DNA from: Mariprofundus ferrinatatus
GTDB lineage: Bacteria > Pseudomonadota > Zetaproteobacteria > Mariprofundales > Mariprofundaceae
Direction: 5' to 3'
Assembly: GCF_002795825.1 (NCBI RefSeq)
Contig: NZ_CP018800.1
Coordinates: 744,001-808,000, forward strand
DNA length: 64,000 bases
The notes under the pieces were generated by a model that worked only from the letters and a program-made list of their open reading frames with translations, made no database searches and had not been told where the DNA came from. Position numbers and translations under genes: made by a program. Shown one piece after another: positions 1-64,000 of this stretch (position 1 is its first letter; each line of letters opens with the position of its first letter).

Positions 1-1972
1 TTGCCTCGACATGTCCAAAGCCATCTTTTATGCCTGTTCCGTTTTTGTCAGGCAGAAGATGGCTGATTTCTGCCAGGGTGAATTCCGTAACCATCAGGTG
101 TGCATTGTAGTTGCGGGTCAGGGCTTCAACGCGTGCGCCCAGGTTTACTGCGTCACCAATAATCGTGTAATCCATCTTCTTCGACTCGGAGCCGATATTG
201 CCGACCACCACTTCACCGCTGTTCAAACCGATACCAATGTCCAGTTTTTCTCTGCCTTCAGCCTCCCATTTCTCATGCAATTCATAGAGTCGGTGCAGCA
301 TATGCAGAGCGCAGTGGGTAGCCAGCTCTGCATGGTTTTTCTGCTCCCCGGGAGCGCCCCAGAAAGCCATGATCTCGTCGCCGACAAACTTATCGAGCGT
401 GCCATTCCAGTGCATGATCACATCGGTCATTTCAGATAGCAGCTCGTTGAGTACCGACACCACCTCCTCCGGGGTATGGTTCTCGGAGAAGGTGGTGAAT
501 CCGCGCACATCGGAAAACAGGACAGTTACATTCCTGCGCACGCCACCCAGCTTTGCCATCTCCGGATGTTCAATCATCTCATCGACGACCTTCTCGGTGG
601 TATAACGCGAAAAGATTGAGCGGATCTGCCTTGCCCTGTTCTCCTCGGTGAAAAAGCGGTAGGTGGTTAACGTGGTATACAGGATGCTCAGGGTAAGTGC
701 CGGAACGACAACATGAACCCAGATATTATGAGCCACAAATGCGTACTGTGTGAGGCCAAGGTATATGAGCAGCAGCACTCCGAAGAAGAGGCCGCTTGCG
801 AATGCGCCGAAGTAGGGCACTGTCAAAGCCATCACAAAGGCGAAGAATACGATTGCGACCACATCGAGCAGCGTCGTCCACTCCTCTTTGACCATGTAGT
901 TGAGGCTGAGAATGTTCTCAATCACGGTGGCCTGCTTTTCAACACCGGTAAGTTCGGTAAAGGGCGTGACATGGATGTCACCGGTGCCTAGTGCTGCAGC
1001 GCCGATCAGGACAATCTTTCCTTTCAAACTGGAAACAGGGATTTGCCCTTTCAGAATATCGATGGCGGGATAGGTGGGGAAGTTCCCGCGCTCTCCGAGA
1101 TAGTTGATCAAAATACGACCGGAAACATCGGTCGGCAAATCGATTTTATCTCCGAGAATAATACGGTCGCCGGTGACTACCTTCACATCCTGTTGCCGCA
1201 ACCCTTTATAAATGCGCACAATTTCAAAACCAAACGAGGGATAGATATCCTCTCCCATCTTGATATAAAGTGCTTCCCAGCGAATGGCGCCGTCCGGATC
1301 ATACAGGGAATAGACATGCCCGATTGATGCAGAGACTTCTGCCAGCCTCTCAAACGGCGTCAGGGCTGTTTGGGCCACAACCGGCTTGTAGGCCGGACCA
1401 GGCTTGGAAAGCATAAAGGCGTACCATGGCATGAATTCCGGGAGGGCAGCTACATGTTCCCTGTTTTCCATCGCCTCGAATACATGCGGGGCAAATGCCA
1501 GAACCACATTGCCGGCATTACCGACGGCTTTTACCAGTGCGGCATCAACATCATTGGCCTGCTCCAGTAGCTGCAGTTGCTTCAGGTATTCCTTATTTGC
1601 GTCCGGAAGCATCTGATATGCGCTGCTGAGGTTACGGACCGACTCCAGCCCTTTACTCGTTTCAGGTAGTTGATAGAGGTAATCAATGCCGATAACAGCG
1701 GGCTCCATGGTCGATAGTTTTTCGACCAGGGTAGCCATGTTGCCGCGCGTCCAGATATTGAGGCCAAGGCTGTCCAGCGTTTTGTCATCGATGGCAACGA
1801 TCGCGATATCTGCCTCAGCGGATCGCTCACCGCGCAGAAGCGTGCGGATATCAAATGTTTTCGCTTCCAGATAATCGACAAAAATGGGCGGTGTGACTGT
1901 TACATATACGGCAGCCGCCACCATGAGTGCGGCAAGCACAAAGTAGGGGGCTTTTTGCTTAACCGGCCGCAT
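1..1972 (-). CDS. CHASE2-domain adenylate/guanylate cyclase (3' end outside window)
   Basis: Membrane-bound class III nucleotide cyclase. The frame stays open from an ATG at 1972 to the window edge, giving about 657 codons without a stop. Layout: an N-terminal membrane anchor (about residues 8-26), an extracytoplasmic CHASE2 sensor (about 30-355), three membrane helices (about 360-440) and a cytoplasmic cyclase domain from about 450. The cyclase motifs are intact: SDVRGFTTFSE (first metal Asp), DKFVGDEIMAFWGAP (Lys plus second metal Asp) and DYTIIGDAVNLGARVE (purine-selecting Asp, transition-state Asn and Arg). It should therefore make cAMP or cGMP. It lies 110 bp after the Slam-like gene on the same strand and is probably the last member of the FecR-Slam-cyclase operon. 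The ligand is unknown. Confidence 0.93.
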   Translation of the reverse strand, partial: MRPVKQKAPYFVLAALMVAAAVYVTVTPPIFVDYLEAKTFDIRTLLRGERSAEADIAIVAIDDKTLDSLGLNIWTRGNMATLVEKLSTMEPAVIGIDYLYQLPETSKGLESVRNLSSAYQMLPDANKEYLKQLQLLEQANDVDAALVKAVGNAGNVVLAFAPHVFEAMENREHVAALPEFMPWYAFMLSKPGPAYKPVVAQTALTPFERLAEVSASIGHVYSLYDPDGAIRWEALYIKMGEDIYPSFGFEIVRIYKGLRQQDVKVVTGDRIILGDKIDLPTDVSGRILINYLGERGNFPTYPAIDILKGQIPVSSLKGKIVLIGAAALGTGDIHVTPFTELTGVEKQATVIENILSLNYMVKEEWTTLLDVVAIVFFAFVMALTVPYFGAFASGLFFGVLLLIYLGLTQYAFVAHNIWVHVVVPALTLSILYTTLTTYRFFTEENRARQIRSIFSRYTTEKVVDEMIEHPEMAKLGGVRRNVTVLFSDVRGFTTFSENHTPEEVVSVLNELLSEMTDVIMHWNGTLDKFVGDEIMAFWGAPGEQKNHAELATHCALHMLHRLYELHEKWEAEGREKLDIGIGLNSGEVVVGNIGSESKKMDYTIIGDAVNLGARVEALTRNYNAHLMVTEFTLAEISHLLPDKNGTGIKDGFGHVEA

Positions 1973-2082
1973 CTATCTCAACCCCAATGAGGATAAGGGG
2001 CAGGGCAGAATATGCATTGCTGTAATTTCCGGCCATAACTTCATTCCTCAGGGCAGGAGGCACCCCGCTGGTAATACAGAGA

Positions 2083-3429
2083 TCAAAAATCGCGTACAAA
2101 TGCTACCTTGCCATATGTTCTCTGATACCGATACAGATCAATGTTACACCGATTATCCACATGACCAAGCACGACCCTCGGTGCAAAGCCACCCACGCTT
2201 AACGCCAGAGGGGTAATGGCAAGCTCTATCGATTGCTTCTTTTCCTGCCTTTTTTTACCAAAGAAGGGATCAGCCAACGAATAACGGGTTTCCAGGTAAT
2301 CAAGCATCAACGAGGCATTCAGTTTCAAAGGGAGTTCCGCGGAGACCCCCGCTTTTGCTCCGGATGAGATGAAATTATAAATTTTATCGCGTGCCTTGTT
2401 CTGGCCGATGCTTGCTCCTGTATTCCACATGACACCACTCGCAGTCGCCCTGGAGATATCCAGTGTCAGCCAGTGCTGCCAGCCATCGCGGAGCGGGTAA
2501 TTGGGGTAACGCAGCTGTTTGCTCTCGATGGCGGGGTTCAGGGTCCAGCCACTGATTGTGCGATAGAGGTCAGAGATGCGGAATGCAGCCCCGTCGAACA
2601 GGTTGCGACCGCCATAGAATGCACCGTGCCAGCCTGCCTCAAAGGAGGTTGAGTGGCCCGGGCTCCACTGCATGGTCCAGCCGGCAAGCCCCATCAGGTA
2701 GGTGAGGTTATACTGGTTGGCAGAAGGGTGGTTCTGGTGTTCCAGGACTCCGCGCAGGCTGAATTGCCGCGACTCACCAAAGCGGTACTGCCCCTGCCAG
2801 TTTACACCGATACCTTTGCCGCTCTGCTGCCTTGCTGTGGGGCTTAAGACAAAGCGGCGACCGCCGATGATGACAGCTTCACTTGCCGTAGCCTGGTTAA
2901 CATTACTGTCGCCCAATATCTCGAATGAGAGGATCTGGCTGAAGGTGAGGCGTTCGATCTGGTTGATAAAGAGCAGCACATTTTTGCGCACCCCTTCTGG
3001 CAGGCCAGGTTCACCGAGCACACGTTGGAAGTGGTGCTGTGATGCCTCGGTGTCGCCGACCATGAACAGCGCTCGTGCAAGATCCAGCCGCACGCGCAAA
3101 ACTGCAGGATCACGCTCCAGCATGGCGCGGTAGAACTTGATGGCGCTGTTCCAGTCACCACGCAGTTCGGCAAGCTTGGCGGCGATAAACAGTGCCTGCA
3201 TCGGTGGATGCGGAAGCTTTAATAGTTCGTTCACGACAATCGATGCAAGATCGACTCTTCCTTCAACCAGCAGTTGTGTTGCTACCTGTGCAAGCTCTTC
3301 AGGCGTAGCCGTTGATTGGGCAGAAGAGGTGACTATCGTTCCCTGCTGCTGACTGAGACTATCTGATTGTTCAGCCATGGCTGCAAAGGGGATGATGATG
3401 GCAAGTATCAGCAGAATTCTAACAGCCAT
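2083..3429 (-). CDS. Slam-like outer-membrane translocator (TPR + DUF560 barrel)
   Basis: Resembles Slam (surface lipoprotein assembly modifier), the outer-membrane protein that moves TbpB-type barrel proteins to the surface. I chose the ATG at 3429, not the one at 3453, because GGAAGGAG sits just before it and it opens a clean signal peptide (MAVRILLILAIIIPFAAMA). Residues about 45-165 form TPR-type helical repeats (DWNSAIKFYRAMLERDP). The last 270 or so residues are barrel-like, with the family ending: FFGKKRQEKK, GGFAPRVVLGHVDN, YRYQRTYGKVAF and a C-terminal Phe. Length (448 aa) is normal for Slam. It follows the FecR/TbpB-barrel gene by 69 bp, so that protein is the obvious client. The family call is from motif memory, not a search. 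Confidence 0.85.
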   Translation of the reverse strand: MAVRILLILAIIIPFAAMAEQSDSLSQQQGTIVTSSAQSTATPEELAQVATQLLVEGRVDLASIVVNELLKLPHPPMQALFIAAKLAELRGDWNSAIKFYRAMLERDPAVLRVRLDLARALFMVGDTEASQHHFQRVLGEPGLPEGVRKNVLLFINQIERLTFSQILSFEILGDSNVNQATASEAVIIGGRRFVLSPTARQQSGKGIGVNWQGQYRFGESRQFSLRGVLEHQNHPSANQYNLTYLMGLAGWTMQWSPGHSTSFEAGWHGAFYGGRNLFDGAAFRISDLYRTISGWTLNPAIESKQLRYPNYPLRDGWQHWLTLDISRATASGVMWNTGASIGQNKARDKIYNFISSGAKAGVSAELPLKLNASLMLDYLETRYSLADPFFGKKRQEKKQSIELAITPLALSVGGFAPRVVLGHVDNRCNIDLYRYQRTYGKVAFVRDF

Positions 3430-3498
3430 ATTCTCCTTCCCTTTACCAAACATACGGCCCCTTATCGAGGCCGCATGGATGTAGATTAGGAATGTAAT

Positions 3499-5211
3499 CT
3501 ATTGCCCAACAAACAGGCCCTGCAAGCGCCCATTGGGGGCAGTTGCTTGTGTTGCGGTAAACGCACCTCCGATATTTTGTGCAGCAGGCCCGAAGAAAGC
3601 ACCCTTAACCTGTCCGGTATAAGTCGTGTCTTGACTGGTAATTCCCGCGGTAAAGGTGTTGCCGGTAATGGTGCCGGGAGCGCCACCAGTTAGCGAGAAG
3701 TTTAAGTTGTTGGCAGGCAGGGCAATATCATATGCGCCTGGTGCAATTTGGGCTCTTGTCGTGGTTCCTGTGGAGTTGAACTGCGTCACCTGATTGGCGC
3801 CGAAATTGACAGTAACCTGCAGGTTGGCATTGAACACGAAGTCATGATCAATAGCTGCTGGTGTAGAGTGAATCCAGCCCTGCGCGACCCCGTTATAGGT
3901 GGCGGCACCTGCAGGGAGGGCGTTAACTGGCGTCAGGGTTCCCATGGCGCCATAGCCTGCAAGCCAGTTGTTAGCCGTATTGTCGAGTTGCACGCCCCAG
4001 TGGAACAGGTCCACATATTGATATCCAGTAATAGCAACATAGGGACCTACCTGGTTAAAGACTATGTCCGAGTTGGCAAGCGGGGCAGTGGTTGCAGGGG
4101 TTCCAGCTGCTCCAAGGGTAAGCCTGTTTGGTTCAAGTGGAACCGCCTGATTGAAGGTGTAAGTGAAGGGGCCATTATATGATCCTGCAGGCGCGCCAGC
4201 AGGAATGCTGAACGTACCGTTGATTGTGACACTGGTGATGTTGTTGCCTGCATCACGTGTTACTGTGATCTGATGGTTGGCATCGGGGCCTGTTGCCAGC
4301 CCGTTGGGGGAAGCTAGTCCACCTGCAGGCAACATGGTGTACCATTGCTGCTGAACGTAAATCGAGCTTTCTGCAGTAACCGTGGGGCCTGCGCCCGGAA
4401 GTGCATTGGCAGGAGTCCCTCCGCTTGAGGTGCTCATGCCAACAGTAACGCCTCCAATGGCGAGAATACCTACGGCGGCAGCTGTTTCACCAATAGCAGT
4501 CGTTTCCGCTAATACTTCGGCACCAGGTCCCTGGGGCGGAGTTGAATCCCCCGCTGTTGGCATAGTGATCTCTGTCGCCTCAATTAGCTGATCAAGAAGC
4601 TTTGGATCGGTAGGGCTTGGCGGAGTCGGGGGCTGCCCCTGGCTGACATCCACGGTTTGTCCGACAGCACACATCTGCGCGCCGGCTACGCCAGGATCGA
4701 TATTCCTGATCTCTACCTGACCCTGATTGCATACAAATCGTGTGATGTTTCCCATCACGACAGTAAAAAAGTCGGTGCCTCGAACCGCTGCTACTGCCGT
4801 CGGGGTCCTCACTTCAAATTGGGTTTCTCCGGCATCGGTATGGTGGACAATTGAGCGCAAGGTGCCACGCAGTACTTTCAGAGAGCCGTTTTTTAACTTG
4901 CTCTCATCAAACATGAAGTTGGTGATCTCAATCTGGGAGGAGGATGCGATCCTGAGCACGGTTTCGTCGATAAAAGTAACCTGTGCCCTGGAGCGCTCGA
5001 GCGTGGTTACAAGATCGTTGAGTTCAACACCACTGCCTACCTCTGCCTTGACCGGTTCGGATGCTCCCGTCCTGAGATGTTGAACCTCGTTAAGTGTTGC
5101 TGAAATTTCACCAACGGCTTCTGAATAAGCTGAAGCGGGCATGGCAAGTATTGAAATGGCAAATGCCAGAGTTATCTGAATCATGGATTGATGGCGATAG
5201 AACTTGAACAC
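3499..5211 (-). CDS. Secreted FecR-domain protein with TbpB-like C-terminal barrel
   Basis: A 570-residue exported protein starting at GTG 5211; GAGGAGGAAA lies 2 bases upstream and no better start is visible. A signal peptide ends near residue 28 (ILAMPASA) and lacks a lipobox Cys. Residues about 60-165 form a FecR domain with the signature TPTAVAAVRGTDF (137-149). A Pro/Ala/Thr-rich linker follows, with a hydrophobic stretch near 240-262. The C-terminal half is low-complexity beta structure with TbpB/Slam-client hallmarks: LPAGAATYNGVAQGW and GAFFGPAAQNIGGAF near 537-551, and the end RLQGLFVGQ. FecR domains normally relay envelope signals. TbpB-type barrels are what Slam proteins recognise, and a Slam-like gene is next. 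This is probably a surface-exposed or released FecR protein. Ligand unknown. Confidence 0.85.
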   Translation of the reverse strand: MFKFYRHQSMIQITLAFAISILAMPASAYSEAVGEISATLNEVQHLRTGASEPVKAEVGSGVELNDLVTTLERSRAQVTFIDETVLRIASSSQIEITNFMFDESKLKNGSLKVLRGTLRSIVHHTDAGETQFEVRTPTAVAAVRGTDFFTVVMGNITRFVCNQGQVEIRNIDPGVAGAQMCAVGQTVDVSQGQPPTPPSPTDPKLLDQLIEATEITMPTAGDSTPPQGPGAEVLAETTAIGETAAAVGILAIGGVTVGMSTSSGGTPANALPGAGPTVTAESSIYVQQQWYTMLPAGGLASPNGLATGPDANHQITVTRDAGNNITSVTINGTFSIPAGAPAGSYNGPFTYTFNQAVPLEPNRLTLGAAGTPATTAPLANSDIVFNQVGPYVAITGYQYVDLFHWGVQLDNTANNWLAGYGAMGTLTPVNALPAGAATYNGVAQGWIHSTPAAIDHDFVFNANLQVTVNFGANQVTQFNSTGTTTRAQIAPGAYDIALPANNLNFSLTGGAPGTITGNTFTAGITSQDTTYTGQVKGAFFGPAAQNIGGAFTATQATAPNGRLQGLFVGQ

Positions 5212-5299
5212 TCTTTCCTCCTCAAATCAAACCGTATAGCCAACGAGGCGCTTATTAAAATTGAATGACGTGATTCCCTTTCCTCTATCCAGTGCAACT

Positions 5300-5343
5300 G
5301 TACTACTGATGCAGAACAGCCTGCAAGTAGTACTATTTTAGCA
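5300..5343 (-). promoter_or_regulatory. Putative promoter with overlapping dyad for the FecR operon
   Basis: On the minus strand an extended -10 element TGCTAAAAT lies at 5343-5335. Directly downstream is a long dyad at 5333-5300: outer arms GTACTAC/GTAGTAC, inner arms TGCAG/CTGCA around a 6-base loop. The dyad would cover the start of transcription about 90-120 bp before the GTG, so it could be a repressor operator or a 5'-mRNA hairpin. No clear -35 box was found. Confidence 0.45.
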
Positions 5344-5374
5344 GAAAATATCGAAAATTCTATCGGTGCAAACA

Positions 5375-5404
5375 AAAAGGCCGGCAGTTATCTGCCGGCC
5401 TTTT
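5375..5404 (-). terminator. Rho-independent terminator after the Tim44-like gene
   Basis: Perfect 13-bp arms AAAAGGCCGGCAG and CTGCCGGCCTTTT around a TTAT loop, starting 21 bp beyond the stop of the Tim44-like gene. It ends in T-rich sequence on both strands and separates that operon from the FecR promoter. Confidence 0.9.
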
Positions 5405-5425
5405 GTGTGAAATGGAGAAGCTGCT

Positions 5426-6331
5426 TCAGTGCGCCTGCTGAATGCCTGCCAGATACCAGGTTGGGTCTTCCGAGTTCGGAGCATGCTGGAATATCCACAC
5501 TTCGTTCACTTCGGCGGTCTGATCTTCTACGGTAGCGCCAGTATGATCCATGGTCTGCTCGCGGAGCAGGCCGTTGTAGTTGACGGCCACCCACTCGAGA
5601 TCGGACTCGATCCAGCTGTCCGCAATCTCCGCATTGAGTGTCGCCACCTCGGTTCGGTTCTCGCTGTTCGGGCTCATATCCCGACCGATGCGCTCGGCAA
5701 TCTCAGGGGTACAGAACTTGCGAATATCCTCGATATCGCCGGAGTCCCATGCCTTCTGCATGCGTACGTAAATCTCCTTGGCGGCAGTGACGAAGTGCTT
5801 CTCATCGAGTTCAGGGCGGAGTGCAGAACCGACCGGTTCGCGCTCCTCCTCATGAAAATCAAATGCTTCCTGAACCGGCTCAACCTCGGGTTCACTTTTG
5901 GATTCGGGATAGTTTCTGATTTCCGGTTCACTGTATGCCGATCCGCTCGCATAGGAGGGCTGCCGTCGCGGCCGGGCTCGCCGGCGCAGGAAATAGAGTA
6001 CCAGAAAGATAATGCCGCCTATGACCACGATATCGAACAGGTTGGCGCCCTCGAATGCGCCGCCGAAGAACATCGCGCCAAGAATGCCGCCAAGCGCCAG
6101 GCCGCCAAGCATTCCCATGAAACCGGTTCGTGCTGCGCCGCGCTGGTTTGCCGCTGCAGGCTGTTTTGTCGGTGCAGCCTTCTGCTGTGAAAAACTGTTT
6201 GATTTCGGCTGGCTCATGCGCTGCTTTCCAAAACTTGAACCCATACCAAGGCGCTTGGCTTCTGCGATGTCCACGCCAGAAATCATGATGCCGAAGATGG
6301 CGATCAAACCCAGTGTCATCAATTTTCTCAT
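5426..6331 (-). CDS. Tim44-like domain membrane protein
   Basis: Has a signal peptide (MRKLMTLGLIAIFGIMISG), a basic Gln/Pro/Ala-rich stretch, two hydrophobic helices (about residues 68-92 and 98-118) followed by an Arg cluster (RRRARPRRQ), an acidic linker, and a C-terminal Tim44-like fold (about 180-300; DSWIESDLEWVAVNYNGLL). Tim44-like bacterial proteins are cell-envelope proteins of unclear function; the C-terminal domain is related to the mitochondrial import-motor subunit. Its ATG overlaps the dciA stop by 4 bp (6328-6331), so translation is probably coupled. The terminator at 5375-5404 ends the transcript. Confidence 0.85.
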   Translation of the reverse strand: MRKLMTLGLIAIFGIMISGVDIAEAKRLGMGSSFGKQRMSQPKSNSFSQQKAAPTKQPAAANQRGAARTGFMGMLGGLALGGILGAMFFGGAFEGANLFDIVVIGGIIFLVLYFLRRRARPRRQPSYASGSAYSEPEIRNYPESKSEPEVEPVQEAFDFHEEEREPVGSALRPELDEKHFVTAAKEIYVRMQKAWDSGDIEDIRKFCTPEIAERIGRDMSPNSENRTEVATLNAEIADSWIESDLEWVAVNYNGLLREQTMDHTGATVEDQTAEVNEVWIFQHAPNSEDPTWYLAGIQQAH

Positions 6332-6831
6332 CTGTTCTCCTCTTCGTTGCCGTATGCAATCTGAGCAATATGTGCCTGATAGGCGGCCTTGCGCAAGTCG
6401 CGATCCTTAATGGCTGCGACGTCGCGTGCAACCCTCCGTTTCTCGGCGAAGCTCAGATGGCGCGCCTTCGGTTTCGGTGCTTTCGGTTTAATACCTGCTC
6501 CCGGCTGCATGCGGGTGCTGATTTTGTGAAGGTTGCTGATCTGCGCGAGTTTGTAGCAGGCTTTGCGGATATCATCGCGCAGAAAGCGGATCTGCTGCCC
6601 CATGATCGGGTGATCGACGGCAACCCAGAGGCAGTATCCATCATCTGTAATATGCTCAATCTGGATCGGCTCGGTTCGTGTTGCCATCATCGGACCGACG
6701 ATATCGGGCCATGCTCGGCGAAGTCGCGCCATGCCCATCAGCTTATTCAGCGAATCCTCACCGAGAATATCGGCGATGCCACCGTGAATGCCCTTCAGTC
6801 TGGAGCGGGGTCGTTTGCCGCGAAAGCTCAA
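6328..6831 (-). CDS. dciA: DciA family protein (DUF721)
   Basis: A 167-residue DUF721/DciA-type protein. The N-terminal half carries the typical pattern LNKLMGMARLRRAWPDIVGPM followed by a KH-like region (LWVAVDHPIMGQQIRFLRDDI). DciA proteins act with the replicative helicase DnaB in bacteria that lack DnaC/DnaI; that role is family knowledge. The C-terminal 60 residues are Lys/Arg-rich (PKAPKPKARHLSFAEKRR), a basic tail likely to bind nucleic acid. It is coupled to the downstream Tim44-like gene by an ATGA overlap, a pairing whose meaning I do not know. Confidence 0.78.
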   Translation of the reverse strand: MSFRGKRPRSRLKGIHGGIADILGEDSLNKLMGMARLRRAWPDIVGPMMATRTEPIQIEHITDDGYCLWVAVDHPIMGQQIRFLRDDIRKACYKLAQISNLHKISTRMQPGAGIKPKAPKPKARHLSFAEKRRVARDVAAIKDRDLRKAAYQAHIAQIAYGNEEENR

Positions 6832-6862
6832 CTATTTAGTCCCCTGATCAACGGCAGTCTCC

Positions 6863-7201
6863 TCAAAAAGGAAGCTTTTTGCCGCCCAGGATATGGGCAT
6901 GGATATGATCAATCTCCTGCCCGCCACCTTCGCGAACATTAAGAATGACGCGGTAACCTGCATCCAGCTTCAGTTCTGCAGCGGCGATGTGGCGAACACG
7001 ATCCATCATCAGTCCGAGCAGGGCAGTATCCTGCTCTGTAGCATCGGCAAGAGAAGCCAGGTGAAATTTGGGGATCACCAGCACATGGGTCGGTGCCTTC
7101 GGATGAATATCGTGAAAAGCGAGGAAGTCCTCATCCTCATAGACCATGCTGCAGGGGATCTCGCCGGCAGCGATTTTGCAAAACAGGCAGTCACTCATCA
7201 T
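6863..7201 (-). CDS. hinT: HIT-family nucleotide hydrolase (HinT-like)
   Basis: Histidine-triad protein of 112 residues, the usual HinT size. It opens with the zinc-type SDCLFCKIAAGEIP motif, has the central HVLVIPKFH strand, and ends with the triad IDHIHAHILGG (HxHxH), the catalytic centre for purine phosphoramidate hydrolysis. Two adjacent ATGs (7201 and 7198) follow AAGGAAG; the second has the better spacing. It stands 31 bp upstream of dciA and may be cotranscribed with it. Confidence 0.92.
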   Translation of the reverse strand: MMSDCLFCKIAAGEIPCSMVYEDEDFLAFHDIHPKAPTHVLVIPKFHLASLADATEQDTALLGLMMDRVRHIAAAELKLDAGYRVILNVREGGGQEIDHIHAHILGGKKLPF

Positions 7202-7278
7202 ACACTTCCTTGTTGAATCATCTGAACGCTCTGAAATGTAGCAAGGGCGGGTGGATAATCAAAGCAGCCGGAATCAGC

Positions 7279-7845
7279 CTATTTCTTTACGAACTTTGTG
7301 AGGATAACAATAAGCTGGCCATCGACTCGCCCTTCAATCTGCTCGGCGTTATCCTGTACAAGGCGGATATTACGCACTGCCGTACCACGCTTGGCTGTGA
7401 TGCTGGAGCCCTTTACATCAAGATCCTTGGTCAGGGTTACTGTGTCACCCGCCTCCAGCACTGCACCGTTACTGTCGCGGTGAATAATCTTCTCTTCATC
7501 ACTCGCACTGCCAGATTCAGCCCAGCTGCGCACCTCATCTTCCAGATACATCATGTCGAGAAGATCCTGCGGCCAGCCTTCGGAACGCAGGCGGGTCAGC
7601 ATGCGCCACGCCATCACCTGCACGGCTGGCACCTGACTCCACATGGCATCGTTCAGGCAGCGCCAGTGGTTCGCATCGACTGTGTCAGGATTCTCAATCT
7701 GTCCACGGCAGGTTTCGCAGATCAGCACACTCTGCTCGGCCGATCCATTTGAGGGGGCAACTTCGTAAATGCCCAGGCTATCCTCAGCACCGCACAGCTC
7801 GCATTTTGATTCGCTGCGTGCCAGCAGTTCTTTTTCAACACTCAT
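7279..7845 (-). CDS. PhnA-domain zinc-ribbon protein
   Basis: 188 residues from ATG 7845, which follows AAGGGGAT; the frame is open further upstream to 8040 but that part overlaps the methyltransferase gene. The N-terminus has two Cys pairs (CELCGAED and CETCRGQ), an apparent zinc ribbon. The C-terminal 70 residues form the PhnA domain (RDSNGAVLEAGDTVTLTKDL, VRNIRLV). Despite the name, PhnA/YjdM proteins are not needed for phosphonate breakdown in E. coli and their job is unclear. Domain order and length fit the long-form PhnA proteins. Confidence 0.85.
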   Translation of the reverse strand: MSVEKELLARSESKCELCGAEDSLGIYEVAPSNGSAEQSVLICETCRGQIENPDTVDANHWRCLNDAMWSQVPAVQVMAWRMLTRLRSEGWPQDLLDMMYLEDEVRSWAESGSASDEEKIIHRDSNGAVLEAGDTVTLTKDLDVKGSSITAKRGTAVRNIRLVQDNAEQIEGRVDGQLIVILTKFVKK

Positions 7846-7945
7846 GTTTATCCCCTTGACCGAGGTGTATCTTTGATGGCTGCGAAGCATGAGGCCACAA
7901 ATAGTGAAGTCAATTTCTGACCTGTGATGCAGGTTAACTGGAAGG

Positions 7946-8602
7946 TTACCGTTTATAACGAAGAACCTGTCCGCGCGGCAGAGGTCTTTCGAGATACTCA
8001 TCGGTATTGATTGGCCTGCTCTGGCTGTGGGAAAATCCATGCTTCACCATCAGTCTGCTGAAGCGTGCATGTTTGCCTCGGCCGGGATCGACTATAATGA
8101 CTTCACAGTGTGCTCTGGCATGCTGGTTGATGAATTCTGATAACAGTTCGGCATGTTCCTGTTCATATAAAAGATCACTGCCGATAATCAGGTCAAACTC
8201 CCCAAGGTCAGTTTTTTCATCAGCCCAGCCGGTGCGCACATACGGGATATCGCTGGCTCTGTTCAGTTCCGTGTTTTCCTGCAGAAAGGAGCCGGCCTCA
8301 GGGTGGTAATCGGTAGCTGTGATGTCGGCATCTCTTTGATTCAGGACATGGCTGGAGAGTGCGATACCGCAGCCCACTTCGAGAATGCGTTTGCCATTGA
8401 TGTCGAAGTCAGCCATGAGGCGGGCGAGCACTTCGCCCGATGGCCAGACAATACCGAACAGAGGCCATGTGGCCGAGGAGATGCCCAACGCTTCTGCCTC
8501 ACCGTGATCGTCGGAGAACTCCTGATTATCGCGCAGGGTGCGTAGGTGAATATCGACATCGCCGAATTCGATGGTTTGGTAACGTACACGTAGCGAAGAC
8601 AT
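7946..8602 (-). CDS. SAM-dependent methyltransferase (METTL21/Methyltransf_16-like)
   Basis: Rossmann-type methyltransferase. SAM motif I is ILEVGCGIALSSHVL, preceded by the substrate-side element FGIVWPSGEVLARLM typical of the lysine/protein methyltransferase group that includes METTL21. Further motifs are ADITATDYHPEA (post I) and FDLIIGSDLLYE (motif IV region). The frame is also open from ATGs at 8641 and 8632. I favour 8602, which has a weak AGG 7 bases upstream and removes a non-conserved 13-residue leader. The substrate cannot be told from sequence. Confidence 0.8.
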   Translation of the reverse strand: MSSLRVRYQTIEFGDVDIHLRTLRDNQEFSDDHGEAEALGISSATWPLFGIVWPSGEVLARLMADFDINGKRILEVGCGIALSSHVLNQRDADITATDYHPEAGSFLQENTELNRASDIPYVRTGWADEKTDLGEFDLIIGSDLLYEQEHAELLSEFINQHARAHCEVIIVDPGRGKHARFSRLMVKHGFSHSQSRPINTDEYLERPLPRGQVLRYKR

Positions 8603-8701
8603 AAATACCTGCTCAGTCGATAGTTTCGACATACGCAGCATGTGTAACTCAACCGGTTCACTACGCAGAATCGTGAACCCTAGCGGTTCAGGTTAAATTT
8701 G

Positions 8702-8727
8702 CCCAATGGCAGGCCGTTTGCATTGGG
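8702..8727 (-). terminator. Possible terminator/dyad after the DUF3817 gene
   Basis: Perfect 7-bp arms CCCAATG and CATTGGG with a 12-base loop, 63 bp beyond the DUF3817 stop and followed on the minus strand by CAAATTTAA. The T-run is short, so termination is uncertain. Confidence 0.3.
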
Positions 8728-8789
8728 ATTGTTGGGTTGTAACCGCGTCACTCCCGGCAGGAGGCGAGGAAGGTGATGGCTGTAAGTTT

Positions 8790-9074
8790 TCAGGAAGCAG
8801 GGGCGTTGTTGCGCAGCTTTTTTTCCAGAAAGAAACATCCGAAAGGCAATACGGAGCTGATAAAGGCATAGTTCCAGAAGGATTTTGGCCACTCCTGCTG
8901 CCGGCTTACGATCTCAAGCATCGGCAGGAAGGCGAGCCAGAGCACGCCGTGAACAGGACCGGCAATGGCTACCAGGTCGATGTCGTAACCATATTTGGCC
9001 GGCATAGCGATAAAAAAGAGGGCAATGAGCGACACCCCTTCTACAAAACTCACGATTCTGAATGTTTTCAACAT
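8790..9074 (-). CDS. DUF3817 small integral membrane protein
   Basis: 94 residues with three hydrophobic segments. The N-terminus (KTFRIVSFVEGVSLIALFF), the central PVHGVLWLAFLP and the C-terminal VLPFGCFFLEKKL match the DUF3817 pattern. These are uncharacterised inner-membrane proteins. It sits between the methyltransferase and the PuuE-like gene with no overlaps, so it may be its own unit. Confidence 0.8.
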   Translation of the reverse strand: MLKTFRIVSFVEGVSLIALFFIAMPAKYGYDIDLVAIAGPVHGVLWLAFLPMLEIVSRQQEWPKSFWNYAFISSVLPFGCFFLEKKLRNNAPAS

Positions 9075-9118
9075 AAAGCGAACTTTAATATATGCGGATC
9101 GATTGTCTAACGGCCGCT

Positions 9119-10018
9119 TTAGAGTTCGGATGGGTGTTCGCTTAACCAGTGTCTAGCAATATCCTCGCGCCGGCAGATCCAGACATCATCGTGCTGCAGC
9201 AGATAGTCTTGAAAGCGCGCCAATGCCATGGCTCTGGCAGGATGACCGCTGATTCTCGGGTGCAGTCCGATGCTCATCATTTTCGGTGCTGTTTCACCCT
9301 CCCGCCAGAGCAGATCAAAGCTGTCCTTCAACAGTCTGAAGAAATCCTCGCCTGAGGAAAAACCGTTGGGCTGCAGAAAGCGCATATCGTTGGTGACCAG
9401 TGAATAGGGGATCACCAGCTGAGCTGGCGTATCGGTAAGCCAGTAGGGAAGATCGTCGTTATAGGCGTCGGAGAGATAAAGCAGTCCGCCATGTTCGCGT
9501 AGCAGCCTGCGCGTATTCTGACTGGTTCTGCCCGTATACCAGCCGACAGGCGACCTGCCGCAGATACGTTCGATGATCCCGAATGTGCGTCGGATATGTT
9601 CTCTCTCCTCATCTTCGTGCATGCCATCATAGCTGATCCAGCGGTAACCGTGGCCGGCGATCTCATGACCGCCATCGACCAGCGCTTTACCGATATCCGG
9701 ATTGAGCTCCAGCGCCTGGCCGACGACAAAGGCGGTCAGCGGAAGTTTGCGCTCTGCAAACAGCCGGAAAATGCGCCAGACTCCGGCACGTGCTCCATAT
9801 TCATACATACTCTCGACGCTGAAATCCCGCTCACCAATACGCGCAGGCCTGCCGGGCAGCTCATGCAGATAAACCTCGGATTCGTTATCACCATTGAGGA
9901 TGTTTGATTCCGCACCTTCCTCGATATTGAGCACAAACTGAACGGCGATGCGCGCCTCATCCGGCCAGCGTGGATGCGGGGGGCTGGAGCCGTAGCCAAT
10001 CAGATCTCGCTGCTGCAT
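9119..10018 (-). CDS. PuuE-like polysaccharide-deacetylase-family amidohydrolase
   Basis: 299 residues of the PuuE branch of the NodB/polysaccharide deacetylase fold. Typical features are the N-terminal RIAVQFVLNIEEGAE, the MYEYGARAGVWRIFRLF helix, HEIAGHGYRW and TGRTSQNTRRLL. PuuE proteins were described as metal-independent allantoinases, but many act on other, unknown C-N bonds. No purine-catabolism genes flank it here. Its ATG overlaps the stop of the GNAT gene (TGATG at 10018), so the two are coupled, and both abut the divergent amine-oxidation operon. A role in that pathway is more likely than allantoin hydrolysis. Confidence 0.82.
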   Translation of the reverse strand: MQQRDLIGYGSSPPHPRWPDEARIAVQFVLNIEEGAESNILNGDNESEVYLHELPGRPARIGERDFSVESMYEYGARAGVWRIFRLFAERKLPLTAFVVGQALELNPDIGKALVDGGHEIAGHGYRWISYDGMHEDEEREHIRRTFGIIERICGRSPVGWYTGRTSQNTRRLLREHGGLLYLSDAYNDDLPYWLTDTPAQLVIPYSLVTNDMRFLQPNGFSSGEDFFRLLKDSFDLLWREGETAPKMMSIGLHPRISGHPARAMALARFQDYLLQHDDVWICRREDIARHWLSEHPSEL

Positions 10019-10887
10019 CAGCCCAGCTCGAAGGTGGAAACGCCGAAGATTTTTTCATGCGCCAGATCGGGTGCTCCACCCAGATACATGCGAGCGCAGC
10101 CAAATACCTCATCCATGGCATGCTTTTCAGCCATTGCGATTGCAGCCGGATTGTTTTCTGGCACATCGAGAAACAGAGGGGCTCCTGCAGAAAAAGCAGA
10201 GAGGTGCTGATAGAGCGCTTCGGCGATTTGGGCATTATCGGCAAACAGCGGGCCAATTTTGCAACCTTCGCCGCAGCGACGGATGACGCCATAACCTTGA
10301 AGTCGATCATCGCAGCGATAGGCCAGCGCCAGAGATTCGGGCAATGAGACCCATGCACGCAAAAACTCGGGGCGTGGGGCTGGAAAACAGCTGCGGTCGT
10401 ATGTGAGCAGGTCAGCAAAGGGAATGTTCGCCAGCCGTTCGATGTTGGCATCGGCATCTGCTGCGGTGGTGCCATGCGGTATGTCGGTGCGAAAACGGAT
10501 GTCGCGGTGGGAGAAGACAAAGCCGCCCTTGGCATAGTAATCCTGCATGTTAAACACACCGTCCATGCCGATAGATGCGCCGGCTTTGAGGCGCCCAAGC
10601 AGGCGATTGCGGCGCGCATGCCAGAGCTGGTTGCCGAATCCGTGACCGCGAAATTCGGGCCGGACAATGAAGAAACCCATGAAACCGAATTCGTCGTGAT
10701 AGGAAGTGATGGCGCCGCCGCCGATCATCTCGCCATCCAGCTCCGCAGCGATATAGGCATCGGGATCAGTAGCCCAGAATGCATCTGCATCGTGCAGGCC
10801 GGGATTCCACCCCTCAAGTGCAGCCCAGCAGACCAGTTCATCCACCTCGCTTCGCGTCATATTGCGAATAACAAGATCATTCGACAT
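10018..10887 (-). CDS. GNAT N-acetyltransferase with C-terminal YitH/HolE-type domain
   Basis: 289 residues from ATG 10887, which has GGGAGG 7 bases upstream. An upstream in-frame ATG at 10902 lies before that ribosome site and is rejected. Residues about 5-130 form a GNAT fold with the acetyl-CoA loop VRPEFRGHGFGNQLW. Residues about 150-289 form a second GNAT-like domain (LQGYGVIRRCGEGCKIGPLF, then a GVSTFELG ending), the architecture of YitH-like enzymes. The acceptor is unknown. It is coupled to the PuuE-like gene and faces the amine-oxidation operon, so N-acetylation or de-acetylation of an amine substrate is plausible. Confidence 0.85.
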   Translation of the reverse strand: MSNDLVIRNMTRSEVDELVCWAALEGWNPGLHDADAFWATDPDAYIAAELDGEMIGGGAITSYHDEFGFMGFFIVRPEFRGHGFGNQLWHARRNRLLGRLKAGASIGMDGVFNMQDYYAKGGFVFSHRDIRFRTDIPHGTTAADADANIERLANIPFADLLTYDRSCFPAPRPEFLRAWVSLPESLALAYRCDDRLQGYGVIRRCGEGCKIGPLFADNAQIAEALYQHLSAFSAGAPLFLDVPENNPAAIAMAEKHAMDEVFGCARMYLGGAPDLAHEKIFGVSTFELG

Positions 10888-10964
10888 GGCGGTACCTCCC
10901 ATGTACAGGAGTTAAAAACAATCTCCGTTTGTGATGACTATAGAAGAGCAGTGGAGAAAAGGGA

Positions 10965-11138
10965 ATGAGCGAGCTTTGTTCAGGCTCTGCCGATCCATAT
11001 CGTATGCTGCACACCCTTTTTGTCCACGCGGATCGAATGGTCGATGCCGCGCTAATAGAGGTGTATGGCGACACCCTGTTCAGTGGCTTCCTCGAAGCGT
11101 CGGAAAGGGATCATGGCTTATCCTGTGAATGGGTCTGA
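10965..11138 (+). CDS. Possible 57-residue protein, function unknown
   Basis: ATG at 10965 follows AAAAGGGA, and the frame stays open for 57 codons to TGA at 11136-11138. The protein begins MSELCSGSADPYRMLHTLF and contains a regular amphipathic stretch (HADRMVDAALIEVYGD). I recognise no family. It lies in the 472-bp gap between the divergent GNAT and ornithine-cyclodeaminase-like genes, on the same strand as the latter. It could be a small real gene or chance; the ribosome site and the even composition favour a real one slightly. Confidence 0.4.
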   Translation: MSELCSGSADPYRMLHTLFVHADRMVDAALIEVYGDTLFSGFLEASERDHGLSCEWV

Positions 11139-11258
11139 TGCAGTGCGTGGAAAGCAACCCTGCACGATGGGTTTTTGTTAACAAGCTCCGGTAAAATCAT
11201 ACTGGCATTTAGGCGACCTCTGTCGGGGGTGGTTGAGGCCATGAACATTCTCTTCGCC

Positions 11259-11288
11259 TTTGAATCCGTAGCCTGTTTTTGGTAGAAT
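11259..11288 (+). promoter_or_regulatory. Putative sigma-70 promoter of the amine-oxidation operon
   Basis: TTGAAT (11259-11264) and an extended -10 TGGTAGAAT (TAGAAT at 11283-11288) with an 18-bp spacer, about 70 bp before the ATG at 11360. Predicted by eye only. Confidence 0.35.
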
Positions 11289-11359
11289 CTTTTGCAGAAA
11301 AACCTATCAAGGTATCCCTTGGATTTTGACCTAACAGATTTCACTAAAAGAAGGACATA

Positions 11360-12418
11360 ATGAGTCATCACGAAGTAGACTTTAACTATTACTCTCAGGA
11401 AGAGCTGCTCAATGCAGGCTGCTTTGATATGCGCCTGATAATCGAGGTGGTGGAGAAGACCCTGCTCGATTTTGAGAAGGGTTCGATCATGTTCCCGGAA
11501 AAGATTGTACAGATTTTCGATGAGCAGACCCAGAATCGCATCAACTGTCTGCCGGCGACGATGCTCGATGAGAAGATCTGCGGTGTGAAGTGGGTATCGG
11601 TATTCCCCGAAAATCCGCGCAAGTACGATGTGCAGAATCTCTCGGCGATTTTTGTGCTCTCAGAGATTGAGCGCGGTTTCCCCGTTGCTGTGATGGATGG
11701 AACCCTTGCCTCGAACATGCGGGTCGGCGCGGTCGGCGCGGTTGCTGCCAAGTACCTTGCCAGAAAGGATGCCGAGACGATCGGCTTTATCGGAGCCGGA
11801 GAGCAGGCAAGAATGCACCTACTGGCGATGAAGGTGGTTCGCCCCTCGCTTAAGTTGTGCCGTGTTTCAGCGTTGACAGCTGCTGAAGAGCAGCTCTTTA
11901 TCGATCAGATGTCGCCAATCGTACCGGATATGGAGTTTATCGCTGCAAACGGTGATTCCCGCCTGGCGATGGAGGGAGCCGATATTCTGGTCACGGCGAC
12001 TGGTGCTCAGGCGCCACTTTTGAAAGAAGATTGGGTTAAACCCGGAGCCTTCTACAGTCATGTGGGGGGCTGGGAGGATGAGTATGGCGTGGTTTCTCAC
12101 GCAGACAAGATTGTCTGCGATGATTGGGAGACGGTGAAACACCGGACGCAGACATTGAGCCGGATGTATAAAGAGGGGTTGCTCAAAGATAGCGATATTC
12201 ATGCCGATCTGCATGAGCTGGTATCGGGCGACAAGCCGGGGCGCGAGTCGGATGATGAGCGCATCTATTTCGATGCCGTGGGCCTCTCCTTCCTCGATGT
12301 CGCCATCGCCCTGACCATGTTCAGGCGCGCAAAAGAGGCGGGCGTTGGGCTATCGCTGGAGCTGCAGCACGAGATGATCTTTGAACATGCCGATATTGCC
12401 AGCAAGGTACGTCTGTAG
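11360..12418 (+). CDS. Ornithine cyclodeaminase/mu-crystallin family protein
   Basis: 352 residues, starting at ATG 11360 after AAGAAGGAC. It has the family fold: an N-terminal half with LPATM, GVKWVSVFPENP and AVMDGTLASNMRVGAVGAVAAKYLA, then a Rossmann NAD site TIGFIGAGEQARMHLLAM. Members include ornithine cyclodeaminase, pyrroline-2-carboxylate/imine reductases and tauropine or alanine dehydrogenases, so the exact reaction is open. In front of a three-subunit amine dehydrogenase and RidA, a role as a reductase or cyclodeaminase acting on a cyclic imine is attractive. It is first in the operon, with a 15-bp gap to the ferredoxin-like subunit. Confidence 0.85.
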   Translation: MSHHEVDFNYYSQEELLNAGCFDMRLIIEVVEKTLLDFEKGSIMFPEKIVQIFDEQTQNRINCLPATMLDEKICGVKWVSVFPENPRKYDVQNLSAIFVLSEIERGFPVAVMDGTLASNMRVGAVGAVAAKYLARKDAETIGFIGAGEQARMHLLAMKVVRPSLKLCRVSALTAAEEQLFIDQMSPIVPDMEFIAANGDSRLAMEGADILVTATGAQAPLLKEDWVKPGAFYSHVGGWEDEYGVVSHADKIVCDDWETVKHRTQTLSRMYKEGLLKDSDIHADLHELVSGDKPGRESDDERIYFDAVGLSFLDVAIALTMFRRAKEAGVGLSLELQHEMIFEHADIASKVRL

Positions 12419-12433
12419 TCAGGGCGTGTAACG

Positions 12434-12739
12434 ATGTCCTCACCATTCCGTCGTCTGGATGAGTCAGACGCTCGCTGCATCGAGATTCAGGTCGATGGTC
12501 GAAGCGTGCGTGCCCGAGAAGGTGAGTCGGTGGCTGCTGCTCTTCTTGCCGCAGGGCTGCGTGATTTTCGCACCACCCCCATTTCGGGCGCACCCCGTGC
12601 CCCTTACTGCATGATGGGGGTCTGCTTTGAGTGCCTGGTGGAGATCAATGGTGTGCCCAATCGCCAATCCTGCCGCATTCCCGTAGAGAAGGGGATGCAG
12701 ATTCGCCGTCAGCATGGCACAGGTCAGGACTACCGCTAA
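12434..12739 (+). CDS. (2Fe-2S)-binding small subunit of an HcnA/opine-oxidase-type dehydrogenase
   Basis: 101 residues. Residues about 17-90 form a plant-type ferredoxin-like domain with Cys59, Cys64, Cys67 and Cys80 (APYCMMGVCFECLVEINGV), the spacing seen in HcnA and in the gamma subunits of opine oxidase or D-hydroxyproline dehydrogenase. It would pass electrons from the flavin subunits. Its stop overlaps the next ATG (TAATG at 12737-12741), so the alpha subunit is translationally coupled. Gene size and order match hcnABC, but homologues act on several substrates, so I do not call it cyanide synthase. Confidence 0.88.
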   Translation: MSSPFRRLDESDARCIEIQVDGRSVRAREGESVAAALLAAGLRDFRTTPISGAPRAPYCMMGVCFECLVEINGVPNRQSCRIPVEKGMQIRRQHGTGQDYR

Positions 12740-14133
12740 TGGAGCATCATGAACTGATTGTCATCGGAGGCGGTCCCGCAGGGCTTGCTGCTGCAACCGC
12801 TGCTGCAGAAACGGGTGTTCAGTGCCTGCTCCTTGATGAACAGGGCACGCCCGGCGGGCAGATCTACCGCGCGGTGGAGACGATTCCTGAAGAGCGTGCC
12901 AGGCTGCTCGGTCCCGATTATATCTATGGGCGCAAACTGGTGGATCGCTTTAATGCCAGCAGTGCAACCTATCTTCCCGGCACCTCGCTCTGGAGTCTCA
13001 ACAGCCGGAGGGAGATAGGTATCCTGCGTGACGGCCAGGCCTCGTTGATGCGAGCTGATCGCATCATCATCGCAAGCGGTGCGATGGAGCGGCCGGTTCC
13101 GTTCCCGGGCTGGACACTGCCGGGTGTGATGACGGCAGGGGCGGGACAGATACTGCTTAAATCTTCCGGTGTGGTACCGAAAGACGGGGTGGTACTGGCC
13201 GGTGTCGGGCCTCTGCTGCTACTGCTTGGCTGGCAGTATCTTCATGCCGGTGTACCCATTCGCGGGATTCTGGATCTGTCGCCGTATGGCAATATCTGGC
13301 GCTCTCTTCCCCATCTGCCGGGCGCACTGATGGCGCATCACTACATCCTGAAAGGGCTGCGTTACCAGATGCAGCTGAAGATGGCCGGGGTGAAGTTCTA
13401 TGGTGGGGTGAGTGAATTTCATGCGGTTGGCGGCGATGTGCTGGAGGCGGTTGAGTTTACCCATCGCAGAGGCCGCAAACGCATTGAGACCGAACTGCTG
13501 CTAAGCCACTTCGGTGTGATTCCGGACAGTCATCTCAGCCGCTGTGCCGGATGCGAACACTACTGGGATCACAGCCAGCTCTGCTGGCGACCTGTGACCG
13601 ACGAGTGGGATAACAGTTCGATCGAGGGCATTGCTATTGTCGGTGACGGATCCGGTATCGGTGGTGCGGTTGCTGCGCGACATGCCGGTCGCATTGCCGG
13701 TTTTGAGGCTGCGCGCGCCCTCGGTTATATCGACACAAAGCAGAGGAATGAGGCGGCCGGTAAAGATCAGCGCTGGATGCACGATGACCTGCGTGTGCGC
13801 CCCTTTCTGGAGGCGCGTTTCCACCCTCCGGCCGAGCTGTTGAGTGGCCCCCCTGATGAAACCCTGGTCTGCCGCTGTGAAGAGGTGAGGGCAGGTGAGG
13901 TGCGCAGGGCCATGCATGCAGGCCACAGGGATGCCAATCAGGTGAAGTTTCTGACCCGCTGCGGCATGGGGCCATGTCAGGGGCGCCAGTGTGACAATGC
14001 CGTCAGCCAGCTTGTCGCCCGTGAACTGGGTGATGAGAAGATGATCTCCGGCGGTTATCGCATCCGTCCGCCGATTCGCCCGCTGACGATCGAGCAGCTT
14101 GCCGGACTGGATGTGGGGGATGCATCTCAATGA
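12739..14133 (+). CDS. FAD/NAD(P)-dependent oxidoreductase, HcnB/OoxA-like subunit
   Basis: 464 residues from ATG 12739; the frame is open further upstream, but that part is the previous gene in another frame. It opens with a dinucleotide fold (LIVIGGGPAGLAAATAA), has the mid-protein motifs ASGAMERPVPFPGWTLPGV and GVVLAGVGPLLLL, and a second FAD element GIAIVGDGSGIGGA. The C-terminus carries a BFD-like [2Fe-2S] motif: LVCRCEEV followed by CGMGPCQGRQC. This is the alpha subunit layout of HcnB, opine oxidase and D-hydroxyproline dehydrogenase complexes. It overlaps the next gene by 4 bp (ATGA). Confidence 0.88.
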   Translation: MEHHELIVIGGGPAGLAAATAAAETGVQCLLLDEQGTPGGQIYRAVETIPEERARLLGPDYIYGRKLVDRFNASSATYLPGTSLWSLNSRREIGILRDGQASLMRADRIIIASGAMERPVPFPGWTLPGVMTAGAGQILLKSSGVVPKDGVVLAGVGPLLLLLGWQYLHAGVPIRGILDLSPYGNIWRSLPHLPGALMAHHYILKGLRYQMQLKMAGVKFYGGVSEFHAVGGDVLEAVEFTHRRGRKRIETELLLSHFGVIPDSHLSRCAGCEHYWDHSQLCWRPVTDEWDNSSIEGIAIVGDGSGIGGAVAARHAGRIAGFEAARALGYIDTKQRNEAAGKDQRWMHDDLRVRPFLEARFHPPAELLSGPPDETLVCRCEEVRAGEVRRAMHAGHRDANQVKFLTRCGMGPCQGRQCDNAVSQLVARELGDEKMISGGYRIRPPIRPLTIEQLAGLDVGDASQ

Positions 14134-15242
14134 AAGCGGATGTCATCATTATCGGCGGCGGCCTGCAGGGGCTATCGACCGCACTGCATCTGGGGCGTCG
14201 TGGCGTCAAATCGATCGTGCTCGAAAAAGAGAGTCCCGGTCGCCACGCCTCCGGTGTGAATGCCGGCGGCCTGCGCCAGCTCAATCGCCACATGGCCGAG
14301 ATTCCGCTGACGGTTGAGGCGGCCAGGATGTGGAAAAACATCCGCGAGCTTGTCGATGGCGACTGCGATGTGGTGCTCAGAGGGCAGGTCAGGGTTGCCG
14401 AGTCTGATGTGCAGCTTAAGAAGCTGCAGGCGCGCGTGGATATGCTCAGGGCGCAGGGCTACGAGCATGAGCAGATCATCGATCAAGAGACGCTCTACAG
14501 GCTTGTGCCGCGGCTGGTGGAGGGGTGTGTCGGCGCGCTCTACAATCCCGATGACGGCTCGGCCCGTCCTTTCCATGCTGCCACCGCCTTTCGTCATAAG
14601 GCGATCGCACTCGGAGCAGAGATCCGCAGCGGCGTCGAGGTGCTCGGCATCGAAGAGGGGGGCGATGGCTGGAGGGTCGAAACCAGTCAGGGATCGTTCA
14701 CTGCTGCAAATGTGGCGAACTGTGCCGGTGCATGGGCCAACCGTTTTGCATCCATGCTTGGCGAGCCCGTGCCGTTAAAACCGCAGGCACCGACGTTGAT
14801 GGTGACAGAGCGGCTGCCCCATTTCCTCGATCTGACGGTAGGGGCAGAGGGTTATCAGCTCTCCTTCAAGCAGATGCAGAACGGTACGGTGATCATCGGC
14901 GGTGCCCATCTGGCGAAGCTCGATTTTGAGCAGGAGAAGAGTGTCATTGATTTCGCCACGCTGAAAACCAGCGCCCAGACCGTGACCCGCTTCTTCCCCC
15001 ATATGGCGCAGGTTCGCATTGTGCGTACATGGGCGGGCATCGAAGGGTTTATGGCCGACGGTATTCCGGTGATCGGCAAAAGTGCCAAGGCGGCAGGTAT
15101 CTTTCACGCCTTCGGTTTCTCTGCACACGGATTCCAGCTCTCGCCTGTCGTGGGGCGCATCATGAGCGAGCTGATCCTCGACGGCAAAACCGATCTGCCG
15201 ATCGAGCCGTTCGATATCCGGCGCTTTCAGAAAACTGAATAA
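14130..15242 (+). CDS. FAD-dependent amino-acid/amine dehydrogenase, HcnC/OoxB-like (DAO family)
   Basis: 370 residues of the D-amino-acid oxidase fold. Seen are the N-terminal FAD site VIIIGGGLQGLSTALHLGRR, the family-typical GRHASGVNAGGLRQLNRH, and the C-terminal GFSAHGFQLSPVVGRIM. It is the substrate-oxidising beta subunit in HcnABC-like and opine-oxidase-like complexes, turning a C-N bond to an imine. It is joined to the alpha subunit by an ATGA overlap. Substrate candidates include D-amino acids, sarcosine-like N-alkyl amino acids, hydroxyproline, opines and glycine; nothing in the sequence decides among them. Confidence 0.88.
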   Translation: MKADVIIIGGGLQGLSTALHLGRRGVKSIVLEKESPGRHASGVNAGGLRQLNRHMAEIPLTVEAARMWKNIRELVDGDCDVVLRGQVRVAESDVQLKKLQARVDMLRAQGYEHEQIIDQETLYRLVPRLVEGCVGALYNPDDGSARPFHAATAFRHKAIALGAEIRSGVEVLGIEEGGDGWRVETSQGSFTAANVANCAGAWANRFASMLGEPVPLKPQAPTLMVTERLPHFLDLTVGAEGYQLSFKQMQNGTVIIGGAHLAKLDFEQEKSVIDFATLKTSAQTVTRFFPHMAQVRIVRTWAGIEGFMADGIPVIGKSAKAAGIFHAFGFSAHGFQLSPVVGRIMSELILDGKTDLPIEPFDIRRFQKTE

Positions 15243-15272
15243 AATTGATGGCTTTGAAAAAGACATCATCGA

Positions 15273-15388
15273 ACCCATGGATGGGTGAGCAAATCAGATA
15301 CTTCAAGAGATGTATCTGATTTGTAAGGAAAGTGAAAACCGCGCTTTTCGCTTTCCGTAGAGTAAAAAGATCAGGATGGACTTTTTAC
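15273..15388. repeat. Four tandem inverted repeats before ridA
   Basis: Four dyads stand one after another with 4-5 bp between them. They are ACCCAT/ATGGGT (15273-15286), AAATCAGATAC/GTATCTGATTT (15291-15322, perfect 11 bp), GGAAAGTGAAAA/TTTTCGCTTTCC (15327-15356, one mismatch) and GTAAAAAG/CTTTTTAC (15362-15388, perfect 8 bp). They fill the gap between the dehydrogenase operon and the ridA ribosome site. In RNA they would form a row of hairpins; none has a clean terminator T-run. Confidence 0.75.
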
Positions 15389-15415
15389 GGATCAATAAAG
15401 CTAAGGTGAAGAACA

Positions 15416-15766
15416 ATGATTGAACGCTTGGAAACAAAACAGCGCATGAGCAGGGTCGTTAAACACAACGGCACGATCTATCTCTGCGGTCAGGTCTGCA
15501 AGGATGCCGAGCAGGGGATCAGGGAGCAGACCCAGACGATGCTCGATAAGGTCGATGAGCTGCTGATAAAGGCGGGCAGCGACAGGAGGCATATCCTCTC
15601 TGCAACGATCTATATCAAGGATATGAAGTACTTCGCCGAGATGAACGAGGTGTGGGACAACTGGGTGCCGGAGGGAGATGCCCCAGCCCGCGCCTGTGTT
15701 ACCGCCAACATGGCACGCGAAGCGCTGCTGGTGGAAATCTCAGTCATCGCTGCTGAAATTGTTTGA
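15416..15766 (+). CDS. RidA-family enamine/imine deaminase
   Basis: 116 residues; ATG 15416 follows AAGGTGAAG. RidA/YjgF trimers hydrolyse reactive enamines and imines. The family signature is present: [14 protein letters not shown] near the N-terminus and [19 protein letters not shown] at the C-terminus, holding the conserved Arg and Glu. It follows the amine-dehydrogenase genes on the same strand after a structured 173-bp gap, so it probably deaminates the imine they make. It converges with the antiporter gene, with 10 bp between stops. Confidence 0.9.
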
Positions 15767-15776
15767 CGGGCTCTGG

Positions 15777-17381
15777 CTATTTACCCATCAAAGCCTCCAG
15801 CTCTTTAGCAAAGCCCAGGCCTGCCTCCGTGTAGATGTTGAAAGTAAGGTCGACACCCACAGCTTTCAGAGCATCTTCCTCATCCCTGAACTTTGTCGTG
15901 GCAGCGATGCGACCCTGGTATCCCATCTCTTTAAGTCGCATTGCAGCACTCATATTGGCTTTTTGTGACGGCAGGGTCAGTAATACCCATTCAAGTTCGT
16001 CGAGCAGCTCAGGAGCACGTGTCCAGAAATCGGGGTTGGTCGCATCGCCGCTGACAACATTTTTCCCCTCTGCAGCGTGTTTTATCGCCTTATCCTGCTC
16101 AATCTCCACGCCGACCAGAGTGGCAGCGTAGTCCGGCTCTAATACGTTGTAGGCAGCCGTACCCATGCGCCCCATGCCGAACACCACCACCTTAATGCCA
16201 CGTAATGCCAGGTTCTCTTCACCGGGAAGGCGCTCTGAGCGTTCGAACCGTTTAAGCCAGGGGCACCATCTCTGGTAGAGGCTGTCCCGGACATTCACCA
16301 GCGGAGCTGAAACGATAAATGAGATCGACATGACAACAGCAAAGACAGCCAGCCACTCTTTTGGCAACCATCCTGCAGAGGCAGCTATAGCACCGACAAT
16401 CAGGCCGAACTCGCTGTAGTTCGCAAGGTTGAATGAAGCGCGCAATGCGGTGCCGGATCTGAGGCGGAACAGGTTAAAGAGTCCGAAATAGATCGCAGTT
16501 TTCAGTGGCAGGATCAGGATGAACAGCAATGCAATGAGCACTTCGCTCCAGCCCGGAAGTGCAGTCATGCCTACGCTGAGGAAGAAGCCCACCAGGAACA
16601 GCTCCTTGAGACCAAGCAGGGCTTTCGAAAGCTCATTGGCCTTGGCGTGGTTGGCAAGCAGCATTCCGAATACCAGTGCCCCGACATCCGCCTTGATACC
16701 GACCAGTTCAAAGATATCCGCGCCGACCAGTGCCATAGCAATACCAAACAGAATAAGCAGTTCACCATGGCCGACTCTGTCGAGGATTCTGAAGATCAGG
16801 AAGCGCAGGGGAATCAGCCCAATCAATGCCAGCGCCCATATCGTAGGCAACTTGCCCATTGAGGCGGCAATAAACACGACGGCTGCAATGTCCTGCACCA
16901 CCAACAGGCCAATAGCGATTTGCCCGTGCCTGGCATTCGTTGCACCCGTTTCATCAAGAATCTTCACCGCAAACACGGTGCTGGAGAAAGAGACGGCGAA
17001 GCCGATAAGCAGGGCCGTAGCCATATCAACACCGGAAATAAGCGGCAGGGCGGTATAGGAGAGCAGTACGATGATGGTGGCGACCAGAATCGTGATCAGG
17101 CCCATGTGTAGTGTAGCCACCCCCCATATCTCGGGTCTTATTAATGACTTTATCTTGAGCTTCAGGCCGATAGAGAAGAGAAGCAGTGTGATGCCGAGGT
17201 CGGCCATGACTTTAAGGAATTCACCACCTTCGGCTCCCAGGGCATTGAGCAGAAATCCTGCTGCCAGAAAGCCAACCATCGGTGGCAGCCCTATCCTGCT
17301 GATCACCAGGCCGCACAGGAAAGCGGTCGCTATCCAGAGCGGGTCACTGTAATGAATGGAGAGGAGGATTTGCGATTCCAT
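15777..17381 (-). CDS. CPA2-family K+(Na+)/H+ antiporter with TrkA-N domain (KefB/YbaL-like)
   Basis: 534 residues. About twelve membrane helices span residues 10-390 (TLLLFSIGLKLKI, AVSFSSTVFAVKIL, GLLVVQDIAAVVF are family-typical). A cytoplasmic TrkA-N/RCK domain follows, with the NAD site VVVFGMGRMGTAAYNVL and TLVGVEIEQDK. These inner-membrane exchangers export potassium or sodium for protons, gated by nucleotide or thiol ligands on the TrkA-N domain. There is no KefF/G partner nearby. It stands alone between convergent ridA and a tautomerase gene. Confidence 0.9.
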   Translation of the reverse strand: MESQILLSIHYSDPLWIATAFLCGLVISRIGLPPMVGFLAAGFLLNALGAEGGEFLKVMADLGITLLLFSIGLKLKIKSLIRPEIWGVATLHMGLITILVATIIVLLSYTALPLISGVDMATALLIGFAVSFSSTVFAVKILDETGATNARHGQIAIGLLVVQDIAAVVFIAASMGKLPTIWALALIGLIPLRFLIFRILDRVGHGELLILFGIAMALVGADIFELVGIKADVGALVFGMLLANHAKANELSKALLGLKELFLVGFFLSVGMTALPGWSEVLIALLFILILPLKTAIYFGLFNLFRLRSGTALRASFNLANYSEFGLIVGAIAASAGWLPKEWLAVFAVVMSISFIVSAPLVNVRDSLYQRWCPWLKRFERSERLPGEENLALRGIKVVVFGMGRMGTAAYNVLEPDYAATLVGVEIEQDKAIKHAAEGKNVVSGDATNPDFWTRAPELLDELEWVLLTLPSQKANMSAAMRLKEMGYQGRIAATTKFRDEEDALKAVGVDLTFNIYTEAGLGFAKELEALMGK

Positions 17382-17417
17382 ACTCTATCGTGGACTCTTT
17401 AGTTTCAGCTGTAAACG

Positions 17418-17762
17418 TTATGTTGGAACATGCTTACCATAGGAGTCGCGATCCATATCGATGATTTCGACGGTTGCGACTGCGACCGGAAGAGTCAGAG
17501 GTTCAAGCCCTGCAAGAATCACCTCGGAGAGCTGTTTTTTGTTATCTGCATCCCGGCCCGATTTTATGCGTGCCTGAATATGGATATAGGGATCGCTTCC
17601 GCCTGCGTTGGTGAAATGCCTGAAAGAATAGGCGCGTGTTTTAACCTGATCGGCTTTAAACAGGCCACTCGCTGCAATGGATTGATGCATCGTTTGCAGA
17701 ACGAGATCCACTGACTTGTCATCAACAACTCCTTCCGGGTATTCAACAGTTATATGCGGCAT
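17418..17762 (-). CDS. 5-carboxymethyl-2-hydroxymuconate isomerase-like tautomerase
   Basis: 114 residues, ATG 17762 with GAGGAAAA upstream. It starts MPHITVEYPEG, so Pro2 becomes the N-terminal catalytic base as in the tautomerase superfamily. Length, TRAYSFRHF and PYIHIQARIKSGRD fit the CHMI (HpaF) branch. No homoprotocatechuate pathway genes are nearby, so the natural substrate is uncertain. Confidence 0.82.
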   Translation of the reverse strand: MPHITVEYPEGVVDDKSVDLVLQTMHQSIAASGLFKADQVKTRAYSFRHFTNAGGSDPYIHIQARIKSGRDADNKKQLSEVILAGLEPLTLPVAVATVEIIDMDRDSYGKHVPT

Positions 17763-17852
17763 TGATTTTTCCTCAATTCAGTTTGTAAAAAAGTATCCTG
17801 TCACGTTTTCTCTAGCATTTTCTATTTTCAGAAAGTGTTAGTGATTGATAAG

Positions 17853-18722
17853 TCAGTATGCTTTAACCCCAAATTTCAGGAGCATTCGAGGTAGAACGTC
17901 ATCAAGGTTTTGGACATCCTGATCCTGAAGTTCGATAAGGTTGAACCCGTATTTCTTGTATATCTCAATTTTCTCTTTTTTTCGATTTAAGTACTTTGAG
18001 TCATTTTCATAACCCCAATACTCAATATAGACCTTTCCAGTCGGGATATAGAAGTCGCAATAAACATTCTCTTCTACTGGTAGCTTTCTTTCGTAGGCGT
18101 GAACGATTTCTGCCATATATAACCAGTTGTCTATCAACATTTCAGCTTTTGACCTGACAAAGTGGCCATCGGTTGCACGCTGTTTGGCTTCAAACTTCTC
18201 TCGAAATTCAACCTTCTTGGCAGGTGACATTTCTGATTCACCTTTTACTTCCTGAATAGAGTCGAGAAAAGGTTTCTTAGAGATGATGGTTTCTGGCCAG
18301 CGAACAAATGGAATGCCGGATTTGAGGTCTTCATCCTGAATGCCACCCTGTTTAATACCCTGTTCGGTAATTTTCCAACCTTTCAGATATTTGGTGATCC
18401 AGCCGAGTTCGGAGAAGATGGAGTTTATTTTGTTGGCTGTAAGGCCATACATGGTGCCCAGAGCTTTGGCAGTTAATCGGGTATCTTTCTGAATTTCTAT
18501 CGTTGGGGCTGAAGCCATGGAAGAGGGCCATGCGATATAACGTCCATACTTCTTACTATCTACATATTGTCCGCCAATTTTTTCCCCTAATGAGGTAAGA
18601 ATCCATTGGTCATCGCTTTTCTCAAGAAGACCATCTTTAAGAAACTTACTAAATAACTCTTTCGAAGGAATCCCGATCTGTTTTGCCAGCGCAGATGTTG
18701 AACGAAGCTTGATTTCTGACAT
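17853..18722 (-). CDS. Duplicated winged-helix protein with C-terminal PD-(D/E)XK-like nuclease domain
   Basis: 289 residues, no family I can name. Residues 9-68 and 84-146 are two copies of one module: a wHTH-like part, then WILTSLGEKIGG and RYIAWPSS in copy one, GWKITEQGIKQGG and PFVRWPETI in copy two. The C-terminal 105 residues resemble the small restriction-like nuclease seen at the ends of some UvrD-type helicases: RSKAEMLIDNWL (Glu194), YCDFYIP (Asp223), VYIEYWG (Glu234), a Lys/Arg helix, and YGFNLIELQDQDV. The ribosome site AAAGGGG supports the start. The gene looks clearly more A+T-rich than its neighbours and interrupts a metabolic region, suggesting transfer. A DNA-binding nuclease, possibly for repair or defence, is inference. 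Confidence 0.72.
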   Translation of the reverse strand: MSEIKLRSTSALAKQIGIPSKELFSKFLKDGLLEKSDDQWILTSLGEKIGGQYVDSKKYGRYIAWPSSMASAPTIEIQKDTRLTAKALGTMYGLTANKINSIFSELGWITKYLKGWKITEQGIKQGGIQDEDLKSGIPFVRWPETIISKKPFLDSIQEVKGESEMSPAKKVEFREKFEAKQRATDGHFVRSKAEMLIDNWLYMAEIVHAYERKLPVEENVYCDFYIPTGKVYIEYWGYENDSKYLNRKKEKIEIYKKYGFNLIELQDQDVQNLDDVLPRMLLKFGVKAY

Positions 18723-18739
18723 TAGAAACCCCTTTCGGT

Positions 18740-19054
18740 CTATTTTCTTGATGCCTTTTCGTCGTGGCCGGAGACGCCGAAGCGGCGGGCCAGTTCATTG
18801 AGAACATCGTCCGGACTTAAGCCTTTCTGGGCCAGCATCACCATGCTGTGAAACCAGAGGTCGGCGGTTTCGTAGATGATGTTATCGCGATCATCATTTT
18901 TAGCGGCGATGATCGTCTCCACCGCCTCTTCACCGATCTTCTCCAGCATCTTGTCCGGTTTGGCGTAGAGCGATGCCACATAGGAGGCGTCGGGCGATTC
19001 GGATTTGCGTGCCTCAAGAATGGCTGCCAGTTCTTTCAGGATATCGTTACTCAT
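18740..19054 (-). CDS. hisE: Phosphoribosyl-ATP diphosphatase
   Basis: 104 residues from ATG 19054, which overlaps the hisI stop (ATGA) and has GGAG upstream; the frame is open nine codons further back inside hisI. MazG-like fold with the HisE pattern [20 protein letters not shown] and [13 protein letters not shown], where the acidic residues bind magnesium. It removes pyrophosphate from phosphoribosyl-ATP in histidine synthesis, the step before HisI. Other his genes are not in the window. Confidence 0.95.
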
Positions 19055-19407
19055 TTCAGGGGCTCCTCGTTGATCGCCCACTCTCCATCCTCAGCCTTCT
19101 TATAGAAGCAGGACTTGCGGTTGGTGTGGCAGGCGGGGCCGGTCTGCTCGATGATGAGCAGCATCGTGTCGCCATCGCAGTCGAGGAACATGTCGATCAC
19201 CTTCTGCACATGACCGGAGGACTCACCCTTCATCCACTGCTTCTGGCGCGAACGGGAGTAGTAGTGGGCGAAGCCGGTCTCAATCGTCTGATTGACCGCC
19301 TCCGCGTTCATCCACGCCATCATCAGCACACGCCCTGTAGCTGCATCCTGTGCAATGGCGGGAACAAGCCCCGCATCATTAAATTTGATGGCGTCGAGTA
19401 GGCTCAT
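19051..19407 (-). CDS. hisI: Phosphoribosyl-AMP cyclohydrolase
   Basis: 118 residues, normal for stand-alone HisI. Seen are [11 protein letters not shown], the DCDGD magnesium motif and the zinc-binding [13 protein letters not shown]. It opens the adenine ring of PR-AMP in histidine biosynthesis. It overlaps hemL upstream and hisE downstream by 4 bp each, forming a coupled hemL-hisI-hisE operon. Confidence 0.96.
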
Positions 19408-20705
19408 GCGGTCAGCTTCGCGAGAGCACGGCCTGCTGCGGCGATGGTGTTTTCCACATCCTCATCGGTGTGGGCAGCGGACATGAATGCTGCCTCGTAT
19501 TGCGATGGGGCAAGGTAAACTCCCTCATCAAGCATGGCATTGAAGAACTTGCCGAAGAAGGCGAGGTCACAGTGGTTGCTTACATCCGAGCAGCATGTGA
19601 CCGCATCCAGTTCGGTAAAGAAGACGGTGAACATGGCTCCGACCTGATTGGCAACTGCAGAGACGCCTGCAGCTTTGCATCCCTCAAGCAGCCCCTCAAC
19701 CAGACGCGTGGTCTTGCGCTCCAGCTCTTCGTAGAAGCCCGGCGCACGCAGGCGTGAAAGGGTTTCAAGACCTGCACGCATCGCCAGTGGATTGCCGGAG
19801 AGGGTGCCCGCCTGATAGACCGGTCCATCCGGTGAAATCTTACGCATAATCTCTTCGCGACCGCCGTAGGCGCCGACCGGCAGACCGCCGCCGATAATTT
19901 TACCGAGGCAGGTGAGATCTGGCATGATGCCGAAACGCTCCTGAGCTCCGCCGGCGCCGACACGGAAACCGCACATCACCTCATCAAAAATAAGCAGAGC
20001 CCCCTCGGCATCGCAGATATCGCGCAGCTGCTGCAGGAAGCCGTTATCGTTGAGCAGCATTACGCCGGTATTGCCAGGTACGGGCTCGACAATAATGCAG
20101 GCGATCTCGCCCTTGTTCTCGGCGAAGAGGTTTTTCACCGCATCGATATCGTTGAACGGGGCGGTGAGTGTCAGCTTGGCGTAATCGGCAGGTACACCGG
20201 CAGAGTCAGGTTCGCCGAAAGTGGCAGCGCCTGAACCGGCTTTGACAAGGAAGCCGTCGGCATGGCCGTGATAACCGCCGTCGAACTTGATGAACTTGTC
20301 ACGACCGGTGTATCCGCGCGCCAGCCGCAGGGCACTCATGGTTGCCTCCGAACCGGAGTTGACGAAGCGGACCACCTCGATCGAGGGGACCATGTCGATG
20401 ACCAGCTGTGCCAGATCGATCTCCAGTTCACACGGCGCGCCGAAGCTCATGCCGAGGGCTGCGGTCTCCTGGACGCCTTTGACTACATCCGGATGGGTGT
20501 GACCAAGAATCATCGGTCCCCATGAACCGACATAATCGATGTACTGGTTGCCATCAACATCCCAGACATATGCACCCTCTGCGCGGGCAAAAAACCGTGG
20601 CGTGCCGCCAACCGATTTAAATGCGCGCACCGGCGAGTTGACGCCGCCAGGCAACAGTTTGCGCGCCTGCTCAAAATCTTTTTGCGACCGGGTGATGATA
20701 GACAT
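19404..20705 (-). CDS. hemL: Glutamate-1-semialdehyde 2,1-aminomutase
   Basis: 433 residues, full length. PLP-dependent class III aminotransferase fold with the HemL motifs [18 protein letters not shown] near the N-terminus, [27 protein letters not shown], and [17 protein letters not shown] with the PLP lysine. It makes 5-aminolevulinate in the C5 pathway to haem. ATG 20705 has AAGGAT upstream. It is first in an operon with hisI and hisE, and faces the HDOD gene across a gap with two dyads. Confidence 0.97.
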
Positions 20706-20787
20706 GAGAAATCCTTGGTTATAAATGTGCCGAGACGTTAGAAAGCGGGCTTAGTTATGTCAATGTTAGGGGTGTTTTTGCTATATC

Positions 20788-20842
20788 GAATTGCAGTTGT
20801 TGCTTCGCAATTCAAGCCTCACGCTCTTGGCAGGCGAGGCTT
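20788..20842. repeat. Two adjoining dyads between hemL and the HDOD gene
   Basis: GAATTGC/GCAATTC (20788-20813) is directly followed by AAGCCTC/GAGGCTT (20814-20842). Both have perfect 7-bp arms and loops of 12-15 bases. They lie in the divergent promoter region and could be operators or leader hairpins. Confidence 0.45.
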
Positions 20843-20922
20843 AACTTATGCGCGGCTGGTAGAGACTCCTGAAGGTGTTATGATCACAGCCCTTGCGATA
20901 CTATTCTTGCTTTGAGGACAGG

Positions 20923-21780
20923 ATGACCACGAACAGTAGTGAAGATCTGAAACAGCGTTTAACAGAAATGGTGGACTCTATGCCTGCATTTCCTGAAAGC
21001 GTGTGCAGGATTATAGAGATAACCAGCGATATCAACTGCTCCCCCAAGGAGCTGGTGAAGGTGGTTGAACGCGATCCGGTGATGACCATGAAAATTCTCA
21101 AGATGGTGAATTCGGCATTTTTTGCTCTCGCCCGCAATGTTTCATCGGTTCAGCATGCTCTGGTCTATCTTGGTTTGAATACGATCAAGAATCTGGCTGT
21201 CAGTATTGCCACGATTGAGTCTCTGCCGAGACAGAGCATCCCTGAACTCAAAATGTCGGATTTCCTGGTGCATTCACTCGCTACTGCGTCAGTCGCCCAG
21301 TGGCTTGCCAAAAACCAACTTAACATCCGTGATGCTTCGGATCACTTTGTCGGCGGCCTGCTGCATGATTTTGGCAAAGCGGTATTTATCCAGTTTGAAC
21401 CTGCTACCTACGGTAAACTTATACTTGAAGCGAAAGCGATGAACCTACCCCTGGCGCAAGTTGAAATGGAGCATCTGGGTGTTTCAAGTGCGGAAGTAGG
21501 GGCGTTGCTTGCCGAGAAGTGGCAACTGCCTGAGCAATTGGTGAATTGCATCAGAACACAGCTTGAGTGCAATAAGGAGTCATCCGATCTGGTATTGACC
21601 GTGGCGGCAGCAAACACCGTGGTGAAGGCGATGCACCTTGGTGATAACGGCGACCCCTACATTGGTGGCTTTTCCGACGTGATGAGCAGCCGTCTGGGAT
21701 GTAACCTTGAAGATGTGGTGGCGCAGATGCAGGGGCTGCCAGATGAAGTGAACAGGCTTCTCAGCATGGTGCGCGGATGA
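20923..21780 (+). CDS. HDOD-domain signalling protein
   Basis: 285 residues from ATG 20923, chosen over 20893 because GAGGACAGG lies just before it. HDOD domain over residues about 15-215: MPAFPESVCRIIEITSD, VVERDPVMTMKILKMVNSAF, SSVQHALVYLGLNTIKNLAV and GGLLHDFGKAVF. HDOD proteins are non-catalytic or weakly catalytic HD relatives used as signal-transduction scaffolds. It overlaps the next gene by ATGA, so the metallo-hydrolase may be its output partner. Confidence 0.9.
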   Translation: MTTNSSEDLKQRLTEMVDSMPAFPESVCRIIEITSDINCSPKELVKVVERDPVMTMKILKMVNSAFFALARNVSSVQHALVYLGLNTIKNLAVSIATIESLPRQSIPELKMSDFLVHSLATASVAQWLAKNQLNIRDASDHFVGGLLHDFGKAVFIQFEPATYGKLILEAKAMNLPLAQVEMEHLGVSSAEVGALLAEKWQLPEQLVNCIRTQLECNKESSDLVLTVAAANTVVKAMHLGDNGDPYIGGFSDVMSSRLGCNLEDVVAQMQGLPDEVNRLLSMVRG

Positions 21781-22658
21781 AGGTCACCTTCTGGGGCGTG
21801 CGCGGTTCAATCCCGTCTCCGGGGCCCAAGACGGTTCGGTATGGTGGCAATACGACCTGTATCGAAGTCAGAACCGATGATGGCCAGCTGATTATTCTCG
21901 ATGCCGGAACCGGCATATTTCCGCTGTCGCAGACCTTGTTTAGCGAGTTCCCGCTGCACGCCCACATTTTCAATACCCATCCTCACTGGGATCATATCCA
22001 GGGCCTGCCATTTTTTATTCCGCTGTTTGTACCGAACAATCGTGCAACCATTTATGGGGCTTATGATCCGATCACCCAGAACAGCATTGAAGAGATACTC
22101 AGGGTCCAGCTTCAGTACCGGTTTTTTCCGATCCGCGAATGTGAACTCAATGCAAAAATTGATTATGTATCGCTGAGAGAGAGTGAGAAGGCCACCATCG
22201 GTGAGGTGTCTATCACCCCGGTACTTCTGAACCATCCGGTGGTCAACTTCGGCTACAGGATCGATTGCCGCGGAAAGTCTCTGTTCTTCACTGGTGATTT
22301 CGAAAGCCCTTACAACATCTATGATCCGGAAGATGATGAGTTCGAGATGTATCAATCTCTTCTGGATCAGAAAGAGGCCCAGGTTCTTGAACAGATTCAC
22401 GGTGTGGATCTGCTGATTGCCGACTCATCTTACACCGAGGCGGAGTACCCGGCCAAGAAAGGGTGGGGGCACGGTACCTTCCAGAGCTGTATGAAGCTGG
22501 CAGAGAAAGCAGAGGCAAAACAACTGATCCTGACCCACCACGAACCAACGCGCAGTGATGACGCACTGGAAGCGGCTTTTCAGGAAGCCATGGAGAACTA
22601 TACTGCTGATGTGCCGGAGATCGCGCTGGCGAGAGAGGGGTTATCCCTCGAATGGTAG
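21777..22658 (+). CDS. MBL-fold metallo-hydrolase (RNase Z/phosphodiesterase-like)
   Basis: 293 residues of metallo-beta-lactamase fold. It begins KVTFWGVRGSIPSPGP, then IILDAGTGI, the metal motif THPHWDHIQGLPFF, a later FFTGDFESP (bridging Asp) and LTHHEPTRSDD. The start resembles phosphodiesterases and phosphoribosyl cyclic-phosphodiesterase-like proteins. The GVRGS opening is common in MBL proteins paired with HDOD or receiver domains in proteobacteria, which fits the coupled HDOD gene. The substrate may be a cyclic nucleotide or RNA; not determinable here. Confidence 0.88.
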   Translation: MKVTFWGVRGSIPSPGPKTVRYGGNTTCIEVRTDDGQLIILDAGTGIFPLSQTLFSEFPLHAHIFNTHPHWDHIQGLPFFIPLFVPNNRATIYGAYDPITQNSIEEILRVQLQYRFFPIRECELNAKIDYVSLRESEKATIGEVSITPVLLNHPVVNFGYRIDCRGKSLFFTGDFESPYNIYDPEDDEFEMYQSLLDQKEAQVLEQIHGVDLLIADSSYTEAEYPAKKGWGHGTFQSCMKLAEKAEAKQLILTHHEPTRSDDALEAAFQEAMENYTADVPEIALAREGLSLEW

Positions 22659-22688
22659 AGGCATTTATCCGGGCATAGCCAAAATAGA

Positions 22689-22724
22689 GAGGCCCTCTGC
22701 CTGTAGCAGAGGGCCTCTTGCTTT
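22689..22724 (+). terminator. Rho-independent terminator after the MBL gene
   Basis: Perfect 12-bp arms GAGGCCCTCTGC and GCAGAGGGCCTC around CTGTA, followed by TTGCTTTAT, 31 bp after the MBL stop. Confidence 0.9.
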
Positions 22725-22800
22725 ATGACATTGAAGGCGGAGAGGAGGTCACCATCTCCATGTCACGATGGAATCTTATGCTGCGAGCAATTCGACACGA

Positions 22801-22950
22801 TTAATCGTCCCACTCTTCCCACTCATCCCATTCGTCCTGATTACGTTTCTTCTTCTGCTTCAGCGCAAAGCGCTGGCTGTGTTTTAGTTTGTCGAAATTT
22901 GGAGCTTCGCTCTTTTCCCAGATTGAGTAATCAAACGCTTGATGACCCAT
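22801..22950 (-). CDS. 49-residue protein with acidic Trp-rich tail
   Basis: ATG 22950 preceded by AGGAGAG at good spacing, stop TAA at 22801-22803. The protein starts MGHQAFDYSIWEKSEAP, has a basic middle (LKQKKKRNQ), and ends DEWDEWEEWDD, a repeated acidic-Trp unit. It is far too regular to be noise, and the ribosome site is strong. I know no family or function; the charge split suggests an intrinsically disordered binder of a protein partner. It lies alone in a 589-bp gap with its own strand opposite the MBL operon. Confidence 0.7.
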   Translation of the reverse strand: MGHQAFDYSIWEKSEAPNFDKLKHSQRFALKQKKKRNQDEWDEWEEWDD

Positions 22951-23080
22951 ATATGCTTCTCTCCTGACATGACGTCACTGAATATCTAGGCGGCTATTAC
23001 AACCGCAAGCGAATTCTTGAGGGGATTGAATCGGTGAGTAAATCAATAATATTTGATTAGGATGATCGAAATGATTGGAT

Positions 23081-23121
23081 GAAAACAACGAACCGGTCTG
23101 CATAGCAGCCCGGTCGTTTTC
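23081..23121 (-). terminator. Terminator-like hairpin 3' of the hsp20 remnant
   Basis: Outer arms GAAAAC/GTTTTC, inner arms ACCGG/CCGGT and CTGC/GCAG with small bulges between them. On the minus strand it lies 17 bp past the hsp20-remnant stop, where an hsp20 terminator would be. Confidence 0.6.
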
Positions 23122-23138
23122 AGCGGGGTTCTCTATGG

Positions 23139-23228
23139 TCAGTCAATGGAGATCGAGCGTGCTTTGGCACTCTCTCGTTTTGGCAGGCGTACCTCCAGCA
23201 CGCCGTTGTTCATCGAAGCCTGAAAGTT
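23139..23228 (-). pseudogene. C-terminal remnant of an Hsp20 small heat-shock protein
   Basis: Reading the minus strand to TGA at 23139-23141 gives ASMNNGVLEVRLPKRESAKA followed by RSISID. This is the end of an alpha-crystallin domain: the NGVLEV-LPK strand and C-terminal tail of class A/B Hsp20. Upstream the frame loses similarity after FQ and meets a stop within a few codons, next to the 3' end of the SLC13 gene. No start codon or ribosome site is present. About 28 codons survive, together with the terminator, so the rest of hsp20 was deleted. Confidence 0.75.
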
Positions 23229-23247
23229 TAAGGGGTAAATATATTAT

Positions 23248-24705
23248 TTAGATAGCGGGAAGCAGCGGTCGCAGGAAATAGACTACAGTCGTCACAACGA
23301 CAATCATGATCAGATTCAGGCGGATGCCTGCCCTGACCATGGCATGCATCGGTACCAGCCCTGATCCGAAGATAATGGCATTTGGCGGGGTGGCCACCGG
23401 CAACATGAAGGCGCAGGAAGCGCCAATAGTGGCCACAAGCATTACCGACATTGCATCAAGGCCGTTGGCAAGACTGGCCGCAGCAAGAATCGGCAGCATC
23501 ACCTGCGTGGTTGCGGTGTTACTGGTGATCTCGGTCAGGAAGATGATAACCACTGCAACAGCCAGCATCATCAGTGGAAGGGGTACGCTTTTGAGGAACT
23601 CCAGCTGTTCACCAATCCAGAAAGAGAGACCGGATTGCTGCATGCCAAAGGCGAGAGCAAAGCCGCCGCCGAAGAGCAATACAATATCCCAGGGTAGCTT
23701 GGAGAAGGCTTCACGGCCGAGAATCGGCTGATTGTCTTCGCTGCGAAAGAGAAAAAGCAGCGAAGCCATGAAGATGGCAACGGTACCGTCATCCACACCT
23801 TTGTAGGGGAGGAGGGAGGCCCAGCCGGGGATATCAAGCCCTTCGCTCTGTATACCTGAACGGGTCATCCAGAGCAGTGCGGTAGTGGTCAACACCCAGG
23901 CGACCAGTTTCTCTTCCCGACGGCTGGGGCCCAGTGCCGTCAGCGCCTTTTTTAACTGACTCCCATCCGATCCTTTCCATGGCAGCTTGGCGAGTTGCGG
24001 TCCAAGCACGATAAACAGGACCACAAGCCCTGCAATCATCATCGGAATACCGACCATCATCCACTCGAGGAAGGAGGGGACGGCATTGGGAAGACTGATG
24101 CGCATATTCTCGAGAAAAACCAGATTGGGGGGTGAGCCGACAGGTGTGCCCATGCCGCCGATATTGGCGGAGTAAGCGATAATCAGCAGGAAGGTGGCAG
24201 CCATGGGTCCGACCTCCTCGGCATCGTGCTCCTCCATCAACCGTTTCAGCAGCGGCAAGGCGATGGTTACCATCAGCATGGCTGTGGCGGTATTGGATAT
24301 CCACATCGAAAGAAATGCCGTTGCCCCGGCAAAACCCATGGCCAGTTGCAGAGGACTGGCATGCAGGCGGCTGAGCATATTCAGGGCGATGCGTTTATGC
24401 AGGCCGCAGTTCTCCATCGCCTGGGCAATCAGGAAGCCGCCGATAAAGAGAAAGATGATACTGTTGATGTAGCGTGGGGCGATCTCCTTACCCGTTGCTA
24501 TACCGAGCAGGGGGAAGGCGATCAGCGGGATCAGTGCGGTCAGTCCCAGCGGAACACATTCGGATATCCACCAGATTGCCATCCAGAGTGCGACAGCCAG
24601 CATGGCAGCGGCAGCTGGGTGGTCTGTGATATCGACCAACAGAAGGCAGGCTGTTGCGACTGCAGGGCCGGTGAAAAGGGCGATGATTTTAGTGTTGATA
24701 CTCAA
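23248..24705 (-). CDS. SLC13/DASS-family sodium:anion symporter
   Basis: 485 residues with about twelve membrane helices. The two SNT signatures of the family are present: MWISNTATAMLMV in the first half and TEITSNTATTQVMLPI in the second, along with GTPVGSPPN and ATPPNAIIFGSG. Substrates in the family are di/tricarboxylates, sulfate or phosphate. The only in-frame start I can see is TTG 24705 (weak GGAAA upstream). Its 3' end abuts the hsp20 remnant, suggesting a deletion junction just behind it. Confidence 0.9.
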   Translation of the reverse strand: MSINTKIIALFTGPAVATACLLLVDITDHPAAAAMLAVALWMAIWWISECVPLGLTALIPLIAFPLLGIATGKEIAPRYINSIIFLFIGGFLIAQAMENCGLHKRIALNMLSRLHASPLQLAMGFAGATAFLSMWISNTATAMLMVTIALPLLKRLMEEHDAEEVGPMAATFLLIIAYSANIGGMGTPVGSPPNLVFLENMRISLPNAVPSFLEWMMVGIPMMIAGLVVLFIVLGPQLAKLPWKGSDGSQLKKALTALGPSRREEKLVAWVLTTTALLWMTRSGIQSEGLDIPGWASLLPYKGVDDGTVAIFMASLLFLFRSEDNQPILGREAFSKLPWDIVLLFGGGFALAFGMQQSGLSFWIGEQLEFLKSVPLPLMMLAVAVVIIFLTEITSNTATTQVMLPILAAASLANGLDAMSVMLVATIGASCAFMLPVATPPNAIIFGSGLVPMHAMVRAGIRLNLIMIVVVTTVVYFLRPLLPAI

Positions 24706-24818
24706 CGCATTTCCATGTTCAGGTTACTGTTTCTGGCAAGCACCGTTTCATACATGAGAAGAGCATAGAAGGTGGAGGGTTTTGCGTCCACCGCCGATTC
24801 GGCGCGCTTCTCTCAGGA

Positions 24819-25256
24819 TCAGCTATCCAGAATAAATGTAACCGGACCATCATTGGTGAGTGTTATCTGCATATCGGCACCGAAGTGGCCGGTTTGCAGG
24901 GAGGGGAAGCGACCGGATAAGAGTTCCGCCAGTTCCAGAAACAGCCGTTCGCCTTCAGAAGGCTCTGCTGCAGTAGAGAATCCGGCCCGGGTACCCTTTT
25001 TGGTATCGGCGGCAACGGTGAAGTTGGGGACGAGCAGAATGTCGCCGCCAATATCATGGAGGCTCAGATTCATACGCCCATCCGTGTCGGGGAAAATCCG
25101 GTAACCGGTGAGCCGTTCCGCCATGCGCCGGACCGAAGTCTGGTTATCCGTTTTTTCCACACCAACAAGTGCGACAACACCTCTGCCGATTTTTTTCGCT
25201 TTGGTGTTATCGGTCACAAGCATTGCACTGCTGACCCGTTGTATGATTGCACGCAT
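24819..25256 (-). CDS. dtd: D-aminoacyl-tRNA deacylase
   Basis: 145 residues from ATG 25256, preceded by GGGGGA; an upstream ATG at 25322 would add 22 unrelated residues. MRAIIQRVSSAML, LVGVEKTDN, LLVPNFTVAADTKKGTRAGF and the C-terminal NDGPVTFIL (Gly-cisPro motif) identify Dtd. It frees D-amino acids from mischarged tRNA. Its start codon shares the CATG at 25254-25257 with the divergent deacetylase gene. Confidence 0.94.
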   Translation of the reverse strand: MRAIIQRVSSAMLVTDNTKAKKIGRGVVALVGVEKTDNQTSVRRMAERLTGYRIFPDTDGRMNLSLHDIGGDILLVPNFTVAADTKKGTRAGFSTAAEPSEGERLFLELAELLSGRFPSLQTGHFGADMQITLTNDGPVTFILDS

Positions 25257-26400
25257 GAGTTCCCCCAAATGTCCCCTGGCGCCCTCCATTGCCTCTGCAT
25301 TCTGCGGGGCGTCAGTAGCCAAGCTGTTCAGAGCCAGAACGATACTGAGCCTGCTCTTCAGTTGTATGCTCTGGTTGAATCCGGCTTATGCAGCTGAGCA
25401 TGCAGTCATCCTGCTCTACCACCATGTTGCAGATGATACACCCGCAGTAACCAGTGTTAACCCGGCCGAGTTTGCCGGACACCTTGAATACCTTGAGCGT
25501 AACGGCTTTCATGTGCTACCCCTTAATGAGTTGCTCCATAAGCTTGCCGGCGGCAGTGCTCTTCCTGAGAAGAGTGTCGCCATCACCTTCGATGACGGAT
25601 ATCGCTCAGTCTTTAAAAATGCAGTTCCTCTGCTTAAGAAGCGGGGCTGGCCATTTGCCGTATTCGTGAACCCCACGGCCATTGACCGTGGTTACGGCGC
25701 TTACATGAACTGGGATGAGCTCAGGAAGGTCAGGTCAATGGGTGGGGAGATACTCAATCATACGGGTAGCCATGATCACCTCATCCGCAGGCGTGAAGGT
25801 GAAGCGTCAGGGGAATGGGAGAAACGGGTAACTGCCGACATCATTTCGGCGCAACGGCGTATCGAGGATGAAACCGGCCCTGCGGAGAAGATTCTTGCCT
25901 ATCCCTATGGTGAGTTCTCGCTCTCGCTGAAGAGGCTTGTAGGCGAACTCGGGTATGTCGGTCTGGCGCAGCAGTCCGGTGCGCTATCCGCCACGTATGA
26001 CAGCACTGCGGTGCCGCGTTTCCCGATCATGGGGAAATATGCCGGCAGCCAGTGCTTCTCTGAGCGCGTTAATGCGAGGCCCTTGCCGGTTACGATACTT
26101 CGCGGCGCGGACAATGTGCTCGCAGCTGACCAGCGCAGGCCACTGCTGCGGGCACGGATAGGTGAGGGCGGTTTTGACGCTGATTCGATTCGCTGCTACC
26201 GCTCATCCGGTGAACCGCTGAATATCAAGTGGGTCAACAGACAGATGCGGGAGTTTGAGATCATGAGTGCTGCAGACCTTGCAGGTGGGCGCAGCAAGTA
26301 CAGCTGTACGGCACAGGCGCTCGACAACCCTCGCAGCTATTACTGGTACAGCCATCTCTGGATTATCCCGAAAAAGGACGGCAGTTGGCCGAAGGAGTAG
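25255..26400 (+). CDS. Exported polysaccharide deacetylase (PgaB/IcaB-like NodB domain)
   Basis: 381 residues from ATG 25255; the frame is open further back into antisense dtd. A long leader ends in a signal-peptide core (ILSLLFSCMLWLNPAYA, cut before AEHAV). NodB domain: VILLYHHVADD, VAITFDDGYRS (metal Asp-Asp), HTGSHDHLI (metal His), ILAYPYGEFS. Residues after about 240 hold an extra beta-rich region. It probably removes N-acetyl groups from a cell-envelope or exported polysaccharide in the periplasm. No synthase or exporter genes are close by. Confidence 0.85.
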   Translation: MSSPKCPLAPSIASAFCGASVAKLFRARTILSLLFSCMLWLNPAYAAEHAVILLYHHVADDTPAVTSVNPAEFAGHLEYLERNGFHVLPLNELLHKLAGGSALPEKSVAITFDDGYRSVFKNAVPLLKKRGWPFAVFVNPTAIDRGYGAYMNWDELRKVRSMGGEILNHTGSHDHLIRRREGEASGEWEKRVTADIISAQRRIEDETGPAEKILAYPYGEFSLSLKRLVGELGYVGLAQQSGALSATYDSTAVPRFPIMGKYAGSQCFSERVNARPLPVTILRGADNVLAADQRRPLLRARIGEGGFDADSIRCYRSSGEPLNIKWVNRQMREFEIMSAADLAGGRSKYSCTAQALDNPRSYYWYSHLWIIPKKDGSWPKE

Positions 26401-26454
26401 TGTTCCGCACTGAATTGCCTCGCCAAACTCAAGTGTAACACTTAAATTTCACTG

Positions 26455-27717
26455 ATGGGTAAAAGCAATCGCAAGGCGATCTATTCGTGGGCGTTATACG
26501 ACTGGGCCAACTCGGCTTATACCACGACGGTGATGGCCGGCTTTTTCCCCATCTTTTTCAAACAGTACTGGGCGCATGATCTGACCGCCAACGAGTCCAC
26601 CTTCTGGCTTGGCGTGGCCAATGCTGTTGCTGGACTTGTCATTGCATTGCTGGCGCCTGTGCTCGGTGCCATGGCTGACCAGGGCGGTTTGAAAAAACAG
26701 ATGATGCTCTCCTTTACCTCGCTTGCCGTGGTGATGACGGCTGCCCTTTTTCTGGTTGCCGAGGGCCAGTGGCTGATGGCAGTACTGGTCTATCTTTTCG
26801 GTGCTATCGCCTTCTCCGGCGCCAATGTCTTTTACGATGCCCTGATTGTAGATGTTGCCGAGCATCATGAACTGGATCGGGTTTCCGCTCTCGGTTACGG
26901 ACTCGGATATATCGGTGGCGGCATCCTGTTTGCCGTCAATGTGCTGATGACACTGCATCCGGAGTGGTTTTTTCTTGCTGACAAGGCCGAGGCGGTACGC
27001 TGGTCGTTTCTCTCAGTGGCGCTCTGGTGGGCCCTGTTTACGTTGCCCGTGGCGTTTTTCGTGCATGAAGCAGGTGGCAGCGGCCGCATGGGGCTGGTGG
27101 CATCGGCCAGAGCCGGTTTTCATCAGCTCAGTGATACCATCCATCATCTGCGCTCGCTGAAACAGGTATGGCTCTTCCTGATCGCCTATTTTCTCTATAT
27201 CGATGGCGTTAATACGGTGGCCCACATGGCCGTCGATTACGGCCTCTCCCTCGGGTTTGAAGCCGATGTGCTGATTGCTGCACTTCTGCTGACCCAGTTT
27301 ATCGCCTTTCCATCAGCCATTGCTGCTGGCTGGCTGGGTGAGAGGTTTGGTGCCAAGCGGGTGATTATTGCCAGCATCGCCGTCTATGCTATTGCCTGTA
27401 TCTGGAGCTCGACGATGCAGAATGCCAATGACTTCTACTGGCTGGCTGCCGCCATCGGCCTGGTGATGGGCGGGATTCAGGCGTTATCACGCTCGATGTA
27501 TGCACGTATCATTCCGAGGAAACAGGCGACTGAGTTCTTTGGTTTCTTCAATATGCTGGGCAAATTTGCCACGGTGTTTGGGCCCCTGTTGATGGGTGTT
27601 GCCAGCGTGGTGTCAGGGAGTGCGCGCTTCTCAATTCTTGTGATCGTTGCCCTGTTTGCGGCAGGTGCTATCGTACTCTACTATGTAGATGAACATCGTC
27701 AGGAGGTGAAATCATGA
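26455..27717 (+). CDS. UMF1-family MFS transporter
   Basis: 420 residues, twelve membrane helices. It begins AIYSWALYDWANSAYTTTV, the UMF1/Atg22-like signature, and has DFYWLAAAIGLVMGGIQALS and RSMYARIIPRKQATEFFGFF. UMF1 proteins are putative amino-acid or metabolite effluxers of unknown specificity. ATG 26455 lacks a strong ribosome site; a perfect 13-bp palindrome lies 11 bp before it. It overlaps lemA by ATGA. Confidence 0.88.
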   Translation: MGKSNRKAIYSWALYDWANSAYTTTVMAGFFPIFFKQYWAHDLTANESTFWLGVANAVAGLVIALLAPVLGAMADQGGLKKQMMLSFTSLAVVMTAALFLVAEGQWLMAVLVYLFGAIAFSGANVFYDALIVDVAEHHELDRVSALGYGLGYIGGGILFAVNVLMTLHPEWFFLADKAEAVRWSFLSVALWWALFTLPVAFFVHEAGGSGRMGLVASARAGFHQLSDTIHHLRSLKQVWLFLIAYFLYIDGVNTVAHMAVDYGLSLGFEADVLIAALLLTQFIAFPSAIAAGWLGERFGAKRVIIASIAVYAIACIWSSTMQNANDFYWLAAAIGLVMGGIQALSRSMYARIIPRKQATEFFGFFNMLGKFATVFGPLLMGVASVVSGSARFSILVIVALFAAGAIVLYYVDEHRQEVKS

Positions 27718-28307
27718 CAACAGTTGTACTGGTGGTTCTTGGGGTCATCGTATTCCTCATTCTCTATATTGTGTTGGTTTATAACCGGCTGGTGAAGCTG
27801 AAAAACCGTTTCAAGAACGCATTTGCTCAGATTGATGTGCAGCTTAAACGGCGCTACGACCTGATCCCCAATCTGGTAGAGACGGCCAAGGCCTATCTGA
27901 AGCATGAGCATGAGACGCTGAAAGAGGTGATCGAGGCAAGGAATCAGGCGCTGGCTGCGATGAAAGGGGCGGAGCGTAATCCTGGCGATGCAGCGGCCAT
28001 GAAATCATTGATGGGTGCAGAGGCGGCTGTTGGTGGCGCACTGCTGCATCTCAATGCGGTCATGGAGAACTATCCTGATCTGAAAGCCGATCAGACCATG
28101 GCGCAGCTCTCCGAGGAATTGACCAGCACGGAGAACAAGGTCTCCTTTGCGCGACAGGCCTATAACGACGAGGTGATGGTTTATAATACCCAGCGTGAAA
28201 CCTTCCCCGATGTGATATTTGCTCCCTTCTTCGGGTTCGGAGAGGCCGCTCTCTGGCTTATCGAAGCCAAAGAAGAGAAACAGGCTCCGAAGGTAAGCTT
28301 TTCATAA
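27714..28307 (+). CDS. lemA: LemA-family membrane protein
   Basis: 197 residues: one N-terminal membrane helix (VVLVVLGVIVFLILYIVLVY), then the LemA coiled-coil domain (NRLVKLKNRFKNAFAQIDVQ, RRYDLIPNLVETAKAYL, NDEVMVYNTQRETFPDVIFA). LemA is widely paired with an M48 peptidase, as here. Function unknown; outside-facing helical bundle. Coupled to the UMF1 transporter by a 4-bp overlap. Confidence 0.94.
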   Translation: MTTVVLVVLGVIVFLILYIVLVYNRLVKLKNRFKNAFAQIDVQLKRRYDLIPNLVETAKAYLKHEHETLKEVIEARNQALAAMKGAERNPGDAAAMKSLMGAEAAVGGALLHLNAVMENYPDLKADQTMAQLSEELTSTENKVSFARQAYNDEVMVYNTQRETFPDVIFAPFFGFGEAALWLIEAKEEKQAPKVSFS

Positions 28308-28458
28308 CCACTGCAGGTATATCAGTTGGATGAATCTCGTTGCTTGCCTGAAGTGGGCAGTCAGGGCAGGAGGAGTGAAGTTTGGGGATGCCAAATGAAC
28401 AACGACTAATGCTGGCTGTATGCCTTAGGCGAACCACCGCTCCGGAGTATTCCATCCT

Positions 28459-30390
28459 GTGAAGGATTTCTTTGGCCAGCAGGAACAAGCCCGCCGCAAC
28501 TCCGCGCGGCTGGTTGTGCTGTTTGTCTCTGCAGTTACGCTGATCGTATTTGCTGTATATCTGGCCGTCACAGCTGGGCTCTTTCTCAGCCAGATGTTCC
28601 TCACCCAGCAGAATGGCTGGCTTATTCGCGACTTCTGGGATATCGGACGTTTCATCTGGGTAGTCGGGATCACAGTTCTGGTGGTGGCAGCAGGCAGCCT
28701 CTATCGAACTCATCAGCTAAGACAGGGGGGCGGAGCGGCAGTAGCAGAGATGCTGGGAGCAAGCCGGGTACCCTCTGCGACCGACGATCCGCTTCTCAGG
28801 CGCCTCTCCAATGTGGTGGAGGAGATGGCCATTGCAGCAGGCCTTCCTGTTCCTCCCGTTTACCTGTTGCCGCAGCCCGGCATTAACGCCTTTGCTGCAG
28901 GGTTTGGTCGCTCCGATGCCGTGATTGCGGTGACCTCGGGCGCTGTCGAATTGCTCAGCCGCGATGAGTTGCAGGGAGTGATCGCGCATGAGTTCAGCCA
29001 TATCCTCAATGGCGATACACGCCTGAAGATGAGTCTGATGGGGCTTCTATTCGGCATTACCCTGATCTCCGATGCCGGCATCATGCTGATGACGGCAAAA
29101 CACTCGACACGCCATTACGGGCGCGATCGCGGCAGTCATCCGGCTATCATTGTGGTCGGATTCCTGATCTTTCTCGTCGGCACGATCGGCGCGGTCTTCG
29201 CCGACATGATCAAGCGGGCGGTTTCCCGCCAGCGTGAGTTTCTTGCCGATGCCGCTGCGGTACAGTTCACCCGTAATCCGGCCGGTATTGCGGGTGCCTT
29301 GAAGGTGATCGGCGGTTTCAAGGGAGGATCCCGCATCAACCATGCTGCCACTCAGCAGGCCAGCCACTTCTTTTTCGGCAATGCGGTAAAATCATGGGAG
29401 GGTAAAGATTGGTGGGCCACACATCCGCCGCTTGCAGAGCGTATCAAAAGGCTCGACCCTTCTTTTTCCGGCGAATTCAAGGCGGTCGATGCAACTGCAC
29501 GAAGCAGCGCGATCATGCAGGAGGCGGTTGCCGCATTCAGTGGCAGTGAAGTGCCGAAGAGTGATGTTATCTCGGTCAAACAGGTGGTGAGTGCCATCGG
29601 CCAGCCCGATGCGGTGTCGCTTATGCAGGGAATGGGGCTGCTTGAGCGCATCCCCGAACGGCTGCGCAGGTTCGCGCACGACCCGTTCACCGCCCGGGCA
29701 ATCGTTTACGGCCTGCTGCTCGACCGCGAGAAGCTGGTTCGCAGCAACCAGTTGAAATCGCTAGAAGGGGAGGCCGATGCCGGCGTGATGCGCGAGCTTC
29801 TTGATCTGCATCCACTGATCTCCGGCCTTGATCCGGAGCTGAGGATTCCACTGCTGGAGCTGCTGCTTCCGGCGCTGAAATCGCTTTCGCATCCGCAGTA
29901 TCGCCAGTTCAGGAGGTGTACGGCCCTGCTGATCAAGGCGGACAAACAGCTCTCCGTATTTGAATATATGCTGCACAGGATGCTGGTGCGCCATCTGCAC
30001 CCCGCCTTTGCCAAAGTGGAACCGGTATCCGTTCATTTCGATGTGGCTTCTGAAATTGCCGGGGAGGCCGGCCAGATTGTTTCCATGCTGATCCGGCAGG
30101 GGCAGCACGAAAAGCCGGAAGAGGTGTTTACACATGCCATGTCGCATCTGTTGGCCTGGCAGACCGATATTCATCCCTCTCTGGAGCTGTCCAACCTCTC
30201 TCTGCTTGACCGTGCTTTGAGCAAGGCGGAAAGGGCAACTCCGGATATCAAACGTCGGCTGGTACAGGCCTGTGTGGCAGCCGTGCTGGCCGATGGCGAG
30301 GTGAGGGTCAGTGAGTTCGAGTTGTTACGTGCGATCTGCGATGCTCTGGGTTGCCCGATGCCGCAATTTCATCTGTCAGGCTTGCCGTGA
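28459..30390 (+). CDS. M48 metallopeptidase with TerB-like C-terminal extension
   Basis: 643 residues from GTG 28459, about twice the length of HtpX. Two N-terminal membrane helices (about 18-48 and 66-82), then an M48 core with zinc motif HEFSH (177-181), two further helices, and the second Glu motif RQREFLADAAAVQFTRNP. Residues about 330-640 are an added cytoplasmic region. Its end, RRLVQACVAAVLADGEVRVS with EFELLRAICDALG, looks like a TerB-type helical bundle. It likely degrades membrane proteins; the tail may sense or recruit substrates. Pairing with lemA is the common M48-LemA arrangement. Confidence 0.88.
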   Translation: MKDFFGQQEQARRNSARLVVLFVSAVTLIVFAVYLAVTAGLFLSQMFLTQQNGWLIRDFWDIGRFIWVVGITVLVVAAGSLYRTHQLRQGGGAAVAEMLGASRVPSATDDPLLRRLSNVVEEMAIAAGLPVPPVYLLPQPGINAFAAGFGRSDAVIAVTSGAVELLSRDELQGVIAHEFSHILNGDTRLKMSLMGLLFGITLISDAGIMLMTAKHSTRHYGRDRGSHPAIIVVGFLIFLVGTIGAVFADMIKRAVSRQREFLADAAAVQFTRNPAGIAGALKVIGGFKGGSRINHAATQQASHFFFGNAVKSWEGKDWWATHPPLAERIKRLDPSFSGEFKAVDATARSSAIMQEAVAAFSGSEVPKSDVISVKQVVSAIGQPDAVSLMQGMGLLERIPERLRRFAHDPFTARAIVYGLLLDREKLVRSNQLKSLEGEADAGVMRELLDLHPLISGLDPELRIPLLELLLPALKSLSHPQYRQFRRCTALLIKADKQLSVFEYMLHRMLVRHLHPAFAKVEPVSVHFDVASEIAGEAGQIVSMLIRQGQHEKPEEVFTHAMSHLLAWQTDIHPSLELSNLSLLDRALSKAERATPDIKRRLVQACVAAVLADGEVRVSEFELLRAICDALGCPMPQFHLSGLP

Positions 30391-30528
30391 GAGGCCGCCT
30401 GGTCGGAGTTGTAGAACGTGATATGAATCAATGTTTTGTAATCTGTATCTCACTACAGTGGTGATTGATTATCCCACTCCTTACTTGGGAGAATTAGTGA
30501 ATATATAGCCATATGGGAAGGATACGAA

Positions 30529-30981
30529 ATGATTCATGAAATTGTGGATTTGATGCAGGCCATTCCGATGTTCGATAAAACAGCCGGTTCACAGCTTAAT
30601 GTGATTGCGGCACATATGAATATTCTCAAGCTTGAGGAGAAAGAGCAGCTCTTTTCAGAAGGCGAGAAAAGTGACTACATGTGTTTTGTGGTCTCCGGTA
30701 AGCTTGAGGTGATTAAAAGGGCCGATAGCGGAAAACCAGTAACGGTGTCTACGCTAACCCGTGGCAGAAGTATCGGTGAAATGGCACTTCTTGATACCTA
30801 CCCGCGTTCGGCCACAGTCATCGCTAAAACCCCATGTACCCTGCTTATTATTTCCCGTGAGAAATTTGACAATATTCTTGAACAGTATCCAGCTGTAGGC
30901 ATCTCATTCCTGAAGGGTGTTTCAGAGATGTTGAGTCTGCAATTGCGCAAGGCATCAGGTTTGCTCGCTGATGCCTCCTGA
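30529..30981 (+). CDS. Stand-alone cyclic-nucleotide-binding domain protein
   Basis: 150 residues, almost all one cNMP-binding domain: LFSEGEKSDYMCFVVSGKLEV and the phosphate-binding cassette GRSIGEMALLDTYPRSATVI with the Glu and Arg that contact cAMP or cGMP. There is no helix-turn-helix or kinase part, so it is not CRP; it must act through a partner. ATG 30529 follows GGGAAGGA. Its gap to the protease gene is 138 bp with a small dyad (TCCCA/TGGGA). Confidence 0.9.
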   Translation: MIHEIVDLMQAIPMFDKTAGSQLNVIAAHMNILKLEEKEQLFSEGEKSDYMCFVVSGKLEVIKRADSGKPVTVSTLTRGRSIGEMALLDTYPRSATVIAKTPCTLLIISREKFDNILEQYPAVGISFLKGVSEMLSLQLRKASGLLADAS

Positions 30982-31081
30982 GTCGCAGTAGCCCTTCTGT
31001 TTCCACCCGGCCAAGAAGGTTTGTCGTAAGTTTTAAGCATCACCGCCTATGACAGGTCGGATAGAGTGCCTGGATCTGAAG

Positions 31082-31990
31082 TTAAATATTATCTTTGATC
31101 TTTTTTGCGCACTCAGGGCACATGCCATGTGATAGCTTGGCATCAGTATGTCCATCAAAGTAGGTGGTAAGCTTAACCCACTCACCACTCTCATCCTTGA
31201 TTTTTTTGCTACACCATGCACAAAGTGGAACGATGCCGCTTATTGTTTTAATCGTAGCTATGGCATTTTGCAGTTCATGGTTGCGCACTTCCAGATTGTG
31301 AATAACAGGTTCAGTTATTCGTTGAAAAAACCAGGCGCCGATGGCAACAAGCAGCAGGGTGGCAAGAACGGCCCATGTTGCGGCCTCAATAAATGGCTTT
31401 CGAATCTCCGCCATGTCAATCTTGGCCACAATGCCAAGGTTTAGGAGCGATACCGGTTCGTAAGCTGCCATTACCGTTTCACCACGATAATCGGGTCCGA
31501 TGATGGTACCCGATTCTCCTCTCAGGGCTCTGCGCATCGGCTCCGCGTCTCTTGCGCTGATAGGGACGGGCTTAGGGCGGTTAAGGTCAAAATGGCGATG
31601 GTTCAGCAGGAATACGATCTGGTCGCCCTCCTGCGTTGCGAGCGTAAACTCACCGGTTTCACCGAAGCCCTGAAATTGTGCATGGGCATCCCTGATCTGG
31701 CTCAGTGTTGCTTCATAAGCAGTTTTAAATGCGCTCGATGAGGCGTACAGCCTGTCAAATTTTGCCACCGCCTCTATCAGGCGAGCCTGACTCTGCGCGG
31801 TATCAACAAGTCTTGCGCGCTCTTCCTGGAGCGCTGTTGAGTAGAGAATGAAAATCGTTAAAGAGGCTACTACCATGGCCACGCAGGCCATGATTACAAC
31901 GAGAAGCCTTAAACGAGCTTCTGGTTGTTTAATACCAACCGGCTCATCCACCAGCTGCTCAGAGGTGTTGAATGGGGTGGCTTCATCCAT
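31082..31990 (-). CDS. Membrane sensor with Cache-like domain and C-terminal Cys4 motif
   Basis: 302 residues. Membrane helices at about 29-51 and 202-222 flank a periplasmic Cache-like sensor (DTAQSQARLIEAVAKFD, FTLATQEGDQIVFLLNHRH). After a short coiled coil (HNLEVRNHELQNAIATIKTI) comes a compact module with Cys257, Cys260, Cys291 and Cys294 (GIVPLCAWCSKKIKD, then LSHGMCPECAKKI). That module is often found at the ends of PAS, GAF and receiver proteins and may bind metal. No kinase, cyclase or GGDEF output follows, so signalling must go through another protein. Start MDEATPF at 31990. Confidence 0.8.
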   Translation of the reverse strand: MDEATPFNTSEQLVDEPVGIKQPEARLRLLVVIMACVAMVVASLTIFILYSTALQEERARLVDTAQSQARLIEAVAKFDRLYASSSAFKTAYEATLSQIRDAHAQFQGFGETGEFTLATQEGDQIVFLLNHRHFDLNRPKPVPISARDAEPMRRALRGESGTIIGPDYRGETVMAAYEPVSLLNLGIVAKIDMAEIRKPFIEAATWAVLATLLLVAIGAWFFQRITEPVIHNLEVRNHELQNAIATIKTISGIVPLCAWCSKKIKDESGEWVKLTTYFDGHTDAKLSHGMCPECAKKIKDNI

Positions 31991-32155
31991 GAATTGAGAC
32001 CTCCTTCCAATGTGTCTGTTTTATGACAATAGATGAAAAGCGATCACAATACTATATCTTCTGCACTTTTTACTGCAGATGAACAGGTCAGGGGGTTTCA
32101 TCTGGAGCTGTTTCAACATGGCATGTCGATTTCTCTTATAAAAGAGCCTGAAAAC

Positions 32156-32187
32156 AAAAAAGGCGAGCCATAAGGCCCGCCTTTTTT
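32156..32187 (-). terminator. Rho-independent terminator of the Calvin-type operon
   Basis: Arms AAAAAAGGCG/CGCCTTTTTT plus inner GCC/GGC around ATAA, 17 bp beyond the fba stop. Both flanks are A/T runs, so it may work in both directions. Confidence 0.92.
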
Positions 32188-32204
32188 CGCGAAGATAAAT
32201 CTTC

Positions 32205-33242
32205 TTACTTGTAGTAGCCGATCATCTGTTCCAGAGACTTCGGAGTGATCTTGTCGGCATGGCCGGCAGCACCGAAAGCAACGTAACGGTCAACACAGAT
32301 CTGCTTCATTGCATCCTTGGCAACCTTGTAGAACTTGCGTGGATCGAAGTTCGAAGGATTCTCTGCCAGATGACGACGAATCGAACCGGTAGAGGCCATA
32401 CGCAGGTCGGTATCGATATTAACCTTACGAACACCATGCTTGATGCCTTCCACGATCTCTTCAACAGGCACACCATAAGTTACGCCCATTTCACCGCCGA
32501 ACTCGTTGATCACAGCCAGCCAGTCCTGTGGTACGGAAGACGAACCGTGCATCACAAGGTGAGTGTTAGGAATGCGGGCATGAATCTTCTTCACGGTATC
32601 AATGGAGAGGATGTCGCCTGTTGGCGGCTTGGTGAATTTGTAAGCGCCGTGAGAGGTGCCGATGGCGATAGCCAGTGCATCAACGCCGGTCTTCTCAACG
32701 AAGTCCGCCGCTTCTTCCGGGTCAGTCAGCAGGGAGGAGTGATCCAGAACGCCTTCTGCACCGTGGCCGTCTTCCTCGCCCATCATGCCGGTCTCCAGAG
32801 AGCCCAGGCAGCCCAGCTCGCCTTCAACAGACACGCCGCCAGCATGCGCCATGTCGACGACGGTCTTGGTGACGTTGACGTTGTACTCATATGAAGATGG
32901 GGTTTTGCAGTCAGCCATCAGTGAGCCGTCCATCATCACGGATGAGAAGCCGGACTGGATAGAGCGCAGGCATACTGCGGGCTCGGAGCCATGGTCCTGA
33001 TGCATACATACCGGAATATGCGGATACTGCTCGATGGCCGCCATGATCAGGTGGCGCAGGAATGGTTCGCCGGCGTAGTTACGTGCGCCTGCAGAACCCT
33101 GCATGATGACCGGAGAGTTGGTCTCGTCGGCCGCTTCCATGATGGCCTGTACCTGCTCCAGGTTGTTTACATTGAATGCCGGCATGCCGTAGCCATTTTC
33201 GGCTGCGTGATCCAGCAGTTGTCGCATTGAAATGAGTGCCAT
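32205..33242 (-). CDS. fba: Class II fructose-bisphosphate aldolase
   Basis: 345 residues, the CbbA-type length. Zinc and active-site motifs visible: [58 protein letters not shown] and [13 protein letters not shown]. It interconverts fructose bisphosphate (and in Calvin bacteria sedoheptulose bisphosphate) with triose phosphates. ATG 33242 has a perfect AAGGAGG site. It is last in glpX-tkt-gap-pgk-pyk-fba and is followed by a strong terminator. Confidence 0.96.
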
Positions 33243-33340
33243 TTCTTCCTCCTTATGTTTTAAGCGGGCATTTGGCCCAATGAATCAATTACAAGATTAA
33301 CCTATATGCTGACTCTTAAGAGTCGTTTAATCAATCAACT

Positions 33341-34795
33341 TCAGTTGTTGAAGACCTCGCCAACGCGAACGATCTTCATCGTGTTGGTGCCGCCGGCTTT
33401 GCCCATCGGAGTTCCGAGCGTGACAATGACAAGATCATCATTCTCAACCAGTTCATCATGCAGCATCATGGCCATGATATCGCGGGTTGCCTGTGGCGCG
33501 TCCTTCTCTCCGTAATCGGAACTGACCGGTTTCGGAATCACGTTTCTGAACAGGGTAACGCGACCAGCAGTACTGCCAAGCGGTGTGAGCGCATAGATCG
33601 GAACCCGGGTCAGGTGGCGTGACATGTAAAGCACAGTATTGCCACTCTGGGTAAATGAAGCGATTGCAGTGATAGGAAGCATGTGGGATGTCTCCATCGC
33701 CTGACGGGCAATGCATTCGTCCACGGAGTGCGGTGGAAAGCGCGGATCGCGAGTCGAGGAGGAGGGGAGTACTTTCTGCTTCTCTGTTTCGATACAGGTG
33801 CGATGCATCGCTTTAACCGCTTCCACCGGATATTTACCAGCAGCAGTTTCGCCGGAGAGCATGATTGCATCGGTGCCATCCAGTACCGCATTGGCCACAT
33901 CGTTCACTTCTGCACGAGTTGGGATCGGGTTTTCACACATCGATTCCATCATCTGGGTCGCTACGATCACCGGTGTGTTGTGTTTTGGCGCTTCACGCAT
34001 AATGCGCTTCTGTACCGGAGGTACGGATGCATCACCAATTTCAACTCCGAGATCGCCACGTGCAACCATGACCGCATCCGACTCTTCCAGAATGCTTTCA
34101 AGGTTTTCCACAGCTTCAGCACGCTCAACCTTGGCTACGAGACCGGCATTGCATCCCTCTGCACGAACCAGTGACCGCGCATAAGCCATATCAGCACCGT
34201 CACGAGGGAAGGAGATAGCGATATAGTCCACGCCGATAGCACAGGCTGTTTTGATATCTTCCTTATCCTTATCGGTCAGTGCAGCAGCAGAAAGTCCGCC
34301 ACCGGCACGATTAATGCCCTTGTTGTTGGAGAGGACACCGCCTACAACGACAGTACAGCGGATCTCCTGGCCAACCACTTCATCGACATCCATGACAATA
34401 AGGCCGTCGTTCAACAGCAGGCGAGCACCCGGTTCAACATCACCAACCAACTCCTTATAGGTAATGCCTACGCGTTCGTCATCACCCTCATTGAGATCCA
34501 GTGCACCATCGATAATGTACTTCTGGCCAACAGTCAGAGTGGTTTTGCCGTTCTTGTACTTGCCAATTCGGATCTTGGGACCCTGCATATCAGCAAGGAT
34601 GCCGACACATACGCCATTGTTCTTGGCCGCGGTCCGCACCATTTCTGCACGGTTCCTGTGATCATCAGCAGTGCCGTGCGAAAAGTTAAGGCGCACGACA
34701 TTAACGCCGGCTTTAACCAGCTGGTCCAGTACCTCCGGAGATTCGGAGGCCGGACCGAGTGTTGCTACAATTTTAGTTCTACGGAATTCAGTCAC
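33341..34795 (-). CDS. pyk: Pyruvate kinase
   Basis: 484 residues. Start GTG 34795 directly follows the pgk TAA with no gap (GAGGAG lies about 12 bases upstream inside pgk). Seen are RRTKIVATLGPAS, VVRLNFSHG, DMQGPKIRIG, the Mg/K+ site MVARGDLGVEI and ATQMMESM. It makes pyruvate and ATP from PEP. Its place inside a Calvin-type operon, welded to pgk, ties lower glycolysis to carbon fixation. Confidence 0.96.
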   Translation of the reverse strand: MTEFRRTKIVATLGPASESPEVLDQLVKAGVNVVRLNFSHGTADDHRNRAEMVRTAAKNNGVCVGILADMQGPKIRIGKYKNGKTTLTVGQKYIIDGALDLNEGDDERVGITYKELVGDVEPGARLLLNDGLIVMDVDEVVGQEIRCTVVVGGVLSNNKGINRAGGGLSAAALTDKDKEDIKTACAIGVDYIAISFPRDGADMAYARSLVRAEGCNAGLVAKVERAEAVENLESILEESDAVMVARGDLGVEIGDASVPPVQKRIMREAPKHNTPVIVATQMMESMCENPIPTRAEVNDVANAVLDGTDAIMLSGETAAGKYPVEAVKAMHRTCIETEKQKVLPSSSTRDPRFPPHSVDECIARQAMETSHMLPITAIASFTQSGNTVLYMSRHLTRVPIYALTPLGSTAGRVTLFRNVIPKPVSSDYGEKDAPQATRDIMAMMLHDELVENDDLVIVTLGTPMGKAGGTNTMKIVRVGEVFNN

Positions 34796-35974
34796 TTAGG
34801 CTGCACGCTCCTCTAGCATGGTAACGGCAGGAAGTGCCTTGCCTTCGAGGAACTCAAGGAATGCACCGCCACCGGTGGAGATGTAGGAGACTTTGTCTGC
34901 AATGTCGTACTTGTCTACTGCCGCCAATGTGTCGCCGCCACCTGCAATTGAGAAGCCTTTGGATTCAGCAATCGCCAAAGAGATTGTCTTGGTGCCTTCG
35001 CCGAACTGGTCGAACTCGAATACGCCTACAGGGCCGTTCCAAACAATGGTGCCGGCATTACGGATGATTTCGGCAAGCGCTTCAGCGGAGTCAGGTCCGA
35101 TATCGAAGATCATGTCATCATCAAGGCACTCGTTTGCTGCTTTAAGGGTTGCTTCAGCAGTAGGAGAAAACTCTTTCGCACAAACGATGTCTGTCGGTAC
35201 AGGAATGCTACCGCCATTGGCTTCAGCAGCTGCAGTCAAACGCTTGCATGTGTCAATAAGATCAGGCTCATAGAGCGACTTGCCAACAGGCAGGCCGGCA
35301 GCCGCAATGAATGTGTTGGCGATTCCGCCACCCACAACGAGCTGGTCAACCTTTGTAGAGAGGGACTCAAGTACGGTCAGCTTGGTGGAGACTTTGGAGC
35401 CGCCCACGATGGCAACCATTGGGCGTGCTGGGTTGTCCAGTGCTTTACCAAGTGCTTCCAGTTCTCCAGCCAGCAGTGGTCCTGCACAGGCAACAGGGGC
35501 ATAAACACCGGCACCGTGGGTAGAAGCCTGAGCGCGGTGTGCGGTGCCGAAGGCGTCCATCACGTAGATGTCGCAAAGGGCTGCATACTTCTTGGAGAGC
35601 TCTTCATTGTTTTTGCCTTCACCGACATTGAAGCGCACGTTTTCAAGCAGTACGACTTCGCCATCGGCAACATCGAAGCCACCGTCGAGGTAGTCACGGA
35701 TCAGGCGGACAGGCTTACCAAGAAGTCCTGCGAGATGGTCGGCAACAGGCTGCAGAGAATTTTCTTCACTGAACTCGCCTTCAACAGGACGGCCAACATG
35801 CGACATCAGCATCACTTTGGCGCCGGCATTGGCAGCGTGGGTGATGGTTGGCATGGAAGCGCGGATACGGGCATCGGAAGTTACTTTTCCATCTTTGATC
35901 GGGACATTAAGGTCTTCGCGGATCAGGACGCGTTTGCCGGCAAGATCAAGGTCGGTCATTTTAATTACAGACAT
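34796..35974 (-). CDS. pgk: Phosphoglycerate kinase
   Basis: 392 residues. [49 protein letters not shown] and the C-terminal [10 protein letters not shown] with [13 protein letters not shown] are the expected motifs. It phosphorylates 3-phosphoglycerate in the Calvin direction. ATG 35974 follows GAAGGAG. Upstream, 173 bp with large hairpins separate it from gap; downstream it abuts pyk with zero spacing. Confidence 0.97.
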
Positions 35975-36058
35975 TCTCTACTCCTTCAGATAAATAGATC
36001 ACACACTTGCCAAAAGTGATGACAAGGCTGTGACATTAGATTGAACAACAACGTGTGA

Positions 36059-36137
36059 ACGTTTGTCGCTGCCTGCTTGCTTCCACCATCAGATGGCAAA
36101 CAGGCAATGACAAACGTGGGAGCCGAAGCTCCCACGT
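36059..36137 (-). repeat. Overlapping hairpins between gap and pgk
   Basis: On the minus-strand transcript, 10 bases after the gap stop lies a perfect stem ACGTGGGAGC/GCTCCCACGT with a TTCG tetraloop (36137-36114). It is followed by a long composite stem (36117-36059): outer arms ACGTTTGTC/GACAAACGT, inner arms of 11 bp based on TGCCTG/CAGGCA. The two share 36114-36117, so their full forms exclude each other. No T-run follows either. Likely mRNA-stability or attenuation elements. Confidence 0.7.
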
Positions 36138-36147
36138 AAGGTTGATC

Positions 36148-37176
<1,029 letters not shown>

Positions 37177-37181
37177 TTAAC

Positions 37182-39170
37182 TTAAGCTACTTCATTCACT
37201 GCTGCGATAACTGCTTCAGTGGTAATGCCGAACATCTTGAACAGTTCACCGGCAGGAGCCGATTCACCGAAGGTGTCGATACCGACTACCTTGCCGTTCA
37301 GGCCAACATACTTGGCCCAGAAGCCAGTAACACCTGCTTCAACCGCAACACGTGCAGTCACGGATGATGGCAGTACTGACTCTTTGTACGCGGCATCCTG
37401 TTTGTCGAAGGCGTTGGTCGATGGCATGGAAACCACGCGAACGTTCTTGTCAGATGCGGCGGCAGCTTCCATCGCCAGTGAAACTTCAGAACCGGTTGCA
37501 ATGATGATCACATCTGGTGTGCCATCACTATCTTTCAGGATATAACCACCGCGCTCAATCAGTTTGATCTGCTCGGAAGAGCGGTTCTGGTGCGGCAGGT
37601 TCTGACGTGAGAATATCAGTGAGGTCGGGCCGGTCTGGTTCTTGATCGCAACCTTCCATGATACAGCAGATTCAACTGCATCGCATGGACGCCATACATC
37701 CATGTTCGGAATCATGCGCAGGGTTGCAGTCTGCTCAACCGGCTGGTGGGTCGGTCCGTCTTCACCAAGGCCGATGGAGTCATGGGTGAATACTTCAATG
37801 TGACGTACCTTCATGAGGGCTGCCATGCGCAGTGCGTTACGTGCGTACTCTGAGAACATAAGGAAGGTTGCACCGTAAGGAACAAAACCACCGTGCAGTG
37901 CGACACCATTGATCATTGCAGCCATGCCGAACTCACGTACACCGTAGTTTACGTAGTTGCCAGCAGGATCTTTAACGACTGGCTTGGCACCGGACCAGAG
38001 GGTCAGGTTGGAGCCGGCCAGGTCGGCGGAGCCGCCCAGGAATTCAGGTGTGATCTTGGCCAGGCCTTCGATGGCGTTCTGTGAAGCCTTGCGAGATGCG
38101 ATGGTTTCACCTTTTGCAGCCACTTCAGCAATGAATGCATCAGCGCCTGCGTCCCAATCGGCAGAGAGCTCATTGTTGATGCGGCGAGTGAATTCAGCTG
38201 CTTCTGCAGGGTATTCAGCAGCGTATGCAGCGAAGCGGGCATCCCAATCAGCTTCTGCAGCAGCGCCTGCATCTTTGTTGTCCCAGCCGGCGTATACATC
38301 ATCAGGGATTTCGAAAGGCTCGTACTCCCAGCCCAGCTCCTTGCGAACCAGAGCGATCTCATCGTGACCGAGAGCTGCGCCGTGGCAGTCATGCGTGCCA
38401 GCCATGTTCGGGGAACCGAAACCGATGACGGTCTTGCAGCAGATCATGGTTGGTTTGCCGGTTTCAGCCTTGGCGGTTTCAATCGCCTGCTTGATCTCTT
38501 CAGCGTCATGGCCATCTACACCGCGGATAACCTGCCAGCCGTATGCTTCAAAGCGGCCCGGGGTATCATCAGAGAACCAGCCTTCAACATGGCCATCAAT
38601 AGAGATGCCGTTGTCATCCCAGAAAGCGATCAATTTGCCCAGGCCCAGTGTGCCGGCCAGTGAGCAGGCTTCGTGGGAGATGCCTTCCATCAGGCAGCCA
38701 TCGCCGAGGAATACGTAAGTGTTGTGATCAACGATGGTGTGGCCAGGCTTGTTGAACTGTGCTGCCAGTGTCTTTTCGGCAAGTGCCATACCTACACCGT
38801 TGGTGATACCCTGGCCCAGTGGCCCGGTTGTGGTTTCAACGCCCGGAGCATATCCGTATTCCGGGTGACCCGGAGTGCGTGAGTGCAGCTGACGAAACTG
38901 TTTCAGATCATCCATACCCAGATCGTAGCCGGTCAGGTGGAGCAGGGAGTAGATCAGCATAGAGCCGTGACCATTGGAAAGGATGAATCGATCGCGATCA
39001 GCCCATTTCGGGTTGGTCGGGTTGTGTTTCATGTAGTCATTCCACAGGACTTCGGCGATATCCGCCATGCCCATTGGTGCACCCGGGTGCCCGGAATTTG
39101 CTTTCTGTACGCCATCCATTGCGAGTGCGCGAACGGCATTGGCCAAGTGTCTACGGCTGCTATTACTCAT
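37182..39170 (-). CDS. tkt: Transketolase
   Basis: 662 residues, full length. TPP/Mg motif [16 protein letters not shown]-terminal [30 protein letters not shown] and the central [16 protein letters not shown] identify it. It moves two-carbon units between sugar phosphates and is essential for regenerating ribulose bisphosphate. It lies 143 bp after glpX with two dyads between, and 29 bp before gap. Confidence 0.97.
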
Positions 39171-39261
39171 ATGCTTAAGTTCCCCTTATCTAGGTTTATA
39201 ATAATGCAGGCTGAACAGTTACAGAGTTAACTCTTCATGCCCAATCAGTACTTGTTATCCC

Positions 39262-39313
39262 CTCATAAGCCAGGCTTATGAGAATGGCCCGGTTTCTAAA
39301 TTACTTTTAGAAA
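39262..39313. repeat. Two dyads between glpX and tkt
   Basis: CTCATAAGCC/GGCTTATGAG with a single-base centre (39262-39282) and TTTCTAAA/TTTAGAAA with a 5-base loop (39293-39313), the latter touching the glpX stop. The first is too tight for a good RNA hairpin (it would need to open two or more pairs) and could be an operator; the second is hairpin-like. Confidence 0.5.
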
Positions 39314-40267
39314 TCAGACGTGAAGTGTTGTTTGAACCCGGCGGATATTGCCGACTGAGCCGGAAAGGACGACCGTGTCGGTAGTCATGTAACGGCCATC
39401 GGCATCAGTTCCAACCTTGACGTGGTGCACATAGGCACCGGAAGTCAGGCCGGTTGCAATGAACATTACATCGTCAGATGTGACCAGCTCATCACGGGTG
39501 ATAATCCTTTTGGTGTCAATTCCCTCTTCCTCGCAAAGCTTAATCTCAAAATCCTTCTGAGGCGCCATGCGACCAAACATTTCCGCTCCCATTGCGCGTG
39601 CAGCGCAGGCAGTTACGATTCCTTCAGGTGTTCCGCCGATGCCAAACAGAGCGTCGGAGCCCATATTCAATACGGCCTGGATCGCGCCGTTCACATCACC
39701 GTCAGTTGCCAGGCGAACTTTTGCACCGCAGGCATATACATCACGAATCAGATCCTGGTGACGTGGCTTATCCAGAATAAATACGCGAATCTCACGGATA
39801 TCCTTACCAAGTGCCTTCGCCAGTGCGCCGAGGCGGTCGGCAACAGGTGCTTCAGGATCAATCTTGCCGCGTGCGGCTTTGGGATAAACCTGCTTGTCCA
39901 TGTAGAAACAAGAACCAGGGCGGTACATGCTGCCTGCCGGAGCAGCAGCCAGTGTTACGATGGAGCCAGGCATATCCTTGGCAAAAAGGTTGGTTCCTTC
40001 AATCGGGTCAACAGCGATGTCGACACCGACTCCGATGCCGGTACCTACTGGTTCGTCGTCATACAGGGCAGGTGCCTCATCCTTCGCACCTTCGCCAATG
40101 ACAACAACACCTTTCATGTTGACCTGGTTTATGCGTTCACGCATTGCATCTACTGCAAGGCCATCACCCTCATCTTTCTGGCCGGAACCGACGAATGGCG
40201 CGCATGCTCGAGCAGCCGCCTCGCATACTTCCACCAAGTCAATTTTAAGATCGCAAACAGTGCTCAT
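39314..40267 (-). CDS. glpX: Class II fructose-1,6-bisphosphatase (GlpX type)
   Basis: 317 residues from ATG 40267 with GGAGGGGG upstream; an in-frame ATG at 40300 lies before that site. Motifs: VVIGEGAKDEAPALY, the metal motif AVDPIEGTNLF, DKPRHQDLI and GIGGTPEGIVTACA. GlpX-type enzymes hydrolyse fructose bisphosphate, and in several autotrophs also sedoheptulose bisphosphate. It appears to be the first committed gene of the operon; the inositol-phosphatase-family gene lies 126 bp upstream on the same strand. Confidence 0.96.
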   Translation of the reverse strand: MSTVCDLKIDLVEVCEAAARACAPFVGSGQKDEGDGLAVDAMRERINQVNMKGVVVIGEGAKDEAPALYDDEPVGTGIGVGVDIAVDPIEGTNLFAKDMPGSIVTLAAAPAGSMYRPGSCFYMDKQVYPKAARGKIDPEAPVADRLGALAKALGKDIREIRVFILDKPRHQDLIRDVYACGAKVRLATDGDVNGAIQAVLNMGSDALFGIGGTPEGIVTACAARAMGAEMFGRMAPQKDFEIKLCEEEGIDTKRIITRDELVTSDDVMFIATGLTSGAYVHHVKVGTDADGRYMTTDTVVLSGSVGNIRRVQTTLHV

Positions 40268-40393
40268 GCGGGCCCCCTCCTGCCATGATTTAAGAATCAA
40301 ATGATTTTTTTAGCAGGCGCACCCTAGCTGATTTCACAGCAAAAATCGACCCTGATAAGATTGAGTCAAAAAGTGCTTTATTATTCGTATGGT

Positions 40394-41185
40394 TCATGAT
40401 GTTAGTTGTTGTTTTAGCTCTCTCTGAAGTTGAGCGTTACATGTGGCGAGAATAGGGGAAGAAAGGTGTGATACCGGAAATAGTGGCGCCCCGTGAAAAT
40501 CACCGACACAGCCTCCGGCCTCTGAGACAAGCAGGCTTCCCGCAGCGAAATCCCAGAGCTTTTCTCCGCCATGAATAATAAACTGTCCACGGCCTGCAGC
40601 GAGCCATGCCCACTCCAGAGCACAGCTGCCGACATTACGCTGACTGCGGTATGATCTTTCCGTGGCCAGTCTTCTGGCGATTTCATGATCGAGCCGCTTA
40701 AAATCTATATAGCCGACACTATTGGCGAGGTTCTCTTCCTCGGAGCAGCGGATCGATTTGCCGTTGAGTAAAGCGCCATTGCCGACTGATGCCGTGAAGG
40801 TCTCGGCTCGTATAGGATCATGGGTGCATGCCAGAACCACATGGCCATCCACGATCAGGGCCAGTGAAATCGCAAAACCAGGGAAGGTGGCGGCAAAATT
40901 GGTGGTGCCATCGAGTGGATCGAGACACCAGAAAGCAGCCTCCTTGTTCAGGCAGCTAAGTTGTTCCTGTCGGCTCATCTCTTCACCAAGGAATCCAATG
41001 CTGCTATCCAGTGCTGCAAGCTCTTTTTCTATGAATATCTGGCAGGCAATATCGGTCTCGGTAACGATTGAACCGTCTGTTTTGCTGACGGCCTGAACCG
41101 ACGATTCATAAGCAGGCATGATAATCGTTTCACCAGCCCTGATCAGTATTGCGGATATCTGATTTAGCATCTGCTCCAGTCTCAT
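40394..41185 (-). CDS. Inositol-monophosphatase-family phosphatase (SuhB/CysQ-like)
   Basis: 263 residues. Metal motifs: GFLGEEMSRQ (Glu-Glu), CLDPLDGTTNFAATFPGFAI and KLWDFAAGSLLVSEAGG. The family includes inositol-1-phosphatase, CysQ and histidinol phosphatase; substrate choice is not clear from motifs. Located at the head of a Calvin-type operon it may hydrolyse a sugar phosphate or 3'-phosphoadenosine phosphate. ATG 41185 faces pfp across 112 bp. Confidence 0.88.
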   Translation of the reverse strand: MRLEQMLNQISAILIRAGETIIMPAYESSVQAVSKTDGSIVTETDIACQIFIEKELAALDSSIGFLGEEMSRQEQLSCLNKEAAFWCLDPLDGTTNFAATFPGFAISLALIVDGHVVLACTHDPIRAETFTASVGNGALLNGKSIRCSEEENLANSVGYIDFKRLDHEIARRLATERSYRSQRNVGSCALEWAWLAAGRGQFIIHGGEKLWDFAAGSLLVSEAGGCVGDFHGAPLFPVSHLSSPILATCNAQLQRELKQQLTS

Positions 41186-41212
41186 GCGCTTCTATCCTCT
41201 GCTTACTATTTC

Positions 41213-41257
41213 GGATGCATCCCGGTCAGGAAAAATTGGGGGTGCGATGCATCCCGG
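41213..41257. promoter_or_regulatory. Direct-repeat operator candidate between suhB-like gene and pfp
   Basis: GATGCATCCCGG occurs at 41214-41225 and again at 41246-41257, 32 bp apart (about three helical turns). The first copy lies within the palindrome GGATGCATCC. Sited in the short divergent promoter region, they look like paired regulator sites. Confidence 0.5.
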
Positions 41258-41297
41258 AAGCCGCTATTATGCCGTGCCAATCATAGGAGGGCTAATC

Positions 41298-42482
41298 ATG
41301 GCTTTGAAAGGTAAAATGGTGATCGGACAGTCCGGTGGTCCGACCGCGGTGATCAACCAGTCACTGGTGGGTGCTGTGCTGGCGGCAAGGAATCAATCCG
41401 ATATTACCGGTATTCTTGGGGCTCACCACGGCATTGCCGGTATCATGAAGGAAGACTTTATCGACCTGACAACTCAGAGTGTTGATGACCTTGAAACGCT
41501 TGCTGCCACGCCTGCTGCAGGCCTTGGTTCCGTTCGCCTGAAGCCGGGAAAAGCCGAATGTGAACGTGTGTTCGAGGTGTTCAGGAAAAACGATGTGCGC
41601 TACTTCTTTTATATTGGCGGTAATGACTCAGCTGAGACCGCTCATATCATCGCCGAGATGGCCAAAGAGGCGAACTATGATTTTTGCACCATCCATATCC
41701 CAAAAACGATTGATAACGATCTGAAGGTGACTGATCACTGTCCCGGTTATGCGTCTGCGGCCAGATTCGTTGCGCTGGCATTCATGGGCGATGACCGCGA
41801 TAACGCAGCCCTTGCCGGCGTGAAGATTAATGTGGTCATGGGTCGCCATGCGGGTTTCCTGACTGCAGCATCGGCGCTGGCGCGTCAGGGTGAAGGGGAT
41901 GGCCCTCATCTGATCTATCTGCCGGAACGTGTTTTCGATGTCGCCTCATTCCAGTCTGATGTGAAAGCCGCCATGTCCAAATACGGCCGTTGTCTTGTTG
42001 CAGTTTCAGAGGGTATCGGGGATGCCGATGGTAACCCTGTGGCAACGACTGGTGAACGAGATTCACACGGTAATATCCAGCTCTCTGGTACCGGCGCGTT
42101 GGGTGATTTTCTCTCTGGTAAGGTGAAAGAGGCCTATGCGGGCGAATCGGTGCGTGTTCGTGCTGATACCTTCGGTTATCTGCAGCGCAGTTTCCCGACC
42201 ATTGTATCCGAAGTGGATGCGAAGGAGGCGCGCATGGTGGGTGAGTACGCCGTAAACCATGCGGTTGCGACTGCTGAACCTGGCTCTGTCGCTATCCGCA
42301 GGGTTTCAGATGTGCCTTATGCAAGTGAATGCTTTATCACCCCGCTCTCAACTGTGGCACGTGAAGCGACCGAGATGAAAGATGAGTATATCAGTGCGGC
42401 AGGCAACGACGTTACACAGGCATGGCTTGATTACGTAGGTCCGTTGGTCGGAGAGCTTCCAAAGATGGGTAAGCTGTTCTGA
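41298..42482 (+). CDS. pfp: Pyrophosphate-dependent 6-phosphofructokinase
   Basis: 394 residues from ATG 41298 with AGGAGGG upstream; the frame is open back to 41184. GQSGGPTAVINQS at the N-terminus, YIGGNDSAET (ATP enzymes have GGDGS) and IPKTIDNDL (ATP enzymes have PGTIDND) mark it as PPi-using. It works reversibly between fructose 6-phosphate and the bisphosphate, and in some autotrophs also acts on sedoheptulose phosphate, saving pyrophosphate energy. It is divergent from the carbon operon. Confidence 0.93.
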   Translation: MALKGKMVIGQSGGPTAVINQSLVGAVLAARNQSDITGILGAHHGIAGIMKEDFIDLTTQSVDDLETLAATPAAGLGSVRLKPGKAECERVFEVFRKNDVRYFFYIGGNDSAETAHIIAEMAKEANYDFCTIHIPKTIDNDLKVTDHCPGYASAARFVALAFMGDDRDNAALAGVKINVVMGRHAGFLTAASALARQGEGDGPHLIYLPERVFDVASFQSDVKAAMSKYGRCLVAVSEGIGDADGNPVATTGERDSHGNIQLSGTGALGDFLSGKVKEAYAGESVRVRADTFGYLQRSFPTIVSEVDAKEARMVGEYAVNHAVATAEPGSVAIRRVSDVPYASECFITPLSTVAREATEMKDEYISAAGNDVTQAWLDYVGPLVGELPKMGKLF

Positions 42483-42505
42483 GTTCTCTGAAGCTGATGA
42501 AAACA

Positions 42506-42535
42506 AAAAAGGGCTGCCTGTTGGCAGCCCTTTTT
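42506..42535 (+). terminator. Bidirectional terminator between pfp and the HD-GYP gene
   Basis: Arms AAAAAGGGCTGCC/GGCAGCCCTTTTT around TGTT. It overlaps the last codons of the convergent HD-GYP gene by 2 bp. Confidence 0.92.
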
Positions 42536-44264
42536 ATTGCATTTTGAAAGGGTAACCGGGGATCTCGAAAGGCTCCTCAATATCAATCAGTTTCGGATTC
42601 ATAAACTTGTGGGCATAGGGGAGATAAACCTTCTCATGGATAAAGATATCGAATAGAACGGGATCAATGTGGTGCTCCTGCTTCATCTTGCCAAGGATGG
42701 CGAGCGCTTCGGAGAGCTTCTTGCCCTCCTTATAGGGGCGGTCCTCAGCCGTGAGTGCCTCGAAAACATCAGCAATTGCCATTACTCTGGCCGGTACGCT
42801 CATTTGCTCTCGTGTCAGGCCAAGAGGGTAACCCGTGCCATCCATGCGTTCGTGGTGACCGCCGGCATATTCCGGCACCTCTTTCATGTTTTCAGGGAAT
42901 TTCATCGACTTGAGCATCTTGATAGTGACCACGATATGGTCGTTAATAATCTGCCGTTCCTCTTTATTGAGTGTGCCGTAGGTGATCAGAAGGTTTTTCA
43001 GTTCTTCTTCAGAGAAGAATGGGGTGGTATGCCCTTCGCAGTTGCACCAGGTGCGGGCTGAAATGGATTTAACGCGCTCCTGAAGTTCTGGCGCCATGAA
43101 TTCTGACCCTTTGTTACAGTGGCGGATAAAATCGCGCTCGCTGTTGAGGGTGGCGATCTCATCGTGGTAGCGTCGTTCAATCGCTTCTGCTTCGGGGCTG
43201 TCTGACTCAACCTTCATAAGGTTTCTCAGCATGGCGATTTCAGCATCTCGTTTAAGTACTTCAAAGCGTGTGTCGATCAGGTGGATGCGGTCGTGGATTG
43301 TCTCCAGTTTGGTTGCCTTGTCGACGACATGAACCGGCGTTATCAGTTTGCCGCAGTCATGCAGCCATGATGCCACCTCAAGCGCATATCGCTTCTGCTC
43401 AGTCAGCTTGAACTCCTTTAAGTGTTCGGTGTCACGGCTGGCTGCTTCGGCAAGGGAAAGGGTCAGTAGTGGAACGCGTTTACAGTGCCCTCCTGTGTAG
43501 GGCGACTTTTCGTCAATGCCGGTTGCGATGGTTTTAATAAAGGAGTCAAACAGCTCTTTGAGATCATCGATTAGTCGTTTGTTGGTCAGGGCAATGGCCG
43601 CCTGACTGGCCAGAGATTTAACCAGATGCGTATCGTTCCTGTCGAACGCTAACACTTCTCCAGTAGCCTTGTTCTGCTTATTGATCAGCTGGATGACGCC
43701 TACTGTTTTCCCTTCATGATTAATCATCGGCACAGAGAGCATGGATCGGGTACGATAATTCATGCGTTCATCAAACAGACGGGGGCCAGTGAAATCGAAT
43801 TCAATGCTGTTGTTTGCATCGTAAACATCTGGAAGGTTAACCGTTGCCTTGTTCAGGGCGGAGTATGCAACCACTCGCTCGTTGTTGGGTCTTCCATCAC
43901 GATGATAAAGTGAGATCGCTTTGAATTGAACAGGACGATTGCTGGTGCCGCCCATGGCAATGCCGAGCGATGTGGTGCGGACGATTTCAAAATTCAGCTT
44001 ATTGTCATCGTTGACTGTATAGAGTGTTCCGCCATCAGCGCGCGTAATGAGCTTGGCTCCGACCAGGATCATTTCCAGAAGGCGAGGCATATCGTTCTCA
44101 GAAGAGAGAGCAATACCAATCGCATTCAATTTTTCTATCCTCGAAAGCAGGTCAGAGTTCTGCTTCTGTTCCCCTGAGCCCTCTTCCGATGCACTGTTTA
44201 TGTGTGGAATCCTTCCTTCTCCTGTCATCACAAGTCTAACTGTACCAGTAGAGTAGGCATTCAA
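42534..44264 (-). CDS. GAF + HD-GYP c-di-GMP phosphodiesterase-like protein
   Basis: 576 residues. Residues about 45-230 form a GAF domain (GGTLYTVNDDNKLNFEIV, RSMLSVPMINHEGKTVGVIQ); about 240-540 an HD-GYP domain with LHDCGKLITP (His302-Asp303) and HHERMDGTGYP (470-480). The spacing between these two motifs is about 165 residues, some 100 more than usual, with an inserted helical region containing RTWCNCEGH. Family enzymes hydrolyse c-di-GMP. Start is uncertain: ATG 44264 and ATG 44228 both lack a good ribosome site. No response-regulator domain is present, so the GAF part should sense directly. Confidence 0.9.
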   Translation of the reverse strand: MNAYSTGTVRLVMTGEGRIPHINSASEEGSGEQKQNSDLLSRIEKLNAIGIALSSENDMPRLLEMILVGAKLITRADGGTLYTVNDDNKLNFEIVRTTSLGIAMGGTSNRPVQFKAISLYHRDGRPNNERVVAYSALNKATVNLPDVYDANNSIEFDFTGPRLFDERMNYRTRSMLSVPMINHEGKTVGVIQLINKQNKATGEVLAFDRNDTHLVKSLASQAAIALTNKRLIDDLKELFDSFIKTIATGIDEKSPYTGGHCKRVPLLTLSLAEAASRDTEHLKEFKLTEQKRYALEVASWLHDCGKLITPVHVVDKATKLETIHDRIHLIDTRFEVLKRDAEIAMLRNLMKVESDSPEAEAIERRYHDEIATLNSERDFIRHCNKGSEFMAPELQERVKSISARTWCNCEGHTTPFFSEEELKNLLITYGTLNKEERQIINDHIVVTIKMLKSMKFPENMKEVPEYAGGHHERMDGTGYPLGLTREQMSVPARVMAIADVFEALTAEDRPYKEGKKLSEALAILGKMKQEHHIDPVLFDIFIHEKVYLPYAHKFMNPKLIDIEEPFEIPGYPFKMQ

Positions 44265-44474
44265 GCCAGAAGGATTTTTTGTCAGTTTCAGAAATCCTCT
44301 TTTCCTCCCATGATACGTCTTCTCAGGGGTTGGTGCATATCCTGAATATCGTGCTGCATCAGAAATCCAAAGCTTATGCGAAAATCATAAATCGCCCACA
44401 TAGTGTCTGCATAATGTTTAAGTGCTGTGATAAGAGTCACTAGCCTGATTTCCTGTCTGTTTATTCAGGGGCCC

Positions 44475-44936
44475 TTAGAGCCAACGGCGGACGGTTGATT
44501 TGTAGTTGATGTACCTTTCGCCAAACTGTTTTTCCAAAGCCTGCTCTTCAGGTTCGATTTGAAAGCGGTTCATATAGAGTATGAATCCCATGACTACGAA
44601 CAGGCCGAAGCGGACACCCAGCCAGAGGCTTAATGATGTTAGCAGTAGAGCCAGGCCAAGATACATCGGGTTTCTGCTAAAGCGGTAGATGCCGGTAGTT
44701 ACCACGCTTGAGCTTTTTTCCGGATAGCGGGGGTCAACGGTTGTTTTATTCCTGAGAAGAGTGATTAGTGCAGCGAGATCAACAGTGGCTGCTGCGATCA
44801 GCAAGACTATGGCGATAATTCGCCGGATCTCAATTCCCATGCTGTGCGTACCAATAAAGACGCTAAGCCCCCAGATCATCAAGCCGCATATAATGGCAAT
44901 TGGGAGTGGGGGAACCTTTAGTTTGAGTCTCTCCAT
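44475..44936 (-). CDS. Isoprenylcysteine carboxyl methyltransferase-like membrane protein
   Basis: 153 residues from ATG 44936 (an upstream ATG at 44993 adds 19 residues). Four or so membrane helices and the family motif TGIYRFSRNPMYLGLALLL, then EPEEQALEKQFGERYINYKS at the end. This bacterial ICMT/PEMT-like group methylates unknown small or lipid substrates using SAM. It stands alone. Confidence 0.85.
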   Translation of the reverse strand: MERLKLKVPPLPIAIICGLMIWGLSVFIGTHSMGIEIRRIIAIVLLIAAATVDLAALITLLRNKTTVDPRYPEKSSSVVTTGIYRFSRNPMYLGLALLLTSLSLWLGVRFGLFVVMGFILYMNRFQIEPEEQALEKQFGERYINYKSTVRRWL

Positions 44937-45045
44937 GGCACTATCATGACTATAAACCGATAAAATCAACAGCTTGTCTTCATGGCGGGTCATGGTTTGC
45001 GGATATATTCATTGCCCCAGGTAGGCCTGAAGGGTAGCAGGTGGT

Positions 45046-45684
45046 ATGTGTTTTTCGGCCACAGCCAGCTTCATCGTCGGGGGATCGTTGATCGCCGTGG
45101 GCGCAGTGACGCTTAAGCTGGTAAAAGAGAAACGTGAATTGGCATTTGCGATGATTCCTCTGCTGTTTGGTGTCCAGCAGCTTGTAGAGGGGGTGCTCTG
45201 GAGTTCATTTCACTACAACATTCCCGACCTTAGAACGGCGATGACTTATATGTTCACAATGTTCTCGCATGTACTGTGGCCGATATATGTGCCGTTTGCA
45301 GTTGGGCTGCTTGAAACAGATCCATGGCGCTGCAGGGCGATGTGGGTTTTCCGTTTCATAGGGGTTTCTGTCAGTGTTCACCTGTTGTTGCTAATCATTC
45401 TGATGCCTTTGAATGCAGTGGCAGATCAACATGTTATCTATATCTCGCCGCGCCTGTACGAGTGGCCAATGATGTTTCTCTATATCACTGCCACCTGTCT
45501 TGTTTCGCTCTTCTCAAGCCACAGGATCATCCGGTTTTTTGGCGCATTGGCCATACTGATGTTTATCATCTCCTATGCTTTTTATACGGTCGCTTTCTTT
45601 TCTGTCTGGTGCTTCTTCGCGGCAATACTCAGTGTGATAATCCTTATTTTCTTCAGGGGGAGAAGGGGTATGCCAGTCACTTGA
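45046..45684 (+). CDS. DUF6629-like integral membrane protein
   Basis: 212 residues with about seven membrane helices. It starts MCFSATASFIVGGSLIAVG, the characteristic opening of this uncharacterised family, then LAFAMIPLLFGVQQLVEGVL. Function unknown. It is followed by 142 bp containing a perfect 12-bp palindrome. Confidence 0.72.
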   Translation: MCFSATASFIVGGSLIAVGAVTLKLVKEKRELAFAMIPLLFGVQQLVEGVLWSSFHYNIPDLRTAMTYMFTMFSHVLWPIYVPFAVGLLETDPWRCRAMWVFRFIGVSVSVHLLLLIILMPLNAVADQHVIYISPRLYEWPMMFLYITATCLVSLFSSHRIIRFFGALAILMFIISYAFYTVAFFSVWCFFAAILSVIILIFFRGRRGMPVT

Positions 45685-45743
45685 ATTGAGCGACAAAAGG
45701 GGCAGGGTTGCCGGCTCTCTGGGCGGGGATGTTTTTTTCTTTC

Positions 45744-45755
45744 GAACAGCTGTTC
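45744..45755. promoter_or_regulatory. Perfect 12-bp palindrome upstream of the cytochrome b gene
   Basis: GAACAGCTGTTC, matching the GAAC-N4-GTTC shape of the LexA box known from Bacillus. It is followed by an A/T-rich stretch (about 45756-45792) fit for a promoter, and lies 71 bp before the ATG. The regulator is unknown. Confidence 0.4.
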
Positions 45756-45826
45756 AATATTAGATATTGATAATATAATAAACTTATTTTATAGTTCGTG
45801 GCCAATTACTGGTTTTGGAGGCTTAC

Positions 45827-46423
45827 ATGGATAGAATCGATAAGGCGACGCGAGTTTTTCACTATCTCTTTATCGCAACCGTCGCGTTCCAGCTCGGCAG
45901 TGCGCTGATAATGCGCGTTCCTGAACCGGGCAAGATGGTGATCTTTGAGAATGTGCTGTTCTCACTGCATATCATGCTGGTTGGCTGGACTGCATATCTG
46001 ATTAGTTTCATCTATGCCATGACCCGTTTCGCGCAGAAGGATGCCTGGGGACGTCTGGTGCCATGGTTCTCGAAAAAATACCGTGCTGAATTTTTCAAAT
46101 CTGCCAAAGAGGAGCTGCCCGGTATCTTCACCGGCAAGCTGGCCCCACCAGAAAATCGCACCGCACTGGCTGGAGCCATGCATGGACTGGGCTTTCTTAC
46201 GTTGATTGCACTGGGATCTACGGGGGCATATGTGATGAATGGTGTGCGTTCTGACGGCACCATGACCGATGACATGATGTTTATGTTCGAACTTCATGAG
46301 TTTTTCGGTGTCGTAATCTATGTCTTTATCGCTTGTCACGTATCTATGGTGGTATATCACCTGATCCTCGGCCATAAGCGGGTTCTTGATATCTTCGAGC
46401 GCATTAAAATCAGGTGGAAGTAG
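45827..46423 (+). CDS. Cytochrome b561/hydrogenase-type di-haem membrane subunit
   Basis: 198 residues from ATG 45827 with GGAGG 5 bases upstream. Four membrane helices: about 10-32, 40-62, 130-152 and 160-186. Conserved His lie in RVFHYLF, FSLHIMLVGW, GAMHGLGFL, FELHEFFG and CHVSMVVYHL, enough to bind two b haems across the membrane. Such proteins pass electrons between quinone and a periplasmic partner. The next gene, 10 bp on, encodes a secreted protein and is probably the partner in an operon. Confidence 0.85.
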   Translation: MDRIDKATRVFHYLFIATVAFQLGSALIMRVPEPGKMVIFENVLFSLHIMLVGWTAYLISFIYAMTRFAQKDAWGRLVPWFSKKYRAEFFKSAKEELPGIFTGKLAPPENRTALAGAMHGLGFLTLIALGSTGAYVMNGVRSDGTMTDDMMFMFELHEFFGVVIYVFIACHVSMVVYHLILGHKRVLDIFERIKIRWK

Positions 46424-46433
46424 GGAGAGCAAG

Positions 46434-47243
46434 ATGAATTTTCACAAGAGCGGCCTTATTGGCCTGATATTTACGTTAGCCCTTTTGGCAGCACCTGTGA
46501 ACGCTGCAGCTGATGATCCGAAGCTTGGTGACACCATGACCGATGAGTTCGGTCACGAGTTCGTCTATATCGCCCCCGGTAAATTCGTCATGGGTACTCC
46601 GGAAGGCGAGATCGGCCGCTATCCCGATGAAGTTCAGCACGAGGTGGAGATCAAGAAGGGCTTCTGGCTCGGAAAGTATGAAGTCACTTTTGATCAGTAC
46701 GACCATTTCTCTAAGAAGACAGGTAACTCCAAGGCCAGGGATGAACACTGGGGGCGCGGCAATCGTCCTGCCATCCATGTTAAATGGCAGGATGCCCAGA
46801 TGTATGCTGACTGGCTGACCAAGCAGAGCAGGGATAAAGGTTACAAGTATCGTCTGCCGACCGAGGCAGAGTGGGAATATGCAGCCCGTGCGGGAACGAC
46901 GACGGCCTTTTCCTGGGGTGACAATCCTGACGACTTCTCCGATTATGCATGGAACAGCACCAATGCCGATTTGAAAACCTACCCCGTTGGACAGAAGAAG
47001 CCGAACCCGTGGGGCCTCTACGACATGCACGGCAATGTCTGGGAGTGGACCGGTTCATACTATAAGCAGGAGTGGGATGGCTCTGAGTTGAAGTACAGTG
47101 ATACCAAGTCCAATGAAGATCGCTCTGTTCGTGGTGGTGCCTGGTACCGTTTTCCGAAGGATCTGCGTTCGGGTGACCGCCGTGTGTTCCATCCGCGCTA
47201 TCGCCTGCCGTATATAGGCTTCCGCTTGCTGCGTGAACAGTAA
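46434..47243 (+). CDS. Secreted formylglycine-generating-enzyme-like (SUMF1/PvdO) protein
   Basis: 269 residues from ATG 46434 after GGGAGAGC. Signal peptide to about residue 24 (LLAAPVNAAA). FGE-sulfatase fold: FVYIAPGKFVMGTPEGE, GFWLGKYEVTFDQYDHF, YRLPTEAEWEYAARAGT, GLYDMHGNVWEWTGS and SVRGGAWY. The Cys pair used by copper formylglycine enzymes is absent (no Cys in the mature protein), so it is not a sulfatase activator. PvdO and other FGE-fold proteins have different tasks. Coupling with a cytochrome b suggests a periplasmic redox or maturation role, as inference. Confidence 0.88.
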   Translation: MNFHKSGLIGLIFTLALLAAPVNAAADDPKLGDTMTDEFGHEFVYIAPGKFVMGTPEGEIGRYPDEVQHEVEIKKGFWLGKYEVTFDQYDHFSKKTGNSKARDEHWGRGNRPAIHVKWQDAQMYADWLTKQSRDKGYKYRLPTEAEWEYAARAGTTTAFSWGDNPDDFSDYAWNSTNADLKTYPVGQKKPNPWGLYDMHGNVWEWTGSYYKQEWDGSELKYSDTKSNEDRSVRGGAWYRFPKDLRSGDRRVFHPRYRLPYIGFRLLREQ

Positions 47244-47269
47244 GTAGAGAACAACATATAATACATGTG

Positions 47270-47296
47270 AAAAAGGCTGCTATTAGCAGCCTTTTT
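47270..47296 (+). terminator. Terminator of the cytochrome b operon
   Basis: Arms AAAAAGGCTGCT/AGCAGCCTTTTT around ATT, then CTTTTC, 26 bp after the stop. Confidence 0.92.
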
Positions 47297-47410
47297 CTTT
47301 TCTCTGCAATGACTCCAGATTGACTTGAAAGGGGTGTTTGGACAGGGTGCGCGCCCGTAAAGCAACTATTACAAGCCGCAACCGGGTGCTGCTTTCAAGG
47401 GTGTATTCAG

Positions 47411-49903
47411 ATGACAGAAGAGATTAAACCAATTCGCGATATCAGAGATGTGCCGCCGGTTGGAAAAACCAGTGACGATCTTGTCAATGGTATTCAGCGC
47501 CACTACTTGCGCACCTTTGGGCAACATAAGCCGAACAACTCCATTCACTATAAATACAAAGCATTTGCCACCACGATCAGGGATCGCCTGATGGAGTGCT
47601 GGATCAATACCAAAGAGGCACATGAAGAGCTGGATAAGAAGCGTGCCTACTACCTCTCACTCGAATTTCTTATGGGTCGCACCCTTGGCAATGCCGTGCT
47701 GAATCTCGGACTTGATGAACAGGCTACAGAAGCACTTCATAAGCTTGGTTTGGATCTGGAAGAGATTATTGAAGAGGAGTCAGATGCAGGGCTTGGTAAT
47801 GGTGGTCTGGGACGTCTTGCTGCCTGTTTTGTAGACAGTTGTGCCACACTTCAACTACCCGTGGTCGGTTACGGTATCCGCTACGAATACGGCATGTTCC
47901 GCCAGCAGATTGTCGATGGCAATCAGGTGGAAGAGCCGGACCACTGGCTGAGGAACGGCAACATCTGGGAGATCGAGCGTCCTGAGCATACTCAGGCTGT
48001 TCAGTTTGGCGGCCATACCGAGTCCTTCCTGGACAAGAACGGCGTGCGACACAGCCGATGGGTTGATACGCAGGATGTGCTGGCCGTACCATTTGATACG
48101 CCGATCCCTGGGTATAAAAATGGCACCGTCAATACGTTGCGTCTCTGGAAATCAGCGGCAACCGACGAATTCAACCTCGGCGAGTTCAATGCTGGCAGTT
48201 ACCCCGAATCGGTGGCCGCCAAGAATGAGGCGGAGCATATCTCAATGGTGCTCTATCCGAATGATGCCAGTGAGAACGGTAAAGAGTTGCGCCTGCGCCA
48301 GCAGTATTTCCTGGCATCAGCCAGTATCAAGGATGTACTCAGGCAGTGGACTGAGGTGCATGGTTCTGACTTCTCTGCATTTGCCGAGCAAAACTGTTTC
48401 CAGCTTAACGACACCCACCCTACGGTATCAGTTGCCGAACTGATGCGTATCCTGATGGACGACTATCGCCTGCAGTGGGACGAGGCATGGAATATCACCA
48501 AGAATACAATGGCATACACCAACCATACGCTGCTGCCGGAAGCACTTGAGCGCTGGCCGGTTTACCTCTTCGATCGCCTTCTGCCGCGTCTTCTCGAGAT
48601 TATCTTCGAGATCAATGCCCGTTTCCTCTCTGAGGTGGCCAACCGCTGGCCGGGTGATCTTGAGCGTATGAAACGCATGTCAATTATCGAGGAGGGACCG
48701 GTTAAGCAGGTACGTATGGCCTACCTGGCACTGGTTGGCAGCTTCTCGGTTAACGGTGTGGCGCAGCTTCATTCAGATCTGCTGGTCAAGGGGCTCTTCT
48801 CCGAATTTTATGCCATGTGGCCTGAGAAGTTTAATAATAAGACCAATGGCGTGACGCAGCGCCGCTGGATGGCATGGTGCAACAAGCCAATGTCGAAACT
48901 GATTTCTGACACCATTGGTGAGTCCTGGGTAACCAACCTCTCCGAGCTTCGCAAGCTGGCTCCCTATGCCGATGATGCCGGATTCCGTGAACAGTGGGCT
49001 GCCTGCAAGCGCGAGAACAAGGAGCGCCTTGCTGACGTTGTCGAGGCTGAGTGCGGCGTACGTTTTAATCCGGATGCGATGTTCGATATTCAGGTGAAAC
49101 GAATCCATGAATACAAGCGCCAGCTGCTCAATATCCTGCATGTGATTCATCTCTATGACCGCATTAAGCGTGGCGACACTGAGAACTGGACGCCGCGCAA
49201 TGTTCTGATCGGTGGTAAAGCTGCTCCGGGCTACTATATGGCCAAGCAGATTATCAAGCTTACCAACAATGTGGCCGAAGTGGTCAACAACGACCCCGAT
49301 GTTGGCGACAAGCTGAAGGTCATTTTCTTCCCGAACTACCGCGTTTCTGCAATGGAGTTGATTGCTCCTGCAGCGGATCTTTCCGAGCAGATATCCACGG
49401 CAGGCAAGGAGGCCTCCGGAACTGGCAATATGAAGTTCATGATGAACGGAGCGCTTACCATCGGTACGCTCGATGGCGCCAATATCGAGATTCGGGAAGA
49501 GGTGGGCGATGAGAACTTCTTCCTGTTCGGTCTCACGGCTGAAGAGGTGGAGGCTGTTCGTGGCAGTTACGATCCAAATGCAATTATCAAAGCTGACAGC
49601 GATTTCTCGCATGTTATGGAGTTGCTCGAGTGCGGTCACTTCAGTCAGTTTGAACCGGGATTGTTTGCATCGATAATCGGCGCTATTCGCAGCCCCAACG
49701 ACCCCTGGCTGGTGGCGGCAGATTTCCGCTCCTATGTCGATGCACAGCAGCAGGTCGCCGACGCATTCAAGGATCAGCAGCGTTGGCAGAAAATGAGTAT
49801 TCTGAATACTGCATACAGTGGCAAATTCTCCACCGATCGTACGATGGAGGATTATAACCGGGATATCTGGAAGCTGACGCCCGTTCCCCCAAAGTGTGTA
49901 TGA
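47411..49903 (+). CDS. glgP: Glycogen phosphorylase
   Basis: 830 residues, standard length. YYLSLEFLMGRTLGNAVLN, GLGNGGLGRLAACF, and the PLP-lysine motif GTGNMKFMMNGALTIGTLDG are intact. It releases glucose 1-phosphate from glycogen. ATG 47411 has only a weak site upstream. It is a single transcription unit closed by the terminator at 49928-49957. Confidence 0.97.
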   Translation: MTEEIKPIRDIRDVPPVGKTSDDLVNGIQRHYLRTFGQHKPNNSIHYKYKAFATTIRDRLMECWINTKEAHEELDKKRAYYLSLEFLMGRTLGNAVLNLGLDEQATEALHKLGLDLEEIIEEESDAGLGNGGLGRLAACFVDSCATLQLPVVGYGIRYEYGMFRQQIVDGNQVEEPDHWLRNGNIWEIERPEHTQAVQFGGHTESFLDKNGVRHSRWVDTQDVLAVPFDTPIPGYKNGTVNTLRLWKSAATDEFNLGEFNAGSYPESVAAKNEAEHISMVLYPNDASENGKELRLRQQYFLASASIKDVLRQWTEVHGSDFSAFAEQNCFQLNDTHPTVSVAELMRILMDDYRLQWDEAWNITKNTMAYTNHTLLPEALERWPVYLFDRLLPRLLEIIFEINARFLSEVANRWPGDLERMKRMSIIEEGPVKQVRMAYLALVGSFSVNGVAQLHSDLLVKGLFSEFYAMWPEKFNNKTNGVTQRRWMAWCNKPMSKLISDTIGESWVTNLSELRKLAPYADDAGFREQWAACKRENKERLADVVEAECGVRFNPDAMFDIQVKRIHEYKRQLLNILHVIHLYDRIKRGDTENWTPRNVLIGGKAAPGYYMAKQIIKLTNNVAEVVNNDPDVGDKLKVIFFPNYRVSAMELIAPAADLSEQISTAGKEASGTGNMKFMMNGALTIGTLDGANIEIREEVGDENFFLFGLTAEEVEAVRGSYDPNAIIKADSDFSHVMELLECGHFSQFEPGLFASIIGAIRSPNDPWLVAADFRSYVDAQQQVADAFKDQQRWQKMSILNTAYSGKFSTDRTMEDYNRDIWKLTPVPPKCV

Positions 49904-49927
49904 TACAGCCGGAGTATGAGTGAATTG

Positions 49928-49957
49928 AAACGCGGAGCCGATGCTCCGCGTTTTTTT
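49928..49957 (+). terminator. Terminator between glgP and the convergent yigZ
   Basis: Arms AAACGCGGAGC/GCTCCGCGTTT around CGAT, followed by a T-run; it ends at the yigZ stop and could serve both strands. Confidence 0.9.
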
Positions 49958-50573
49958 ATTTCTGTAATAAGCTCAAGAAGGCTGTTCCGTGACTGGCGTA
50001 AGTAATGGCATCTGCAAGTTCATCCTCCGTTCCGGACTCTATCTCTATACGGAATGTCGCATCGTTTTGATAGACGACATCCTTGATCTCGATACTCATC
50101 TTATCCAGCAAACGCCGCATGCTACTCTCCAGTGCAAAGGGGGTATGAAGCGTGGCTGATGTGATGTCGATATGCCGTGTTAGCGGCAGGGCGTCGATCG
50201 CCTGTTGTACTGAACTTGAGTAGGCGCGAACCAGGCCGCCTGCACCCAGTTTGATGCCGCCAAAGTAACGGCTGACCACCACCACGATTTCTCCGATACC
50301 TTTATGTTGAAGTACATTCATCATCGGTTTTCCTGCGGTTCCTTGTGGTTCTCCGGCATCCGACATGCCTCGCTCGATTGATGTCTCTGGATGACCAGCT
50401 ATATAGGCCCAGCAGTGATGGCGTGCTTCAGGTTCGCGGTCTCTAACGGATTCAATAAAGGCAAGGGCCGCCTCTTTCGATGCGGCATGAGCAGCATCGG
50501 TAACAAAACGGCTGCGTTTGATCTCCTGAATTACAGAGATATGTTCGGCCGGAATGTTGTACGATGAAGCCAC
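49956..50573 (-). CDS. yigZ: YigZ/IMPACT-family protein
   Basis: 205 residues from GTG 50573, 7 bp after the glucokinase stop. N-terminal UPF0029/IMPACT domain: EIKRSRFVTDAAHAAS, GEPQGTAGKPMMNVLQH, VVVVSRYFGGIKLGAGGLVRAY; the C-terminal 70 residues form the DUF1949 ferredoxin-like domain. These proteins are linked to translation control, but the bacterial role is not settled. It rides at the end of the glgA-glk operon. Confidence 0.93.
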   Translation of the reverse strand: MASSYNIPAEHISVIQEIKRSRFVTDAAHAASKEAALAFIESVRDREPEARHHCWAYIAGHPETSIERGMSDAGEPQGTAGKPMMNVLQHKGIGEIVVVVSRYFGGIKLGAGGLVRAYSSSVQQAIDALPLTRHIDITSATLHTPFALESSMRRLLDKMSIEIKDVVYQNDATFRIEIESGTEDELADAITYASHGTAFLSLLQK

Positions 50574-50580
50574 GAAGGCC

Positions 50581-51504
50581 TCAGTTGATGGAGGCGATTA
50601 CGGCTGCTCCGAGCAGGCCCGCATTGTCATTGAGGCTGGAGGGTAGAACCTTCACCTTGCCGCGAAGCGGTGGAATCAGGTTTTCATTCAATGTATTCAT
50701 CAGCGAGGGATGAATGAATTCCCACGCATGGCTTAGACCGCCGCTTATCGTGACGCTTTCAAGATCGAGTAGTTTAACTGACTCGGCAATCGCCTGCCCC
50801 AGATACGAGCCAGCTTCTGCGAGAATTGAAACGGCTTCTTTGTTGCCATCGCAGGCCAGTTTGAAAACCTGACGCGCATCTGCTTTTATGCCGCTGGCAA
50901 GATAAAACCTGTCGGCTACTGCAGTGGCAGAAGCGTATGCCTCAAGGCAGCCGCTGTTGCCGCAACCACATTCCCGTCCATGCTTGGTGACCACGCGAAG
51001 ATGACCGAACTCCATCGCCATTCCATGCTCTCCGGTATAAGGGCTATCATTTAGAATAAGACCGCCGCCCACGCCTGTTCCGAGCGTGATGTGCAGGAGG
51101 TTTGTTTTGCCCTTCCCGGCACCAAAACGCTGTTCACCGATAGCTGCGCAGAGAGCATCGTTCTGGACAGCCACATGCATACCAAGCTGTTCTGAGAGAC
51201 GCTCGGCGAGTGCAAAATCTTCCAGTAGAGGAAGATTCGGAGATGCCGCCAGAACACCTGAATTGCCGTGGAAGAATCCGGGAAAACCGATTCCAATGGC
51301 GGGGGTCGGATGTTGTTCCATGAATGGGATGATCGCTTTGCTGAGGGTCTGAATCACACAGGTTTGGGCTTCCTTTTGCGATGTCTGCCCATGGCTGCTG
51401 AGTCTGGCTTCAAACCGGCCCTCTTCAAGGATGGTGCCATTCTCGCTGACCACGGCCAAGCGAAGATTGGTGCCACCAATATCAGCAGCCAGCACTCTGG
51501 TCAT
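50581..51504 (-). CDS. ROK-family glucokinase
   Basis: 307 residues. ATP site LAADIGGTNLRLAVV, GIGFPGF, the catalytic QNDALCAAIGEQRFG, LGTGVGGGLIL and the ROK zinc motif CGCGNSGCLEAYA. ROK members phosphorylate glucose, N-acetylglucosamine or N-acetylmannosamine. Sited between glgA and yigZ and near pgi, glucose released from glycogen is the best guess. ATGA overlap with glgA. Confidence 0.9.
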   Translation of the reverse strand: MTRVLAADIGGTNLRLAVVSENGTILEEGRFEARLSSHGQTSQKEAQTCVIQTLSKAIIPFMEQHPTPAIGIGFPGFFHGNSGVLAASPNLPLLEDFALAERLSEQLGMHVAVQNDALCAAIGEQRFGAGKGKTNLLHITLGTGVGGGLILNDSPYTGEHGMAMEFGHLRVVTKHGRECGCGNSGCLEAYASATAVADRFYLASGIKADARQVFKLACDGNKEAVSILAEAGSYLGQAIAESVKLLDLESVTISGGLSHAWEFIHPSLMNTLNENLIPPLRGKVKVLPSSLNDNAGLLGAAVIASIN

Positions 51505-52958
51505 GTGGCAAGTAATTTCCCGTAGAGTTCAGCATATTTGGCTGCTGAGGCCTCCCAGGATGAATCCCTTTTCAAAGCGTTGCTGCGGATGCGCGCCCAT
51601 ATGGTTTTATTCCTGAACAGGGCGATAGCCTGTTCGACAGCTTTATCGAAAGCCTCTGGTGTGGCATCGGAAAAATGGATGCCGGTGGCATCGCCCCGGC
51701 TTCTGTTATAATCGGTGACGGTATCCTTGAGGCCGCCGGTGGCACGAACAACGGGAACCGTGCCATAGCGCATTGCCATCAGCTGTCCCAATCCGCAGGG
51801 CTCAAAACGAGATGGCATCAGAAAGATATCTCCGCCGGCATATATTTGTCTGGCCAGCTTCTCATTAAAACCACGGTAGAAGTGAAACTGGCTGCGGTTG
51901 TTGTCGGCGATATGTTGCAGGGCCTGCTCGCTGTGGCTGTCTCCAGAGCCCAGAACAACGATCTGATAGCCGCGGTCAATCCAGCCCTGAAGGTTGGCGA
52001 TCATCAGGTCAATGCCTTTTTGCTCTGCTAGCCTTGAGATCAGCACCATCAGCGGTGTATCTTCGGAGACATCAAGCCCGCACGCTTTCTGCAGTTTGGC
52101 TTTGCAAACTTTCTTGCCGGCAGTTCTTCCTGCCGCATAACTGGCTGGAATCGCATCATCGTTGGCAGGGTCGAGATCGATGATGTCTAATCCATTGACT
52201 ATGCCTGAGAGTTTTTCGGCATGGTTGAGAAGAAAACCCTCAAGCTGGCAGCCGTACTCAGATGTCATGATCTCCTCGGCATAGGATGGACTGACTGTGG
52301 TGACCGCATCCGCTGAAGCAATGCCCGCTTTCATACAGTTGATCTGGTTATGGAACTCGAAATCATCAGCATGGTAGTGGTGGCTGGGGATACCCAACCG
52401 GTGTATCCAGTCTGGTGAAAAGTTGCCCTGATAGGCGAGGTTGTGAATGGTGTATACTGTCTTGGCATGTGCAATGGTGGCATGGTGCTGATACTGGGTT
52501 TTCAGAAGTACAGGAATCATGCCTGTCTGCCAGTCATGGCAGTGAATGATATCCACTTTTTTGCCAAGGCCTGCAGCTGCTTCAAGTGCCACGCGGTCAA
52601 ATAGCAGAAAGCGCAGCAGGTTGTCCTCATAGGCGCCGCCGGCAGGGCCATAAAGCCCTTCACGGTCGTAGAGGTCATCCTGTTCGATGAGGATATAGCG
52701 CAGTCCGCCAACTTTCGCTTCATGTAGCGGGCAGAACCGCAGCACGCCGTCTGCCCACATTTCGATGGTGGTATCCATCGGCTTCGTTCTGATGCCGTTC
52801 TTCACTAGGTGTTGGCGATAGAACGGCATAATCACCGTTACTTTATGGCCAATGTGCTGAAGTGCATGCGGTAGTGAGCCGGCTACATCAGCGAGACCTC
52901 CGGTTTTGGCAAGCGGGGACGCTTCCGATGCGGTAAATACAATATTCAGCTTGGCCAT
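51501..52958 (-). CDS. glgA: Glycogen synthase (ADP-glucose)
   Basis: 485 residues. ASPLAKTGGLADVAGSLP holds the ADP-glucose-binding KTGGL; DIIHCHDWQTGMIPVLL and MPSRFEPCGLGQLMAMRYG (catalytic Glu) are the GT5 hallmarks. It elongates glycogen. ATG 52958 follows GAGGAGAG. It heads glgA-glk-yigZ and faces pgi; no glgC or glgB is in the window. Confidence 0.97.
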   Translation of the reverse strand: MAKLNIVFTASEASPLAKTGGLADVAGSLPHALQHIGHKVTVIMPFYRQHLVKNGIRTKPMDTTIEMWADGVLRFCPLHEAKVGGLRYILIEQDDLYDREGLYGPAGGAYEDNLLRFLLFDRVALEAAAGLGKKVDIIHCHDWQTGMIPVLLKTQYQHHATIAHAKTVYTIHNLAYQGNFSPDWIHRLGIPSHHYHADDFEFHNQINCMKAGIASADAVTTVSPSYAEEIMTSEYGCQLEGFLLNHAEKLSGIVNGLDIIDLDPANDDAIPASYAAGRTAGKKVCKAKLQKACGLDVSEDTPLMVLISRLAEQKGIDLMIANLQGWIDRGYQIVVLGSGDSHSEQALQHIADNNRSQFHFYRGFNEKLARQIYAGGDIFLMPSRFEPCGLGQLMAMRYGTVPVVRATGGLKDTVTDYNRSRGDATGIHFSDATPEAFDKAVEQAIALFRNKTIWARIRSNALKRDSSWEASAAKYAELYGKLLAT

Positions 52959-53128
52959 CTCTCCTCTCCCTCTGTGCTACACCGGCCATCCTACCATGCA
53001 GGCGTCCTGCAACAAACAGTTGCGCAAGGGAGGATCATTTGAATCCTGATCAGACAAGGTTTAGCCTGTGCAAAAGCTGGATAATGTGCTGCTGACCATC
53101 CGTTGATCGGTAGCATAGGGGAGGGGGA

Positions 53129-54775
53129 GTGTCTGAGCTGACGCAAACTGCTGCATGGAAAAAGCTGGCGGTGCACGCCGAAGAGATGAAAAAAGTGCAT
53201 ATGAGAGATCTCTTTGCCGACGATCCGAAGCGCTTTGATAAATTCTCCACCCATTTTAACGATATACTTGTTGATTACTCCAAGAATATCGTCACAGAAG
53301 AGACCATGGCGATGCTGATGGATCTGGCCCGTGAACGCGATGTATCTGGCTGGACACAGCGCATGTTTAATGGCGAGAAGATCAATAATACTGAAAACCG
53401 AGCTGTATTGCATACCGCATTGCGTAACCGCTCCAATACCCCTGTGATGGTTGATGGCCATGATGTGATGCCGGATGTGAATCGCGTGTTGAAGCAGATG
53501 CGTGAATTCACTGAATCAGTCCGTTCCGGCGAATGGCTGGGAAGTACAGGCAAACCTATCACGGATATCGTCAATATCGGCATTGGCGGCTCTGACCTTG
53601 GGCCAGTGATGGTGACTGAGGCGTTAACGCCATTCGGGCGCGATAAGCTTCATATGCACTTTGTCTCCAATGTGGATGGAACCCATATGGTAGAGACTCT
53701 CAGGCACCTCTCAAGGGAGACAACGCTGTTTGTCATTGTATCAAAGACTTTTACCACCCAGGAGACGATTACCAATGCTCGTACTGCGCGAGACTGGTTC
53801 CTCACCCGTGGAGGCAGTAAAACAGCAGTGGCTAAACACTTTGTTGCCGTTTCAACAAACGCCAAGGCGGTCTCCGCATTTGGCATCGATACAGCCAATA
53901 TGTTCGAATTCTGGGACTGGGTAGGTGGCCGCTATTCGCTTTGGAGTGCGGTAGGTTTATCCATTGCACTCTATCTTGGCATGGATCATTTCGAGGAGCT
54001 GCTCGAAGGTGCACATGAGATGGATAATCATTTCCGAACTGCGCCGCTGGAAGAGAATATCCCGGTTATTATGGCCATGCTGGGTGTCTGGTATAATAAT
54101 TTTTTCGATGCTGATTCGTATGCAATGCTGCCGTATGATCAGTATATGCATCGCTTTCCTGCCTATTTCCAACAGGGTGATATGGAGAGTAACGGCAAGC
54201 GTGTGACCCGCGATGGCAAGCCGGTCGATTATTCGACCGGTCCAATCATCTGGGGCGAGCCGGGCACCAATGGTCAGCACGCTTTCTATCAGCTGATCCA
54301 CCAGGGCACCAAACTGATTCCTTGTGACTTTATGGCTCCGGTTGAGACCAAGAACCCCGTAGGGCGTCATCATCCGATGCTGTTATCCAATTTTTTTGCT
54401 CAGACCGAAGCCCTGATGGTGGGTAAAACGGAAGAGGAGGTTCGCAGGGAGCTTGCGGATGAGGGTTTGAGCGGAGATGCGCTGGAAGCTCTTGTGCCCC
54501 ATAAGGTGTTCCCAGGCAACAAACCGACCAATTCGATCCTGTTTCAGAAACTGACCCCGAAAACGCTGGGTGAACTGATTGCCATGTACGAGCAAAAGAT
54601 TTTTGTTCAGAGCGTTATCTGGGGACTGAATGCCTACGACCAGTGGGGTGTTGAACTGGGCAAGGAACTGGCACGCAAGATTCTCCCGGAGCTGGATGAT
54701 TTTGAGGAGACAAAGAACCATGACTCCTCCACCAACGGCCTGATCAACTATTTCAAAGAGCATCGAAAGGAGTAG
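53129..54775 (+). CDS. pgi: Glucose-6-phosphate isomerase
   Basis: 548 residues from GTG 53129 behind [41 protein letters not shown], the catalytic region [19 protein letters not shown] and [20 protein letters not shown] are all present. It links fructose 6-phosphate from the Calvin operon or Pfp to glucose 6-phosphate for glycogen. Divergent from glgA; the shared 170-bp region has a dyad TGCAGG/CCTGCA at 52997-53011. Confidence 0.97.
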
Positions 54776-54882
54776 AATTACTCTTGCATGGAGTAGTATT
54801 TTACTGAGTGAAGTGTTCAATGAACACAGGGATGCTGGCATGACCTCTAATCTGGTTAATGCCACATTAAAAGGTGTTAACA

Positions 54883-54926
54883 TGTGACAAAAGTCACAAC
54901 TGATGAAAAGGTGGCAATCGCATAAT
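54883..54926 (+). promoter_or_regulatory. Class II CRP-type promoter for the TolB-like operon
   Basis: TGTGA-CAAAAG-TCACA at 54883-54898 is an exact match to the CRP consensus half-sites. CATAAT at 54921-54926 is a good -10; with transcription starting near 54932-54933 the site centres at about -42, the class II activator position. The ATG follows about 75 bp later. Confidence 0.6.
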
Positions 54927-55007
54927 TCGGCAGGCTTAAGGTGGGGGCCTGGTTGTTGCAGAGAAGTCGTCACGAAGCATAATATCGATTATCCAGGAGA
55001 TCATAGC

Positions 55008-56096
55008 ATGAAACTCAGGTATCTACTGTCAGGCGTTATTATTGCAGCTACGCTGATTCAGCCCTCGCTAGCAATTAGTCGCAGCATGAATGCTGCATCT
55101 GAACCTCTCTATCCTGTTACTCCCTATATTGCCGAAAAGAGTGTTGATACAGTTTACCCTTCAGTGGCAGGCGAGTTTCTGGTTTTCGGTCAGGTGAAGA
55201 GAGAAGGTTTTTCTATTCATCGTACTTCCAAATCATCTCCAAGCACCAGTCAATACAAGCTGAAGAAGCTCGCCCTGGTAGATGATATGCGTTATGGCGT
55301 TGCAGTGAAAGATGGTTCGGTTGGTTATGTGAGCAATCGCGTAGGGCCGATTTCTGCATGGATGTGGCAAGGTCGAGGGGATGGGCAGGTAGCGATTGTT
55401 TCTCAGGCCACCTACAGTGGCGGCCTCACCCCTTACCATCTGAACGCCTCACCTGACGGTAGAGTCTGGTGTTTTGATTCGACGTACCAGAAATTGAGAT
55501 ATAATCAGATGTTCGCCGAATTTATCAAATTTGGCCACTATGAGTTGATTGGGCAGCAGTGGCGAACTTATGACTCTGATAGCTTCCGCAAAAAATCTGC
55601 ATATATGGCCACAAAAACAGGAAATAACAACAAGTTTGATCCTCCGGTCTTGTATACGTTCCAAAGAAACAACTCTCAGTTGGTCATGATTCCCAATGCC
55701 TTTGACGGGGCAATTTCTCCGGATGGAAAAAAAGTTGCATTTGTTAGGGAAACCGATGGCAATTATGATATCTGGATGCAGGACATTGATGGTAGCGACC
55801 TGATGCAGCTGACCAGCTCCCAGTATGGCGATTTTGAGCCGACCTGGAGCCCGGATGGCAGAAAACTCGCTTTTGTTTCCAACCGTGATTCGGGCGGAGA
55901 TGTACTTCTCACTTCGATTTATGTGCTCGATATTTCTACAAACCGCATCACCCGCCTGACCAATTCATCAGTTGCGACAGATGGTGGCCCTGCCTGGTTT
56001 GATGACAACAGCATTTTGTTTCATTCCAATCGCAGTCTGGATAGAGACAATGGCAAGGGTTCAACCTGGAATATCTGGAAGCTGGATATCAAATAA
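55008..56096 (+). CDS. Exported TolB-like beta-propeller protein (first of two)
   Basis: 362 residues from ATG 55008 with CAGGAGA upstream. Signal peptide MKLRYLLSGVIIAATLIQPS to about LAIS. The second half has PD40/WD40-like TolB blades: GAISPDGKKVAFVRETDGNY, DIWMQDIDGSDLMQLT, FEPTWSPDGRKLAFVSNRDS. The first half is less conserved. TolB propellers bind partners in the periplasm, but no tol-pal genes are here. It ends TAATG with the next gene. Confidence 0.85.
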   Translation: MKLRYLLSGVIIAATLIQPSLAISRSMNAASEPLYPVTPYIAEKSVDTVYPSVAGEFLVFGQVKREGFSIHRTSKSSPSTSQYKLKKLALVDDMRYGVAVKDGSVGYVSNRVGPISAWMWQGRGDGQVAIVSQATYSGGLTPYHLNASPDGRVWCFDSTYQKLRYNQMFAEFIKFGHYELIGQQWRTYDSDSFRKKSAYMATKTGNNNKFDPPVLYTFQRNNSQLVMIPNAFDGAISPDGKKVAFVRETDGNYDIWMQDIDGSDLMQLTSSQYGDFEPTWSPDGRKLAFVSNRDSGGDVLLTSIYVLDISTNRITRLTNSSVATDGGPAWFDDNSILFHSNRSLDRDNGKGSTWNIWKLDIK

Positions 56097-57181
56097 TGCT
56101 TTCAAGAGTAGCTAACTCCGTGAGCAAGCTTGTTATGATGGCTTTTGCGGTAATGGCTGCCTCTTCGACTGCGTTTGGCGATGACCTTCTGGACTGGTTG
56201 CAGGAGGTTACCGAGAATCAGGAGCAGTCAGTGGCAAGTGCGCCCTCGGTGTCAGTCAGGCTGGAGACTCACGAGTCTGGCGAGAACGAGATGTATCCAA
56301 AAGCATCCCCTGACGGAAAGTACATGCTGGTTGTTTCAGGAAAGCGGAACAGCCAGATGATTTCCCGCCGGCTGCTGGAGAACGGTGATCCGATCAATGT
56401 TGTTACCAGCGACACCCGCGCTTTCAACTCGGCAGGCTGGCATGGCCCTCAGCATGTTACCTTTCTCTCCGACCGTGGTGGAGATCTTGGTGTCTGGCAG
56501 GTTGCAGCAAACGGAGAAGGGCCTGTACGACGCCTCTATCGCCTCTCCGGCCAGTTCGTTGATCCGATTGTACTGGAGGGCGGTGGTTTGATTGCTGTGG
56601 GGCTGTTGCCTGCTTACGGCAGAGGCTCGGTCAATTCTGGCAATATAAGCAGGGTGGATTTCAACAACTGGAAGATTTCCGGTCATGAAACACGTCTGTT
56701 GCATATCAGTGAAGAGGGTGTGGTGAGCACGCTTACCGCAGGTGTAAACCCTTCACTTTCTCCAAACGGTAAAAGTATTGTTTTCTCCATGCAGGCGGGG
56801 AAAAGCTGGCATCTGTTTATGGTGAATGTGGATGGATCCAACCTGATTCAGTTGACCAACTCGCGTAGTATTGATGTGCAGCCGACCTGGAGCCCGGATG
56901 GAAAGTGGGTTGCTTTCACATCGAACCGTTCCGACTCCGATGGCGATATGTCGAATAAGGAAAACTGGGATATCTGGATGATTCGACGCGATGGTCGGCA
57001 TCTGACCAGACTGACCTTTAATCCGGCGCATGACGGCGCCCCGGCGATCGGCTCAAACGGCAGGGTCTATTTTCATTCGGACCGTAAAGTGGATAAGCAA
57101 GCTCTGGTTGGTCATGGTGTTTCAGGCAGCACGTCAGGGTTTCATATCTGGAGCGCAGCGCTACCTGCGATGGTCGACTAA
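56096..57181 (+). CDS. Exported TolB-like beta-propeller protein (second of two)
   Basis: 361 residues; its ATG shares an A with the preceding TAA. Signal peptide to about residue 28 (MAFAVMAASSTAFG). Blades: YPKASPDGKYMLVVSGK, NPSLSPNGKSIVFSMQAGK, VQPTWSPDGKWVAFTSNRSD, then ENWDIWMIRRDGRHLTRLT. A paralogue of the upstream gene by shared blade motifs (PTWSPDG, DIWM). Probably a periplasmic pair acting together; function unknown. Confidence 0.85.
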   Translation: MLSRVANSVSKLVMMAFAVMAASSTAFGDDLLDWLQEVTENQEQSVASAPSVSVRLETHESGENEMYPKASPDGKYMLVVSGKRNSQMISRRLLENGDPINVVTSDTRAFNSAGWHGPQHVTFLSDRGGDLGVWQVAANGEGPVRRLYRLSGQFVDPIVLEGGGLIAVGLLPAYGRGSVNSGNISRVDFNNWKISGHETRLLHISEEGVVSTLTAGVNPSLSPNGKSIVFSMQAGKSWHLFMVNVDGSNLIQLTNSRSIDVQPTWSPDGKWVAFTSNRSDSDGDMSNKENWDIWMIRRDGRHLTRLTFNPAHDGAPAIGSNGRVYFHSDRKVDKQALVGHGVSGSTSGFHIWSAALPAMVD

Positions 57182-57196
57182 GGTTTAAGCGTTTAT

Positions 57197-57229
57197 AAAA
57201 AAAATCCCCGATTCTTCGGGGCTTTTTTT
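57197..57229 (+). terminator. Terminator after the TolB-like pair
   Basis: Core stem CCCCGA/TTCGGGG with flanking A7 and T7 tracts; shared with the convergent anti-sigma gene, whose stop it touches. Confidence 0.88.
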
Positions 57230-57479
57230 ATGGGGCTAATTGCTCATCTATAGCTTTATGGAGCTGTTGACGCTGACTGTCACTAAGCCTTGCGTCTCCA
57301 TACCGGGTTTTACGCATCAGTTTGGTGGTTTGGTGAACCAGTCTGAAACTGTTATCGCAATTTCTGCAGTTTTTGCAGATGGCCAGGTGCAGATGAAACT
57401 TCAGTCTCTCTAAAATGGAGAGCTTGCGATCAATACTATCCGATGCCAGACGGCTGGCTTGCCTGCACGCGTGTTTCAT
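57228..57479 (-). CDS. Short zinc-binding anti-sigma-like protein
   Basis: 83 residues. Contains the ZAS-type HxxxCxxC motif (HLAICKNCRNC, His-x3-Cys-x2-Cys) in a small helical protein with no membrane helix. Overlaps the sigma-factor gene by ATGA. Such proteins hold an ECF sigma factor inactive and can release it on thiol oxidation; that role is inferred from position and motif. Confidence 0.8.
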   Translation of the reverse strand: MKHACRQASRLASDSIDRKLSILERLKFHLHLAICKNCRNCDNSFRLVHQTTKLMRKTRYGDARLSDSQRQQLHKAIDEQLAP

Positions 57480-58039
57480 TTACTAAACCTCTCTCCAAAC
57501 CAGTTCAGTTCAAGACATTTGCGTAGAGCAAGGCGTGCGCGGTGAAGAATAACATGCAAATTGGTCGCTGAAATATTACAGCTCTTACAAATGGTTTCAG
57601 TATCATCTCCACTGATATCACGCAGGCGGAAAATCAGCGCCTGATGTTCGGGCAGTTTGCTTACGCATAAATCAAGAACAGCAGTGAACTGGCCATTTTG
57701 ACAGAGAGCTTCCGGGTTTTCACTCCAGGCGCCTGGAGCCTGACTCCAGCTGCCATTGTCGTTAAACCATGACGAAGTCGGATCATTCTCAACACGCTGG
57801 TTCAGGTTGCGGTCGCGAACCTCTTTGCGGATATAATCAATGATTTTATGTTTGAGAATACCTGTTAACCATGTCCGGACCGTCGATTGACCAGTAAAGC
57901 TGGCGTGGCCTTTCCACGCTGCAAGAAGCGTGTCCTGTACCAGGTCTGCAGCCACATCTTCATTTTGAAGCCTGGAGATCGCGTAGCGATAGAGGTAATC
58001 GCCGTGCTCAGTTACCCACGCATGAGGATCAGGATTCAT
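57476..58039 (-). CDS. ECF-type RNA polymerase sigma factor
   Basis: 187 residues. Region 2: DYLYRYAISRLQNEDVAADL, VQDTLLAAW, RTWLTGILKHKIIDYIRK. Region 4: LPEHQALIFRLRDISGDDTE, then NISATNLHVILHRARLALR. A loop of about 35 residues rich in Trp/Ser/Asn joins them. Its targets are unknown. Cys near its C-terminal HTH (CKSCN) is unusual. Followed by the anti-sigma partner. Confidence 0.92.
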   Translation of the reverse strand: MNPDPHAWVTEHGDYLYRYAISRLQNEDVAADLVQDTLLAAWKGHASFTGQSTVRTWLTGILKHKIIDYIRKEVRDRNLNQRVENDPTSSWFNDNGSWSQAPGAWSENPEALCQNGQFTAVLDLCVSKLPEHQALIFRLRDISGDDTETICKSCNISATNLHVILHRARLALRKCLELNWFGERFSK

Positions 58040-58174
58040 CGCTTTACTCTGCCAGAAGTGAAGTGGTCAGCAACCTGCATTCTGGTTTTCAAGCCGATTA
58101 TTAAACACTTCGCTTGGTCGGATTTTCCGATAGCTTTGTCAGGAAAATGAACTGATCTATAAGGGTGGCTCAAA

Positions 58175-58957
58175 ATGAAACGAGCAGTTGGCGTATTTGA
58201 TTCGGGTGTTGGAGGGCTTAGCGTTCTTTCACATATCCATCAGATGCTCCCTTCTGAAGATTTGATTTACGTTGCCGATTCGGCCTATATGCCATATGGC
58301 TGCAAGTCATCCGAGGTGGTTACTGAACGATGCCTGAAAATCGCCGGCTTCTTTTCAGGCCAAGGGGCAAAGGCGATCGTGGTGGCGTGCAATACTGCGA
58401 CTGCCGTTGCAGTCCAGGCACTTAGAGAGAGGTGTGATATCCCGGTAATAGGTATGGAGCCACCGGTGAAGCCTGCGGTGAGCCATAGTCGCACCAGAAC
58501 GGTAGGTATCCTGGCAACAAACGGCACCGTGAGTAGTGACAGGTTCAATACACTGAAATCGCGCTTCGCTGCCGATGCCCGCCTGCTTGTGCAGCCCTGC
58601 CCTGGTCTGGTCGAGCGAATCGAGTCGGGAGATCTGACAGGAGATGAAACCCGACAGATGCTTTCCAGATATCTTAAACCACTCATTGAACAGGGTGTCG
58701 ATACACTGGTGCTGGGCTGCACCCATTACCCGTTTATCATTCCACTGATCAAGCAGATTACAGGCGAGGGAGTAAAAGTTATTGATACCGGCGATGCCAT
58801 AGCCCGTGAACTGAAACGTCAGTTGCAGCTTAGGGAGGCCCTTGCTGATGTGGGAGAATCTGGCCGGATAGCTTTCTGGAGCAGCGGCAAAGCGACCGCT
58901 GCGTTAATCTCGCGCTTGTGGGGAGAGAAAGTCGATGTGGGCTACCTTGACATTTAA
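58175..58957 (+). CDS. murI: Glutamate racemase
   Basis: 260 residues. VGVFDSGVGGLSVLSHI, the first catalytic Cys in VACNTATAVAV, and the second in LVLGCTHYPFIIPLI. It supplies D-glutamate for peptidoglycan. ATG 58175 follows AAGGGTGG. Confidence 0.96.
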   Translation: MKRAVGVFDSGVGGLSVLSHIHQMLPSEDLIYVADSAYMPYGCKSSEVVTERCLKIAGFFSGQGAKAIVVACNTATAVAVQALRERCDIPVIGMEPPVKPAVSHSRTRTVGILATNGTVSSDRFNTLKSRFAADARLLVQPCPGLVERIESGDLTGDETRQMLSRYLKPLIEQGVDTLVLGCTHYPFIIPLIKQITGEGVKVIDTGDAIARELKRQLQLREALADVGESGRIAFWSSGKATAALISRLWGEKVDVGYLDI

Positions 58958-59086
58958 CTGTTTTATGCTCCCGGGGTTGATCCGGAAAATAATCTCAAAC
59001 ATTTGTAAAAAAAGAACTTTCTTGCTTGTCATGCGTATGTATGCCGCTATTGTTCGCGCCAATTTAGTATATAGGATGTAACAACC

Positions 59087-59284
59087 ATGGCTGCAAAGAA
59101 TACTGTGACAAAAAAAGAGCTGCTTGAGAAGGCGAGCGGGATCGGTTTGAAGGGCGTAAGCAAATATCGCAAGCCGGAACTGATTCACGCCATTCAGGTT
59201 GCAGAGGGAAACTCTCCCTGCTTCGGCAAGATTTCAGATTGCTGGGAGTTCAACTGTCAGTTTGGCGGTGATTGCCAGTCCTGA
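59087..59284 (+). CDS. Small SAP/Rho-N-domain protein with Cys-rich tail
   Basis: 65 residues, ATG 59087 after AGGATG. Residues 8-41 form a helix-extended-helix (KKELLEKASGIGLKGVSKYR, then KPELIHAIQVAEG) like the Rho N-terminal/SAP fold that binds nucleic acid. The tail has three or four Cys (SPCFGKISDCWEFNCQFGG and DCQ) that could bind metal. Similar compact proteins occur in other proteobacteria as I recall; function unknown. Confidence 0.75.
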   Translation: MAAKNTVTKKELLEKASGIGLKGVSKYRKPELIHAIQVAEGNSPCFGKISDCWEFNCQFGGDCQS

Positions 59285-59307
59285 ACAGGAGAAATCAGAA
59301 TTGATGT

Positions 59308-59337
59308 AAAATGTGGGTCCATTGTGGCCCACATTTT
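59308..59337. terminator. Bidirectional terminator between the SAP gene and queD
   Basis: Arms AAAATGTGGG/CCCACATTTT plus CCA/TGG around TTG with one bulged T. Convergent genes on both sides. Confidence 0.82.
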
Positions 59338-59339
59338 AT

Positions 59340-59708
59340 TTATGGGCGGTAGGTAACCTTAGCGGTACAGGTTTCTGAAATCTCAATACGAGAAACTCGA
59401 ATACGGTCGTTATCAAGTCTGGCACTCATCTCATTATAAAGTTCACGGGCTACGTTTTCGCTGGAAGGGTTGATGGTGTCAAATGGAGGGACATCATTCA
59501 GGTTGTAATGATCCCATGGATCAAGGGCCGCTTTCAGTTCGGTTTTCATGATTTTGTAATCAATCCCCAGACCAATCTCATCAAGCTCTTTACATTCAAC
59601 AAAGAGTTTTACGTGCCAGTTGTGTCCATGCAGGCGAGCACAGTCCCCCGGATAACCGCGCAGGCTGTGTGCAGCTGAAAAGTGGGTCTGGATTGAAAGT
59701 TCAAACAT
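59340..59708 (-). CDS. queD: 6-carboxytetrahydropterin synthase
   Basis: 122 residues. Zinc and catalytic residues: FSAAHSL, CARLHGHNWHV (Cys plus two His) and ETCTAKVTY (Glu). It makes the queuosine precursor from dihydroneopterin triphosphate. In the same direction lie tgt, which inserts the finished base into tRNA, and the Sec genes. It is 6 bp after the Mth938-domain gene. Confidence 0.93.
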   Translation of the reverse strand: MFELSIQTHFSAAHSLRGYPGDCARLHGHNWHVKLFVECKELDEIGLGIDYKIMKTELKAALDPWDHYNLNDVPPFDTINPSSENVARELYNEMSARLDNDRIRVSRIEISETCTAKVTYRP

Positions 59709-59714
59709 GATTGC

Positions 59715-60104
59715 CTATCTCCGGGCGTTGGGCAGAAGCAGTGCAGCTGATACCGTGCGACCCTCTGCAACTAGAATATTGTAGGTTCGGGCTGCAGATC
59801 GGCTGTCCATGCACTCAAATCCGACATGAAAACTGGCGACAAAATCGAGCAGCTCGGCTGAGGGAAAGATGGTCTGGCGTCCTGTTCCGAGAATCAATAC
59901 CTCAGGGGCAGGCTGCAGAAGGGGGGCAAGGTGATCGGTTGACAGCTCACTAAAGCAATCGGGACCCCAGGGCGCTGAAATTTCATTGCCATGGATATAG
60001 AGGCCACTCTGATAGGGTCTCTGGTTAATACTGATCTGGTTATCATCATAACCGGTGAACAGCAGCGTTCCTCCAGGAAGCTGAGGAGAGATATCACCCT
60101 TCAT
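59715..60104 (-). CDS. Mth938-domain (DUF498) protein
   Basis: 129 residues of the Mth938/NDUFAF3/Xcc1710-like fold: LLFTGYDDNQISIN, PEVLILGTGRQTIFPS and ECMDSRSAARTYNILVAEGR. The function is unknown in bacteria; in mitochondria relatives help assemble complex I. It commonly follows secF in proteobacteria, as here. Confidence 0.88.
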   Translation of the reverse strand: MKGDISPQLPGGTLLFTGYDDNQISINQRPYQSGLYIHGNEISAPWGPDCFSELSTDHLAPLLQPAPEVLILGTGRQTIFPSAELLDFVASFHVGFECMDSRSAARTYNILVAEGRTVSAALLLPNARR

Positions 60105-60141
60105 CGGTCCGATTCCCTATATCTCTTTACAGCGCTATCGA

Positions 60142-61086
60142 TCAGGGCCTGGCTTCCATCTCTTTGATCTCGGATTCGTTGGACTTGAAACGCGCAGAAA
60201 GGGAGAGCATGACTGGACTTGCAACATAGATGGATGAGTAGGTTCCGACCAAAATGCCTGCAATAAGAGCAAATGCAAAGTCATGAATCACTTCGCCACC
60301 AAGGAAAAAGAGTGCGAGTACCACCAGCAGAGTGGTGAATGAAGTCATGATGGTACGCGACAGTGTCTGGTTAACCGAGTCATTAACAACCTTGTATTCA
60401 TCCTCCTGATTTTTACGTTTCCTGTTGGCCGCAAAGTTTTCGCGGATGCGGTCAAATACAACGATCGTATCATTGAGGGAATAACCGATAACGGTAAGCA
60501 GGGCTGCAATTACCGGCAGGGAGAACTCCTTACCGGTAAGAGCAAACAGTCCCAGTACAATGGTAATGTCGTGCAGCAGGGCTGCATCAGCGCCGAGCGC
60601 AAAACGGAACTCGAAACGGAAGGTGACATAGATCAGAATGGCCAGCATGGAGATCAGTACGGCCATAATGCCCGCACGGGTCAACTCTTCACCCACCTGA
60701 GGGCCAACGAATTCAATACGCCGCATCTCAATGGCATCAGCACCAAACTTTTCACCAAGCCCATCGAGGATGCCTGTGCTGATGACAGAAGAGTTCTCCT
60801 CTTCCTTGTTCTGAACGCGAATAAGGATCTCTTCAGGGGAGCCAAACTCCTGAATCACGGCATTGCCGTAACCCTTTGGAGAAATCGCATCACGCACATC
60901 TGCAATAGCCGGAGCCTTGTCGAACCTTACCTCAACAAGTGTTCCGCCAGTGAAATCGATGCCGAAATTCAGTCCTTTAACGGCCAGCGCTCCCAGTGAA
61001 GTGAGCATCATAATGGCCGATATGATCAGGGCAATTTTGCGTTTGCCGATAAAGTCGATGTGGAGGTCGGAACGAATCAGTTGCAT
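60142..61086 (-). CDS. secF: Protein translocase subunit SecF
   Basis: 314 residues, six membrane helices. NFGIDFTGGTLVEVRF, DAALLHDITIVLGLF, GYSLNDTIVVFDRIRENF and LSRTIMTSFTTLLVVLALFF are the signature. With SecD it uses proton motive force to pull exported proteins across the inner membrane. It lies 10 bp after secD. Confidence 0.96.
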   Translation of the reverse strand: MQLIRSDLHIDFIGKRKIALIISAIMMLTSLGALAVKGLNFGIDFTGGTLVEVRFDKAPAIADVRDAISPKGYGNAVIQEFGSPEEILIRVQNKEEENSSVISTGILDGLGEKFGADAIEMRRIEFVGPQVGEELTRAGIMAVLISMLAILIYVTFRFEFRFALGADAALLHDITIVLGLFALTGKEFSLPVIAALLTVIGYSLNDTIVVFDRIRENFAANRKRKNQEDEYKVVNDSVNQTLSRTIMTSFTTLLVVLALFFLGGEVIHDFAFALIAGILVGTYSSIYVASPVMLSLSARFKSNESEIKEMEARP

Positions 61087-61096
61087 ATCAGTAGCC

Positions 61097-62677
61097 TCAG
61101 ATGCTCAGTTTTTCTATGCGTTTACGCTTTGCTGTTGAGAGCGCGATGATGCTACGGGTAACCATGATAGCAGTGAACATTGATGCGATAATACCTACTG
61201 ACAGGGTCACCGCGAATCCTTTTACAGGACCTGAACCGAACTGGAACAGCACAATGGCAGCGATCAGAGTAGTGATATTTGCATCAACGATGGTGGATAG
61301 CGCCTTGTCATAACCACCGTCAATGGCAGCCAGCGGGGTTTTTCCTAGTCGCAACTCCTCACGGATACGCTCAAAGATCAGCACGTTGGCATCTACTGCC
61401 ATACCAATGGTCAGCACGATACCGGCAATGCCCGGCAGGGTCAGGGTGCCGCCGATAATGCTCATGGCAGCCAGAATAAGCAGCATGTTAAAGGCCAGTG
61501 CCACATTGGCGACCATACCGAACATGCGGTAGTAAACGGCCATGAAAATCAGTACAAGGATGGAGCCGATAATGACTGAGTTCATGCCCTGATCGATGGA
61601 GTCCTGACCGAGGCTCGGGCCGATCGAACGTTCTTCAACCACTTTCACAGGAGCGGGCAGGGCACCTGCACGCAGAACAATAGCAAGATCATGCGCTTCC
61701 TCGGGAGAGAAGCTGCCGGTAATCTGGGCCGATCCGCCTGCAATGCGCTCCCGAATAACCGGGGCTGAGTTGACTACACCTTCGAGGATAATGGCAAAGC
61801 GTTCACCCACATGCGCGGCAGTCAGTTTATCGAACTTGCGCGCACCCTTGCTGTTGAATTTCAGCGTTACCGCGTACTCATTAAAGCGGGAGTCGATCGA
61901 AACGCGTGCATCGGCGATCTCGTTGCCTGACAGCTCTGTATGTCTTTTCAGCAGATAGGGCTGGCGAAAGCTTTTGCCGTTTCTGGTCTGCTCCGGGCCA
62001 TACATGATGATATCGCCAGGAGGAATCTGGCCGGAGAGTGCCTTGTCAAGATCACCCTTCTCATCAACCAGCTTGAATTCAAGCTGGGCAGTACGGCCGA
62101 TCAGCTGCTTGGCATGGGTAGTGTCCTCGTAACCAGGGATCTGGACCAGAATGCGGTGCTCGCCCTGCTTGATGATAACCGGCTCTGTGGTGCCCAGTGC
62201 ATCAATTCGGCCGCGGATCACTTCGATCGCCTGATCTACTGCAAAGTTCCGAATCTCCTTTGCGGAAGCCTGTTTCAGGTTTAGGACAAAGGTGTTGTCT
62301 GCCGGGTTGGTGATATCATAAGTGGAGAAGTTTTCTGCCAGAATCTTTCTGGCTGCATCCACTTCCGTAGCCTCTTTAACCACAACGGTCATGCTGCTGG
62401 CTTCGGTGGTAAGGCTGCTGTAACGGATGCGCTCCTTTCGAAGCGCCTGTCTGGCTGTGTCGATATCCTCTTCAACACTGTGGGATACGGCTTTATCCAC
62501 ATCTACATCCAGTACCAGATGGATGCCGCCTTTCAGATCAAGGCCAAGGCTCATCGGGTTGCTCAGTGCGGACGGCCACCAGGATGGAGGTGTGGTGAGA
62601 TTGGGCAGTGATCCCATCAGGGATACCGCCAGTACGGCCAGAATCAGCCAGTATTTCCAGCGCGGAAAGCTATGCAT
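61097..62677 (-). CDS. secD: Protein translocase subunit SecD
   Basis: 526 residues. SLGLDLKGGIHLVLDVD after an N-terminal helix, a large periplasmic domain (TTEPVIIKQGEHRILVQIPG), and the C-terminal LTIGMAVDANVLIFERIREE with DANITTLIAAIVLFQFGSG. Normal length. It follows yajC by 11 bp. Confidence 0.96.
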   Translation of the reverse strand: MHSFPRWKYWLILAVLAVSLMGSLPNLTTPPSWWPSALSNPMSLGLDLKGGIHLVLDVDVDKAVSHSVEEDIDTARQALRKERIRYSSLTTEASSMTVVVKEATEVDAARKILAENFSTYDITNPADNTFVLNLKQASAKEIRNFAVDQAIEVIRGRIDALGTTEPVIIKQGEHRILVQIPGYEDTTHAKQLIGRTAQLEFKLVDEKGDLDKALSGQIPPGDIIMYGPEQTRNGKSFRQPYLLKRHTELSGNEIADARVSIDSRFNEYAVTLKFNSKGARKFDKLTAAHVGERFAIILEGVVNSAPVIRERIAGGSAQITGSFSPEEAHDLAIVLRAGALPAPVKVVEERSIGPSLGQDSIDQGMNSVIIGSILVLIFMAVYYRMFGMVANVALAFNMLLILAAMSIIGGTLTLPGIAGIVLTIGMAVDANVLIFERIREELRLGKTPLAAIDGGYDKALSTIVDANITTLIAAIVLFQFGSGPVKGFAVTLSVGIIASMFTAIMVTRSIIALSTAKRKRIEKLSI

Positions 62678-62688
62678 GGATAATATCC

Positions 62689-63066
62689 TTACTCTTTATC
62701 AGTTTTTTCTTTTACAGGTGCGGTTTCGGCTAGGCCTGCAACAGTGTCGCGTTTGACTGAAATCACAACGCCGTCTGCGATTTCAACTTTCAGGACATCA
62801 TCTTTTACGGCTGTGATCTTGCCGTAGACGCCACCACCGGTCATCACCTTGTCGCCCTTGCTCAGCGAGTCAACCATGCTGCGGTGATCCTTGAGTTTCT
62901 TCTGCTGCGGACGGATGAGCAGGAAGTAAAAGATCACCATAATCAGCAGAAGTGGAATCAGAGAGGCAAAACCGCCGTCTGAGGGAGCCGCTTCGGCGTA
63001 TGCCGGAGTAATGATGCTCATCGCAGCGGCAGCAGATGCGAAAGAGAAAGTGAAAGCTGTTTTCAT
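62689..63066 (-). CDS. yajC: Preprotein translocase subunit YajC
   Basis: 125 residues from ATG 63066 (AGGAG upstream); the open frame to 63162 overlaps tgt. Two hydrophobic segments: an unusual N-terminal signal-like one (ending TPAYAEA) and the YajC helix IPLLLIMVIFYFLLIRPQQK, then DKVMTGGGVYGKI. Auxiliary SecDF partner. The added signal-like leader is longer than in E. coli YajC. Confidence 0.93.
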   Translation of the reverse strand: MKTAFTFSFASAAAAMSIITPAYAEAAPSDGGFASLIPLLLIMVIFYFLLIRPQQKKLKDHRSMVDSLSKGDKVMTGGGVYGKITAVKDDVLKVEIADGVVISVKRDTVAGLAETAPVKEKTDKE

Positions 63067-63100
63067 GATAGGTAAATCTCCTGAATTCAATGGGCGGTGA

Positions 63101-64000
63101 TTATGCTTCACCGCGGTAGCGTTGTAAAAAGTTGTCACGGAATTCGGGCCAATTCCCCTCAATCAGCGCGTTTCTGGCCCGAGACATGAGATGGCAATAG
63201 TAGTGAAGATTGTGCAAAGTATTCAACCTTGAACTTAAAATCTCTTTCGACATGTAAAGATGACGCAGGTAAGCACGGGAAAAGTGTTTGCAGGTATAGC
63301 AGTTACACTCTTCCATGATCGGACGTTCGTCTTCGGCATGTTTCAGGTTTTTGATGTTGATCTTGCCGTCATCTGTGAAAATTGTGCCGTTGCGTGCGTT
63401 TCTGGTTGGCATCACGCAGTCGAACATGTCGATGCCACGGTCGATGCCCTCGATCAGGTCATCAGGCGTACCTACGCCCATCACATAATGGGGTTTATGC
63501 TCAGGGAGGTGTGGGGCGAGGGCATCCATCATCGCCATCATCTCCTTCTTGGGCTCGCCGACAGAGAGGCCGCCGATGGCTATGCCCTCGAAATCGATTG
63601 CGGAAATCGCCTTAAGGCTCTCCAGTCGAAGTTCTGGGTACATACCCCCCTGTACGATGCCGAAAAGCGCTTGAGAATCATTTACGGGCAGGTGTTCGCG
63701 GCATTCAGCTGCCCAGCGCATGGATAGCTGCATCGAATCGTTAGCTTCGTTCCATGTGGCAGGGTACGGGGTACACTCGTCAAAGGCCATTACGATATCA
63801 CTACCCAGTTTGCGCTGGATATCCATGCTCTCTTTCGGCCCTAGAAACACTTCCCGCCCGTCGATATGAGAGCGGAACCTTACGCCGTGCTCTTCGATCT
63901 TGCGCAACTCTCCCAGCGACCAGACCTGAAAACCACCGGAGTCGGTAAGGATCGGCCGTTCCCATGCCATGAATTTGTGCAGGCCACCCAGACGCTCAAC
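63101..64000 (-). CDS. tgt: tRNA-guanine transglycosylase (5' end outside window)
   Basis: About 300 C-terminal codons; the frame continues past 64000 ([12 protein letters not shown] before [14 protein letters not shown]). Catalytic Asp in [10 protein letters not shown] and [13 protein letters not shown], and zinc ligands CNCYTC with the later His. It swaps guanine for preQ1 in the tRNA wobble position. It heads tgt-yajC-secD-secF, the classical order. Confidence 0.95.

Follow-up and report, generated by a model that had tools for sequence, protein, structure and literature searches.

The 64,000-nucleotide stretch of Mariprofundus DNA analysed here (the window) encodes a FecR protein that most likely forms a genuine cargo-translocon pair with the Slam-type outer-membrane protein of the adjoining gene. 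Together with a CHASE2 adenylate cyclase, this pair probably constitutes a trans-envelope cAMP-signalling operon, in which a true T11SS (Slam) translocon has taken over from the original outer-membrane protein (OMP) and the FecR protein has acquired the matching cargo barrel. The organism is, as the first-pass annotation of the sequence had supposed, free-living; Mariprofundus is a marine, microaerophilic Fe(II)-oxidiser of the Zetaproteobacteria (PMC5513912). The genome of the window comprises 2.3 Mb with about 53% G+C.

The three genes are transcribed from the minus strand in the order FecR protein, Slam-type protein, cyclase (Table 1). The spacing is 69 bases between the FecR and Slam genes and 110 bases between the Slam and cyclase genes; the gap ahead of the cyclase gene counts against the signalling-operon reading. 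The Shine-Dalgarno site of the Slam gene favours Met9 (3429) as the start, so the Slam protein was taken as 448 aa long, in agreement with the first-pass annotation. The coordinates and the 570-residue size of the FecR protein had been given correctly in the first-pass annotation.

Table 1. Features of the FecR-Slam-cyclase locus, in window coordinates.
Feature	Position	Strand	Basis or remark
FecR-barrel protein, 570 aa, GTG start	3499..5211	-	Shine-Dalgarno AGGAGG at 5217-5222, five bases from start
Sec signal peptide without lipobox, residues 1-28	5128..5211	-	sequence reading; MFKFYRHQSMIQITLAFAISILAMPASA followed by YS
FecR domain, residues 67-167	4711..5013	-	PF04773, 51.7 bits (cut-off 24); sole FecR match in genome
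Ala/Gly-rich hydrophobic stretch, residues 239-257, separating FecR from C-terminal half	4441..4497	-	Kyte-Doolittle mean 1.7
C-terminal half, about residues 290-570, mosaic among Mariprofundus species	3502..4344	-	site patterns flip near residue 290
Predicted TbpB-type (T11SS cargo) barrel domain, residues 434-556	3544..3912	-	PF01298, cargo HMM, hhalign
Motif GAFFGPAAQNIGGAF, residues 537-551	3559..3603	-	aligns with GxFFGPxAxExGGxF of T11SS cargo
Imperfect hairpin ATGCGGCC...GGCCGTAT, between FecR and Slam genes	3452..3476	-	sequence reading
T11SS (Slam) outer-membrane protein, 448 aa with Met9 as start	2083..3429	-	PF04575, PF24575; ORF 456 aa up to 3453
Periplasmic TPR_Slam domain	3028..3324	-	PF24575
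SlipAM beta-barrel region, best Pfam stretch	2086..2643	-	PF04575
CHASE2 adenylate cyclase, 688 aa, clipped by window edge	1..1972	-	PF05226, PF00211; complete in L003:7906-9972

From the N- to the C-terminus, the FecR-barrel protein is composed of a signal peptide, the FecR domain, a hydrophobic stretch, a beta-rich region and the predicted TbpB-type barrel. A Sec-type N-terminus was visible by eye in all four orthologues, and the window protein lacks a lipobox cysteine, as had been described. The hydrophobic stretch is conserved, with Kyte-Doolittle means of 1.66-1.96 across three orthologues. Both C-terminal barrel motifs quoted in the first-pass annotation were present, and the PF01298 (TbpB_B_D) search that it proposed returned 30.3 bits against a cut-off of 26. 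The window protein was the only one to pass this cut-off (the L072 orthologue scored a sub-threshold 14.4 bits, and those at L071 and L073 had no match), and for this reason we built a separate cargo HMM, trained on eleven cargo-type proteins from Slam loci with FecR proteins excluded. It assigned 51.9 bits to the window protein, 26-33 bits to the three orthologues and 30.9 bits to a FecR protein of a second lineage (L094, see below); FecR proteins lacking the barrel tag had no significant match to this model.

In hhalign, the four FecR C-termini aligned with the eleven-protein cargo set over 167 columns with Prob 97.8 and E 8.6e-13. Because the cargo proteins had been chosen by their GxFFGP...GG motif, the alignment was repeated without the motif, giving a score of 38 versus at most 9.5 in 30 column shuffles. 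A PDB search with the cargo profile retrieved TbpB, LbpB and GNA2132 (NHBA), and weakly also hemophilin and fHbp (factor H binding protein), all of them established T11SS cargo. When the FecR protein or its C-terminus was itself used as the PDB query, nothing meaningful was found; only a joint profile with known cargo gave meaningful matches. AlphaFold models of residues 275-570 and 395-570, with an input of just two sequences each (window and L091), were of poor quality (pLDDT 35 and 40). Judged by the profile comparisons above, the C-terminal domain is a predicted TbpB-type T11SS cargo barrel. The Slam-dependent surface lipoprotein family NF041636 was ruled out by too low a score (26.5 bits, with more than 80 required) and the absent lipobox cysteine. 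The N-terminal LapA-type retention module (NF033682, more than 50 bits needed) was also rejected as a family assignment, having no match in the window protein; some other FecR proteins scored 22-31 bits.

The neighbouring protein proved to be of the TPR-plus-barrel Slam type, as previously claimed. It matched SlipAM (PF04575) with 60.0 bits (cut-off 22) and TPR_Slam (PF24575) with 40.4 bits (cut-off 35.2), the L071 orthologue remaining under the latter cut-off at 31.1 bits. In the whole-genome search, the single-copy SlipAM match covered the family from its position 10 to the end. The nearby nucleotide cyclase was likewise recovered, with 173.7 bits for CHASE2 (PF05226) and 91 bits for Guanylate_cyc (PF00211). 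It retains the residues characteristic of active adenylate cyclases, namely the metal aspartates (FSDVRG, GDEI), Lys (LDKF), Asp (MDYT) and Asn/Arg (NLGARVE).

FecR, SlipAM and TbpB_B_D each had a single match in the complete 2.3-Mb genome, and all three fall within two adjoining genes, which is more than chance. We regard it as very improbable that an ordinary FecR protein ending in a beta-rich tail just happens to lie beside an unrelated porin. The modest TbpB_B_D score and the orthologues under the family cut-off would suit such chance neighbours, whereas the independent cargo HMM, the shuffled and motif-free hhalign controls, the single-copy coincidence, four conserved operons and a second lineage all argue against them.

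The order FecR-barrel, Slam, CHASE2 cyclase was kept in four Mariprofundus genomes (G000, G001, G011 and G015; loci L003, L071, L072 and L073), which bears out the conserved adjacency that the first-pass annotation had wished to see surveyed. At all four loci the Slam gene adjoins the gene of the TbpB-barrel protein, and the cyclase gene follows Slam immediately downstream. Identities across the loci were about 60% for the FecR protein, 70-85% for Slam and 73-82% for the cyclase. A profile scan of genome contigs matched solely the orthologue of Mariprofundus sp. KV (G015) and one deltaproteobacterial FecR, and a single-sequence scan of the same contigs returned nothing. The FecR protein had no relatives in viral contigs or plasmids; the plasmids contained two distant Slams.

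Outside Zetaproteobacteria, a clear FecR gene was found within three same-strand genes at 8/52 SlipAM-type loci examined (L088, L094, L105, L106, L117, L126, L129 and L130), and thus FecR and Slam-family OMPs meet repeatedly. Among these eight, only L094 (G222) encodes a recognisable cargo barrel. Its 1152-aa protein has FecR at residues 111-212 and the barrel at residues 1020-1128 (TbpB_B_D 21.6 bits, slam_lipo 37.2 bits), and it is followed by a second, tagless FecR gene, whose 285-aa product shares 63% identity with the FecR part, and then by Slam. Genome G438 encodes a protein 60% identical to the L094 FecR-barrel protein. As these two are unrelated to Mariprofundus, the link between a FecR-barrel protein and Slam exists in at least two lineages.

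A different version of the module is present in further members of Mariprofundus and its family (L074, L075, L077 and L079), consisting, in this order, of a TPR-porin of 510-580 aa, a barrel-less FecR protein of about 300-380 aa and a CHASE2 cyclase. The TPR-porins of the untagged FecR modules in the genus mostly had no SlipAM match. In the cyclase tree and in the FecR-domain tree, the latter short and weakly supported, the window type nested with the Zetaproteobacterial modules, L076 being nearest. The AU test rejected grouping the window-type Slam with the Zetaproteobacterial porins (p = 0.0009), and grouping it with all FecR-linked OMPs together stayed allowed (p 0.376). The porins of the untagged modules may themselves be Slam homologues, as their barrels aligned with canonical Slams in hhalign at E 2.5e-23, a comparison with no unrelated porin as control; the alignment of type A with type B was weak (E 1.5e-4). 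Since the FecR domain and the cyclase join the untagged form in the trees and the Slam does not, a cAMP-signalling module that was already resident seems to have gained the barrel tag and Slam jointly. The simplest reading would be that a T11SS OMP took the place of the resident porin while FecR acquired the matching cargo tag. Such a concerted change, in which Slam came in, the porin was lost and the barrel tag was acquired, would amount to a natural experiment on the determinants of Slam substrates.

The C-terminal half of the protein has a history of its own. No other pair is as similar as the window and L072 (G011) in Slam (85%), in the cyclase (82%) and also in FecR residues 1-275, where site patterns shared by window and L072, window and KV, and L072 and KV numbered 68/18/26. 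For residues 276-570, the same three pairings numbered 16/51/50 (Fisher p 8e-14). Moreover, at codons with an identical amino acid in all three species, the counts changed from 51/15/21 to 16/24/12 (p 0.0017). The switch lies just past the conserved hydrophobic stretch. Between G001 and KV, the C-terminal half was 97-98% identical and the FecR half 92%; as the C-terminal half is not fast between these two, an exchange in the window or the L072 lineage is the simplest account. Domain exchange in the C-terminal half with a constant FecR half would suit an exposed part. It is also possible that FecR itself is carried outside the cell, as the first-pass annotation inferred; a FecR half that stays constant beside a C-terminal half that is mosaic would fit equally well with FecR staying inside.

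In the proposed scheme, Sec would take the FecR-barrel protein across the inner membrane, and the Slam protein would recognise the barrel. The C-terminal half would then be displayed at, or released from, the surface, and we favour the view that it does cross the outer membrane. The FecR domain would be the part that cooperates with the CHASE2 sensor, and export or ligand state would thereby set the cAMP output, which could be read by the cNMP-binding proteins that are numerous in this genome. Whether the state of the protein is coupled to the cyclase we rate as an even chance. Signalling by way of an inner-membrane enzyme is not known to us for any characterised T11SS cargo. Cargo that is unlipidated, has a single barrel and carries an SPI signal is an established T11SS class (PMC8406197), and in Sinorhizobium meliloti the OMP NsrA with the inner-membrane cyclases CyaK/CyaD1D2 sets a precedent for sensing from the outer membrane to a cyclase (PMC7529298). 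As a counterpoint, one of the cAMP target genes of S. meliloti encodes a FecR protein that is dispensable for signal perception (PMC5498481).

A more specific arrangement, which we put forward tentatively, is a cargo of split topology. The barrel half would pass via Slam to the surface, and the FecR half would stay periplasmic, where the junctional hydrophobic stretch would hold it and where it would work with the CHASE2 cyclase; cAMP would be set by whether the outer half is exported, occupied or lost. If true, it would mean second-messenger signalling through T11SS that is coupled to secretion. Alternatively, the protein might dock and not be exported. It would then be wholly periplasmic, with the barrel as a binding handle for a Slam-type OMP that acts as the surface receptor, like NsrA, and with FecR relaying to CHASE2. 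We think this unlikely. It has in its favour that tagless FecR adjoins a TPR-porin and a CHASE2 cyclase in the related modules, that NsrA works with inner-membrane cyclases (PMC7529298), and that FecR and the cyclase travel together in the trees. Nevertheless, the C-terminal half has been exchanged between species, as would suit an exposed part, the tag belongs to a kind known for directing export (PMC8406197), and the AU test keeps Slam apart from the resident Zetaproteobacterial OMPs.

The whole protein could instead be a soluble T11SS cargo like hemophilin, a plain secreted or surface ligand catcher with FecR as its ligand-binding head and a cyclase that is simply co-regulated. Single-barrel unlipidated cargo is indeed a known class (PMC8406197), and FecR domains occur in Leptospira surface proteins, the similarity of the window FecR protein to the Lsa33/LipL45/Lsa19 models being weak and below the cut-off. 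However, the FecR-CHASE2 pairing is found tagless across phyla (PMC9239204), which makes the cyclase an unlikely bystander, and neither a TonB receptor nor another uptake gene adjoins the operon among the seven neighbouring genes scanned. We hold the ligand catcher to be improbable. TbpB-type surface proteins are used by pathogens to grab iron. Nothing ties the FecR-barrel/Slam pair to iron or haem capture.

With known T11SS loci, the window shares the TPR_Slam and SlipAM OMP adjoining a protein that begins with a Sec signal and has its predicted TbpB-type barrel at the C-terminus; as in the soluble cargo class (hemophilin, HrpC; PMC8406197), a lipobox is missing. It differs in having FecR in place of a host-binding head as the N-terminal part, in the CHASE2 adenylate cyclase as the last gene of the operon, and in coming from a free-living Fe(II)-oxidiser. 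The main texts of two T11SS surveys (PMC8406197 and PMC12282271) mention no FecR, CHASE2 or cyclase, and the main texts of openly licensed papers contained no combination of FecR with DUF560, T11SS or TbpBBD.

The FecIRA iron-citrate system (FecI-FecR-FecA) shares the PF04773 domain only. Unlike its FecR, the window protein has a cleavable signal peptide and no anti-sigma N-terminal domain, and the seven neighbouring genes scanned had no Pfam match to an ECF sigma factor or a TonB receptor; an anti-sigma regulator of the FecIRA type was ruled out by the absence of all three. NsrA-CyaK/CyaD1D2 of S. meliloti resembles the window operon in combining an outer-membrane barrel protein with inner-membrane adenylate cyclases on a route to cAMP, but NsrA is described as a receptor and T11SS cargo is not involved (PMC7529298). 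In a Burkholderia operon, a signal-peptide FecR protein is likewise paired with a CHASE2 sensor, with the differences that the output is a histidine kinase, the FecR protein has a LysM domain and there is no Slam (PMC5192318).

The closest relatives are the FecR-CHASE2 cyclase modules, both the untagged Zetaproteobacterial ones and the similar clusters described in Campylobacterota, where a CHASE2 cyclase is grouped with a FecR protein and a TPR protein (PMC9239204), and they share the FecR domain and CHASE2 cyclase in one gene run. In the untagged Zetaproteobacterial modules the FecR tail is short and often Pro-rich, and the OMP is a longer TPR-porin preceding FecR; the window operon has the cargo barrel on FecR, Slam as the OMP and a changed gene order. 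If our reading is right, T11SS gains a signalling type of cargo and CHASE2 sensors gain a concrete, testable partner. The export tag and matching pore acquired by this operon suggest that a few iron-oxidising marine bacteria have wired an export route into a signalling circuit. The first-pass annotation had spoken of a new kind of system. This holds for the T11SS pair placed into a FecR-OMP-CHASE2 module, and not for the module itself, which was already known without the Slam tag in other Zetaproteobacteria and has its similar cluster in Campylobacterota. Since FecR-CHASE2 pairing was also known before (PMC9239204; with a histidine kinase, PMC5192318), the window operon joins two known kinds of system and is not a categorically new one.

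At L094, the locus of a second FecR-barrel/Slam system, from a lineage unrelated to Mariprofundus, one gene run encoded first a tagged FecR (1152 aa, with the cargo barrel), then an untagged copy of 285 aa, and finally Slam. It is as if one copy were destined for export and the other for the periplasm. A third type of Slam gene arrangement was observed at L087, L107, and L109, where the Slam outer-membrane protein (OMP) was accompanied by two others: a FecR-like/TPR protein, 415-442 aa long, and a distinct large protein whose C-terminus gave weak TbpB_B_D matches. The three OMPs formed a single clade.

Coordinates of the hairpin and gene arrangements
Feature	Locus	Positions	Genome
Imperfect hairpin	Window	3452-3476	
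Large additional gene between FecR and CHASE2 cyclase	L076	3984-6137	G026
Large additional gene between FecR and CHASE2 cyclase	L117	7821-10424	G322
CHASE2 cyclase in two frames	L074	6894-10248	G003
Tagged FecR, untagged FecR, Slam	L094	882-6882	G222
Third Slam arrangement	L087	5554-10291	G105
Third Slam arrangement	L107	8587-13256	G138
Third Slam arrangement	L109	1913-7500	G166

An imperfect hairpin lies in the FecR-Slam gap of the window; it overlaps the earliest candidate start codon of Slam and could tune Slam expression. In the FecR-CHASE2 modules at L076 and L117, a large additional gene separates FecR from the cyclase; the product of the L076 gene is a putative lipoprotein containing Ig-like and lactonase-type propeller domains. 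At L074, the CHASE2 cyclase is divided between two frames, one of 508 aa and the other of 320 aa, and a 307-aa ORF overlaps the point where they meet. This layout may reflect a frameshift, an insertion or a real split.

A single contig, G133:C60 (L005, L011, L015-L023), carried a series of long T11SS cargo-like frames of up to 676, 972 and 1770 aa, each with several TbpB_B_D domains. Genomes G153 and G386 (L157, L158) each contained at least ten TbpB_B_D matches against one weak SlipAM match, and thus many possible cargo proteins per poorly matching translocon.

Follow-up and report, generated by a model that had tools for sequence, protein, structure and literature searches.

What is the row of four inverted repeats that lies between an oxidoreductase gene and ridA in Mariprofundus ferrinatatus, and is it tied to these genes? 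The window, that is, the whole 64,000-nucleotide stretch of DNA analyzed here (contig NZ_CP018800.1, positions 744,001 to 808,000), has an intergenic gap of 173 nt between the two genes, in which the hairpins end 27 nt before ridA and on the same strand. The features are listed in window coordinates.

14130..15242, + strand: gene for a FAD-dependent oxidoreductase of the DAO family, upstream neighbor
15247..15268, + strand: H1, decayed 5' terminal repeat/hairpin, GATGGCTTTGAAAAAGACATCA, placed by alignment with copies in other genomes
15273-15286, + strand: H2 dyad, ACCCATGGATGGGT, from dyad search and fold
15277-15282, + strand: H2 hexaloop ATGGAT with a C-G closing pair, matching the CsrA/RsmE ANGGAN loop (rule from an excerpt of PMC7652899)
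15290..15323, + strand: H3, CAAATCA...TGATTTG, with 15-nt arms at 15290-15304 and 15309-15323 (93%); inner pairs covary
15327..15356, + strand: H4, core GGAAAGTGAAAA/TTTTCGCTTTCC, with 18-nt arms at 15324-15341 and 15342-15359 (83%)
15362..15388, + strand: H5, with 8-bp arms at 15362-15369 and 15381-15388
15372-15378, + strand: H5 loop CAGGATG, identical to the CsrB repeat CAGGA(U/A/C)G as quoted in an excerpt of PMC7652899
15381..15394, + strand: decayed 3' terminal inverted repeat; intact copies end in ...TTTTTACGACTTCATC
15416..15766, + strand: ridA, a Rid-family deaminase gene, downstream neighbor

The insertion and its empty site

The four dyads lie where the first-pass annotation had placed them, at 15273-15388, and their arms were re-derived. 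Its judgment that chance would not produce such a row holds up: the gap (15243-15415) has a folding energy of -54 kcal/mol and a z score of -5.0, equaled by none of 200 shuffles, and the opposite strand also folds (z -5.65, 0/200 shuffles). It had likewise seen no standard terminator, and the region 15100-15900 indeed contains no site with a GC stem and T run; the sigma-70 promoter consensus has no site there either. An Rfam scan of the window found no family at threshold, and a permissive scan of 14900-15800 returned chance-level matches alone, with no riboswitch among them. The 116-bp dyad block is real, but comparison with relatives shows that it is not the whole element, which measures about 148-150 bp and occupies approximately 15247-15394 of the window.

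The window feature is an insertion in the oxidoreductase-ridA interval. Three genomes of the same genus (G042, G027, and G039) share, at 87-90% identity, all or the retrieved part of the OCD-Fer2-FAD/NAD-DAO-RidA cluster, and in these only 34 bp separate the last DAO codon from RidA, versus 176 bp in the window; a fourth locus, L062 of Mariprofundus sp. OFTM252, probably belongs to the genome of G039. Separately, two Akkermansiaceae MAG contigs (L004 and L015) are among the closest ridA relatives beyond Mariprofundus, at 90% and 88% identity, reflecting either transfer or binning error.

A dispersed family with terminal repeats

In BLAST comparisons, several genomes of the family contain dispersed places that align with about 145 nt of the stretch 15246-15389 at 74-82% identity. 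Copies taken with 60-bp flanks begin with GATGACTTCGTAAGAAGTCATCA, which in intact copies constitutes H1 with a GNRA-type loop, and end in ...GGACTTTTTACGACTTCATC; past these ends the flanks are unrelated. The terminal inverted repeats of these type A copies are about 20 bp long and are decayed in the window copy. Exact 6-bp direct repeats, mostly ANNNNT, are seen at 14 of 30 aligned rows. Target duplications matching at five or more of six positions are found in 36 of 67 copies; 1000 re-pairings gave 3.2 such copies on average and 11 at most. The count of 36 is too low because type A ends were called automatically and the visible duplications of L110, L111, L112, L113, and L124 were missed. 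The would-be duplication of the window copy, AAAATT/AATAAA, matches at three of six positions and is no longer readable; this loss, together with the decay of the first hairpin, indicates an old copy. The family displays the terminal inverted repeats, the target-site duplication, and the empty site in relatives by which a MITE is recognized.

No transposase was seen between such ends in 20 regions of genome G057 that have lone terminal repeats, and these lone repeats are mostly truncated copies. Three truncated copies in that genome (L275, L282, and L284), with H1 and H2 only, lie immediately 5' of start codons, and at L285:342-1613 an H1 remnant is found near the 3' end of a reading frame of 398 aa that is TnpB-like by eye. 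No match was obtained for a type A copy in plasmids or phages, for a G171 copy in plasmids, or, in viral contigs, for a 22-base pattern searched without mismatches. At L003:1501-1517 (G000:C1:1389098), 17 bases identical to part of the H5 region adjoin another hairpin, GATCAGGATGGA...TCCATCCTGATTT.

Copies in other genera show the same hairpin order with different stems and ends, the latter being of type B (GGAAGCGCTGATTTATT), of type C (TTAAGGATGCTCTGAAAAA), or without visible terminal repeats. The covariance model R1, built from 24 copies, has nine matches below E 1e-4 in the M. ferrinatatus genome, mostly between closely spaced genes. Across the class it matches in 43 of 78 genomes and 13 of 18 genera, with up to 45 candidates scored per genome and the counts for G034 and G062 to be taken as "at least" values. 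Among 200 genomes of the phylum, own class included, 38 match at 1e-4, of which seven lie outside the class (G078, G085, G094, G135, G169, G171, and G219). The copies of these seven follow the common four-hairpin plan, and both their stems and their terminal repeats are new. Rfam scans gave a meaningful match to the element at none of 16 class loci and at one of 10 further loci, and as far as these scans went, Rfam 15 does not contain the family. A search of open-licence literature on Mariprofundus, Zetaproteobacteria, CsrA/RsmA, and RsmW in connection with transposable or repeat elements yielded no report of such an element.

The neighbors of the other copies are unrelated: bolA/grxD, glyQ/glyS, groES, the pheS side, and ruvC/ruvA (in other genera, the names glyQ, glyS, bolA, and grxD were read by eye from the sequence). 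The copy between bolA and grxD (L101) lacks visible terminal repeats, as do the glyQ-side/glyS copies of three genera (L107, L131, and L141), which are similar in sequence and have the same orientation; the latter represent an old insertion that has been retained and may have been domesticated. Orientation relative to neighboring genes is unbiased (18 co-oriented, 19 anti-oriented, 17 convergent, and 6 divergent; n = 60), which is hard to square with read-through RNA being important to the host at every site. This suggests that, in general, the host can do without the element at a given site and that selection targets either the element as such or its source copies.

Loops of H2 and H5 and co-occurrence with csrA

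Of 41 diverse copies, 30 have the motif A(N)GGA in H2, 33 have it in H5, and 26 have it in both, as opposed to none in the H3 loop and two in the H4 loop, although some H5 counts may include a GGA slightly outside the loop and the copies were partly gathered with a model containing these loops. The motif is missing from one or both of H2 and H5 in 15 of the 41. An earlier classification of 146 copies agrees (H2 60/77, H5 107/139, H1 10/143, H3 7/140, H4 6/140); it recognized H2 in 77 of the 146, and the 41-copy count is preferred. Over the 146 copies, 245 hairpin loops hold GGA and 14 hold TCC. Both sets were clustered with one row per 84% similarity, giving 51 clusters for the hairpin classification and 47 for the diverse set, 41 of which were aligned; this broad 41-row alignment folded poorly and served for the loops alone.

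Variation in these loops falls at the two positions flanking GGA (the preceding N and the following base), where CsrA-family proteins tolerate different bases. As quoted in excerpts of PMC7652899, RsmE recognizes ANGGAN hexaloops, CsrB repeats read CAGGA(U/A/C)G, and SELEX yielded RUACARGGAUGU; in the window RNA, the H2 loop reads C[AUGGAU]G and the H5 loop CAGGAUG. The same excerpts describe the CsrA SELEX hairpins as mostly having four or fewer pairs, and the H2 and H5 stems of the element are often longer than that. Repeats without GGA are described for Beggiatoaceae in an excerpt of PMC4679880. On the strength of the A(N)GGA loops in H2 and H5, we propose that the RNA binds CsrA/RsmA dimers.

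The distribution of csrA is consistent with this proposal. Matches to PF02599 (csrA) are found in 63 of the 78 class genomes, and the element occurs in 41 of these 63 versus 2 of the 15 without csrA (Fisher p 3.6e-4), or, for genomes at least 90% complete, in 26 of 33 versus none of 6 (p 5e-4), these p-values being overstated because losses cluster by genus and the genomes are phylogenetically non-independent. The two exceptions are MAGs (74% and 69% complete, with 26 and 36 matches) whose genus has two other members, both with csrA; in genus g14, the element is found solely in the member with csrA. M. ferrinatatus itself has three csrA genes, one of them for a 60-aa protein, and the two products nearest to classical CsrA carry L4 and R44, residues named in an excerpt of PMC4950607. 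In the same genome, a reading frame that is FliW-like by eye lies between two csrA-like genes at G000:C1:2124369-2125233 (L293), with the third csrA elsewhere.

A probable structured RNA, its rivals, and known systems

The first-pass annotation had taken covarying stems as the mark of an RNA element, and the stems do covary, though across dispersed copies. In alignment A3, 23 of 31 pairs changed on both sides, with a covariation score of 0.406 against 0.141 for shuffled controls (0/500 as good) and at most 0.111 with partners slid; in A2, made of plain-BLAST copies, 21 of 50 pairs did so, with a score of 0.177 against 0.097 (shuffled) and at most 0.053 (slid). The slid control favors these structures, as they were derived from the same alignments. 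In H4, 9 of 12 pairs show changes on both sides.

A second line of evidence comes from stem mismatches in the 146 copies, counted with a hairpin finder that scores Watson-Crick pairs alone and treats every mismatch as equal. The count had first been cleared of antisense matches of the same copies, of weak secondary matches (one of them in L101), and of loci that duplicated a place already included (e.g., L247, L222, and L233). On one strand, G.T/T.G mismatches number 197 (106 distinct contexts) versus 47 (44) for A.C/C.A (p 4e-7). The ratio is 39:10 distinct contexts in BLAST-found copies alone (p 4e-5) and drops to 75:41 in contexts seen once (p 0.002), which means that the signal is partly inherited; by orientation, the raw ratios are 28:5 in co-oriented and 36:6 in anti-oriented copies. 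A function in double-stranded DNA would predict equal numbers of both kinds and is therefore disfavored, and with it the earlier idea of a chain of protein sites. The strand-specific excess points to RNA-level selection; a mutational bias affecting a single strand could mimic it.

Taken as a whole, we assign a probability of about 0.64 to the reading that the gap holds an old copy of a MITE-like, non-autonomous transposable element specifying an RNA that would bind CsrA/RsmA. An alternative that we regard as unlikely keeps all function in the DNA: single-stranded or cruciform hairpins would be recognized by the transposase, the palindromes kept by template-switch correction, and the GGA loops would serve as the places where the transposase makes contact. 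Such an element would agree with the clear terminal repeats and target duplications, with the lack of orientation bias relative to transcription, and with a core carried by several different terminal repeats; it fits poorly with the excess of G.T over A.C on one strand, BLAST-found copies included, with loop differences among the hairpins that befit an RNA-binding protein, and with the csrA co-occurrence.

Similarly improbable in our estimate is a REP/BIME-like mRNA element that just protects or shapes polycistronic mRNA as an RNase or Rho barrier, the GGA loops being incidental or meant for another protein. Strong hairpins, a position inside operons and at gene ends with divergent promoter regions rare (6/60), and the 22 of 63 csrA-containing genomes with no element match are what such a barrier would lead one to expect. 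However, it would not account for the retention of A(N)GGA in the loops of H2 and H5, and not of H3 and H4, while the stems change, or for the csrA correlation, and known REP units are far smaller. A series of intrinsic terminators, or of operators for proteins, has in its favor the T run at the end of H5 and is made very improbable by the strand-specific wobble and by the lack of any terminator or promoter consensus in 15100-15900. Weakest of all, a cis-regulatory leader or riboswitch of ridA sensing an imine or amine, as first suggested, retains from that suggestion a structured RNA with covarying stems just 5' of ridA and on its strand, and loses the tie to ridA, since the same operon lacks the element in three relatives, copies stand beside unrelated genes of no one conserved class and in both orientations, and no Rfam riboswitch matches.

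Under the preferred reading of a transposable element with a CsrA/RsmA-binding RNA, a trans-acting transposase would have inserted the element between the oxidoreductase gene and ridA, with a 6-bp duplication as in the closest family. As no promoter-like site is seen, it would be transcribed by read-through within the operon mRNA; the RNA is predicted, with support from the covariation, to fold into the four consecutive hairpins H2-H5, and the loops and the co-occurrence suggest that CsrA/RsmA dimers bind H2 and H5. The effect might be titration of CsrA, control by CsrA of how stable the surrounding mRNA is or how well it is translated, or both. A wider proposition, possible but doubtful, is that of a transposable CsrA/RsmA sponge family, with a core swapped among unrelated terminal repeats, dozens of copies per genome, survival dependent on csrA, and RsmW-like RNAs seeded by domestication. 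Small RNAs that titrate CsrA/RsmA govern large regulons; if the reading is right, a mobile element with the CsrA loop signature would be a source of such RNAs, and dozens of mRNAs per cell would bear CsrA sites placed by transposition.

Several known systems share features with this element. Like REP, REPIN, and BIME sequences, it is an intergenic palindromic repeat in many copies, but it is a much longer ordered unit with terminal repeats and duplications of its own. Bacterial MITEs such as Correia/NEMIS, ERIC, and RUP are short and intergenic, with terminal inverted repeats, target duplication, and transcribable hairpins, all of which the element shares; it differs from them in its 6-bp duplication, its five-hairpin plan, a core common to unrelated terminal repeats, and its A(N)GGA loops. 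With CsrB/CsrC and RsmX/Y/Z it has in common loops of the form CAGGA(U/A/C)G or ANGGAN, which there sequester CsrA/RsmA (excerpts of PMC7652899); whereas those RNAs have dedicated genes, the element is dispersed, mobile, and multicopy, with no visible promoter of its own.

A close parallel is RsmW, an sRNA of Pseudomonas (Rfam RF02809, clan CL00106), whose model aligns over its full length to copy L198 at 35.9 bits; the best scores of element copies (45.6, 42.7, and 35.9 bits) lie below the Rfam cut-off of 52 bits. Over 398 genomes of the phylum, the RsmW model matches in six: three of family f16 (presumably Pseudomonas), two above the cut-off and one below, and three R1 carriers (G171, G094, and G085), with the top match at an R1 copy in G171 and G094. 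None of 41 genomes of the own family has a match above the cut-off, and one of the three weak matches there is coding-like by eye. In the reverse direction, R1 found no match at E<=10 in five RsmW-match loci (three from f16, one from G085, and one from G094). The element is multicopy and scores below the cut-off, unlike RsmW, with its single match per genome in the two above-cut-off genomes, yet both consist of a row of four similarly sized hairpins with GGA loops in the first and last. According to an excerpt of PMC4950607, the RsmW of P. aeruginosa is released by processing of the PA4570 3' UTR, lacks its own promoter, and binds RsmA at 11.5 nM. Thus, although R1 and RsmW are not reciprocal matches, the element may work like RsmW in outline, and RsmW, being promoterless and processed from the transcript of an upstream gene, offers a precedent for an element lodged between co-transcribed genes.
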